From: Comamonas sp.
GTDB lineage: Bacteria > Pseudomonadota > Gammaproteobacteria > Burkholderiales > Burkholderiaceae_C
Direction: 5' to 3'
Length of the DNA stretch: 64,000 bases
NCBI GenBank assembly: GCA_028690035.1
Contig: JAQVCA010000005.1
Coordinates: 179,309 to 243,308, forward strand
A program made the position numbers and the translations under genes. Position 1 is the stretch's first letter, and the number at the start of each line of letters is the position of its first letter. The notes under the pieces were generated by a model, which saw nothing but the letters and a program-made list of their open reading frames with translations, was not told the origin of the DNA and searched no databases. Below, in pieces: positions 1 to 64,000 of the stretch.

Positions 1-425
1 TCGTCCATGCTGCGCACATAACGGCTGTGTTGGACTGCGGCGACTTTGGCAGTCTGCTCTGCGGCTTTGATGAGCCCCTGCTCGACGGCCTTGAGCAGCT
101 TTTGCAGCGTGATGGGCTTCTCCAGAAAAGACATGGCCCCAATGCGGGTGGCTTCGACAGCGGTTTCTATAGTGGCGTGACCACTCATCATGATCACCGG
201 CATGGTCAGCATGCCTGCGGCAGCCCACTCCTTGAGTAAGGAAACCCCATCGGTATCGGGCATCCAGATATCCAGCAACACCAAGTCAAAGGCTACCGCA
301 GCGCGGGCAGCTCGCGCCTGGGTCGCGTTCTCTGCAAGCTCTACGCTGTGACCTTCATCGTTCAGGATTTCCGACAACAGATCTCGTATGCCAAGCTCGT
401 CGTCCACCACCAGTATGTTTGCCAT
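1..425 (-). CDS. NtrX-like response regulator, receiver domain (partial, runs off the left edge)
   Basis: Minus-strand translation from ATG at 425: MANILVVDDELGIRDLLSEILNDEGHSVELAENATQARAARAAVAFDLVLLDIWMPDTDGVSLL...MSGHATIETAVEATRIGAMSFLEKPI; receiver fold with DD, D and K positions; adjacent to NtrY-like kinase. Confidence 0.9.
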   Translation of the reverse strand, partial: MANILVVDDELGIRDLLSEILNDEGHSVELAENATQARAARAAVAFDLVLLDIWMPDTDGVSLLKEWAAAGMLTMPVIMMSGHATIETAVEATRIGAMSFLEKPITLQKLLKAVEQGLIKAAEQTAKVAAVQHSRYVRSMD

Positions 426-456
426 GTCTCAAAAAATTTGAATGCGGTTGTGCCCC

Positions 457-2784
457 TCACGGCAGCCTTGCGTTGATGTCTGGGGCAAATGATAGCGACA
501 CTTGGGCGCCTTGTACGGCACCATCTTCCATGCGATTGCTCAAATCCACCCGGGCGCCATGCTCATCGGCGATCTTCTTGACCACTGCCAAGCCCAAGCC
601 GGTGCCCTTGGCCTTGGTGGTGACGTAGGGTTCAAACGCGCGCTGGATGATGGCATCGGCAAAGCCAGGGCCCCCATCGGCCACCGTCAGGCGCACACGC
701 CGCGCCGCAGGCATCCATTGGGTGCTAAGCCGCACCGGCGGCGGTGCGATGCCTTCGGCCTGGGCGCGCTGCAAGCTGGCATCTTGGGCGTTTTGCACTA
801 GGTTGTGCAGCACTTGGCGCAGTTGCTCGGCGTCGGCCGCGATCTGGGGGCAGGCCGGATCGAGCTGGGCCTGCACAGGTACCACCACCCCGTCGTCGGT
901 GTAGAGCTGCAGCAGGTCTTGCACCAGCGCGTTCACATCCACGGGCGCGAGTGTGGCCGCTGGCAAGCGTGCGTAATCACGAAACTCATTGACCAGACGC
1001 AGCATCGCGGCCACCTGATCCACGATGGTCTTGACCGACTTGAGCAACAGCGCCCGATCGGGCGGTGCCAGCTTGTCGGCCAGCTTGAACGCCAGGCGCT
1101 CTGCCGACAGCTGGATGGGCGTGAGCGGGTTTTTAATTTCATGCGCCACGCGGCGCGCCACCTCGGCCCAGGCCTGGGAACGCTGGGCCGAGACGATCTC
1201 GGAAATATCGTCAAACACCACCAGACGCTGGTCGTGCGGCAGCAGCGCGCCGCGCACCACCAGCGTGGTCTTGTCCTGGGGCACCTCTCCGGCGAGCACG
1301 TCGTCCAGCGGCTGCGTCGGTAGCTCAAACACCTGCTGCCAGCGGGCATGGCTGCCATCAGGCGCAGCTGCCAGAAACAGCGTGAACTGCTCGGCGACCA
1401 TGGCCGCAAAATCCTGCAGGTGGGGCACATCGGCCAGCTGGGGCTGTCCGCCTTCGCCCCAGGCAGGCATGTGCAGGATGCGCTGGGCACCAGGATTGCC
1501 GATGACCACGCGCCACTGGGCATCCAGCACCAGCACCCCTGCCGTGAGATTGTCCAGAATCGTCTGCAAATTGGTGCGTGCGGCCTGGATTTCTTCCACC
1601 CCGCGATCCACGGCCTGGCGCGCTTCCAGCAACTGCTGGGTCATAAGGGCAAACGAGCGTGTCAATCCCCCCACTTCATCACGCGCCTGCGACACGGCCT
1701 TGGGCGTCAGATCGCCGCGCGCCACATCGCGCACACCCTGGGCCAGCAGCAGCAGCGGTTGCGCCAGCTGGTTGCCAAACAGCACGGCCAGCAGCACGGC
1801 TCCAAAAACGGCCAGAAACAGGCTCAGCGTCAGCGTGCCGATGTACATGCGGCGCAAGCCCTCGCGGGCCAGCGCACGCTCTTGGTATTCGCGATGTGCC
1901 TCTTGCACTGCCAAGGCGTTACTGACCAGCGTGGCAGGCAGCGGGATGGAGGCCTGCAAAAAGCGCCCATCGGTCAACAGTCCCAATTTGCTGCTGGGTA
2001 CAGCCACCAAGGTGCGCACGCGCACCTGTTCCAAATTGGCGGTGGCGACCCAGTCGTCGTCCAGGCCTTCGATGGTGGTGATGGCGCGCGGGCTGTTGCG
2101 CAGGCTGCGCAAGACCTGGGAGCTGGGGCGCTCCGGGGTCAGATCGAGCAACGACTCTCCAGCTGTGGCCACGGCAACACCGGCGCTGTTCCAGAGAACC
2201 ACGTCGATGGCGCCCAGCTGCTCGCGCACCCGATCCAGCAACACCCCGGCTGCGGCGTCGGAGACGTCGGCCAGCGGCAAACTGGCATTGCGCGTGTTGT
2301 TGGCCATGTCGTTGGCCATGGCATCCAGCGTGACGCTGGCCAGATTGACGCCTGCCGTCAGCGCCCCTTCGACTTTGACGTCAAACCAGCTCTCGATGGA
2401 GCGCGAAACGAACTGGTACGACACCACGTACACCAGCGCCCCGGGCAACACCCCGACCAGGGCGAACATGGCTGCCAGCTTGAGCAGCATGCGACTGCCA
2501 AACTTGCGCTGGCGCCAGCGCACCACCAGACGCACTGCCATCCACAGCACCACCATGCACAGCGTGCCTGCGACCAAGATGTTCAGCGCCAGCAACCAGA
2601 CATAGTGGCGCTCATACAGCTCGCGGTTGTTGGTGGCCAGGGTCAGCAAAAACAGCAGCACCAGCCCCAGGGCTGCCATCACCGCCGCGCCCACCCCCAG
2701 CACCAGGTGGGCATTGGCGCGCAGACGCTGAGCGCCTCGTGCATCGGGGGCATCCGGGGTGGAGCGCGTGCCGGGTGTGCTCAT
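457..2784 (-). CDS. NtrY-like sensor histidine kinase (TM, HAMP, PAS, HisKA, HATPase)
   Basis: 775 aa ORF; motifs ARRVAHEIKNPLTPIQLSAERL (H-box), VADGGPGF, GTGLGLAVVKKIADEHGA. Confidence 0.93.
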   Translation of the reverse strand: MSTPGTRSTPDAPDARGAQRLRANAHLVLGVGAAVMAALGLVLLFLLTLATNNRELYERHYVWLLALNILVAGTLCMVVLWMAVRLVVRWRQRKFGSRMLLKLAAMFALVGVLPGALVYVVSYQFVSRSIESWFDVKVEGALTAGVNLASVTLDAMANDMANNTRNASLPLADVSDAAAGVLLDRVREQLGAIDVVLWNSAGVAVATAGESLLDLTPERPSSQVLRSLRNSPRAITTIEGLDDDWVATANLEQVRVRTLVAVPSSKLGLLTDGRFLQASIPLPATLVSNALAVQEAHREYQERALAREGLRRMYIGTLTLSLFLAVFGAVLLAVLFGNQLAQPLLLLAQGVRDVARGDLTPKAVSQARDEVGGLTRSFALMTQQLLEARQAVDRGVEEIQAARTNLQTILDNLTAGVLVLDAQWRVVIGNPGAQRILHMPAWGEGGQPQLADVPHLQDFAAMVAEQFTLFLAAAPDGSHARWQQVFELPTQPLDDVLAGEVPQDKTTLVVRGALLPHDQRLVVFDDISEIVSAQRSQAWAEVARRVAHEIKNPLTPIQLSAERLAFKLADKLAPPDRALLLKSVKTIVDQVAAMLRLVNEFRDYARLPAATLAPVDVNALVQDLLQLYTDDGVVVPVQAQLDPACPQIAADAEQLRQVLHNLVQNAQDASLQRAQAEGIAPPPVRLSTQWMPAARRVRLTVADGGPGFADAIIQRAFEPYVTTKAKGTGLGLAVVKKIADEHGARVDLSNRMEDGAVQGAQVSLSFAPDINARLP

Positions 2785-3405
2785 TCAGAGCTGCTCCAGT
2801 TGCAGAACATGCTCTTGCTCAAAGAGCAAATTCCAGTCCGCTCGCCCCAAGGCGCCAATTTGTAGGGGTCGGGGCAAGTTCTTTAAATCAATGCGAAAGC
2901 GCAGCAGCAGCAGCACCTCACCCTGCTCTGGCAGCTCGGCACGCGAACCGATACGCCAGCGCACCAAGCGTTGCAGGGCGATCATGGCGTCGTCCAGGCT
3001 GGCGTAGGAGCTGCCCAGCGCTGCACCCAGCCCCAGGCGGCCATCCATCGGCTGGCTGCCTGTGTGCAGACGCCAGCGGCGGGTCAAAGCCTGGTAGCTC
3101 AGGCGCTGGTAGCGCCTCGCGGTCAGCAGCACCTGATCGCGCCAGTACCAGCGCTGGTGCAAAAGCTGCGCCTCGGCGACAAAGTGCACGGGCACGCCCT
3201 TGCGCAAAGCCTGCTCCACCACCGAGGGCAGCTGCCAGTGCACATCGCTGCTGAGCAGCAGATCATCGCCCTCGCGCTGCACGAGTACGCCATCGGGCAA
3301 GCGCAGCACGGCATCGTCTGCCGCACCTGGCAGCGGGCACCAGGTCAGCAGCAGCGCCGACAGCAGGGCGCGGCGCGCGCCATCGGGCAAGGAATCGCCC
3401 TGCAT
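2785..3405 (-). CDS. DUF4390-type protein
   Basis: C-terminal part of ORF 2785..4155 from internal ATG at 3405 (MQGDSLPDGARRALL...); between rsmB and ntrY-like gene as is common in Burkholderiales. Confidence 0.75.
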   Translation of the reverse strand: MQGDSLPDGARRALLSALLLTWCPLPGAADDAVLRLPDGVLVQREGDDLLLSSDVHWQLPSVVEQALRKGVPVHFVAEAQLLHQRWYWRDQVLLTARRYQRLSYQALTRRWRLHTGSQPMDGRLGLGAALGSSYASLDDAMIALQRLVRWRIGSRAELPEQGEVLLLLRFRIDLKNLPRPLQIGALGRADWNLLFEQEHVLQLEQL

Positions 3406-3421
3406 CGGCTGCAGTGCGGTG

Positions 3422-4795
3422 TCAGGTCGCAGCTTTCTGCAGCAGGGCGTAGAAGAATCCATCGTGGTCACCAAGCTGATTGTCTGGCACACCCATCCCG
3501 CCAGGCAGCAAATGCCCCGGTGCTGGCAGGCATTCGGCGTTTTTGTTGCGCGCAACAAACGCATCGATCTGCCATTGGCCTTCTTCTTTGAACACCGAGC
3601 AGGTGCAATAGAGCAGGCGCCCACCGGGCTTGAGCAAGGGCCATAGAGCGTCCAGCAGCTGGGCCTGCAGCTGAGCAAGCTGGGCAATATCGCTGGAGCG
3701 GCGCAGCCAGCGCACATCGGGATGGCGGCGCACGATGCCCGAGGCCGAGCACGGTGCATCCAGCAAGATCGCATCCAGCTGTGCCGAAGCTCCGGCAGCG
3801 CGCTGCGCCGGGCGTGGCCACCAGCGGGCAACCTGGGCGGCATCGGCCACCACCACCTCGGCCTCGGCGGCCAACCCCAACCGCTGCAGGGTGTCGTGGA
3901 TGCGCTGGCTGCGCTGCGCGTCCACCTCCAGCGCATACACCTGGGCTTGGCCTGGGGCCAGCATCTCCAGCAGGTGCGCGGTTTTGCCACCAGGCGCGGC
4001 GCAGGCATCGAGCAGCTGTGCCTGCGCAGGCAACGCCCAGCCCTCCAGCAACAAGGGCGCGGCCAGTTGCGCAGCACCGTCCTGCACCGACACCACGCCT
4101 TGCGCAAACCCCGGCAGGCGCTGCACGGGCACCGGCTGGGCCAGCTGCACGCCATACGCGCCCACTGCCTGCCCCTGCAGACCGTGCGCTTGCAGCTGCT
4201 GCAAATAGGCAGCCGGGGTACTGTGCCGGGCGTTCACGCGCAGCACCATGGGCGCTGGTTGGTTGTTGGCCTGCAGGATGGCCTGCCAATGCCGGGGGTA
4301 CTGGCGGCGCAGCTTGTCCACCCACCAGCTTGGGTGGTTGTACACGGCTTGCACATCGCCTTGGGTGTGCTCCAGCAGCACGGCCTGCTCACGCAGAAAG
4401 CGGCGCAGGCAGGCATTGATAAAGCCGGCCTGGCGCAGCAAACCATGCTGGCGCGCGGCTTCCACAGTCTGGTTGACCAGCGTGAACGGGGTGTAGGGCG
4501 CCTGCTCGCTGTCGCTGAGCAAGGCCAGGGCGGTACACAGCAGCGCATCGACGGCGGGGGCAGGCGGCTTGGGCGCCAGCTGGGCGCGCAGGGCCTGGGC
4601 GCGGCCCAGGGCACGCAGCACGTGAAACAGCAATGCCTGCACGCCAGGGCGCCAGGCGCTGGGCACTTGTTCGAGCACCGCCGTACCCGAACGCCCAGCC
4701 TGAATGCCCTGCAGAGCCTGTGCCACGCGCCACAGTTGCTGGTGCAGCGCCACCGTGCCAGCAGCAGTGGCCGGGGAAGAAGAAGGGAGGGGCAT
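3422..4795 (-). CDS. rsmB: 16S rRNA (cytosine-C5)-methyltransferase RsmB
   Basis: 457 aa; NusB-like N-terminus, LLDACAAPGGKTAHLLE, DAILLDAPCSASGIVRRHPDVRWLR, LLYCTCSVFKEE. Confidence 0.93.
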   Translation of the reverse strand: MPLPSSSPATAAGTVALHQQLWRVAQALQGIQAGRSGTAVLEQVPSAWRPGVQALLFHVLRALGRAQALRAQLAPKPPAPAVDALLCTALALLSDSEQAPYTPFTLVNQTVEAARQHGLLRQAGFINACLRRFLREQAVLLEHTQGDVQAVYNHPSWWVDKLRRQYPRHWQAILQANNQPAPMVLRVNARHSTPAAYLQQLQAHGLQGQAVGAYGVQLAQPVPVQRLPGFAQGVVSVQDGAAQLAAPLLLEGWALPAQAQLLDACAAPGGKTAHLLEMLAPGQAQVYALEVDAQRSQRIHDTLQRLGLAAEAEVVVADAAQVARWWPRPAQRAAGASAQLDAILLDAPCSASGIVRRHPDVRWLRRSSDIAQLAQLQAQLLDALWPLLKPGGRLLYCTCSVFKEEGQWQIDAFVARNKNAECLPAPGHLLPGGMGVPDNQLGDHDGFFYALLQKAAT

Positions 4796-4809
4796 GACTC
4801 AGAACTCCA

Positions 4810-5418
4810 TCACAAAGGGGGGGTAGAAAGCGCAAAGCCACGGGCCGGGTGCAAACCCAGCACCTTGGCCCACCAGCTGCCCGGCGCCAGCGCCAGAGCC
4901 TGGTTGTAGGCCTGCACGGCCTGATTGAACGCTTGCAGGCGGTGCAGCAAGACGGTGTGCTGTTCCTGCCAGGCAGCCACGGTCTGGGTCAGCCACAGGG
5001 TGTGCGTGCCCTCTTCGGCTGCGCAGGACTGCAGCGCGGTGGCTGCACGTTCAGCGGTCTGCACATACGCCTGCCAGGCAGCCTGCAGGCTTTGCCAAAT
5101 GCCATCGAGCTGTGCCAGCGCTTCGGCATGCAGCGGGTTGGCACGCACCTGGGCCAAGGCGCTGCTGAGCAGATCGGCCGTGGGCTGCAGCGCCTGAAAT
5201 GCCGCCTGCGCCGCTGGTGGCACCTGGGCCTGATCGGACAGGCCGTGCAGCCAGTGCAAAGCCTGCTGCAACTGTGCATCGACCGGCTCAAAGGCTGCGC
5301 GGATCTGGGTGCGCAAGCGCTTGAAGCGCCGATAGCCACCCACGCACCAACACAGCAGCACAAACAGTGCCAGCAGCCACCAGCCCAGCGCCCAGGCGCT
5401 GGCCCACATGGCACTCAT
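4810..5418 (-). CDS. LemA-like membrane protein
   Basis: 202 aa; one N-terminal TM then helical region ending in YNQALALAPGSWWAKVLGLHPARGF, resembling the LemA C-terminal signature. Confidence 0.6.
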   Translation of the reverse strand: MSAMWASAWALGWWLLALFVLLCWCVGGYRRFKRLRTQIRAAFEPVDAQLQQALHWLHGLSDQAQVPPAAQAAFQALQPTADLLSSALAQVRANPLHAEALAQLDGIWQSLQAAWQAYVQTAERAATALQSCAAEEGTHTLWLTQTVAAWQEQHTVLLHRLQAFNQAVQAYNQALALAPGSWWAKVLGLHPARGFALSTPPL

Positions 5419-5431
5419 GGTGCCACTCCAA

Positions 5432-5490
5432 TTAATAAAAACATAGCTACTTGCGCTTGCTGGATAAAGGTAAAAGCCACTTTTTATTCA
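5432..5490. repeat. Dispersed palindromic repeat, copy A (degenerate, mainly one arm)
   Basis: ATAGCTACTTGCGCTTGCTGGATAAAGG matches the left-arm consensus; no clear right arm. Confidence 0.45.
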
Positions 5491-5500
5491 AAAATTAAAA

Positions 5501-5533
5501 CACCCCCTGCAAGCATCGTACCTGCAGGGGGTG
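5501..5533 (-). terminator. rpoC intrinsic terminator
   Basis: CACCCCCTGCA...TGCAGGGGGTG inverted repeat followed on the minus strand by TTTTAATTTTTG. Confidence 0.75.
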
Positions 5534-5595
5534 AAAAAGCAGCGCCTCTGCGTGCACGCCTTGCACCTGCACGGGGCAGGCGCAAGGCATGGGGC

Positions 5596-9798
<4,203 letters not shown>

Positions 9799-9819
9799 AT
9801 GACTCTTTCCCTTTTTCAA

Positions 9820-9912
9820 AAACTATAGCTGTTGGCGCTTTATTTGGAAGGATTTGCGATAGCTATCTACCGCAAATCCTTGATCCATCAGCGCCAGGCG
9901 CTCACTTTTTAT
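9820..9912. repeat. Dispersed palindromic repeat, copy B, in rpoB-rpoC spacer
   Basis: AAGGATTTGCG (9848-9858) / CGCAAATCCTT (9871-9881) perfect; outer TGGCGCT / AGCGCCA. Confidence 0.8.
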
Positions 9913-9918
9913 TAAGCC

Positions 9919-14031
<4,113 letters not shown>

Positions 14032-14078
14032 GAGATCTCCGGGCAAAGACATGAGTCCTGGGTCTGGGGCGACACTGC

Positions 14079-14306
14079 CCGGCAAAAGTGGACGCTACTT
14101 TTGCCGGCTTGGCGGTTGGCCACTACCAACCAATGGCGGACGGCGATGCATTGCACATCGCCCGAGCCAAGGTATCTTCTGCTGTCGGGGTGCCAGAAGA
14201 CACGAGAAAATCCAGACTACTGGACTTTCTCGTGCGCTCTCACGCAGCTTGAATGCATATTGCACAGGCGCCAAAGGCTGGAGGCTCTTGCGAGCTCTCC
14301 AGCCTT
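14079..14306 (-). promoter_or_regulatory. Three consecutive hairpins in the rplL-rpoB spacer
   Basis: CCGGCAAAAGT/ACTTTTGCCGG (14079-14107); CACGAGAAAATCCAG/CTGGACTTTCTCGTG (14201-14234); AAGGCTGGAG/CTCCAGCCTT (14274-14306). Confidence 0.7.
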
Positions 14307-14322
14307 AGGAAAGATGGCTCAA

Positions 14323-14697
14323 TTACTTGAGTTCAGCCTTAGCGCCAGCGTCAACCAGCTTCTTCACAGCAGCTTCAGCGTCGGCCTTAGGAGCGGCTTC
14401 CTTCACGGTCTTGGGTGCGCCATCGACCAGATCCTTGGCTTCTTTCAGGCCCAGACCAGTGATTTCACGCACAGCCTTGATCACCGAAACCTTGTTGGCG
14501 CCGGCATCTTGCAACACCACGTCAAACTCGGTTTTTTCTTCAGCGACAGCAGCACCGGCAGCAGCACCGGCAGCAGGAGCGGCCATAGCAGCAGCGCTCA
14601 CGCCAAATTTCTCTTCAATTGCCTTGACCAGGTCGTTCAGTTCCAGGACGGTCATGCTGTCCAGGGCGGTCAAGAATGCGTCTTTATCGAATGCCAT
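14323..14697 (-). CDS. rplL: 50S ribosomal protein L7/L12
   Basis: [35 protein letters not shown]...[15 protein letters not shown]. Confidence 0.99.
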
Positions 14698-14741
14698 TTT
14701 GATTTCCTAACAAGATTGGTTGGTTGTTGCTGCGCTTAAGC

Positions 14742-15251
14742 TTAAGCTTCAGCAGCAGGTTCGCCTTCGCCCTTTTTGGCCGCCAAAGCGCCCAACACCA
14801 CAGCAGTGCGGGAGATGGGGGACATGAGCAGGCCGCACAATTGCGCCAGCAACACGTCTTTCGAGGGGATATTGGCCAGCTCTTTCACGCCATTGACGTC
14901 TAGGGACTTGCCTGCAAACGCACCGCCACGGATGACCAATTTATCGTTGGTCTTGGCGAAATCGGCCACCACCTTGGCGGCAGCGACTGCGTCTTCAGAG
15001 AAGCCATAGACCAGCGGGCCGGTCATCTGGTCGGCCACAACGTCAAACTGGCTGCCAGCCACAGCACGGCGGGCCAGGGTGTTTTTCAACACACTCAGGC
15101 TCACACCCTTGCTACGGGCATCAGCACGCAGTTTGGTCATATCGGCGACCGTGATGCCGCGGTATTCCGCGATCACAAGCGTTTGAGCTTTAGCGGCGAG
15201 GCTGGTCACTTCATTGATGACCGCTTCTTTCTCACTGCGATTCAGACTCAA
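14742..15251 (-). CDS. rplJ: 50S ribosomal protein L10
   Basis: [42 protein letters not shown]. Confidence 0.98.
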
Positions 15252-15289
15252 GGTCTACTCCTTCGTATGCGCACTTGCGAAAATCGTTC

Positions 15290-15470
15290 GTGCGCGCTCT
15301 TGGGTATGCAGCGACCAACTGTTAGAAAGAGCATATGTCTTCCATCTGCAGCAGGTTCGCCATCTACGCTGGCTAACATTAAGCACCAGGGAAAAGTCCC
15401 GTGCACCAGCGGTCTTGGATGGCCTATGCACAAGTGCATAGCCCACCACATCCGGTTTTTAGGTAACCGG
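15290..15470 (-). ncRNA. L10 (rplJL) autoregulatory leader, approximate bounds
   Basis: Long rplA-rplJ spacer with hairpins (CTATGCACTTGTGCATAG; GGTGCACGGGACTTTTCCCTGGTGC...); position and sequence style match known L10 leaders; no covariance model was run. Confidence 0.6.
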
Positions 15471-15484
15471 AGATTATAGCAAAA

Positions 15485-16180
15485 TTATGCTGCAATGGTT
15501 TGCGTATCCACACGAACGCCAACGCCCATCGTAGACGAAAGCGCTACCTTGCGCAGGTACACACCCTTGCTGGTGGCTGGCTTGGCCTTATTCAAGGCAT
15601 CAAGAAGCGCCGCCAAGTTACCCTGCAGCTTGGCATCGTCAAACGAACGGCGACCAATAGTGCTATGCACGATACCGGCTTTATCAACACGGAACTGCAC
15701 TTGACCTGCTTTGGCGTTCTTCACTGCCGTGGCGACATCCGGGGTTACCGTACCAACCTTCGGGTTAGGCATCAGGCCACGTGGACCCAGGATCTGACCC
15801 AAAGTACCCACGACACGCATGGCGTCGGGAGCAGCAATGACCACATCGAAAGGCATATCGCCAGCCTTGACCATAGCAGCCAAGTCATCCATACCAACGA
15901 TGTCTGCTCCAGCGGCCTTAGCTTCTTCAGCCTTGGCACCTTGTGCAAACACGGCCACACGCGTTGTCTTGCCCGTACCATTTGGCAGTACTACAGCACC
16001 ACGCACCACTTGATCCGATTTACGAGCATCCACACCCAACTGCACAGCCACATCGATGGACTCATCGAACTTAGCGGTAGCAGCATCCTTCACCAGAGCG
16101 ACGGCTTCAGCGAAGGGGTACAAGCGGTTTGCATCCACTTTGCCCTGGAGGGCTTTTTGTTTCTTGGTCAATTTGGCCAT
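15485..16180 (-). CDS. rplA: 50S ribosomal protein L1
   Basis: [31 protein letters not shown] from ATG at 16180. Confidence 0.98.
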
Positions 16181-16181
16181 A

Positions 16182-16613
16182 TCACACACCCTCCACAATC
16201 ACACCCATGGAACGGGCCGAACCGGCCAGCGTACGCACAGCAGCATCCATATCGGCTGCTGTCATGTCCTTGAGCTTAGTCTTGGCAATTTCTTCCAACT
16301 GCTCGCGGGTGATCTTACCGACCTTGGCTTTCAAGGGGTTCGCAGAACCCTTGTCCAGCTTTGCAGCCTTTTTGATCAGCACTGCTGCAGGTGGCGACTT
16401 GATGACAAAAGTGAAGCTTTTGTCTGCAAAAGCAGTAATCACCACAGGTAGAGGCAGACCAGGCTCAATACCCTGGGTCTGTGCGTTGAACGCCTTGCAG
16501 AACTCCATGATATTAAGACCACGCTGACCCAATGCGGGGCCAATCGGAGGGGATGGATTGGCTTTACCAGCTGGCACTTGCAGCTTGATGAAGCCGACGA
16601 TTTTTTTCGCCAT
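16182..16613 (-). CDS. rplK: 50S ribosomal protein L11
   Basis: [44 protein letters not shown] from ATG at 16613. Confidence 0.99.
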
Positions 16614-16760
16614 AAGGATCTCCTTGCGGGTATAACGCACCAAGGTTTGTGTAGCCAAGGGCTTCCCGGGGGTTAGGGCTTTTTCTTTTTACACGCGAGC
16701 CCAGAACACGTGTTTACAATTTTGTTAGGCCGCTGAGCGACTCATCACACTAAATATATA

Positions 16761-17357
16761 TTATGTCTTCTCAACCTGAGAAAACTCCAGCTCGACGGGT
16801 GTGGATCGACCAAAAATAGCAACAGAAACACGCAAGCGATTTTTTTCGTAATTCACTTCTTCAACCGACCCATTAAAGTCAGTGAACGGCCCCTCTTTGA
16901 CGCGAACCAGCTCACCAACCATAAATTCGATTTTATGGCGAGGCTTATCTGCGCCCTCCTGCACTTGATCAACGATTTTCTGAATTTCAGCTTCGGAAAT
17001 AGGCACAGGACGATTTTTTGCACCGCCAACAAAGCCTGTCACCTTGCTGGTATGTTTGACTAGGTGCCATGTATCGTCTTCCATCACCATCTCAACGAAC
17101 ACATAGCCAGGGAAAAGACGACGCTCAGTAGTCTTGCGTTTGCCATTGCGCATCTCAACCACTTCTTCTGTGGGAACTAAGATACGACCAAACTTTTTTT
17201 CCATTCCCAAGCGTTGAATACGCTCGGTAATGTTGCGCTCTACCGCCTTTTCCATGCCCGAATAAGCATGAACGATATACCAGCGCATATCAGGGTTGGA
17301 AGATGCAGTTACCAAGCCAGCAATCACCTCAGAACCAGTTTCCATTGCATCTGTCAT
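16761..17357 (-). CDS. nusG: Transcription termination/antitermination protein NusG
   Basis: [24 protein letters not shown]...GFVGG; ATG at 17357 overlaps the secE stop (TAATG). Confidence 0.98.
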
Positions 17358-17740
17358 TAGCCTCTCCAGCCCAGAACCAAGTCGTACAGTAGCCACTCAA
17401 GCGTCTTGTCAGTTAACCACAAGAACAGTGCCATCACCACAGCAAAAGCAAACACGTAGAGAGTCATCTGCATGCTCTCTTTGCGCGTAGGCCAGACAAC
17501 TTTTTTAACTTCTTTCCAAGAGTCCTTAGAAAAAGCAATTAATTGCTTACCATGCTCGGACAAAAAAAATACGATCGCTGCGGCAACTAACCCCATCAAC
17601 AGCACCAGCCACTGCACCCACTCACCTTGCCGTGAAAGTGCATAGAAAGCCGCAATGGCTGCCGCAACCAAAAAAACGGCTGCTGCCAATTTTGCCTTAT
17701 CGGCCCCGGCACTTACTGTTTCAACCTGAGATGTAGCCAT
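17357..17740 (-). CDS. secE: Preprotein translocase subunit SecE
   Basis: [42 protein letters not shown]; upstream of nusG. Confidence 0.96.
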
Positions 17741-17829
17741 GTTTTATATATCGTTGCTGCAGGCGCAGAACTTATAGACACCGAAGCCCGCCAAATGGGC
17801 GGGCTTGGAGCAATTACCACGTTAAGTGG

Positions 17830-17905
17830 TGGCAGGGGCAGTAGGAATCGAACCTACAACCTTCGGTTTTGGAGACCGACGCTCTGCCAATTGAGCTATA
17901 CCCCT
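17830..17905 (-). tRNA. tRNA-Trp (CCA)
   Basis: Cloverleaf AGGGGTATAGCTCAATTGGCAGAGCGTCGGTCTCCAAAACCGAAGGTTGTAGGTTCGATTCCTACTGCCCCTGCCA. Confidence 0.97.
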
Positions 17906-17917
17906 AGACCCTAAAAA

Positions 17918-19108
<1,191 letters not shown>

Positions 19109-19181
19109 TTTTTCGACTCCGAAAAAAATCAAATGTCAACAACGCTTACGGCGCAACCCTTTTGACGAGTAAACACCTATT

Positions 19182-19256
<75 letters not shown>

Positions 19257-19282
19257 ATTAAGCCTTACAGCAATATACAAAC

Positions 19283-19356
19283 TGGAGCGGGAGACGGGAA
19301 TCGAACCCGCGTCATCAGCTTGGAAGGCTGGGGTTCTACCATTGAACTACTCCCGC
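19283..19356 (-). tRNA. tRNA-Gly (TCC)
   Basis: GCGGGAGTAGTTCAATGGTAGAACCCCAGCCTTCCAAGCTGATGACGCGGGTTCGATTCCCGTCTCCCGCTCCA. Confidence 0.96.
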
Positions 19357-19390
19357 AGTTCGATCACCGAATCAAGCAATTGCTTGAAAT

Positions 19391-19476
19391 TGGTGGAGGA
19401 GGCTGGATTCGAACCAGCGTAGGCGTTAACCAACAGATTTACAGTCTGTCTCCTTTAGCCACTCGGACACTCCTCC
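19391..19476 (-). tRNA. tRNA-Tyr (GTA)
   Basis: Class II tRNA with long variable arm: GGAGGAGTGTCCGAGTGGCTAAAGGAGACAGACTGTAAATCTGTTGGTTAACGCCTACGCTGGTTCGAATCCAGCCTCCTCCACCA. Confidence 0.96.
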
Positions 19477-19519
19477 GAAAACTTTTCAAGTATAGCAGAT
19501 TTTTACCATACTTTAAACT

Positions 19520-19595
19520 TGGTGCGGCTGGCGGGGATCGAACCCACGACCCTTGGCTTCGGAGGCCAATACTCTATCCACTGAGCTACAGCCGC
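19520..19595 (-). tRNA. tRNA-Arg (CCG)
   Basis: GCGGCTGTAGCTCAGTGGATAGAGTATTGGCCTCCGAAGCCAAGGGTCGTGGGTTCGATCCCCGCCAGCCGCACCA; loop CTCCGAA. Confidence 0.94.
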
Positions 19596-19668
19596 AATCA
19601 CCGCCACAACGCACAAAAGCAAAAATCTTCAGCGCGCATTATAACTCATTTTTTACACCAAGATCAAC

Positions 19669-20298
19669 TCACCTGTTTTGCACAACACACAACCCAAGGC
19701 CTTGCAAATACAACCGCGCCAACGCCATCCCTTGCTTTTCCAGCGGAAAACTAGCTTGCCGCAACATCCAAGCGTAGAGCAGCCCATCAAATAGTGATTG
19801 CAACCCCCTGGCAGCCAGTGCAGCATCAACAGATCTTGCCTGCGGGAGCTCGGCAAAAGCCATCGCGAGCTCATGCTCTAGCAAGCGCACAAAACAATCA
19901 GACCCAGCTACCCAGTGCTGTTGAACGGCAGCAAGCTCACCAACGTGCTCCACTTTCAACATGGCAATCTCGAACACTGTGCGCGTCCGCGCATCATTTT
20001 CGACCGCACAAAAGAGCAGCTCCAGACTGGCAAGCACACGCTCAACGGGCGTACATTCTTGCTCTGAGACAGCGCCCAGCACGCGCTCTATGGGCAGAGT
20101 GGCGCGCTGCATCATGGCGGCAAACAGCGCCAACTTATCCTTGAAATGCCAATAGATAGCTCCGCGCGTTAAAGACGCCTGTTTCGCCACGTCTGCCAGC
20201 GAGGCACCAGAAACACCATGCGCATGAAATACCTGCTCAGCAGCATCAAGTAACCGATGCCGCGTCACTTCTGCATCTTCCTTAGTGCGCCGAGCCAT
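19669..20298 (-). CDS. TetR-family regulator, AcrR/TtgR-like
   Basis: MARRTKEDAEVTRHRLLDAAEQVFHAHGVSGASLADVAKQASLTRGAIYWHFKDKLALFAAM; divergent from RND operon. Confidence 0.92.
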   Translation of the reverse strand: MARRTKEDAEVTRHRLLDAAEQVFHAHGVSGASLADVAKQASLTRGAIYWHFKDKLALFAAMMQRATLPIERVLGAVSEQECTPVERVLASLELLFCAVENDARTRTVFEIAMLKVEHVGELAAVQQHWVAGSDCFVRLLEHELAMAFAELPQARSVDAALAARGLQSLFDGLLYAWMLRQASFPLEKQGMALARLYLQGLGLCVVQNR

Positions 20299-20361
20299 AA
20301 CTTCCTCGCAGATACAACAAGCCAATAGGCCTAACCAGAACCCCTTTACAATCTTTCATTA

Positions 20362-20377
20362 TACATTCATGAATGTA
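20362..20377. promoter_or_regulatory. Palindromic operator candidate for the TetR regulator
   Basis: Perfect 16-bp palindrome TACATTCATGAATGTA (context TTATACATTCATGAATGTATGTAAA) in the regulator/efflux divergent spacer. Confidence 0.7.
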
Positions 20378-20458
20378 TGTAAATTTTGGGCATACGTGCT
20401 ATTGCAGACTACCCGTAGGCCCTTCAATACTTCAGCCAAAAGACTGCAAAGAGCTACC

Positions 20459-21721
20459 ATGCCCCACCACACACACAAGCACTCACACCTGCATCGAGTT
20501 CCGACACCTGTACACCTACGCTGCTTACAGATACTCGCCCTGAGCAGCATAGTGACGCTAACAGCGTGCAGTGGTGATGAAGGAAAAACAACGGGGTCAA
20601 CAAAGGCACCGCCAGCACAACAAGTGCCTGTTGGAGTAATGGTCGCCACACCAAGCGAGATTGGGGTACTCACAGAGCTGCCCGGCCGGGTCGAGGCATC
20701 ACGGGTAGCTCAAGTTCGAGCGCGTACTGCAGGCATCCTGCAAAAGCGCCTCTTCCAAGAAGGCTCTGACGTGAAAGCTGGCCAGTTGCTGTTTCAGATT
20801 GACGCCGCCCCATACGAAGCCGCCGTACAAAACGCTCAAGCGACACTGGCTCGAGCTGAAGCCAATGAGTTGCAGGCAGCTACTCAGTTCAAGCGCTTCA
20901 AACCACTGGCTTCAGCACAAGCCATTAGCCAGCAAGACTTTGACAATGCACAGGCTTCTCTCCAGCAAGCACAAGCAGAGATTAAAGCAGCACAAGCCAG
21001 TCTGCGCACTGCCCAAATCAACTTGGGCTATGCCAAAGTCAGCGCCCCAATTGCAGGTCGCATTGGACGCGCGTTAGTCACAGAAGGCGCTCTGGTTGGG
21101 CAAGGCGAAGCCACGCCCTTGGCTGTTGTTCAGCAGATCGATCCGGTGTACATCAACTTCACACAGCCTGCGGCAGAAGCCTTCCAACTGCGCAAGGCAC
21201 TACAGTCTGGAGCCCTCAAATCAAGTGGCAAAGAAGTGGCCACTGTACAAGTCGTTCTTGAAGATGGCAGTCTTTACGCACATAGTGGCAAATTGCTATT
21301 CACCGATTTAACCGTCGACTCCAATACTGGCCAGATGGCCCTGCGTGCAGAAGTCCCTAACCCAGACGGACTGCTGCTGCCCGGGCTGTATGTGCGCATT
21401 CGCATGGAGCAAGCGCAAGCCGATAACGCTATAGCTTTGCCGCAGCAAGCTGTCACCCGTACAGACCAAGGTAACTTCGTCACGGTTGTGGATGCAGCAG
21501 GCAAAACCGAACGACGCGCGGTGCAGATCACTATGGCACGCAACAACCAATGGTTGGTGCAAAGCGGCCTGCAGGCGGGTGAACAGGTGATGGTGGATGG
21601 CTTCCAGAAGCTGCAGATGCTGCCGCCTGGCACCCTGGTCAAAGCAGTGCCCTGGCAAGCACCGAACACCGTACCCAGCACCAGCACAGCTCCTGCCAAT
21701 ACTGCACCTAAAGCTGACTAA
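20459..21721 (+). CDS. RND efflux periplasmic adaptor (AcrA/MexA/TtgA-like lipoprotein)
   Basis: ALSSIVTLTACSG lipobox; PGRVEASRVAQVRARTAGILQKRLFQEGSDVKAGQLLFQIDAAPYEAA; start chosen at ATG 20459. Confidence 0.93.
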   Translation: MPHHTHKHSHLHRVPTPVHLRCLQILALSSIVTLTACSGDEGKTTGSTKAPPAQQVPVGVMVATPSEIGVLTELPGRVEASRVAQVRARTAGILQKRLFQEGSDVKAGQLLFQIDAAPYEAAVQNAQATLARAEANELQAATQFKRFKPLASAQAISQQDFDNAQASLQQAQAEIKAAQASLRTAQINLGYAKVSAPIAGRIGRALVTEGALVGQGEATPLAVVQQIDPVYINFTQPAAEAFQLRKALQSGALKSSGKEVATVQVVLEDGSLYAHSGKLLFTDLTVDSNTGQMALRAEVPNPDGLLLPGLYVRIRMEQAQADNAIALPQQAVTRTDQGNFVTVVDAAGKTERRAVQITMARNNQWLVQSGLQAGEQVMVDGFQKLQMLPPGTLVKAVPWQAPNTVPSTSTAPANTAPKAD

Positions 21722-21735
21722 CCCGGGAAGTACCC

Positions 21736-24700
21736 ATGGCTAAGTTTTTTATTGATCGCCCCATCTTTGCCTGGGTGATCGCCTTGTTTGTGTGTGTATT
21801 GGGGCTCGTGGCGATCAAGCAACTACCAATCGCTCAGTACCCTCCTGTGGCACCTCCCACCATCGTGGTGAGTGCGGCCTACCCCGGCGCCTCCGCGCAG
21901 ACACTGGAAGACAGCGTACTCTCGGTCATTGAGCGCGAGATGAACGGGTCACCCGGTTTGATTTACATGGAGTCCATCGCGCAAGCCGATGGCACCGGCA
22001 GCATCACCATCAGTTTTGAACCTGGTACCGACCCAGACCTTGCCCAGGTGGATGTGCAGAACCGACTTGCACGCGCCACACCTCGCCTGCCAGCGGTTGT
22101 GACGCAGCAAGGGGTACGTGTGGATAAGTCACGCTCCAATTTTTTGTTGTTCACGATGCTGTCTTCGAAAAATCCCGATATCGATACAGCTTCCTTGAGC
22201 GACTATGCAGCACGCAACGTAGTGCCCGAGTTGCAGCGTATCCCAGGCATTGGTCAAGTCCAGCTGTTTGGCGCTGAACGTGCCATGCGTATCTGGCTAG
22301 ATCCCGCCAAGCTGACGGGCTTTGCCCTCACGCCAGCAGACGTCACAGCAGCCATCCGTGCACAAAACGCGCAAGTGGCCAGTGGCACTATGGGCGACTT
22401 ACCCAACATTACCGGACAAGGCATTGCAGCCACGGTCGTGGTCAATGGGCAGTTGAGTAATGCCGAGCAGTTTGGCAACATCGTGCTACGCGCCCAGCCC
22501 GATGGCTCCACAGTACGCCTGCGGGACGTTGCACGCATTGAGCTGGGCAGCCAAGGCTATGCCACCTCCGCACGATTGAATGGCGAACCCGCAGTGGGCA
22601 TGGGGGTGCAGCTATCTCCCTCTGGCAATGCCCTGCAAGCATCCAAGGATGTGCAAGCCAAATTGGAGGAACTCAAGCGCTTTTACCCGGAAGGTGTCAC
22701 CTCCATCATCCCCTATAACAGCGCCCGCTTTATTGAAATTTCCATCACCCAAGTGGTGCAGACCCTGCTAGAAGCAGTGGCTCTGGTGTTTCTGGTGATG
22801 TTCTTGTTCTTGCAGAACTGGCGTTACACCATCATCCCCACTATCGTAGTGCCGATTGCGCTCCTGGGCACCTTTGCAGTGCTGTTGGCGCTAGGGTTTT
22901 CGATCAATGTACTGACTATGTTCGGCATGGTGCTGGTCATCGGCATCGTAGTGGACGATGCCATCGTGGTGGTGGAGAACGTTGAGCGCATCATGAGCGA
23001 AGAGGGCCTTTCGCCTCTAGAGGCCACGCGCAAAGCGATGCGCCAAATCTCTGGCGCTATCGTAGGCGTGACTGTGGTACTGATTTCGGTTTTCGTGCCT
23101 TTGGCCTTCTTTGCCGGTGCCACAGGCAACATCTACCGCCAATTTGCCACAGTGATGGTGGCCTCGATTGCGTTCTCGGCTTTTATGGCACTTTCGCTGA
23201 CTCCCGCACTGTGTGCAACGCTGCTCAAGCCTGTAACGGCAGGACACCATGAAGACAAAAAAGGTTTTTTTGGTTGGTTCAACCGTGTTTTTGAGCGACT
23301 CACCAAAGGCTATCAAGGCGTTGTGGCCAATGCACTGCGCAAGACTGGTCGCTATTTAGTGATTTACGCCGCCATCATCGGTGCTGTGACTGTGGTGTAC
23401 ATGCGCTTGCCCACGTCTTTCCTGCCCGGAGAAGACCAAGGCATCATGATCGTCAACGTGCAGCTGCCTCCAGGCGCCACCCAAGGTCGCACCCAGGCCG
23501 TCATGGAGCAGGTCGAAGGCTTTGTACTACAACAACCTGAAGTGCAAAACATGGTCAGCGTCTTGGGCTTCAGTTTCTCCGGGCAGGGCCAGAACGCTGC
23601 ATTGGCTTTCGTCACACTGAAAGACTGGGCAGAACGTACCAGCCCCGGGCAGTCGGCAGAAGCCTTGGCGGGTCGCACCATGGGTGCGCTCATGGGTGTG
23701 CGCGATGCCTTCATCTTTGCTTTGAGTCCCCCTCCCATTCCTGAACTGGGCAATGCCTCCGGTTTTACCTTCCGCCTGCAAGATCGCGGCGGCGCGGGCC
23801 ACCAAGCCCTGGTCAACGCACGCAATCAACTGCTGGGCCTGGCCGCACAAAGCAAAGTGCTGGCACAAGTGCGCCCAGACGGGTTGGAGGATGCGCCCCA
23901 ACTGCAAATTGACATTGATCGCGATAAGGCCAATGCCCTGGGCGTGCCATTTGAGGCCATCAACTCGGCCCTATCCACAGCTTTGGGTTCCAGCTATGTG
24001 AACGACTTTCCTAACCAGGGGCGCCTGCAGCGGGTGGTGGTGCAAGCTGATGCCCCTGGACGCATGCAGGAGTCCGATCTACTGGCTATCAACGTACGCA
24101 ACCAGCAGGGCCAAGTGTTGCCACTGTCCACCTTTGCCAGTACACGCTGGATCCAAGGAGCACAGCAAACCGTGCGTTACAACGGCTACCCCGCTATGCG
24201 CATCGCTGGGTCTGCGGCACCGGGATTCAGCACCGGTGATGCCATGGCAGAGATGGAACGTCTCGCAACGCAGTTACCGACAGGCTTTGGCTATGAGTGG
24301 ACAGGCCAATCGCGCGAGGAGAAGCTCGCAGGCTCCCAGGCCATCATCCTCTACGGCTTTGCCGTGCTGGCCGTATTCCTGTGCCTGGCCGCTTTATACG
24401 AAAGCTGGTCGATTCCCTTAGCCGTGATTCTGGTAGTACCGCTGGGGGTTCTGGGGGTAGTGCTTGGTACGCTGCTGCGCGGTTACGCCAACGACGTGTA
24501 CTTTCAAGTGGGGTTAATCACGGTGATTGGCCTTTCAGCAAAAAATGCCATTCTGATCATCGAGTTCGCCAAGGATCTGCAGGCAGCCCAAGGCAAGAAC
24601 CTGCTTGCCGCAGCCATGACAGCTGCACTGCTGCGCTTTCGCCCCATCGTCATGACATCCATGGCCTTTGGCCTGGGGGTGATACCCCTGTTCTTGGCAT

Positions 24701-24897
24701 CAGGTGCAGGGTCTGCAAGCCAGCGCGCTATCGGCACCGGGGTACTCGGCGGCATGCTGACTGGCACGATTTTGGCCGTGATCTTTGTGCCTTTGTTCTT
24801 CGTGGTGGTACGCACCCTTTTCCAGGGCAGCACGCGCCAAATTGACATCAATCGCCGCCACGCACAAGCAGTAGGAATTGATCCGCGTAATGACTAA
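21736..24897 (+). CDS. RND efflux permease (AcrB/MexB/TtgB-like, HAE1)
   Basis: 1053 aa; MAKFFIDRPIFAWVIALFVCVLGLVAIKQLPIAQYPPVAPPTIVVSAAYPGASAQTLEDSV; VVDDAIVVVENVERIM. Confidence 0.96.
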   Translation: MAKFFIDRPIFAWVIALFVCVLGLVAIKQLPIAQYPPVAPPTIVVSAAYPGASAQTLEDSVLSVIEREMNGSPGLIYMESIAQADGTGSITISFEPGTDPDLAQVDVQNRLARATPRLPAVVTQQGVRVDKSRSNFLLFTMLSSKNPDIDTASLSDYAARNVVPELQRIPGIGQVQLFGAERAMRIWLDPAKLTGFALTPADVTAAIRAQNAQVASGTMGDLPNITGQGIAATVVVNGQLSNAEQFGNIVLRAQPDGSTVRLRDVARIELGSQGYATSARLNGEPAVGMGVQLSPSGNALQASKDVQAKLEELKRFYPEGVTSIIPYNSARFIEISITQVVQTLLEAVALVFLVMFLFLQNWRYTIIPTIVVPIALLGTFAVLLALGFSINVLTMFGMVLVIGIVVDDAIVVVENVERIMSEEGLSPLEATRKAMRQISGAIVGVTVVLISVFVPLAFFAGATGNIYRQFATVMVASIAFSAFMALSLTPALCATLLKPVTAGHHEDKKGFFGWFNRVFERLTKGYQGVVANALRKTGRYLVIYAAIIGAVTVVYMRLPTSFLPGEDQGIMIVNVQLPPGATQGRTQAVMEQVEGFVLQQPEVQNMVSVLGFSFSGQGQNAALAFVTLKDWAERTSPGQSAEALAGRTMGALMGVRDAFIFALSPPPIPELGNASGFTFRLQDRGGAGHQALVNARNQLLGLAAQSKVLAQVRPDGLEDAPQLQIDIDRDKANALGVPFEAINSALSTALGSSYVNDFPNQGRLQRVVVQADAPGRMQESDLLAINVRNQQGQVLPLSTFASTRWIQGAQQTVRYNGYPAMRIAGSAAPGFSTGDAMAEMERLATQLPTGFGYEWTGQSREEKLAGSQAIILYGFAVLAVFLCLAALYESWSIPLAVILVVPLGVLGVVLGTLLRGYANDVYFQVGLITVIGLSAKNAILIIEFAKDLQAAQGKNLLAAAMTAALLRFRPIVMTSMAFGLGVIPLFLASGAGSASQRAIGTGVLGGMLTGTILAVIFVPLFFVVVRTLFQGSTRQIDINRRHAQAVGIDPRND

Positions 24898-26344
24898 ATT
24901 TTTCTCCCTCACTTCTATGGCTGCGCTGGCCAGCAGCGCCCTGCTGCTGGCAGGCTGCTCACTGATCCCCGCCTACGAGCGCCCTGCGCTGCCCATCCCC
25001 GAGCACTACCCCCAAACCAACGCGCAGGGCAATACCGCTGACACCGCTGCAGCCCCCCAACTGGCCTGGCAAACGTATTTCACCGATGCACCGTTGCAGC
25101 AGCTCATCGCCCTGGCACTGACCCACAACCGCGACTTGCGCGTCGCCACGCTGAACCTAGAAAAGGCACGGGCGCAATTTCAAATCCAGCGCTCAGCGCA
25201 GCTGCCACAGCTGGCTGTACAAGGCAACGCCACGCGCGGCAACAGCCAAGTGGACGGCGAGCTGGGCACCGTACTCAGCGCTGGCTTGGCCATTCCTGCC
25301 TGGGAGCTAGATTTCTTCGGTCGCATTGGCAGCCTCAAAGCGCAGGCCCTGGCCCAATACCTGGCCACCGACGAAGCACGCAAAGCCTACGAACTGGCCC
25401 TGGTGGCCAGCGTCGCACAGGCCTGGCTCACCCTGGTAGCCGACCAGGAGCTGCTCCAGCTCTCGCAGCGCACCCTGCAAACACGCCAAGCCTCCCTCGA
25501 CCTGATACGGCTGCGCTGGGAAACCGGTGTGGCCTCCGAGTTGGACTATCGCCAGGCCCAGTCACTGACCGAGGGCGCACGTGCCTCCTATGCCCAGCAA
25601 CAACGCCAGCAAGCGCTCAACCTGAACGCGCTGGCACTGCTGCTGGGTCAAGATGTGCCTGAAAGCATCCGCGCCCAGCTGCAAGACCTGCGCCTGGAGC
25701 GCACCGCACCGATGACCGATATTCCCGCCGGGCTGCCCTCTGCGCTGCTTACCCAACGCCCGGATATTCGCCAGGCCGAGCAAACGCTCATCGCAGCCAA
25801 TGCCAACATCGGTGCTGCGCGTGCAGCCTTTTTCCCCAGCATCAGCCTGACCGGGCAATACGGTAGCGTCAGCAGCGAACTGTCTGGGCTGTTCAAAACC
25901 GGCAGCTGGGGCTTCACCACCAGTGCTGGCCTGAACCTGCCTATCTTTACCGCTGGGCGCAACCTGGCCAATTTGCGCACTTCCCAAGTGAACCGAGACA
26001 TCGCGGTGGCCCAGTACGAAAAGACCATTCAAACTGCGTTCAAAGAAGTCTCGGACACCCTGGCAAGCCGCGACACCTTGAGCGAGCAGGCACGTGCGCA
26101 AGGTGCCCAGGCGGCGGCCGAGCGGCGGCGCCTAGAACTGGCCGATCTGCGCTATCGCAATGGGGTGGCCAGCTATTTGGATCTGCTCGATGCCCAGCGC
26201 GCCCTATTTGCACTGGAACAGGCCGACATCCAAACACGCTTGACACAACAGCTCAACCAGATCCAGCTGTACAAGGCTCTAGGGGGCGGCTGGCAGCAGG
26301 CCAGCACCCACATGCAAGCCCCTGCGCCCAACAGCAAAGACTAA
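24890..26344 (+). CDS. Outer-membrane efflux lipoprotein (NodT/OprM/TtgC-like)
   Basis: [52 protein letters not shown]; overlaps permease stop by 8 nt. Confidence 0.94.
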   Translation: MTKFFSLTSMAALASSALLLAGCSLIPAYERPALPIPEHYPQTNAQGNTADTAAAPQLAWQTYFTDAPLQQLIALALTHNRDLRVATLNLEKARAQFQIQRSAQLPQLAVQGNATRGNSQVDGELGTVLSAGLAIPAWELDFFGRIGSLKAQALAQYLATDEARKAYELALVASVAQAWLTLVADQELLQLSQRTLQTRQASLDLIRLRWETGVASELDYRQAQSLTEGARASYAQQQRQQALNLNALALLLGQDVPESIRAQLQDLRLERTAPMTDIPAGLPSALLTQRPDIRQAEQTLIAANANIGAARAAFFPSISLTGQYGSVSSELSGLFKTGSWGFTTSAGLNLPIFTAGRNLANLRTSQVNRDIAVAQYEKTIQTAFKEVSDTLASRDTLSEQARAQGAQAAAERRRLELADLRYRNGVASYLDLLDAQRALFALEQADIQTRLTQQLNQIQLYKALGGGWQQASTHMQAPAPNSKD

Positions 26345-26488
26345 ATACTTTCAGCCACTTGCGCCTGTATTTGCTGCATCCCGGGTTGCTCGTCTTTTCA
26401 CGGCAAACACACTCGGAGCATGGGCACAGGCAAAAGCCCCACCGATATAATGTGTTTTTCGGTTTTTCGCCCCATTCCAGAGAACGTC

Positions 26489-26965
26489 ATGAGCGACACG
26501 CAACCCACTTCGTCCCACTCCAAAACCTTTTTCCTACTTTCTGCTGTCTTGGGCGTCGTCCTCAGCACTGGTTTGTACTATGTGGGTGCGCCCAGCGGTA
26601 CAGCGGTCAGCACCGTGCATGACCTCGCCCAAGCCCAACGCATTCAAAAAGTGGGCATGGTGCAGCTCAAGGCCGACCAAAAAGACCGCCCTTTGGCCAA
26701 TGGTGAAGGGGTCTATAAAGCGCAATGTGCGGCATGCCACGGTGCCGGCGTAGCCGGTGCTCCCGTCTTTGGCGATGCAGCTGCTTGGGGGCCACGCTTG
26801 GGCCAAGGGTTTGAGGCCTTGGTGAACTCGGCACTCAAGGGCAAGGGCGCTATGGGTGCCCAAGGCGGTGGCCAGTTCAGCGACTTGGAAATTGCTCGTG
26901 GCGTGGCCTACATGGCCAATGCCGGGGGTGGCAAGTTTGAAGAGCCCGCCGCCGCCGACAAATAA
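26489..26965 (+). CDS. Cytochrome c5-family protein
   Basis: N-terminal TM and CAACH haem motif: GEGVYKAQCAACHGAGVAGAPVFGD...MGAQGGGQFSDLEIARGVAYMAN. Confidence 0.88.
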   Translation: MSDTQPTSSHSKTFFLLSAVLGVVLSTGLYYVGAPSGTAVSTVHDLAQAQRIQKVGMVQLKADQKDRPLANGEGVYKAQCAACHGAGVAGAPVFGDAAAWGPRLGQGFEALVNSALKGKGAMGAQGGGQFSDLEIARGVAYMANAGGGKFEEPAAADK

Positions 26966-27023
26966 GCCGCGGCGCATCTCCCATCCCATACAAGGGCTTG
27001 CCAAATCGGCAAGCCCTTGTGCT

Positions 27024-27575
27024 TTATCCCCCTGACATACCCTGCGCCTGCACCAATGCCTGGGGACTACGCACAAAGCCCCCCAAACTTGGCAAGGCCT
27101 GTGCCGATACCTCTTGCAACGCAGGCCAGCGGCCCTGCTCCAGCAACTGCGCAGCCTCCAGCATGTCGGCGCTCGCCACTACGCCCAACACATCGGCGCA
27201 CAGCAGGTACAGCAGTCCTTGCTCATCCATCCAGCAATCCTGCGGTGGCGCCACGCCCACTCCAGCCGTCGTGGTCAATATGCCATCGGGCTGTACACGC
27301 CACACTTGGGGCACGCTTTCCAGCTCGACGTACACGCGCTGTGGGCCATTCTGAAAAAACCAGCATCCATGTGCATCGGCAGCGTAGTTGCGCTCAATGA
27401 ATGCGATCCAGCCCGCATGCTCCAGCCGCCAGCCTTTGCTCTGCGGGAAAGCGCCTTGTGCCTGCGCTGCAGCATCGCGCAACCACCAATGCCCGCGCAC
27501 ATCGCGCCCCAGCCAGCCGTAGCAATCGGGCACGTTGGGCCATTTCTGCATGGCCTGCTTGACGATGTCGTCCAT
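27024..27575 (-). CDS. Conserved hypothetical protein (possibly DUF2946-type; assignment from memory)
   Basis: MDDIVKQAMQKWPNVPDCYGWLGRDVRGHWWLRD...GWIAFIERNYAADAHGCWFFQNGPQRVYVELE. Confidence 0.6.
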   Translation of the reverse strand: MDDIVKQAMQKWPNVPDCYGWLGRDVRGHWWLRDAAAQAQGAFPQSKGWRLEHAGWIAFIERNYAADAHGCWFFQNGPQRVYVELESVPQVWRVQPDGILTTTAGVGVAPPQDCWMDEQGLLYLLCADVLGVVASADMLEAAQLLEQGRWPALQEVSAQALPSLGGFVRSPQALVQAQGMSGG

Positions 27576-27635
27576 ACACGCTCCTTGATGTGCAGAGGTA
27601 CCAGCCTACACTGCCAATATCTATATAAAAAATAT

Positions 27636-27711
27636 AGCTGGTACCGCTTACCAGCAAAGCAATTCAAATATTAAATATGCGGAGATTGTTGCTGAGCAAG
27701 CGGTAACAGCT
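27636..27711. repeat. Dispersed palindromic repeat, copy H
   Basis: Arms AGCTGGTACCGCTT (27636-27649) and AAGCGGTAACAGCT (27698-27711), one mismatch. Confidence 0.7.
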
Positions 27712-27734
27712 ACTGTTTTTTTAAATTGTGTCCG

Positions 27735-27760
27735 CAAAAAAACCACCCGAAGGTGGTTTT
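27735..27760 (-). terminator. atp operon terminator
   Basis: AAAACCACCTTCGGGTGGTTTTTTTGC on the minus strand, downstream of atpC. Confidence 0.85.
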
Positions 27761-27811
27761 CTCAAGGCTGACAGCTCATCACTTGACAGCCTCAACGCTG
27801 CTCAAGGCCAC

Positions 27812-28228
27812 TCAGTGCTGGCCACGGAAGCGACGCACCGCCGCCAACTGGGCGGCCAACACAGCCAGCTCGGTCTGAGCGCGTGCCAAGTCCACATCGT
27901 TGCTGGCGCTGCGCAGGGCAGCTTCAGCAGCCGCCTTGGCTTCTTTGGCTTTTTGCTCGTCCAGATCCTTGCCTCGGATGGCGGTATCGGACAGCACAGT
28001 CACACGGTTGGGCTGCACTTCCAGAATGCCACCGGCCACGAAGACAAACTCTTCGCCGCCATCGGCCTTCTCGATACGCACCGAGCCGGGCTTGATGCGG
28101 GTGATCAGCGGGGTGTGCTTGGGCAAAATGCCCAACTCACCGGCCTCGCCGGGCAAAGCGACAAAACGCGCTGCACCCGAGAAGATGGATTCTTCGGCAC
28201 TGACCACATCAACGTGGATGGTGTTCAT
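27812..28228 (-). CDS. atpC: F1Fo ATP synthase subunit epsilon
   Basis: [42 protein letters not shown]. Confidence 0.97.
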
Positions 28229-28308
28229 CTTGGGGGCTCCTTAGAAAAAGCAAAACTGTCCGGCAAAGGGCGCAGGGCGAAAAATTTTTTCACCCCGCCC
28301 ACCTTCAC

Positions 28309-30619
<2,311 letters not shown>

Positions 30620-30637
30620 AAGGCCTCCTCGTCCGGG

Positions 30638-32197
30638 TTAAGCGAACGACTTCTTGAACGCGGCGATGGCAGCGGTCAATTCGGCTTCGTCCTTGCCTTC
30701 TTTGTCGAAAGCGCGGTTGGCGTTCAGGCGATCCAGCAAAGCGGCATGGCTGGTTTTCAGGAATTGGTGCAGACCTGCTTCAAAGGCCAGCACTTTTTTC
30801 ACATCCACATCGTCCATGTAGCCCTTGTTCACAGCAAACAGCGTCACGGCCATGGTGGCGGTGGACAGCGGGCTGTACTGGGCCTGCTTCAGCAACTCGG
30901 TCACGCGGGCACCACGATCCAGCTGCTTGCGGGTCGCTTCGTCCAGGTCAGAGGCAAACTGCGCAAATGCAGCCAGCTCACGGTACTGCGCCAAGTCGGT
31001 ACGGATACCGCCGGACAGACCCTTGACCAGCTTGGTCTGGGCAGCACCACCCACGCGCGACACCGAGATACCAGCGTTGATAGCGGGACGGATACCGGCG
31101 TTGAACAGGCTGGTTTCCAAGAAAATCTGGCCATCGGTAATCGAAATCACGTTCGTGGGCACGAAAGCAGACACGTCACCGGCTTGGGTTTCGATGATAG
31201 GCAGAGCCGTCAAAGAGCCCGTCTTACCCTTGACTTCACCCTTGGTGAAGGCTTCCACGTAATCGGCGTTCACACGAGCGGCACGCTCCAGCAGACGCGA
31301 GTGGAGATAGAACACGTCGCCGGGGAAGGCTTCGCGGCCTGGAGGGCGACGCAGTAGCAGCGATACTTGGCGATAGGCCACAGCCTGCTTGGACAGATCG
31401 TCGTACACGATCAGCGCATCTTGACCGCGGTCGCGGAAGTACTCACCCATGGTGCAGCCCGAGTAGGCCGACACGTACTGCATAGCCGCCGAGTCCGAAG
31501 CCGTCGCAGCCACGACGATGGTGTAGTCCATGGCACCGGCTTGCTCCAGCGAGCGCACCACGTTCTTGATCGACGAAGCCTTCTGACCAATGGCCACGTA
31601 CACGCAGGTAACGCCTTGGCCTTTTTGGTTGATGATGGCGTCGATGGCCACAGCCGTTTTACCGGTCTGACGGTCACCAATGATCAGTTCACGCTGACCA
31701 CGGCCAATCGGCACCATGGAGTCAATCGACTTGATCCCGGTTTGCAGGGGTTGATCCACGGATTGACGAGCGATAACACCAGGTGCCACCTTCTCGATCA
31801 CGTCGGTCATTTTTGCGTTGATCGGGCCTTTGCCATCGATGGGCTGACCCAGTGCATTCACCACACGGCCAATCAGCTCGGGACCGACGGGCACTTCCAG
31901 AATACGGCCCGTGCACTTCACGGTGGCGCCTTCGGAAATGTGCTCGTAAGCACCCAAAATCACAGCACCGACAGAGTCACGTTCCAGGTTCAGCGCGAGG
32001 CCGAAGCTGGGTTGACCATTTGCATCGGCGGGGAATTCGAGCATTTCGCCCTGCATCACATCAGACAGGCCGTGCACGCGCACGATGCCGTCTGTCACCG
32101 ACACCACGGTGCCTTGGTTACGGATATCGCTGCCTGCTTCCAGCCCTTCGATGCGGCTCTTAATCAGTTCAGAAATTTCTGCGGGATTGAGTTGCAT
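30638..32197 (-). CDS. atpA: F1Fo ATP synthase subunit alpha
   Basis: [43 protein letters not shown]; start ATG 32197. Confidence 0.99.
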
Positions 32198-32243
32198 GAC
32201 TCTTTCCTTATTCCTTTGAGTTTGCCCAGTCCTCACGTTGCGC

Positions 32244-32783
32244 TTACGCAGTGAGGGCTGCTTTCATTTGTTCCAGGCGGGCTTTCACGGAGGTGTCCAG
32301 CACCTCATCACCCACCACGACGCGCACACCACCGATCAAGCTCTCATCGATCTTGACGGACAGGCTCAGCTTGCGGCCAAAACGCTTTTCCAGTGTGCCG
32401 GCCAAGTCGGCCAGCGCAACTTCATCCATGGGGAAAGCGCTGTACACAATGGCGTCGGAAGAGCCATTGCATCGGTTGACAAGCCCGCGGAACTGCACAG
32501 CCATCTCGGGCAGGGCATCCAGGCGGCCATTTTCAAGAATGACACGCAAAAAATTGCGTGCCGCGTCGGGCAATGCCGAACGGGCCACCCCTGTGATAAC
32601 ACCGAGCACTTGCTCGGGATTCACTTTGGGACTGTCGGCCAGTTGGCGCAATTGCGGATCGGCGGCAATCGCCGCCAATTCCTCCACCCAAGCGACGGTA
32701 GCACCCAAGTCGCTGCCCGTTTGCGAGCAGGACTTGAACAAGGCTTCAGCGTAAGGGCGGGCAATGGTGGCGAGTTCTGCCAT
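32244..32783 (-). CDS. atpH: F1Fo ATP synthase subunit delta
   Basis: [18 protein letters not shown]...[26 protein letters not shown]. Confidence 0.97.
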
Positions 32784-32795
32784 GTGTGCTCTTCC

Positions 32796-33266
32796 TTACA
32801 GCTCTGTCTTGAGGCGGTTCAGCAGGTCAGCGTGGGCACCAGCATTGACTTCTTTACGAAGGATCTGCTCGGCACCCTTGACGGCCAGCGCAGCCACTTG
32901 CTCACGCAGTGCTTCACGGGCGGCAATGGCTTGCTGCGCGGCTTCGGCGCGGGCAGCGGCAACAATTTTGTTGCCCTCTTCTGTCGCACGCGCTTTGGCT
33001 TCTTCAATGATGGCCTGGGCGCGGCGGTCGGCGTCCGCAAGGCGCGAAGCTGTTTCGTTGCGTGCTTGACCCAACTCCTGCTCGACGCGCTGGTTGGCAG
33101 CGCGCAATTCGGACTTGGCTTTGTCAGCAGCAGCGAGGCCATCGGCGATTTTCTGGGCTCGCTCATCCAGTGCTTTCGCGATCGGGGGCCACACGAACGA
33201 CATCGTGAACCACACCAGAATCAGGAAAACAATGGCCTGAACGAACAGGGTCGCGTTAATACTCAC
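32796..33266 (-). CDS. atpF: F1Fo ATP synthase subunit b
   Basis: [44 protein letters not shown]. Confidence 0.97.
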
Positions 33267-33302
33267 GGCAACACCTTTCTATTCTTCGGCGTTGATCGGA
33301 GC

Positions 33303-33599
<297 letters not shown>

Positions 33600-34463
33600 T
33601 TAGTGAGCTTCATGCGCCTGGCCGAGGTAAATCAGCGTCAGCATCATGAAAATGAAGGCTTGCAGGGTGATGATCAGAATGTGGAAGATCGCCCAGATAG
33701 AGCCCGCAATGATGTGCCCCAGAGGGAGCAACACACCAGAGAGCGACATGGCAGCTGCACCGCCCATCAGGGCAATCAGACAGAACACCAACTCACCAGC
33801 GTACATATTGCCGAACAGTCGCATGCCATGCGAGACGGTTTTGGCAACGTATTCAATGATCTGCATGGCAAAGTTCACCACGCCCAAGATAACGGCAAAC
33901 ACAGGATTCTTGCTGGTGCCGAAAGGCGCTGTCACCAACTCATGCGCCCAACCGCCCATGCCTTTGATCTTCACGCTGTACACGAAACACAGGATCAATA
34001 CAGCCGTGGACAGTCCCAAGGTGGTGGACAGGTCGGCCGTGGGCACGACACGCAAGTAGGCATGGGGGTCACCCAAGGCCGTCTGCCACAGCACCGGCAA
34101 CAAATCCACGGGCAACAAGTCCATAGCGTTCATCATAAAAATCCAGACAAACACGGTCAGCGCCAGAGGTGCAATGAATTTGCGGCTTTGTGCGTTGTGG
34201 ATATTGGCCTTGGCCTGGTTATCGACCATTTCCACCAGCATTTCCACAGCGGCTTGAAAGCGACCTGGCACGCCAGCAGTGGCTTTGCGCGCGCCCAGCC
34301 ACAGCAGGAACAGGGCAAAGGAGCCAGTCAGGATACTGACCACCACGGAATCTATATTCACCACCGAAAAATCGATGATGCTGTTCTGCTTGATGTTTTG
34401 CAGATGTTGCAAATGGTGAACGATGTATTCACTTGCGGTGGGGGCGTGTGCATCAGCAGCCAT
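33600..34463 (-). CDS. atpB: F1Fo ATP synthase subunit a
   Basis: [13 protein letters not shown]...[24 protein letters not shown]. Confidence 0.97.
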
Positions 34464-34493
34464 CGGACAACTCTTCCCTCAAATTCAAACGAT

Positions 34494-34967
34494 TTAACGG
34501 GTACGGGCCCGCCCTGCAAGCAGAGCCAACCCATACGTTTTCATGACAATGACCATGCCAGCCAGCAGTGCCAGCCAGTTCAGATCTTTGATCAAACGGG
34601 GCGCCGCCACCAGCATGGCGATACACAGCACCCACTTCACCAATTCCCAGCCAAAAAGTCTCGCCAAGGCGGCACCAGGCTGATCGGTGCTGCGTGCAAC
34701 TGCACGGGCAAACACCATCGCTGGCAGTACCACGGTCAAGCCGCCATAACCTGCTGAGCAGCCAGCCACGGCACCTGCCAGCATCCAAGCCAGCAAGGCT
34801 ACCGCCAAAGCGACAACGCATTGCAGCCCCACCAAGCGCCACACCGACCAACGCTGCCCATGGCGTTCGCGCCATGCTTGTGCTTCTTGGGCGGTGAGTG
34901 GCTTGAATTGCGACTCTTCGTCCTCAAGTTCCGGGTTGTGGGCCCATTGATCGGTCTTTTGAACCAT
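34494..34967 (-). CDS. atpI: ATP synthase subunit I
   Basis: MVQKTDQWAHNPELEDEESQFKPLTAQEAQAWRERHGQRWSVWRLVGLQ; start ATG 34967; heads atp operon. Confidence 0.85.
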   Translation of the reverse strand: MVQKTDQWAHNPELEDEESQFKPLTAQEAQAWRERHGQRWSVWRLVGLQCVVALAVALLAWMLAGAVAGCSAGYGGLTVVLPAMVFARAVARSTDQPGAALARLFGWELVKWVLCIAMLVAAPRLIKDLNWLALLAGMVIVMKTYGLALLAGRARTR

Positions 34968-35158
34968 GCGTTGAAATACCCTCAGTGCCCGTGAACTTTT
35001 TTCAAAGCCCCTAATTATACGTAGAAACCCCGGCGAAAACATAAGTGCAATGCGGGTTCGTACGTGTTTCCACGCAAAATAGCGCTCTACTTTGCTGCAG
35101 GGTGCGCAACGATAGCGCATACAGACTTTTACACCAAGCAAAAACCCCAGGTTTTCCC

Positions 35159-35467
35159 ATGCCCCCCTCCTCTTCCACTGCGGCCCATAGCGCCGACAGC
35201 GATCCGCGCAAAGACTCGCTGATCGAATTCCCCTCGCTGTTCCCCATCAAAGTCATGGGCCTGCACGGCGACGATTTCGTACACCAGATCACCCAGGTGG
35301 CGCGTCAGTTTGACCCCTTTTTTGATGCGGCCACCGTGGAACTGCGCCCCAGCAGCACCGGCAAATACCTGGGCGTGACGATCACCGTCACCGCCACCAG
35401 CCGCGAGCAGCTCGACAGCCTGTACCTGGCCCTGACCGCCCACCCTGCCGTGAAGGTGGTGCTGTGA
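35159..35467 (+). CDS. DUF493/YbeD-like protein
   Basis: [84 protein letters not shown]. Confidence 0.9.
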
Positions 35468-36180
35468 GTTCTTCGCCCGCGCCTGCGCTGGATGTGCGGC
35501 TGCTGGGGCGCGTGGACTACGCTGCCTGCCTCAGCGCCATGCAGGCCTTTTCGGCCCAGCGCAACGCAGCGACGCCCGATGAGCTGTGGATTTGTGAGCA
35601 TGCACCCACATTCACACAAGGCCTGGCTGGCAAAGCCGAGCATGTGCTGGAGCCCGGCGCTATCCCGGTGGTGGCCACCAACCGGGGCGGGCAGGTGACG
35701 TACCACGGCCCTGGGCAGGTGGTGGCCTACCCGCTGCTGGATTTGCAACGCCTGGGCTACTACGTCAAAGAGTACGTATTCCGCCTAGAAGAAGCCGCGC
35801 TGGACACCCTGGCGCACTGGGGCATCGTTGGCCACCGCGTGGCAGGCGCGCCGGGCATTTATGTGCGCCTGGACGACCCACGCAGCCACGCCCAGCTGCC
35901 CCAGCGCCCACAGCGGCGTGTGCCCGGCAGCGCCGCGCCGCAGCCCGACTTCACCGGCCTGGGCAAGATTGCGGCGCTGGGCATCAAAGTCAGCCGCCAC
36001 TGCAGCTACCACGGCCTGGCGCTGAACGTGGCTATGGACTTGGCGCCGTTCCAGCGCATCCACCCCTGCGGCTACTCCGAGCTGGTCACGGTGGACATGG
36101 CCAGCCTGGGCGTGCGCGCCCCGTGGCAAGACGTGGCGCTCTTGCTGGCCCAGCAACTGCAGCGCCGCCTGGCTCCTTGA
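35464..36180 (+). CDS. lipB: Lipoyl(octanoyl)transferase
   Basis: GTG start overlapping upstream [51 protein letters not shown]. Confidence 0.96.
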
Positions 36181-36232
36181 GCGCCAGACACCAGCGACAC
36201 GCGCACCCGTTGCACTGCTCGCTTAAATTTAT

Positions 36233-36308
36233 AGCTGCTTGCGCTTATCCAGCTTGGATTTCAGCATCTTTACACCCTGAAATCCAAGTTCAACCAGCGC
36301 AAGCAGCT
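36233..36308. repeat. Dispersed palindromic repeat, copy C (most symmetric copy)
   Basis: AGCTGCTTGCGCT (36233-36245) / AGCGCAAGCAGCT (36296-36308); inner CTTGGATTTCAG (36253-36264) / CTGAAATCCAAG (36277-36288). Confidence 0.85.
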
Positions 36309-36336
36309 CATTTTTTAGAAAAACAGGTACTGCCCC

Positions 36337-36897
36337 ATGGCCCTGAAATCCACCATTTTTAAAGCCCATCTGTCGATTGCCGACATCGACCATGGCTACT
36401 ACGCCGACCACAGCCTGACCCTGGCGCGCCATCCCAGCGAGACCGACGAACGCATGATGGTGCGCTTGGTGGCCCTGGCACTCAACGCCTGGCAGCTGCA
36501 GGCGCTGTGCAATGGCGACGGCACCCTGGCCTTTGGCACCGGGTTGAGCGACCCGGACGATCCGGACGTACACATCACCGACTTCACCGGCGCCAAGCGC
36601 CTGTGGATCGAAGTGGGCCAGCCCGAGGACAAACCGATCGCCAAGGCCTGCAACAAGTCCGATCAGGTGCTGCTCTACGCCTTTGGCCCCGCCGCCGAGG
36701 TGTGGTGGAAAGGCATGGAAAACAAAGTCGCGCGCCAGCAGAAACTGGCCGTGTACCGCATCCAGAGCGAAGCTGCACAGCAGCTGGCCGCCCTGGCCCA
36801 GCGCAGCATGCAGCTGCAGGCCACGGTGCAGGATGGGCAGCTCACCCTGTCCAGCGAACAGGGAATGGTGGTCTTGGAATTGGAGCGCTGGAAGTAA
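36337..36897 (+). CDS. YaeQ family protein
   Basis: MALKSTIFKAHLSIADIDHGYYADHSLTLARHPSETDERMMVRLVALALNA. Confidence 0.92.
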   Translation: MALKSTIFKAHLSIADIDHGYYADHSLTLARHPSETDERMMVRLVALALNAWQLQALCNGDGTLAFGTGLSDPDDPDVHITDFTGAKRLWIEVGQPEDKPIAKACNKSDQVLLYAFGPAAEVWWKGMENKVARQQKLAVYRIQSEAAQQLAALAQRSMQLQATVQDGQLTLSSEQGMVVLELERWK

Positions 36898-36994
36898 CCG
36901 ACTGGTAACCGCAGCTACCCAGCCTGCCTACAATACGCGCGATTTTTCAACCTCAACTCTTGTATAAGACTGCGCGCGTATTGCGCCCCACGCC

Positions 36995-38197
36995 ATGAAC
37001 ATCCTGCGTTTTTCCGACCTCTGCGCCCAAGGCAAAGCCCAAGGCCAGCGTGTTTTCATCCGTGCCGACCTGAACGTGCCCCTTAACGCTGAGGGCCAGA
37101 TCACCGAAGACACGCGCGTGCGTGCCTCGGTCCCTGCCATCGAGATGGCCCTGCAGGCAGGCGCTGCCGTCATGGTCACCAGCCACCTGGGCCGCCCCAC
37201 CGAAGGCGAATTCAAAGCCGAAGACTCGCTGGCCCCCGTCGCCAAGCGCCTGGGCGAGCTGCTGGGCCGCGAGGTGCCACTGGTGGCCAACTGGGTCGAT
37301 GGTGTGCAAGTGCAACCTGGCCAAGTGGTGCTGCTGGAGAACTGCCGCGTGAATGTGGGCGAGAAAAAGAACAAAGAAGAGCTGGCGAAAAAGCTGGCCG
37401 CACTGTGCGACATCTTTGTGCACGACGCCTTTGGCACCGCCCACCGCGCCGAGGGCACGACCTACGGCATCGCCCAGTTTGCCCCGATTGCTTGCGCTGG
37501 CCCCCTGCTATCGGCCGAGATCGATGCCATCAGCAAGGCCCTGGCCAACCCGGCACGCCCGCTGGCGGCCATCGTGGCGGGCTCCAAGGTGTCCACCAAG
37601 CTCACCATCCTGCAATCGCTGGCCAAGAATGTGGATCAGCTCATCGTCGGCGGCGGCATTGCCAACACCTTCATGCTGGCTGCGGGCCTGAAGATCGGCA
37701 AATCTTTGGCAGAACCCGATTTGGTCGGCGAGGCCAAAGCCGTCATCGCCGCCATGGCCGCGCGCGGCGCTGAGGTACCGATTCCCACCGACGTGGTGAC
37801 CGCCAAAACCTTTGCCGCCGATGCCGTGGCCACCGTGAAAAAAGCCACCGAAGTGGCCGACGACGACCTGATTTTGGACATTGGCCCCGAAACCGCCGCC
37901 AAACTGGCCGCGCAGCTCAAGCAGGCCGGCACCATCGTCTGGAATGGCCCGGTGGGCGTGTTCGAGTTCGAGCAGTTTGCCGGTGGCACCCAGGCCATCG
38001 CCCAGGCCATTGCCGAATCGAAAGCTTTCAGCATTGCCGGTGGTGGCGACACCTTGGCCGCCATTGCCAAGTACGGCATCGAGGACAAGGTGGGCTACAT
38101 CTCCACTGGCGGCGGTGCCTTCCTGGAAGTGCTGGAAGGCAAAACCCTACCCGCGTTTGAGATTTTGGAAAAACGCGCACAAACGCTGCCCCAGTAA
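36995..38197 (+). CDS. pgk: Phosphoglycerate kinase
   Basis: [47 protein letters not shown]. Confidence 0.98.
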
Positions 38198-38212
38198 GCT
38201 CTGACAGCTATG

Positions 38213-38245
38213 AAAAAACCGCCAAATCGTCTTGGCGGTTTTTTT
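38213..38245. terminator. Bidirectional terminator between pgk and moaC
   Basis: AAAAAACCGCCAAatcgtcTTGGCGGTTTTTTT between convergent genes. Confidence 0.88.
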
Positions 38246-38777
38246 ATGCCTGCACAGGCACCACCCAGCTGCCCGATTTACCACCGTGCTTTTCCAGCAC
38301 GCGGATGCCGTCCATGGACATGGTTTTGTCGGCGGCCTTGCACATGTCGTAAATCGTCAGCAGGCCCACTTGCACGGCGGTGAGGGCTTCCATTTCCACG
38401 CCGGTCTGGCCCACGGTCTGCACGGTGGCGGTGCACACGATGGCGTGCTCTTCGGGCAGCAACGCAAAATCGACGGCCACGCGCGTCAGCGCCAGGGGAT
38501 GGCACAGGGGGATCAGGTCGCTGGTCTTTTTGGCGGCCATGATGGCGGCAATGCGCGCCACCCCCAGTACGTCGCCCTTCTTGGCGCTGCCACTGGCCAC
38601 CAGCTGCAACGTGGCAGGCTGCAGGGTGATGCGCCCCTGCGCCACAGCGGTGCGCTGGGTACTGGCCTTGGCACCCACATCCACCATATGGGCCTGGCCC
38701 TGGGCATCGAAATGGGTAAGCGGTGACGGCGCCGCAGCGGCAGCCTCCAGCTGTGGGGACAAGGTGGTGACGGTCAT
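38244..38777 (-). CDS. moaC: Cyclic pyranopterin monophosphate synthase MoaC
   Basis: [18 protein letters not shown]...[22 protein letters not shown]...[23 protein letters not shown]. Confidence 0.97.
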
Positions 38778-38853
38778 GGCAAAGCTCCAAAAGGTGAACC
38801 CGTGGCAAAACCGGGCATCATAAGGAAGACGCTTTTTTCAGGACGTTTGGCCC

Positions 38854-40422
38854 ATGACTTTGCTCACCCGCTGGCTGCCCCGTGGCACACCCTCCACCCC
38901 ACGCACCCGCCCCGCCCCCTCTACTGCCCGCGCAGCGCTGTGTCTGGCCGTGGCCTTGGCCTGCGCCCCCGCGCCAGCCCAAGTACAACTGCCGCACCTG
39001 GGCGATGGCGCCGAGCTGACACTGAGCCAAGAGCGTGCGCTGGGCGACAGCATCATCACCAGCCTGTACCGCGACCCCGATTACATCGACGATGCGCCGC
39101 TGCACGCCTACGTGATGCAGGTGTGGCAACCCCTGGTGCGGGCGGCCCTGCAGCGCGGTGATCTGAACGAGGAGCTGCACCAGCGCTTTGCCTGGCAGGT
39201 GCTGCTGGGCAAAGACCGCAGCATCAACGCCTTTGCCCTGCCCGGCGGCTACCTGGGCGTGCACCTGGGGCTGATCGGTGCCGTCTCCAGCAGCGATGAG
39301 CTGGCCACGGTGCTCGCGCACGAATTGAGCCACGTGTCGCAGCGCCACATCGCGCGCATGTTTTCTGAAGACAAAAAGAACATGCCCCTGGTGATCGGCA
39401 GCATGCTGCTGGGCGCGCTGGCCGCCAGCAAAAGCCCCGACGCAGCACAAGCGCTGATGGTGGGTGGGCAGGCCGCCGCCATGCAAAACCAGCTGAGTTT
39501 CTCGCGCGACATGGAACGCGAGGCCGATCGCGTGGGCTTCAACCTGCTCGATCCCGCCGGCTTCAACCCGCAAGGCGCCGCCAGCATGTTTGACAAACTG
39601 CAGCAGGCCAGCCGCCTCAACGACAACGGCGGCTGGCCTTATCTGCGCAGCCACCCACTGACCAGTGAGCGCATGGCCGACATGCAGTCGCGCGTGCCAC
39701 AGGGACGGGGCACGCCCCTGCGCACCACGCCAGAGCACGCCATGATGGCCGCACGCGCGCGCGTGCTGAGCCAGCCGGGGGTCGATCGCCTGCGCCAATG
39801 GGTGGAGGTGCCCACGCAGACCGATTTTGCACAGCGCAGCCAGCCCGAAAAAATCGGCCCACTGTACGCAGCCGCCCTGGCCGCGCAGCAGCTGCGCGAC
39901 AGCACGAGCGCACAGCGCTGGTGGCAAGCCCTGGCACCGTTGACCCGCGACGACCTGGCCGCACGCCGCCAGCACGCCTGGCTGGGGGCCGAATTGGCCT
40001 TGGCTGCGCAGCAGCCCGAGCTGGCACTGCAGCGCCTGGAGCCCACCAACACCGATACCGAAGCTGCACGCCAGCGCCCGCAGGTGCTGCTGCGCAGCCA
40101 AGCCTTGCTGGCCCTGGGCCGCAACGCCGAAGTGGCCGACGCCCTGCAAACCTGGGTGGCGGTGCATCCGCTGGACGCCCAGGCTTGGCAGTGGCTGGCC
40201 CAGGCTTGGCAGGCCCAGCAGCAACCGCTGCGCGCCCTGCGTGCCCAGGCCGAGGCCCAAGTGGCTGTGCGCGACTACAGCGCTGCGCTGGATCGGCTCA
40301 AAGCGGCACAGGACATGGCCTTGCGCGCCGGGGCGCGTGCCGACCACATCGAAGCCTCAATCATCGACACGCGCCTGCGCGCCGTGGCCGCCTTAGCGCG
40401 GGAACAGGCGCGCCAGCAGTGA
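38854..40422 (+). CDS. M48 family metalloprotease with TPR-like C-terminus (BepA/YfgC-like)
   Basis: ELATVLAHELSHVSQRHIARMF (HExxH); FSRDMEREADRVGFNLL. Confidence 0.92.
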   Translation: MTLLTRWLPRGTPSTPRTRPAPSTARAALCLAVALACAPAPAQVQLPHLGDGAELTLSQERALGDSIITSLYRDPDYIDDAPLHAYVMQVWQPLVRAALQRGDLNEELHQRFAWQVLLGKDRSINAFALPGGYLGVHLGLIGAVSSSDELATVLAHELSHVSQRHIARMFSEDKKNMPLVIGSMLLGALAASKSPDAAQALMVGGQAAAMQNQLSFSRDMEREADRVGFNLLDPAGFNPQGAASMFDKLQQASRLNDNGGWPYLRSHPLTSERMADMQSRVPQGRGTPLRTTPEHAMMAARARVLSQPGVDRLRQWVEVPTQTDFAQRSQPEKIGPLYAAALAAQQLRDSTSAQRWWQALAPLTRDDLAARRQHAWLGAELALAAQQPELALQRLEPTNTDTEAARQRPQVLLRSQALLALGRNAEVADALQTWVAVHPLDAQAWQWLAQAWQAQQQPLRALRAQAEAQVAVRDYSAALDRLKAAQDMALRAGARADHIEASIIDTRLRAVAALAREQARQQ

Positions 40423-40746
40423 ATCGATGAGCAAGCCCAAGCCAGAGTAAAGCAGCGCGCCCCAGACCGCCGCCCAAAAGCCGCGCACCTGCAAGCCACT
40501 GAGCAGCCCCGAGGCCAGCCAGAACACCAGCCCATTGACCACCAGCAAGAACAGCCCCAGGGTCAGGACGGTGACCGGCAGGGTGAGCACCACCAGCACC
40601 GGACGCAGCACCGCGTTGAGCAACCCCAACACCAGTGCCACCCACAGGGCCGAGCCAAAACTGGGCACCTGCACACCGCTGTACAGCTGCGTCACCAGCA
40701 GCAGCGCCCCAGCACTGAGTGCCCATTGCAGCAAGAGTCTGGTCAT
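40393..40746 (-). CDS. Phage holin family / DUF360-like 4-TM protein
   Basis: 117 aa hydrophobic: VALVLGLLNAVLRPVLVVLTLPVTVLTLGLFLLVVNGLVFWLASGL. Confidence 0.85.
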   Translation of the reverse strand: MTRLLLQWALSAGALLLVTQLYSGVQVPSFGSALWVALVLGLLNAVLRPVLVVLTLPVTVLTLGLFLLVVNGLVFWLASGLLSGLQVRGFWAAVWGALLYSGLGLLIDSLLARLFPR

Positions 40747-40775
40747 GTCGGCATCCTTTCGATCTACAAAATAGT

Positions 40776-40840
40776 GAGCTGCTAGCGCACATCCAGCAAG
40801 AATTTCAGATGTTTTTTACCCTGAAATGCTGGACTGGCGC
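40776..40840. repeat. Dispersed palindromic repeat, copy D (overlaps the TerC gene 3' end)
   Basis: GAGCTGCTAGCGC...TCCAGCAagaATTTCAG / CTGAAATgCTGGActGGCGC. Confidence 0.65.
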
Positions 40841-41577
40841 GCGCTGCGTGCTTTCAAAAACTGTCCCAGCGCCAGCACCAGCAGTGCACCGCTGATATGG
40901 GCCGCCCAATACAAAGCACTGGAGATTTCCGCCAAGCCCTGCTCGTTCAGCGTGCCCAGCTTGGGCATCCACTGCCACTTGTCGGGGTTGACGAACAGCG
41001 GATCGGTCACCAGCATGCCACCGGCAATCCAGCCCAGCAGCATGCCACCGGCCACGATGATCATCGGGAAGCGCTCCATCAGCTTGATCACCAGCTGCGA
41101 GCCCCAGACGATGATCGGGATCGAGATCAACAAGCCCAGCGTGACCAGCAAGAACTGGTGCTCGCCCGAGCTTTGGGCCGCACCCGCAATGGCGATCACG
41201 TTGTCCACCGACATGACCAGGTCGGCCACGATGATGGTCTTGATCGCGGCAAACAACTTGTCGCTGCCCTCAATGTTGCCGTGGCCTTCTTCGTGCGGCG
41301 CCAGCAGCTTGACGCCAATCCACAGCAGCAGCAGCGCGCCCACCAGCTTGAGCGCAGGCAGGGCCAGCAGCGTCATGGCAAACGCAATCAGGATCACGCG
41401 CAGGACGATGGCGCCCACCGTGCCATAAATGATGCCTTTGGTGCGCTGCGCGGGTGGCAGCTTGCGACAGGCCAGCGCGATCACCACCGCGTTGTCGCCC
41501 CCTAGCAGGATGTCGATGATGATGATTTGCCCCAATGCAACCCAGAAAGGGGTATGGGTGAGAAAGTCCAAGTCCAT
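40816..41577 (-). CDS. TerC family integral membrane protein (YjbE-type)
   Basis: MDLDFLTHTPFWVALGQIIIIDILLGGDNAVVIALACRKLPPAQR; start ATG 41577. Confidence 0.92.
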   Translation of the reverse strand: MDLDFLTHTPFWVALGQIIIIDILLGGDNAVVIALACRKLPPAQRTKGIIYGTVGAIVLRVILIAFAMTLLALPALKLVGALLLLWIGVKLLAPHEEGHGNIEGSDKLFAAIKTIIVADLVMSVDNVIAIAGAAQSSGEHQFLLVTLGLLISIPIIVWGSQLVIKLMERFPMIIVAGGMLLGWIAGGMLVTDPLFVNPDKWQWMPKLGTLNEQGLAEISSALYWAAHISGALLVLALGQFLKARSARQSSISG

Positions 41578-41638
41578 AAAAACTCCACAGTACCAACAAT
41601 CGTTGTACACAGCGCACCGACCGCATGGGCGGGGTTGG

Positions 41639-41983
41639 TCACCAGCCCCAGCCAATATGCAGCGGCAAATACACCGCCATGCCCACCACCAGGGTGCCCA
41701 GAATGCTGCGGCGCACAAAAAAGTACACGGTGGCGCACAGCACGGCGGGCAGGCGTGCATCCAGCCAGGTGCCGATGAGCTGGCCGTTGTGCATGACGAT
41801 TTCCGGCGCCACCACCGCCGTCAGCGCGGCCAGCGGCGCGTAGCGCAGCCCGCGCTTGAACCACTCGGGCAGCGGCAAATCGCGCTTGGGGATCAGGAAA
41901 AAGGCGCGGGTGATGACCGTCACCACGGCCAATCCCAGGGTGGCCACCCAGCCCCACAGCCAGTGGCTGCTGCCATCGATCAT
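41639..41983 (-). CDS. AzlD family branched-chain amino acid export subunit
   Basis: 114 aa, 4 TM; overlaps AzlC stop. Confidence 0.85.
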   Translation of the reverse strand: MIDGSSHWLWGWVATLGLAVVTVITRAFFLIPKRDLPLPEWFKRGLRYAPLAALTAVVAPEIVMHNGQLIGTWLDARLPAVLCATVYFFVRRSILGTLVVGMAVYLPLHIGWGW

Positions 41984-42834
41984 GGTTGGCGCTCCGGCAC
42001 AGGGGTGGGGGCAGGCGCCGTGCCTGCCGCCTCACGAGGCAAGGGCAGCACGGGGTGGCGCTCGCCCTTGCTGGGGTCGGGTGGGCGAATGGCCGGGCCG
42101 GGGCGCAGGCGCTCGGCGCGGCGCTGGGCCGTCTCCATCAGCAGCCCGGCGGCAATGGCTGCCGCAATCGCCACCAGGATGTTGAGCTTGAGCGGCAGAC
42201 CAAACGCCGCCACCGCAGCCGCAGCCGCCACCGCCGTGGCCACCGAGGTGGCCCGATCCTTGACCATGGAATACAACACACCCAGCAGGGCCAGCACCCC
42301 GGCAAAGCCCAGCCCCCACTCCAGCGGGATGGTGTTGGCCAGAAAAATCCCCGCCAGCGCCCCCAGCTGCCACGACAGCCAGTTGATGGCCGCGCAGCCC
42401 CAGAAGTAGGGCAGTTGCTCCGGGGTCTTGTCCAGCGTGGTGTAGCGCTGGGTGAAAGCGACAAAGATCACATCGCCGCTGAAGTAGCCCAGCGCCAAGC
42501 GCTGGCGCAGCGGCAGATGGTCAAAATAGCTGCGCCACAGACTACTCAGAATCACAAAACGTAAATTCACGCACAGCGCGGTGAACCACACCACCCACAG
42601 CGGGGCACCGGCCACCATCAGCGGCAGCACCGCCAACTGGGCACTGCCGGCGTACACCGCCAGCGTCATAAACACCGCCAACGGCACCGACAGGCCCGCT
42701 TTGACCATGGCCACCCCGGTCACCAGCGCCCAGGCCGCCAGGCCGGGCGTGGTGCCACCCATGTCACGCCATGCCAAAACCACCGCAGGGTGGCGCACAC
42801 GAGCCAATAAGCGCTGGCACATCCCGCCACTCAT
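41980..42834 (-). CDS. AzlC family permease
   Basis: [47 protein letters not shown]. Confidence 0.9.
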
Positions 42835-43814
42835 ACGTCGTGAGCAGGGTGGGCTGCGCTGTGCAGGCGACTACCCACCGGCAGGGCAAAGCCGCGCAGA
42901 AAATCGTCCGCTCCCAGGCGCTTGCCCCCTGCGCGCTGCAACTGCGTCAGGCGCAAAGCTCCGCTGCCGCAGGCCACCAGCACCCCTGCCGCACTGGCTT
43001 GCAGCACCGTGCCGGGCGCTGCCTGAACATCCGCTGCGGCTTCCGGCTGCGCCGCCCACACTTTGATGACGTCGTCCCCGTACTGCATGGCGCCGCCCGG
43101 AAAAGGCGTGAAAGCGCGCAAACGCCGATCCAGCTGCTCGGCGCTGAGCCGCCAGTCCAGCCAGGCCTCGTGCTTTTCGATTTTGTGCGCATAGGTCACG
43201 CCTTCTGCCGGCTGGGGTGTGGCCGTCAGCGTACCGGCCTGGGCCTGCTGCAGCGCTTGCACGATAAGTTCTGCGCCCATGGCGGCCAGGCGGTCGTGCA
43301 GGCTGGCCGTGGTGTCGCGTGCGCCAATGGCCAACGCTTGGTGCAGGCACATGGCACCCGTGTCCAGCCCGGCATCCATCTGCATGATGGTGATGCCCGT
43401 GTGGGTGTCGCCCGCCTCAATCGCACGGTGGATGGGCGCCGCGCCGCGCCAGCGTGGCAGCAGGCTGGCGTGGATGTTCAGGCAGCCCAGGTGCGGCAGA
43501 TCCAGCACCCACTGGGGCAGGATCAGGCCATAGGCGGCCACCACCATCACATCGGGCTGCGCGGCCAGCAAAGCTGCACGGGCCTGCTCTGCGTCCTGCG
43601 GGTATTTGCCATCCAGACGCAGCGACAAGGGCTGGGCCACGGGCACGCCGTGCTGCAGGGCCGTGAGCTTGACCGGCGAAGCCTGCAGCTTCATGCCGCG
43701 ACCGGCGGGGCGATCGGGCTGGGTCAGCACCAAGGGGACGTCGTAACCGGCATGAATCAAACGCTCTAGGGCGGCGCTGGCAAATTCCGGCGTTCCGGCA
43801 AAGACCACCCTCAT
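42831..43814 (-). CDS. fmt: Methionyl-tRNA formyltransferase
   Basis: [64 protein letters not shown]. Confidence 0.98.
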
Positions 43815-44323
43815 GCTTGGGCAGCCTGTTTTTGCTGTTTGACCAATTTGGTCTTGATGCGGCCACGCTTGAGGGGCGAGAGGTATTCCACAAACACCTT
43901 GCCCATCAGGTGGTCCATTTCGTGCTGGATGCAGATGGCCAGCAACCCATCAGCGTCGATCTCGCGGCTGTGGCCGTTTTCATCGAGCGCGCGCACTTTG
44001 ACCGCCGTGTGGCGCTGCACCCCGTCGTAGATGCCGGGTACCGACAGGCAGCCTTCCTCGTTGAGTTGCGTTTCTTCGCTGCGCCACGTCAGCTCGGGGT
44101 TGATGAGCACCAAACGCTGATCACGCTCTTGCGAGACATCGATCACGACCAGACGCTCATGAAAGTCCACCTGTGTGGCCGCCAGACCGATGCCATTGGC
44201 CGCGTACATGGTCTCGAACATGTCGGCAATCTGCTGGCGGATGCGGTCATCGACTTGGGCAACAGGCCGGGCTACGGTGTGCAAACGAGGATCGGGATAA
44301 CAAAGAATAGGAAGCAGTGCCAT
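43811..44323 (-). CDS. def: Peptide deformylase
   Basis: [58 protein letters not shown]. Confidence 0.98.
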
Positions 44324-44493
44324 AACAGTTTTAAACGAATACTGTCGCTATTTTGGCCACTTTAAGGCGGCAATGCTGGGCTGGCCTCGGATAATCATTG
44401 CCCAATCTAGGCCTTGACCACAGAATCGGCGAGGTTATGTCACATCCGGCGTCAGGCATTTTCTGCCCCGCGCTGCAAAGGGAAATCCATCGT

Positions 44494-45702
44494 ATGAAAG
44501 CCATTGCCTCTACCTGTGCGCTGTCTGTGGGTCTGGCGCTTGCCGCGTCCAGCGTTTCTGCCTCTGCCTGGGCCCAACAACACCCAGTGACCACGCAGCA
44601 GCAGGCAACCGCCCAGCAAGTGGCACAAAAGGGTGTACCCCTGTCGGCCCTGGCGTCCAATGCCCCCGACAGCTATACCGTGCGCAAAGGCGACACTTTG
44701 TGGCGCATCTCGGGCATGTTCTTGCGCCAGCCCTGGCGCTGGCCCGAGCTGTGGGGTATGAACTTGCAGGCCATTGCCAACCCGCACCTGATTTATCCGG
44801 GCCAGACCCTGTACCTAGAGCGCACCAACGGCTACGCCCGCCTGCGCACCACGCGCGGCGGCACGGCAGAGACCATCAAATTGTCACCACGTGTTCGCAC
44901 GGACAGCACCAACGATCTGGCGCTGCCCACGCTGCAAATGCATCTGATTGAACCCTTTTTGGCCGAGCCCCTGGTGGTAGAAGAGCTGACGCTGGCACAG
45001 GCGCCGCGCCTGATCGCCACCTCGGACGAGCGCTTGTTCATGAGCCCGGGCGACGAGGTCTATGCCCGTGGCCCCGAAGGCATGCCGTTGGTGCTCACTG
45101 GCGAAGGCCAAAACATGTACCGCATCTTCCGTACAGCCACCCCATTGGTGGATCCGGTGAGCAAGGAAGTCCTCGGTTATGAAGCGCAATATGTGGGTAA
45201 AGCCGAACTGCGCGTAGAAGAAGCCCCAGCAGCCAACCAGCCTGCCGCTGAAGGCAGTACGGACAACGCCCCCATCCGCTACACCCCTGCCACGCTGCAC
45301 ATTGCACATGTCAAGGAAGAAGTGCGTGCCAACGACCGCCTGCTGCCCGAACCACCACGCCAGTACCACAGCTTTGTGCCCCACGCTCCCGCCGAGGACG
45401 TAGAGGCGCGCGTGGTGGGCCTCTACACCAGCAATGCCATGCGCTATGGCACCCAGCACCAGGTGGTGAGCATCAACAAGGGCGAGCAAGACGGTATGCA
45501 ACCGGGCATGGTGCTCTCCCTGATCACACAAGGCCAGCAGCTGGTCGATCGCACCGACCCCGAGCGTGCCACGGTACAACTGCCCGATCAGGCCAACGGC
45601 ACGGGCATGGTGTTTCGTGTCTTTGACCGCGTCTCCTACGTGCTGGTGATGGACACGCGCCGTGGCGTCCAGGTGGGTGACCGCCTGCACAACCCGCAGT
45701 AA
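44494..45702 (+). CDS. LysM peptidoglycan-binding domain protein
   Basis: Signal peptide MKAIASTCALSVGLALAASSVSASAWA; LysM DSYTVRKGDTLWRISGMFLRQPWRWPELWGMNLQAIANPHLIYPGQTLYL. Confidence 0.9.
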   Translation: MKAIASTCALSVGLALAASSVSASAWAQQHPVTTQQQATAQQVAQKGVPLSALASNAPDSYTVRKGDTLWRISGMFLRQPWRWPELWGMNLQAIANPHLIYPGQTLYLERTNGYARLRTTRGGTAETIKLSPRVRTDSTNDLALPTLQMHLIEPFLAEPLVVEELTLAQAPRLIATSDERLFMSPGDEVYARGPEGMPLVLTGEGQNMYRIFRTATPLVDPVSKEVLGYEAQYVGKAELRVEEAPAANQPAAEGSTDNAPIRYTPATLHIAHVKEEVRANDRLLPEPPRQYHSFVPHAPAEDVEARVVGLYTSNAMRYGTQHQVVSINKGEQDGMQPGMVLSLITQGQQLVDRTDPERATVQLPDQANGTGMVFRVFDRVSYVLVMDTRRGVQVGDRLHNPQ

Positions 45703-45728
45703 GGCACAGCCGCATCCGGTCGCGGCCC

Positions 45729-47000
45729 ATGTCCCCTACCATCCCCACATGGACGCAGCCTGAATTACAGGCTTGGCTGCGCTTATTGGGCACGCCGGGC
45801 ATTGGCAATGCCAGTGCCCGGCGCTTGCTCACCCGCCTGGGCACACCAGAGCAAGTGTTTGCTGCACCTGCTGCCGCTTGGCGCAGCTGTATCAACACTG
45901 CCCAGGCCGAGCAACTGGCCTCCCCACCTCCCGATCTGGAGCAACGCACGCAGCACACTTGGCAGTGGTTGCACTCGCAGCCAGCCCTGGGGGTGGAGCA
46001 GGCCCTGATTGCCCTAGGCGACCCGCGCTACCCACCCGCGCTGCTGGAACTGGCCGACCCGCCCCTGCTGCTCTACGCCCAAGGCCCCAGCGCTTGGCTG
46101 CAACGCCCCGCACCGCTGGTGGAGATGGCGCACTGCCTGGCCATGGTCGGCTCGCGCAACCCCACAGCGCAGGGCGCCGACAACGCACACCAGTTTGCGC
46201 GCGCCCTGGCGGGCATGGGCTGGACGGTGGTATCAGGCCTGGCTGCAGGCATAGACGCCGCCGCCCATGAAGGCGCCCTGGCCACGGCCCCGCTGCACAC
46301 CCTGGCCACCGTGGCCGTGGTGGGCACCGGGCTGGATCGCGTGTACCCGACACGCCACCAAGATTTGGCCCTGCGCATTGCCCAACATGGCTTGATGCTG
46401 AGCGAATTCCCCCTGGGCACACCCCCGTTGGCAAGCAATTTTCCCAAACGCAACCGCATCATTTCCGGGCTGTGCTGCGGCACGCTGGTCGTCGAGGCTG
46501 CACTGGCCTCGGGCTCCCTCATCACCGCGCGCACGGCCAGCGAACAAGGGCGCGAGGTCTTCGCCATCCCTGGCTCCATCCACGCGCCCCAGGCCCGGGG
46601 CTGCCATGCACTGATTCGCCAAGGGGCCAAGCTGGTCGAAACGGCGCAGGACATCATCGAAGAATTGCACGCCCCCACCCTACCCACCCTCGGGCGCAGT
46701 GTCTCCACATCCACGTCCACGTCCACGTCCACCACAACGGCCAGCCACAGCCTGCCGCTGGACTTTGCCCCTGTGGCAGACCCAGCACCCCCTACACCCA
46801 CTGTTCCTCCTGCCGCACCACCCCAGGCAGCGCAGCCTCTGCTGCAGGCCATGGGCTACGACCCCGTGGGCCTGGACATGCTGGGCGCGCGCACGGGCCT
46901 GGATGCCGCGCAGCTGCAAGCCCAGTTGCTGGAGCTGGAGCTCGATGGCTGGGTGGTTGGCCTGCCCGGCGGCCTGTTTCAGCGCATGGGCAAGGCCTGA
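45729..47000 (+). CDS. dprA: DNA-processing protein DprA/Smf
   Basis: LAMVGSRNPTAQGADNAHQFARALAGMGWTVVSGLAAGIDAAAHEGAL; FPKRNRIISGLCCGTLVVEAALASGSLITARTASEQGREVFAIPGSI. Confidence 0.96.
   Translation: MSPTIPTWTQPELQAWLRLLGTPGIGNASARRLLTRLGTPEQVFAAPAAAWRSCINTAQAEQLASPPPDLEQRTQHTWQWLHSQPALGVEQALIALGDPRYPPALLELADPPLLLYAQGPSAWLQRPAPLVEMAHCLAMVGSRNPTAQGADNAHQFARALAGMGWTVVSGLAAGIDAAAHEGALATAPLHTLATVAVVGTGLDRVYPTRHQDLALRIAQHGLMLSEFPLGTPPLASNFPKRNRIISGLCCGTLVVEAALASGSLITARTASEQGREVFAIPGSIHAPQARGCHALIRQGAKLVETAQDIIEELHAPTLPTLGRSVSTSTSTSTSTTTASHSLPLDFAPVADPAPPTPTVPPAAPPQAAQPLLQAMGYDPVGLDMLGARTGLDAAQLQAQLLELELDGWVVGLPGGLFQRMGKA
46705..46734 (+). repeat. Hexanucleotide repeat (tccacg-type unit) in dprA linker
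   Basis: ccacat ccacgt ccacgt ccacgt ccacc encoding STSTSTSTST. Confidence 0.85.
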
Positions 47001-47176
47001 ACTCCAGAAATTCCACACTTTTTAGGCGCTTTACACGCAGTTTCGGTAAGATCCCGGCCCACTATGCACCCTCCCCCCTTGCGCCCCTGCGCGCTCTTGA
47101 TCCACTTTTCTTTCTGTTTTCACACCCCCGCCCAGCTGGCCTGCCACGCAGTCGCCACTGACCCAGGAGCCTTGCC

Positions 47177-48739
47177 ATGGATGCACTGAGCTTTGCCTGG
47201 TTGACCGACCCCTCCATCTGGCTCGGCCTACTCACCCTGATCGTGCTGGAGATTGTCCTGGGGGTGGACAACCTGGTCTTCATCGCCATCCTGGCGGACA
47301 AACTCCCCCCGGAACAACGCGACCGCGCCCGCGTCATCGGCCTGACCTTGGCCCTGCTCATGCGCCTGGGGCTGCTGTCCATCGTCTCGTGGTTGGTCAC
47401 ACTGACCACGCCGCTGTTTTCCATTGGCGCGCTCGATTTCTCCGGGCGCTCGCTCATCTTGCTGGTGGGCGGCCTGTTCCTGCTCTTCAAGGCCACCACC
47501 GAGCTGCACGAGCGCCTGGAAGGCGTCAGCCACACCCACAACGGGCCGCGTGTCTGGGCGAGTTTTTCCGTCGTGGTCACGCAAATCGTGCTCTTGGACG
47601 CGGTGTTCTCGCTCGACTCGGTGATCACCGCCGTGGGCATGGTCGATCACCTGCCCGTGATGGTGGCGGCTGTCGTCATTGCCATGGGCGTGATGCTGCT
47701 GGCCTCCAAGCCGCTGACCGATTTTGTCAATGCCCACCCCACCGTGGTCGTGCTGTGCCTGAGCTTTTTGCTCATGATCGGCCTGAGCCTGCTGGCCGAA
47801 GGCCTGGGCTTTCACATGCCCAAGGGCTACCTGTACGCGGCCATTGGCTTCTCGATCATGATCGAGTTCTTCAACCAATGGGCCCAGCGCAACCTGCGCC
47901 GCTACCAGGCGCGCATTCCCTTGCGTGAACGCACCGCCAACTCCATCTTGCGCATGCTGGGCAGCCGCCCCAGCGCCGCCGCCGCTGGCGATGGCCACGG
48001 CATCTCCGTTGGCGGCGAAGAGGCGCAGCAAGCCTTTGGCCAGCAAGAGCGCCACATGGTCAGCGGCGTGCTCTCGCTGGCCGAGCGCAACGCCCAGTCG
48101 GTGATGACACCGCGCTCGGACATCCAGTGGCTCAACCTGGACGAAGACCCCGCCGTGCTGCGCGAGCAGCTGCTCAACGCGCGCCACGGCCTGCTGCCCG
48201 TGGCGCGCGGTGAACTCGATCGCCTGCAAGGCGTGGCGCGCGTGCGCGATCTGCTGGCCGACATCGTCACGCACGGCCAGATCGATGAAATCGGCAGCCT
48301 GCGCCAGCCGCTGGTCGTGCCCGCCACGGTCAGCGTCATCAAGCTGGTGGAGCAAATGCGCTCCTCGCGCGCCCAGGTGGTGCTGGTGAGCGATGAGTTT
48401 GGCGGCATCCTGGGCCTGGTCACTCCCATCGACCTGCTCGAAGCCATTGCCGGCGAGTTCCCCGAAGAGGGCGAAATCCCCGACATCCAGCCCCAGGCCC
48501 AGCCCGGCCACTGGATCGTCGATGGCCTGGCCGATCTGCATGCGCTGGAAACGGCCACCGAGATCTACACCCTGGCGCAAAACGACGAGTACAGCACCCT
48601 GGCGGGCTTTTTGCTGGCCCACTTTGAGCAGTTGCCCCAGGTGGGCGCCGTGCTGGAAGCCGAAGGCCTGCGCTTTGAGGTGCTGCAAATGGACAAGCGC
48701 CGCATCGCCCTGGTCGATGTGCGCCGCATCTTGCAATAA
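47177..48739 (+). CDS. TerC family protein with CBS pair and CorC/HlyC transporter-associated domain
   Basis: [81 protein letters not shown]. Confidence 0.93.
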
Positions 48740-48832
48740 AAAGATAGCTGCTAGCGCCCGATAGACAAGGGGTTCAGATGCAAAAGCATCTGAACCCCTT
48801 TATTTACGAGCGCGAATAGCTATGGTTTTATT
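48740..48832. repeat. Dispersed palindromic repeat, copy E
   Basis: AAGGGGTTCAGATGC (48767-48781) aaaa GCATCTGAACCCCTT (48786-48800), flanked by ATAGCTGCTAGCGC and GAGCGCGAATAGCTAT. Confidence 0.85.
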
Positions 48833-48848
48833 TGCGGACTGGCCAACC

Positions 48849-50267
48849 TCAGGCCTTCAAGGCGGTCAGTACCTCATCGAGCATCTTCTTGGCATCGCCA
48901 AACAGCATGCGGTTGTTGTCCTTGTAGAACAACGGGTTGTCCACCCCGGCGTAGCCGCTGGCCATGCTGCGCTTCATGACGATACTGGTCTTGGCCTTCC
49001 ACACTTCGAGCACCGGCATGCCGGCGATGGGGCTGTCCGGGTCTTCGGCGGCACTGGGGTTGACGATGTCGTTGGCGCCAATCACGATGGCCACATCGGT
49101 GTCGGGGAAGTCCTCGTTGATCTCGTCCATCTCCATCACGATGTCGTAGGGCACCTTGGCCTCGGCCAGCAGCACATTCATGTGGCCAGGCATGCGACCG
49201 GCCACCGGGTGGATGGCAAAAAACACCTGCACGCCCTTGTCGCGCAGCGTCTGCGTGATTTCGTACACCGTGTGCTGCGCCTGCGCCACAGCCATGCCGT
49301 AGCCGGGCACGATGATGACGCGCTGGGCCTCGCGCAGCAGCTCGGCCGTCTCGGTGGCGCTCACGGGCACCACCTCGCCCTGGGGCTGGGCCGGCTCACC
49401 TGCGGCGGCTTTCTTTTTGGTCGGCGCACCCGAGCCAAAGCCGCCGGCAATCACGCTGATGAAGTTGCGGTTCATGGCGTTGCACATGATGTAGCTCAGG
49501 ATCGCACCCGACGAGCCCACCAGCGCGCCCGTGACGATGAGCAGGTCATTGCTGAGCATGAAGCCCGTGGCCGCTGCGGCCCAGCCCGAGTAGCTGTTGA
49601 GCATGGACACCACCACCGGCATATCGGCGCCGCCAATGGCCATCACCATGTGGATGCCAAACAGCAGCGCAATCACGGTCATGACGATCAGCGCGGGCAT
49701 GCCCGCTTCCACGCTGGGCGCGTGCAGGAATTCGCGGCCAAAGTAAATGACCACCAGCAGCGCGGCCAGGTTGAGCCAGTGGCGCGCAGGCAGCAGCAAG
49801 GGCTTGCCGCCAATCTTGCCGTTGAGCTTGCCAAAGGCAATCAGCGAGCCGCTGAACGTGACCGCACCAATCAGGATACCGACGTAGATTTCCACCTCGT
49901 GGATGGTTTTCTCCACGCCTTCGAGCGCGATGGAGGTATCCACATAGCTGGCAAACCCCACCAGGCAGGCGGCCAGACCGACCAGGCTGTGCATCAGCGC
50001 CACCAGCTCGGGCATTTGCGTCATCTTCACGACCCGGGCTGCGTACAGGCCAATACCCCCGCCCACGACCAGCGCCGCCACGATCCAGGCCATGCCGTCG
50101 GCGCTGACGCGCGGGCCCAACACGGTGGCCACAATCGCCAGCGCCATGCCCACCATGCCAAACAGGTTGCCCCGGCGCGAGGTTTCCGGGTTGGACAGGC
50201 CACCCAGGCTCAAGATAAACAGAATGGCCGCACCCAGGTAGGCCACGGTTGCAAGACTTTGAGACAT
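48849..50267 (-). CDS. pntB: NAD(P) transhydrogenase subunit beta
   Basis: [23 protein letters not shown]-like membrane region; [36 protein letters not shown]. Confidence 0.97.
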
Positions 50268-50294
50268 TTCGATGTTTCCTTCTTGTTGTTCTTC

Positions 50295-51872
50295 TTACTT
50301 GCGGAACATGGCCAGCATGCGGCGCGTGACGGCAAAGCCGCCAAACATATTGATAGCCGTCAGCACAATGGCAGCAAAGGCCAGCCACAGAATCAGGCCA
50401 TCGGGGCGCCCGTTCGTACCCGCTTCGGGCGGCATGATCTGCACCAGCGCACCAATGGCGATGATGCTGGAGATGGCGTTGGTCACGCTCATCAGCGGCG
50501 TGTGCAGGGCGGGGGTGACGTTCCACACCACCATGTAGCCAATAAAGCAGGCCAGCACAAACACCGTGAAATGCCCCAGGAAGGCGGCCGGTGCGTACGC
50601 GCCAATCAGCCAGAACAGCGCAGCCAGCACGGCAAACACCACGGTCAACGCCTTGGCCGACATGGGCGCACCCGGGCCATGGGCGGATTTTTTCTCGGCC
50701 ACCACCGGCGCGGCTGCGGGCTTGGGCGCTGGCGCGGGCGCCTGCTTGAGCGGCGGCGCGGGCCAGGTGATGGCGCCGTCTTTGACCACGGTGAGGCCGC
50801 GGATGGCGTCGTCCTCCATGTTCACCACGGCCACACCGTCCTTGGCCTTGCACAGCTCTTCCATCAGGCGCAGCAAGTTGGTGGCGTACAGGGTGGACGA
50901 TTGCTTGGCCAGGCGCGAGGCCAGGTCGGTGTAACCGATGATGGTCACGCCATGGCGCACCACGGCCTCGTTGGGCACGGTCAGTTCGCAGTTGCCGCCT
51001 TGCTCGGCAGCCATATCAACAATGACACTGCCGGGCTTCATGCTTTGCACCATTTCGGCGGTGATCAGCTTGGGCGCGGGTTTGCCCGGAATGAGCGCGG
51101 TGGTGATGATGATGTCGGCGTTCTGCGCCTCGGTGGCATACATCTGGCGCTGCGCGGCCTGAAAGCCCTCGCTCATCACCTTGGCGTAGCCGCCGCCGCC
51201 GGCGCCGTCTTCTTCGTAATCGACCTTGACGAAGGTGCCGCCCAGGGACTTGACCTGGTCGGCCACCTCGGCGCGCGTGTCGTTGGCGCGCACGATGGCG
51301 CCCAGGTTGGCCGCCGTGCCAATGGCGGCCAAGCCTGCCACGCCAGCACCGGCAATAAACACTTTGGCCGGGGGCACTTTGCCTGCGGCGGTGATCTGGC
51401 CATTGAAATAGCGGCCAAAGGCGTTGGCCGCCTCGATCACGGCGCGGTAGCCCGAGACCCCGGCGGTGGAGGTGAGCGCGTCCATCTTCTGCGCGCGCGA
51501 GAGCGTGCGCGGCAGGCAATCGATGGCCAGCACCGTGGCCTGCCTGGCCGCCAGTTGCTCCATCAGCTCGGGGTTTTGCGCGGGCCAGACAAAGCCAATC
51601 AGCGTCGTGCCCGGGCGCATCAGTGCCACCTCGTCGGCGCTGGGTGGGCGCACCTTGAGCACAATGTCTGAGGCCGCCCACAGCGCCGCAGCATCGGGTG
51701 CAATTTCTGCCCCCGCCGTGCGGTAGCTGTCGTCGTCAAAGTGGGCGGCTGCGCCGGCCCCCGACTGCACCGCGACCGAAAAGCCCAGCTTGATGAGCTT
51801 TTCCACCACGTCGGGCACAGTGGCCACGCGTTTTTCCAGTGCGAGGGTCTCGCCAGGAATTCCAATTTTCAT
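50295..51872 (-). CDS. pntA: NAD(P) transhydrogenase subunit alpha
   Basis: [55 protein letters not shown]-terminal TM domain. Confidence 0.97.
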
Positions 51873-52087
51873 GCTCTGTCACCTTTATAAAAATTTTGCA
51901 TAGAGAAGTGCTTTTCTCGAATGCCGTAAAGCCTACATGAAAATTACGAAACCACGGCACGCCCCTCTCCTGAATTGGCGTGAAAGCGACAAATGCACGC
52001 CGGCTTGGTCAGTTTGACGTCGTGAACCATGCAGAACGCCCAAACCGGGCCGGGCGTTTTGCGCCGCCCCCACAGCCTGGGGCGCAT

Positions 52088-52120
52088 AAAAAAAGCCCAG
52101 TGCCATGCAGGCACTGGGCT
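52088..52120 (-). terminator. fba terminator
   Basis: AGCCCAGTGCCtgcatGGCACTGGGCTTTTTTTATG on the minus strand. Confidence 0.9.
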
Positions 52121-52142
52121 GGAGACAGTCAAGCCAACGGGC

Positions 52143-53207
52143 TTAGTTCACCATCTGCTTGAGCTCACCGGCGGCGTACTTGCGCACCATTTGCTCCAAG
52201 GTGAAGCCTTTGATCTTGCTGCCCTGACCCTCGCAACCAAACTCTAGGTAACGCTGCTTGCAAATGGCCTTGGCCGCTTCGCGCGCGGGCTTCATCCACT
52301 CGCGCATGTCGAACTTGTCGGGGTTTTCCACCTGGAACTTGCGCACCGCGCCGGTCATGGCCATGCGGATGTCGGTGTCGATGTTCACCTTGCGCACGCC
52401 GTGCTTGATGGCTTCCTGGATTTCCTTGACGGGCACGCCGTAGGTCTGCTTCATCTGGCCGCCGTACTGGTTGATGATGTCCAGCAGGTCTTGCGGCACC
52501 GAGCTGGAGCCGTGCATCACCAGGTGGGTGTTGGGAATGCGCGCGTGGATTTCCTTGACGCGGCTGATGGCCAGCACATCGCCCGTGGGCGGGCGGGTGA
52601 ACTTGTAGGCGCCGTGGCTGGTGCCAATGGCAATGGCCAGCGCGTCCAGCTGGGTGGCTTGCACAAACTGCGCGGCTTCTTCGGGGTCGGTCAGCATCTG
52701 TGCGTGGCTGAGCTTGCCTTCGGCGCCAATGCCATCTTCCTCACCGGCGTCGCCCGTCTCCAGATTGCCCAGGCAACCCAGCTCGCCCTCGACGGTGGCG
52801 CCGATGGCGTGGGCCATGGCCACCACTTCCTGCGTCACGCGCACGTTGTAATCAAAGTCCGAAGGCGTCTTGCCGTCGCTCAGCAGCGAGCCGTCCATCA
52901 TCACCGAGCCAAAGCCCAGCGCCAGCGCACCCCGGCACACCTCGGGGCTGGTGCCGTGGTCCTGGTGCATGACCAGGGGAATGTGCGGATAGGCCTCGGT
53001 GGCCGCCAGAATCAAATGCTTGATAAAGGACTCGCCCGCATACTTGCGCGCGCCTGCGCTGGCTTGCAGGATGACAGGGGCACCCACCTCGTCCGCCGCA
53101 GCCATCACGGCCTGCACCTGTTCCAGATTGTTGACGTTGAAGGCGGGAATGCCGTAGCCGTTTTCGGCGGCGTGGTCGAGCATTTCGCGCATGGAAATCA
53201 AAGGCAT
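52143..53207 (-). CDS. fba: Class II fructose-bisphosphate aldolase
   Basis: [70 protein letters not shown]. Confidence 0.97.
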
Positions 53208-53330
53208 GGTCGTGTCCGATCAAAAAAAGAAAAGCAAAAAACGGTAACTGGTTGGTAACCTGCGATTTTAGCTGGGCTGCCTACGGCACGAACAGGCCCT
53301 GGCCCTCACCCCCGGTGCCGCAGCCCCCTA

Positions 53331-54785
53331 TCACCCGGCCACACGACAAATCTGCAACATGTTCGTGCCGCCGGGCTGGCCCATGGGCTCGCCGCAGGTG
53401 ATGGCATACACATCGCCCGGCTGCACGATGGCGCGCTCGCGCAGGTGGTTTTCTGCTTGCGCCAAGGCTTGGTCGCGCTCGGCGCTGGTGTCCATGAGCA
53501 GCGGGCTGACGTTGCGGTACAGCGCCATCTTGCGCTGCGTGCTGATTTTGGGCGTGAGCGCATAAATCGGAATGTGGATGCGGTGGCGGCTCATCCACAG
53601 CGCGGTCGAGCCGCTGTCGGTCATGGCCACAATGGCCTTGGCACCCAGGTGGTGCGCCGTAAACAAGGCCCCCAGCGCAATGGATTGGTCGATGCGCGTC
53701 AGCGCACGCGGCTGGCCCAGCGCTGTTTCGGCGCCAATATCCTCGGCCGCCTCGGCAGCGGCGCAGATGTAGGCCATCTCGCGCACCGTTTCCAGCGGGT
53801 ACTTGCCCACGGCAGTTTCGGCACTGAGCATCACCGCATCCGTGCCATCGAGCACGGCATTGGCCACATCACTCACTTCCGCGCGCGTGGGCAGCGCGTT
53901 GGTGATCATGCTTTCCATCATCTGCGTGGCGGTGATGACCAGCTTGTCCATCTGGCGCGCCATGCGGATCATTTTTTTCTGCAGCGCAGGCACGGCAGCG
54001 TTGCCCACCTCCACCGCCAAGTCGCCGCGCGCGACCATGATGCCGTCCGAGACGCGCAGGATGTCTTCCAGATGGGGGATGGCCTCGGCGCGCTCCATCT
54101 TGGCAATCAAGCCCGGGCGATGGCCCGTGCCCGCCGCAGCCACCGTACACAGCTGGCGCGCCATTTCCATGTCGGTGGCGTTTTTCGGAAAGCTCACGGC
54201 CACATAGTCGGCACCCAGCTGCATGGCGGTTTTGATGTCCTCCATGTCCTTGGCCGTCAGCGCTGGGGCCGTGAGTCCCCCGCCTTGCTTGTTGATGCCC
54301 TTGTTGTTGGACAGCTCACCGCCCACCACCACCTGGGTGTGTACCGCTTCGCCCAGCACGCGCTGCACCCGCAGCACGATCAGGCCGTCGTTGAGCAGCA
54401 GCACATCGCCTGCGCGCACATCGCGCGGCAGTTCTTTGTAATCGAGGCCCACGCCGTCGATGTCACCCGGCGCACTGCGCGCGGCATCCAGCACAAAGCT
54501 GGTGCCCACCTGCAAATCGACCTTGCCTTGCGCGAACTTGCCCACGCGAATCTTGGGCCCCTGCAAGTCCGCCATGATGGCCACCTCGCGTCCCGCTTGG
54601 CGCGAAGCCTCGCGCACGGCCTCAGCACGCGCTATATGGTCTTGGGCCGAGCCATGGCTGAAGTTCAGGCGCACCACGTTCACGCCCGTGGCAATCATCT
54701 GCGCCAGCATGGCCACGTCGCTGGAGGCTGGGCCTAAGGTGGCCACGATTTTGGTGGCGCGGCGAATGTAGGTGGTGGGGGGCAT
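53331..54785 (-). CDS. pyk: Pyruvate kinase
   Basis: RRATKIVATLGPASSD; VVRLNFSHGSAQDH; IMVARGDLAVEVG; ITATQMMESMITNALPTRAEVSDVANAVLDGTDAVMLSAETAVGKYP. Confidence 0.98.
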   Translation of the reverse strand: MPPTTYIRRATKIVATLGPASSDVAMLAQMIATGVNVVRLNFSHGSAQDHIARAEAVREASRQAGREVAIMADLQGPKIRVGKFAQGKVDLQVGTSFVLDAARSAPGDIDGVGLDYKELPRDVRAGDVLLLNDGLIVLRVQRVLGEAVHTQVVVGGELSNNKGINKQGGGLTAPALTAKDMEDIKTAMQLGADYVAVSFPKNATDMEMARQLCTVAAAGTGHRPGLIAKMERAEAIPHLEDILRVSDGIMVARGDLAVEVGNAAVPALQKKMIRMARQMDKLVITATQMMESMITNALPTRAEVSDVANAVLDGTDAVMLSAETAVGKYPLETVREMAYICAAAEAAEDIGAETALGQPRALTRIDQSIALGALFTAHHLGAKAIVAMTDSGSTALWMSRHRIHIPIYALTPKISTQRKMALYRNVSPLLMDTSAERDQALAQAENHLRERAIVQPGDVYAITCGEPMGQPGGTNMLQICRVAG

Positions 54786-54811
54786 GGAGGTTCCTTGTTA
54801 GTTCTGAAATA

Positions 54812-55492
54812 TCACTGGTACACGTTCGCACCAAAAATCTTTTGCAGTTGCTCTTGGATAGGCTGCTGTGTATCAGCGGTCAACCCACCAAAAATAGCCT
54901 GTCCTTGGCTGGCCTTAGCCCACAGCTGGCCCACAGCGCGCTTTTCCAACTCATACGGAGTGTGAGCAAGGTGAGCGCCCTTGTACTCCAGCACAGCCAC
55001 ACGACCATCGGTCAGTTCGGCCACAAAGTCGGCATAGAAACGCCCGCGTGATGTAAACAGCACGATGGCCGTGCGCCCCCAGTCGGGCGGTGCGATCTGC
55101 GCCACCTCGTCCAGCACGCACACCTGCAGCGCCTCGCCATAGGCTGCCGTCAGCGCCGCGCGGTAGAGGTGGCCGGGCGTTTGCAGGGCCTTGAGCGTTT
55201 GCTGGCGAATGGCGTCGCTGGGCACCAGCCACACCGCCACCGGCGCATCCACGTTGCACCACGCGCGCGCCAGCAGGGGCACGGCGTGCGCTGCCATCAC
55301 CGTTTTGCCACCGCCCGTGGGAATGCGCAGGCACACGCAAGGCACGTCCGGGCCAAATGCATCGGCGCGGTAGGGGCGACCCACCAGCGCACCAAAAGCC
55401 TGCGCCGGGCCTTGGGTTTGCGCAGCGCGGGCAAAAGCCGTCAGGGTGTTGAGGGCGGTTTGCTGGTAGGACTTGAGGGTGATTCGAAGCAT
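54812..55492 (-). pseudogene. Internally deleted type III restriction Res-like helicase/nuclease (226 aa; P-loop N-terminus joined in frame to PD-(D/E)xK-like C-terminus)
   Basis: SYQQTALNTLTAFARAAQT...CLRIPTGGGKTVMAAHAVPLLARAW (motif I) then YGEALQVCVLDEVAQIAPPDWGRTAIVL joined to FTSRGRFYADFVAELTDGRVAVLEYKGAHLAHTPYELEKRAVGQLWAKAS; the intervening helicase motifs (DEAD box, motif VI) are absent. Confidence 0.7.
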
Positions 55493-55591
55493 GGTGGGCC
55501 ACTTAATTGGCGGAATGATTGGCGATGCAAAACCTATCCCGCCAATGCAAGTATTTGATTTGCCGGGGTTTTATTTTTTCGCGGGATAAAT

Positions 55592-57331
55592 TCACTGCGT
55601 TTCTTTGGTGCTCATTGGCGCATCCAAAGCCCAAAGTGCTCCCCTGGTGGGCCTGCCGATATTGCGAATGGCCCCCTGCCGCGCCATGTCTGAGAGCAGT
55701 TCTTTGATGTATTTCTTGCGCTCGGTAGCGCTTGCAATCCACAGAGAAAGCTTGGGCAACAGCAACTCGTCAATCTTGGCGCGCGGCTGCGGTGCCATGG
55801 CCAGCAGTCTGCACACCGCATCCTTGTAGTCTTGGGCAACAGGGCCTTTTTGATTGACGTAGGCGACTTCCGTGCCTGTGGCAATGGCTACCGCCGCCGA
55901 GATGCGCACCTTTTGTCCGCGTCCTTCTACCAAACCCTTGCCTCGCAAATGTTGCAACTGACCTGCTGGCGGCTGGCGGCCTTTTTGAATCTGATCGAGT
56001 AGCACCGCTTCCGCCAGGCTCAGATCAGTGTGCGTCATCAACGCGCTGACATAGCGTTCATCCAGCGTGCGGCCATGGATGGTGACGGTGACAGACGCTG
56101 GATGTCCATCTATGGCGTAGTCGGGTAAAGGAAAAAAGCGCTCCCGCTGCTTGCGGAACATGCCCTTGACCCCTCGGTTCATCGTCTCCATCAGATCCAG
56201 CTCCACCATCGCGTTGGCCAGACACGCATTGCGATAACGCTGCTCGGGCTGAAGTGCGCGCAAAACCTTCTCTACCGACCCTGGCAGAAACTCCCCGTAA
56301 TTGAAAAACCGCAGGGTATCCGGGCCTTCGGTGATCAGGATGCGCCCGCCCTGGGTGTAGTCCTGGTGAGCCACACAGTTATGCAGCGCTTCGCGTATGA
56401 CCCAATCGTCGTAATTGGGCACGTTCAGCGGTGCCACCTGGCGGGGTGGCAAAACATTGACCTCAATGATGCGGATGCGGGCAATCAGCGCGTCGATGGC
56501 CAGCACCAGGGGGAGGTCGAAGTGCTGGTGCGTCACATAGTCATCGCGATGGTCTACCAACTGCCAACTGATGCGCGGCGTGGGGCCACCTAACAGCGTG
56601 CTGGCTTGCTGCTTACCCAGCAGCACCAACGCTGCCCGCGTTAAACCGCCGCTGACGGCAAGGCGCAGGGTGTGCAAAAACTCTGCATCTGTCTGCAGGT
56701 GCATCTGGGCCACGATGTCCGGCTTGGCGCCATAACGGCGTGCATACAACTCGCGTGCGCGTGCAATGGCCTGCGCTGAAAGCAAGGCCCAGTCTTGCGT
56801 GACTACCGTTGCCGACCAATCATGCAGGGCCGACTGCGCGCGCAGTGCGTCGAGCTTGTGCAGAGGCAAGGCCCCCAACTTTTCTCCGGCACGACCCCAG
56901 TAATGTCCCTTGCATGCCACCGGAACACCCCGTGGTGCAGCTGGTACTCGCCATAGCAGCACCCGGGCGGGCGAGCCATCCGCCTTGGTCACGTGCAGTA
57001 TGTAAGGAGCCTCCAAGACCGTGGGTGGGGAGGTCTGCGCTGCAATAGATTCCTTGACGCGATTGACCTCCTCCATCGATTGCGCAAACTGCGTACCAGT
57101 GGCGGGACGCAACCCGCTGACCGGATCAATTTTGTTGTCGATGCCCATCACCAGCCAGCCCTCTTCGCGCCGGTAAAGGTTGGCCTCATTGGCAAGGGCA
57201 GACACATACTGCGCCAGTTGGTCAAAACTGAAGGAATGTTCTGCGCGTTTGAACTCCAGCCACTCCGTCTCGGTGGGCATGCGGCGCAAACCATCCAGAA
57301 AATCCTGGGTAACTTCGTTCATCTTGTTCAC
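55592..57331 (-). CDS. AlbA_2 (Schlafen-type) DNA-binding domain plus HATPase-like putative transcriptional regulator, RecG-like annotation class
   Basis: TETEWLEFKRAEHSFSFDQLAQYVSALANEANL...GWLVMGID; DWVIREALHNCVAHQDYTQGGRILITEGPDTLRFFNYGEFLPGSVEKVLR; C-terminal winged-helix-like region; GTG start overlaps upstream TGA. Confidence 0.85.
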   Translation of the reverse strand: MNKMNEVTQDFLDGLRRMPTETEWLEFKRAEHSFSFDQLAQYVSALANEANLYRREEGWLVMGIDNKIDPVSGLRPATGTQFAQSMEEVNRVKESIAAQTSPPTVLEAPYILHVTKADGSPARVLLWRVPAAPRGVPVACKGHYWGRAGEKLGALPLHKLDALRAQSALHDWSATVVTQDWALLSAQAIARARELYARRYGAKPDIVAQMHLQTDAEFLHTLRLAVSGGLTRAALVLLGKQQASTLLGGPTPRISWQLVDHRDDYVTHQHFDLPLVLAIDALIARIRIIEVNVLPPRQVAPLNVPNYDDWVIREALHNCVAHQDYTQGGRILITEGPDTLRFFNYGEFLPGSVEKVLRALQPEQRYRNACLANAMVELDLMETMNRGVKGMFRKQRERFFPLPDYAIDGHPASVTVTIHGRTLDERYVSALMTHTDLSLAEAVLLDQIQKGRQPPAGQLQHLRGKGLVEGRGQKVRISAAVAIATGTEVAYVNQKGPVAQDYKDAVCRLLAMAPQPRAKIDELLLPKLSLWIASATERKKYIKELLSDMARQGAIRNIGRPTRGALWALDAPMSTKETQ

Positions 57332-57393
57332 CGCGCCTTCACGTCATAGGTGGTGAAAGCGTGGGCGCGGTTGAGCCAATCCAAAGTAGGCAT
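57328..57393 (-). pseudogene. 21-codon remnant of a site-specific DNA methyltransferase (Mod-like) gene
   Basis: ATG CCT ACT TTG GAT TGG CTC AAC CGC GCC CAC GCT TTC ACC ACC TAT GAC GTG AAG GCG CGG TGA = MPTLDWLNRAHAFTTYDVKAR*; N-terminus resembles adenine methylases of mod-AlbA_2-res clusters (from memory). Confidence 0.5.
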
Positions 57394-57394
57394 C

Positions 57395-58777
57395 TCAGGC
57401 GACCTCATCGCGCATCAGCGCTTCAATCTCAGCCATTTCCACGGGCACGTCGCGCGTGGTCAAGAGGCAGCCGCTTTCGGTGACGACGGCATCGTCTTCG
57501 ATGCGGATGCCCAGGTGGTGGAAGTGCTCGGGCACGCCAGCGGCGGGGCGCACGTACAGGCCTGGTTCAATCGTCAGGCACATGCCCGGTTGCAGGATGC
57601 GGCTGGGGGGCAGGGTGCTGCCAGGCTCTGGCGCAGCGCCCGGCTCGGTGTAGCTGCCGCAGTCGTGCACGTCCATGCCCAGCCAGTGGCCGGTGCGGTG
57701 CATGTAGAACTGAAAGTAAGCGCGGTTGGCGATCACGTCCTGGGCGCTGCCGTGCTGCTGGGCGTTGAGCAGGCCCAGATCCAGCAGGCCCTGGGCCAGC
57801 ACGGCCACGCAGGCATCGTGCGGTTCGCTGAAGCGCGCACCGGCGCGGGTGGCGGCGATGGCGGCTTTTTGGCTTTCCAGCACCAGCTGGTACAGATCGC
57901 GCTGCGGCCCGGTAAAGACGCCATTGGCCGGGAAGGTGCGCGTAATGTCGGCGGCGTAGCCGTCCAGCTCGCAGCCCGCGTCGATCAACACCAAATCACC
58001 GGCGCGAATCGGTGTGCTGCCTGCGCGGTAATGCAGCACGCAGGCGTTGGCGCCCCCGGCAACGATGCTGGGATAGGCCTCGCTTTGTGCGCCGTGCTGG
58101 CGGAAGGTGTGCAGCAGCTCCGCATCCAGGTGGTATTCGCGCAGGTCCTGGCCTTCGCGCAGCATGCGGGCGCTGGTGCGCATGGCGCGGATATGCCCTT
58201 GGGCGCTGATCTGCGCAGCGCGCTGCATGGTGGCCAGCTCGTGCGCGTCTTTGACCAGGCGCATTTCATCGAGCAGGAGGCACAGATCGCCCTGGCGCGT
58301 GGGGCATTGCACGCCGCTGCGCACGCGCTGGCGCACGTTGCCCAGCCAGCTTTCCACGCGCGCGGCCAGGCCGTCGTGCGTGGCAAATGGCCACCAGACG
58401 CAGTGCTGGTTGTCCAGCAGCGCTGGCAGCAGCGTATCCAGCTCGGTGCTGGCGTGCGCGGCCTGCACGCCCAAGGCGGCAGGTGCGGCCCCGGGGCCCA
58501 GGCGGTAGCCGTCCCAGATTTCGCGCTCCAGGTCTTTGGGCTGGCAAAACAAGGTGGCCTGGCCGTTGGCGTGCAGCACCAAGGTGGCGTGGGGTTCGGT
58601 AAAGCCGGTCAGGTAAAAAAAATAGCTGTCGTGGCGGTAGTTGTGTACGTTGTCGCGGTTGCGCGCACGCTCGGGCGCGGTGGGCACGATGGCAATGCCG
58701 CCAGCGCCCAGCTGTGCGGCCAGGCGGGCACGGCGCTGGGCATAGACGGTCAGGGGCAGGGGTGGGGTGTAGGTCAT
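57395..58777 (-). CDS. pepP: Xaa-Pro aminopeptidase (M24B)
   Basis: LVLIDAGCELDGYAADITRTFPANGVFTGPQRDLYQLVLE; HRTGHWLGMDVHDCG; GMCLTIEPGLYV. Confidence 0.93.
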   Translation of the reverse strand: MTYTPPLPLTVYAQRRARLAAQLGAGGIAIVPTAPERARNRDNVHNYRHDSYFFYLTGFTEPHATLVLHANGQATLFCQPKDLEREIWDGYRLGPGAAPAALGVQAAHASTELDTLLPALLDNQHCVWWPFATHDGLAARVESWLGNVRQRVRSGVQCPTRQGDLCLLLDEMRLVKDAHELATMQRAAQISAQGHIRAMRTSARMLREGQDLREYHLDAELLHTFRQHGAQSEAYPSIVAGGANACVLHYRAGSTPIRAGDLVLIDAGCELDGYAADITRTFPANGVFTGPQRDLYQLVLESQKAAIAATRAGARFSEPHDACVAVLAQGLLDLGLLNAQQHGSAQDVIANRAYFQFYMHRTGHWLGMDVHDCGSYTEPGAAPEPGSTLPPSRILQPGMCLTIEPGLYVRPAAGVPEHFHHLGIRIEDDAVVTESGCLLTTRDVPVEMAEIEALMRDEVA

Positions 58778-58843
58778 ATCAAAAAAGTGAGTGTTTCGCG
58801 CTGATAGGTAAACGGTTTTAATGGCTTTTATATCTAAAACCCA

Positions 58844-61465
<2,622 letters not shown>

Positions 61466-61691
61466 GGGCAGCGGGCCCGGATCGGCAGCGCCGGACACCG
61501 GGGCGGAGGAAGAAAAATCGGGCAAAGCGGGCACAAGCAGCAAGGCAAAAAGCAAACTGCCGCATGATAGGCCGTTTGGCCGCTCAACCCCTGTGCCTGC
61601 CACCCATAGGCAGAGGCAGGACAATAGGCCGTTTTTCTGCCTGCTGTTTGTGACTGTGTTGCGTTCCACTTCCCCTCCCCCGTCCGCCCCG

Positions 61692-62915
61692 ATGTCTGCC
61701 TCCGCTGCCCCCCACCACATGACCCCCGCCGAGCGCCGCGCCAGTGGCAGCCTGGCGCTGATTTTTGCGCTGCGCATGCTGGGCTTGTTTCTGGTGCTGC
61801 CGGTGTTTGCGCTGGAGGCGCGCCACTACGCCGGGGGCGACGATCCGGCGATGGTGGGCTTGGCGCTGGGGCTGTACGGCTTAACACAAGCGCTGTTCCA
61901 GCTGCCGCTGGGCATCGCCTCCGACCGCTTTGGCCGCAAGAAAGTCATCGTGCTGGGCCTGCTGGTGTTTGCCGTGGGCAGCTTGGTGGCGGCGCTGGCC
62001 GACAGCCTGCTGGGCCTGATGTGGGGCCGTGCGCTGCAGGGGGCCGGGGCCGTTTCTGCGGCGGTGACCGCGCTGCTGGCCGATCTGACGCGCCAGAGCG
62101 TGCGCACCAAGGCCATGGCCATGGTCGGCGGCAGCATTGCGCTGATGTTCTCGCTGGCGCTGGTGCTCAGTCCGCTGCTGGCCGCCTGGGCTGGGCTGCC
62201 CGGTATTTTTGCGCTGACGCTGGCCCTGACGCTGGCCGGCATGGCCGCCGTCGTCTGGGTGGTGCCGCCCGAGCCTGCGCAGCGCAGCGACCTGCCACGC
62301 GGACGCTTTGCCGATCTGCTGCAACACGCCGACCTGCTGCGCCTGAACGCGGGCGTGTTTGTGCTGCACACGGTGCAAATGGCGATGTGGGTGGCCGTGC
62401 CCACGCTGCTGGTGCAAGCCGGGCTGGTCAAGGCCGCGCACTGGCAGGTGTATCTGCCCACGGTGCTGCTGTCGTTTGTCGCGCTGGGCGGCTTGTTTCG
62501 CCTAGAGCGCCAAGGCCGGCTGCGCGCGGCGCTGCTGCTGTCGATCGCCCTGGTGCTGCTGGTGCAGCTGGGCCTGGGGGCGCTGACCTGGCTGGGCGAT
62601 GCGCCCACGCTGTGGCCGCTGGGGCTGGGGCTGCTGGTGTTTTTTATTGGCTTCAACATGCTGGAGGCCACCCAGCCCAGCCTGGTCTCGCGCATGGCAC
62701 CCGACAGCCTGCGCGGCGCGGCCCTGGGGGCGTACAACACGCTGCAGTCGCTGGGCCTGTTTGCTGGCGGCGCCGTCGGTGGCCTGCTGGCGCGCCATGG
62801 CAGCCTGACGGGCGTGTTTGTCGCCACCAGCGTGCTGTGCGTGCTGTGGCTGCTGATCACCTGGCCGCTGCAGCCCGTGGGGCGCACCGTGGCAAAACCG
62901 GCCGCAGTGCATTAA
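61692..62915 (+). CDS. MFS transporter (YajR-like)
   Basis: [67 protein letters not shown]. Confidence 0.9.
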
Positions 62916-62919
62916 AAAG

Positions 62920-62995
62920 AGCTGTTACCGCTGATAGAGCAAGGGTTTTGGTATGTTTTTATGCCCAAATCCTTGCCTATAGAGCGCAAGCAGCT
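62920..62995. repeat. Dispersed palindromic repeat, copy G
   Basis: Arms AGCTGTTACCGCT (62920-62932) / AGCGCAAGCAGCT (62983-62995); imperfect inner GCAAGGGTTTTGG / CCCAAATCCTTGC. Confidence 0.75.
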
Positions 62996-63120
62996 CCTTT
63001 TTTAATAACACCCATATCTTGCGCTATCCTGCGCGCCGCGGCCTGCCGGAGGGGCCGCTTCCCACCGATTTGGCCCACGGACCCTCCCTTGCCACACCGG
63101 GGCCACCCAAGGAAACACAC

Positions 63121-63663
63121 ATGGCATCCGTCAACAAAGTCATTCTGGTCGGCAACCTGGGGCGTGACCCCGAAATGCGCACCTTCCCCAGCGGCGATCA
63201 GGTGGCCAACGTCACCATCGCCACCACCGACCGCTGGCGCGACAAGAGCACCGGCGAAAACCGCGAGTCCACCGAGTGGCACCGCGTCGTCTTCAATGGC
63301 CGCCTAGCTGAAATCGCGGGCCAGTACCTGCGCAAAGGCTCGCAGGTGTACGTCGAAGGCAGCCTGCGCACGCGCAAGTGGACCGATGCCTCGGGCGTAG
63401 AAAAATACTCCACCGAAATCCGCGCCGACTCCATGCAAATGCTCGGTGGCCGCGCCGGTCAGGGTGGCCAAGGTGGCAGCGGCGGCTACGCGCAGGACGA
63501 CAGCGGTTTTGGCAGCAGCGCCCCGGCAGCAGGTGGCTATGCCCCGGCAGCCCCGCGCGCCAGTGCCCCGCGCCCCGCGCCTGCACCGGCGCCCATGGCG
63601 CCGCCCGCGCCCCAGCCTGCCTCGGGCTTCAACGACTTTGGCGACGACGATATTCCGTTCTGA
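63121..63663 (+). CDS. ssb: Single-stranded DNA-binding protein
   Basis: [46 protein letters not shown]...C-terminal tail DFGDDDIPF. Confidence 0.98.
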
Positions 63664-63712
63664 AGCGCGTCGTGAGGCCTGGCCTCAGGGGCGGCAGGCG
63701 CCGCTTCACCTC

Positions 63713-63775
63713 TTGACATCCTTCCCTTGCAAATTGCCTAAGCAACTTGGAAGGGGATTCCTACTTCCAGAGGGC
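63713..63775 (-). mobile_element. Candidate right end of the IS200/IS605-type element with subterminal imperfect hairpin
   Basis: Minus strand GGAATCCCCTTCCAAGTTGCTTAGGCAATTTGCAAGGGAAGGATGTCAA directly after/overlapping the tnpB stop; layout typical of IS1341/IS605 right ends. Confidence 0.7.
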
Positions 63776-64000
63776 CATGTCCGGCCCCAGCTGCGGCGCT
63801 TGCGCCCGCAACCTCATTCACTGCGGCTTCAACGGCTCTCGCCTCCCGCGCAGCGGAAAATTCTCTCTCCAACGCAAGCAACCCACGGGCCAAGATATTC
63901 TTGGCCGCATTGGTATCGCGGTCATGCACCGTCTGGCACGCACCGCACGTCCACTGGCGCACAGCCAAACCCTCCAGCCCCTTCGGGCCAGTACGGTCGT
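63738..64000 (-). CDS. TnpB/OrfB of IS200/IS605 (IS1341-like) element, C-terminal part (runs off the right edge)
   Basis: Open frame from edge: DRTGPKGLEGLAVRQWTCGACQTVHDRDTNAAKNILARGL...EVGIPFQVA*; CxxC zinc-finger half and DRDTNAAKNIL RuvC-III motif. Confidence 0.88.
   Translation of the reverse strand, partial: DRTGPKGLEGLAVRQWTCGACQTVHDRDTNAAKNILARGLLALEREFSAAREARAVEAAVNEVAGASAAAGAGHGPLEVGIPFQVA

Follow-up and report, generated by a model that had tools for sequence, protein, structure and literature searches.

A functional type III restriction-modification (R-M) system combines a Mod protein carrying an N6/N4 methylase domain with a Res protein carrying helicase motifs I-VI and a C-terminal PD-(D/E)xK nuclease. 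In the known cases of type III decay, it is usually mod that is retained. In the decayed loci of Haemophilus and Neisseria (modA), res is inactivated while mod is kept for gene regulation, and an in-frame deletion of 250 aa has been reported in the gonococcal res (PMC2667262). R-M operons can also harbor accessory genes. PrrC is embedded in the type IC EcoprrI locus (PMC3506569, PMC12707154), and suicide-type genes have been noted in type I and III R-M loci (PMC3506569). In BREX loci, proteins that combine a Schlafen-family RNase, a minimal histidine kinase and a wHTH have been named backup suicidal effectors (PMC12839542). In the collection of papers that was searched, none was relevant to AlbA_2 or Schlafen together with type III restriction. 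The locus described here belongs to a known kind of system, in a decayed state, and is unusual in what was kept. Like the Haemophilus and Neisseria loci, it shows an inactivation of res, including by in-frame deletion; unlike them, it has also lost mod and retains the accessory gene only. This outcome, in which both core genes are lost and the accessory gene is kept, has arisen at least twice with different accessory genes.

The locus was studied in the window, that is, the whole 64-kb stretch of DNA under analysis, which comes from one assembly. The gap between pepP and pyk holds three minus-strand frames, namely a mod remnant, an AlbA_2/HATPase gene and a res remnant. The features are the following:

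57395..58777, minus strand: pepP (aminopeptidase P), the upstream housekeeping flank (Pfam AMP_N and Peptidase_M24)
57328..57393, minus strand: mod remnant, frame 1, MPTLDWLNRAHAFTTYDVKAR followed by the stop, with ends shared with the Mods of loci L019-L023
55592..57331, minus strand: AlbA_2/HATPase gene, frame 2, 579 aa from GTG (Pfam and full-length identity to L019-L024)
56879..57271, minus strand: SLFN_AlbA_2 domain, residues 21-151 (Pfam)
56084..56350, minus strand: HATPase_c_4 (GHKL-type) domain, residues 328-416 (Pfam)
55506..55561, minus strand: conserved cis element before res (core and GCCAAT/ATTGGC inverted repeat)
54812..55492, minus strand: res remnant, frame 3, 226 aa (Pfam, PADLOC and alignment to full-length Res)
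53331..54785, minus strand: pyk (pyruvate kinase), the downstream housekeeping flank (Pfam PK and PK_C)

A single nucleotide separates the pepP stop from the first ATG, and 26 nt separate the Res stop from the pyk ATG. The last codons of pepP contain a GAGGT that may act as ribosome-binding site of the mod remnant. An initial annotation of this DNA gave the same three frames, with the same lengths and distances to pepP and pyk, and Pfam agrees with its naming of both flanks.

The same annotation had taken the first frame for the N-terminus of a Mod joined to its last few codons. Full-length Mods of relatives, which measure 540-578 aa, indeed align to both ends: those of L019-L023 start with MPTL(D/A)WLNR..AFTT.. 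and end with ..PYDVKAR and the stop, and the frame in the window divides at the joint into MPTLDWLNRAHAFTT and YDVKAR plus stop. Mod codons 1-15 (57393-57349) are joined in frame to the last six codons and the stop (57348-57328), and the 21 codons left hold no methylase domain. The third frame had been described as a Res N-terminus joined in frame to a C-terminus with the central helicase motifs missing, and residue-level alignment leads to the same description. Residues 1 to about 146 of Res (55492-55055) are joined in frame to its last 80 residues (55054-54815), the ORF tracking full-length Res up to just before the conserved VATIQSF and picking it up again at TSRGRFYADF. Motif I is retained (a GGGKT Walker A at residue 60), as are the D and ExK of the PD-(D/E)xK nuclease core (residues 153-171, YADF..LEYKG). 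The deletion took about 675 residues, with motifs II-VI and the N-terminal half of the nuclease domain among them; of the helicase and nuclease elements, just motif I and a portion of the nuclease core are left. Pfam ResIII matches the 226-aa protein partially, at the start of the family only, and PADLOC REase_III aligns to it in two separate stretches. When 401 genomes of the family were searched, both halves hit Res proteins about 900 aa long, at positions some 2 kb from each other. A homologue of the joined 226-aa form turned up in none of them, and this length is not maintained across genera; full-length relatives do align to both of its ends.

The mod and res genes were therefore each hit by one in-frame internal deletion, with joints at 57349/57348 and 55055/55054. 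The pattern is not due to chance, since each remnant matches full-length relatives at its start and at its end. As neither gene has kept its catalytic parts, the locus has no capacity for type III methylation or restriction. No microhomology or repeat is visible at the joints, although the nearest full-length relatives are too diverged for a base-level placement of the breakpoints. A collapse of repeats or mixed strains during assembly, concealing a real chromosome with full-length mod and res, could in principle produce such joints, and the evidence does come from one assembly of 22 contigs. However, the joints carry no repeat and both restore the frame, the genome holds no other copy of Res and no close Mod, and the assembly is 99.8% complete with 0.2% contamination. 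An artefact of this kind is very improbable.

Comparable collapses are found elsewhere in the family. In locus L113 of genome G194 (L113:5150-6781), located at the canonical site, only about the last 25 Mod codons are left; the cargo, a DUF3800 gene of 295 aa, is intact, and Res has been reduced to 157 aa by two in-frame internal deletions. This is an independent, parallel collapse of a mod-DUF3800-res locus. In locus L115 of genome G390 (L115:8261-8675, minus strand), Mod residues 1-58 are fused in frame to about the last 75 Res residues, and the start codon is CTG. No further clear collapsed allele was seen among the matches listed for a Mod search of the 401 family genomes. All five joints of the window, L113 and L115 are in frame, an outcome with a chance of 1 in 243 if frames are random and independent, in what is a small sample. 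In-frame deletions of res have a precedent in the gonococcal case of 250 aa (PMC2667262).

In all three loci, the nuclease core still has its catalytic D and ExK. Together with the five in-frame joints, this would suit a functional mini-Res, made of a Walker A part and a PD-(D/E)xK part and selected together with AlbA_2. Sequence conservation points in the same direction: among the sites at which 16 intact Res proteins never vary, the N part of the remnant departs from 0 of 62, and the C part, over its initial 55 residues, from 1 of 31. Such a protein would nevertheless have to work with one half of its nuclease domain and no motifs II-VI, and its C-terminal tail (the last 20 residues or so) has diverged. 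Moreover, the mini-forms are of unequal lengths (226, 157 and 134 aa), the ATG of L115 has been lost, and the joined 226-aa form is without homologue in the family. A functional mini-Res is thus improbable. The conservation of all 62 invariant N-part sites fits recent deletions as well as the maintenance of part of the product, and the 226-aa remnant would be a recent, non-functional relic.

The order mod-AlbA_2-res, which the initial annotation had put forward, was recovered in extant genomes. A scan of species genomes with AlbA_2 identified six loci, at 70-80% identity, with the same gene order (L019-L024), hosted by Comamonas sp. SCN 67-35, Acidovorax soli, another Acidovorax, two Giesbergeria and one Ottowia. 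In these loci, Mod lies upstream of AlbA_2 (complete in five, cut by the contig in L024) and a Res of about 900 aa lies downstream. The same order is present in about a dozen further Comamonadaceae and on Alphaproteobacterial plasmids (Phaeobacter, Sulfitobacter). The full-length Mod and Res proteins match the PADLOC type III MTase and REase models with E below 1e-190 (MTase_III PDLC03644, REase_III PDLC03650). By the homology of its remnant ends and by its gene order, which is that of the full-length mod-X-res operons, the locus in the window derives from a type III system. It differs from such a system in the absence of a catalytic Mod and of the Res helicase core, and in the extra AlbA_2 gene between mod and res. 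In one Giesbergeria locus, Res is frameshifted into 352 and 564 aa (L023:9786-12548), with Mod and AlbA_2 intact.

Examination of about 40 mod-res loci of the Comamonadaceae revealed that the gap between mod and res serves as a slot for variable cargo. It contains AlbA_2-HATPase (two classes), DUF3800, HTH with PIN_10, an addiction antitoxin with ParE, ParE alone, a zeta-like kinase, DUF2281 with PIN, DUF4160, or nothing, some of these cargo families being assigned by similarity to a Pfam-tested example. Genes of the toxin-antitoxin type (ParE, zeta-like, PIN) occupy the gap in L145, L148, L154, L158, L129 and L162. This slot, the second collapsed locus L113 and the GCCAAT/ATTGGC element described below extend what had initially been annotated.

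The middle gene encodes, as first annotated, an AlbA_2/HATPase protein. Pfam assigns it SLFN_AlbA_2 (PF04326, 6e-10, 40.1 bits for a curated cut-off of 25.3) and HATPase_c_4 (PF13749, 1.5e-9, 38.1 bits for a curated cut-off of 26). The protein thus looks related to the antiviral Schlafen proteins of animals. Its upstream GTG overlaps the mod stop; the ATG at 57322 (576 aa) is the likelier start compared with the GTG at 57331, because intact relatives have their ATG at the corresponding position, 5 nt downstream of the mod stop. The SLFN_AlbA_2 domain carries E21-x4-E26-x-K28 and D65, and an N-box-like E314-x3-N318-x3-H322 directly precedes the HATPase_c_4 domain. In rat SLFN13, the carboxylates E205/E210/D248 are spaced by 5 and 38 residues (PMC5862951); E21, E26 (5 apart) and D65 (39 further on) match them in spacing only, without structural superposition, and L024 has an E at position 65. 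An AlphaFold2 model built from seven sequences reached a pLDDT of 41 and was given no weight, and a PDB sequence search with the AlbA_2 profile and the Res remnant gave no useful match; the putative Schlafen-type active site therefore rests on the Pfam match and the motif. No relatives of AlbA_2 were found in viral contigs. Judged from its sequence, the protein may act as a backup RNase and/or a regulator. It resembles the BREX Schlafen effectors in having an SLFN_AlbA_2 domain followed by a HATPase domain and in adjoining a DNA-modification defence system, but it resides inside a type III mod-res operon. The resemblance with PrrC lies in the presence of an accessory gene in an R-M operon as a second defence line, a putative one in the case of AlbA_2. 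PrrC, however, is an ABC-HEPN tRNase masked by Hsd, whereas the protein of the window belongs to another domain family, in a type III context where the R-M partner is gone. The absence of this partner disfavors a strict PrrC-like masking in the window strain.

The cis element preceding res is composed of a core, AAATCAAnnACTTGC, at 55561-55547 and of GCCAAT/ATTGGC inverted-repeat arms at 55539-55546 and 55506-55513. In 14 loci of one AlbA_2 class, the AlbA_2-res gap contains 4-10 copies of the CCAAT/ATTGG half-sites against 0.3-0.6 expected, and loci with other cargo or none contain 0-1. The arms often form an inverted repeat that spans 38-43 nt, and their letters vary by locus yet still pair, as in ATTGGCGCA/TGCGCCAAT and ATTGGTGGA/TCCACCAAT; the pair of the window is ATTGGCGG/CCGCCAAT. 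This element is the densest GCCAAT cluster of the 64-kb window. The core also occurs with variant repeats in more distant AlbA_2 loci and in L129 (HTH-PIN cargo), so that the link with AlbA_2 is not strict and the association is correlative. The element is likely an operator or a leader structure. An RNA hairpin as its sole account is disfavored, the half-sites being present in many copies and in both orientations. Compared with dinucleotide shuffles, the single inverted repeat attains a modest per-locus significance (p 0.003-0.037 in 8/19 loci), and Rfam has no match on the locus.

AlbA_2 is, in accordance with the initial annotation, the sole intact gene of the module, with 70-81% identity over its full length to L019-L024, while mod and res are reduced to their ends. 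Its dN/dS is 0.07-0.14 against relatives (0.08-0.26 among intact alleles), which demonstrates that it evolved under purifying selection, even if these values cover mostly the time before the collapse, the nearest relative being about 80% identical. AlbA_2 may thus have stayed intact simply for want of time since the collapse. A plain decay still under way, in which the island is dead or dying and AlbA_2 has not yet been hit, is a serious contender, although its chances are put somewhat below even. Mod and Res make up about 70% of the intact module, and random deletions would strike them first; the tail of Res has diverged, its C part has a GC3 of 0.54 where relatives have 0.66-0.88, and other decaying alleles are known (the frameshifted Res of L023 and an AlbA_2 split by a stop in G331). 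This account is at odds with the strong constraint on AlbA_2, with the persistence of a dense cis element whose arms still pair, and with the cargo gene likewise spared in L113. It is considered probable that a type III R-M module lost restriction and modification and retained its Schlafen-like accessory AlbA_2, the mod remnant now serving as a leader coupled to it. Of the two options initially proposed, decay or retention for a separate role, the evidence favors a loss of R-M in which purifying selection maintained AlbA_2, whose separate role is one that we infer. A broader proposition, rather doubtful as a whole, is that the mod-res gap is a slot for independent defence or addiction modules, that AlbA_2 and its GCCAAT element form a self-contained unit which outlives R-M, and that in-frame collapses recur, leaving behind a coupled leader and a nuclease-domain mini-Res on which selection acts.

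The history of the locus can be approached by synteny, as the initial annotation had suggested. The nearest congener, G040 (PepP 92%), has an empty gap of about 42 nt between pepP and pyk. No AlbA_2 relative above 40% identity was found in the 53 other congeners (54 genus genomes), and no relative of this Res above 40% identity exists in the other genomes of the genus. Intact alleles occupy other sites, in most cases flanked by SHOCT/virion-core-like genes on one side and a spermidine-synthase-like gene on the other; of this downstream gene, the window genome has no close copy. The empty gap, the absence from congeners and the location of the intact alleles argue for an insertion in the window lineage, and the module is best read as a foreign insert. 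The pepP-pyk gap does not appear to be an R-M insertion hotspot of the genus, since the congeners inspected hold ordinary genes or nothing there. In G365, an intact mod-res pair lies between pyk and fba (L153:1891-11500), adjoining the insertion site of the window.

According to the favored scenario, a type III mod-AlbA_2-res module would have entered between pepP and pyk in the window lineage, and one in-frame internal deletion each in mod and res would then have removed modification and restriction. Two more type III-like loci are present in the genome, one on C14 and one on C3, and these systems would have made the collapsed locus dispensable. The 21-codon mod remnant would persist as a leader ORF coupling the translation of AlbA_2 to the pepP transcript, a role for which an in-frame deletion would be favored. 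AlbA_2 would be a Schlafen-like RNase and GHKL-ATPase accessory comparable to the BREX backup effectors. In intact loci, it would serve as a second defence line and/or regulate res through the repeat element, and in the window strain it would work alone. Two collapses with a spared cargo constitute a testable case that cargo genes in R-M operons may have a value of their own, as backup defence or addiction, and the window strain offers a natural setting for a Schlafen-like bacterial protein devoid of its R-M partner. Elsewhere in the same genome, a PADLOC PDC-S22 candidate defence gene is located between the two core genes of a type III-like R-M locus (L136:3851-10681).
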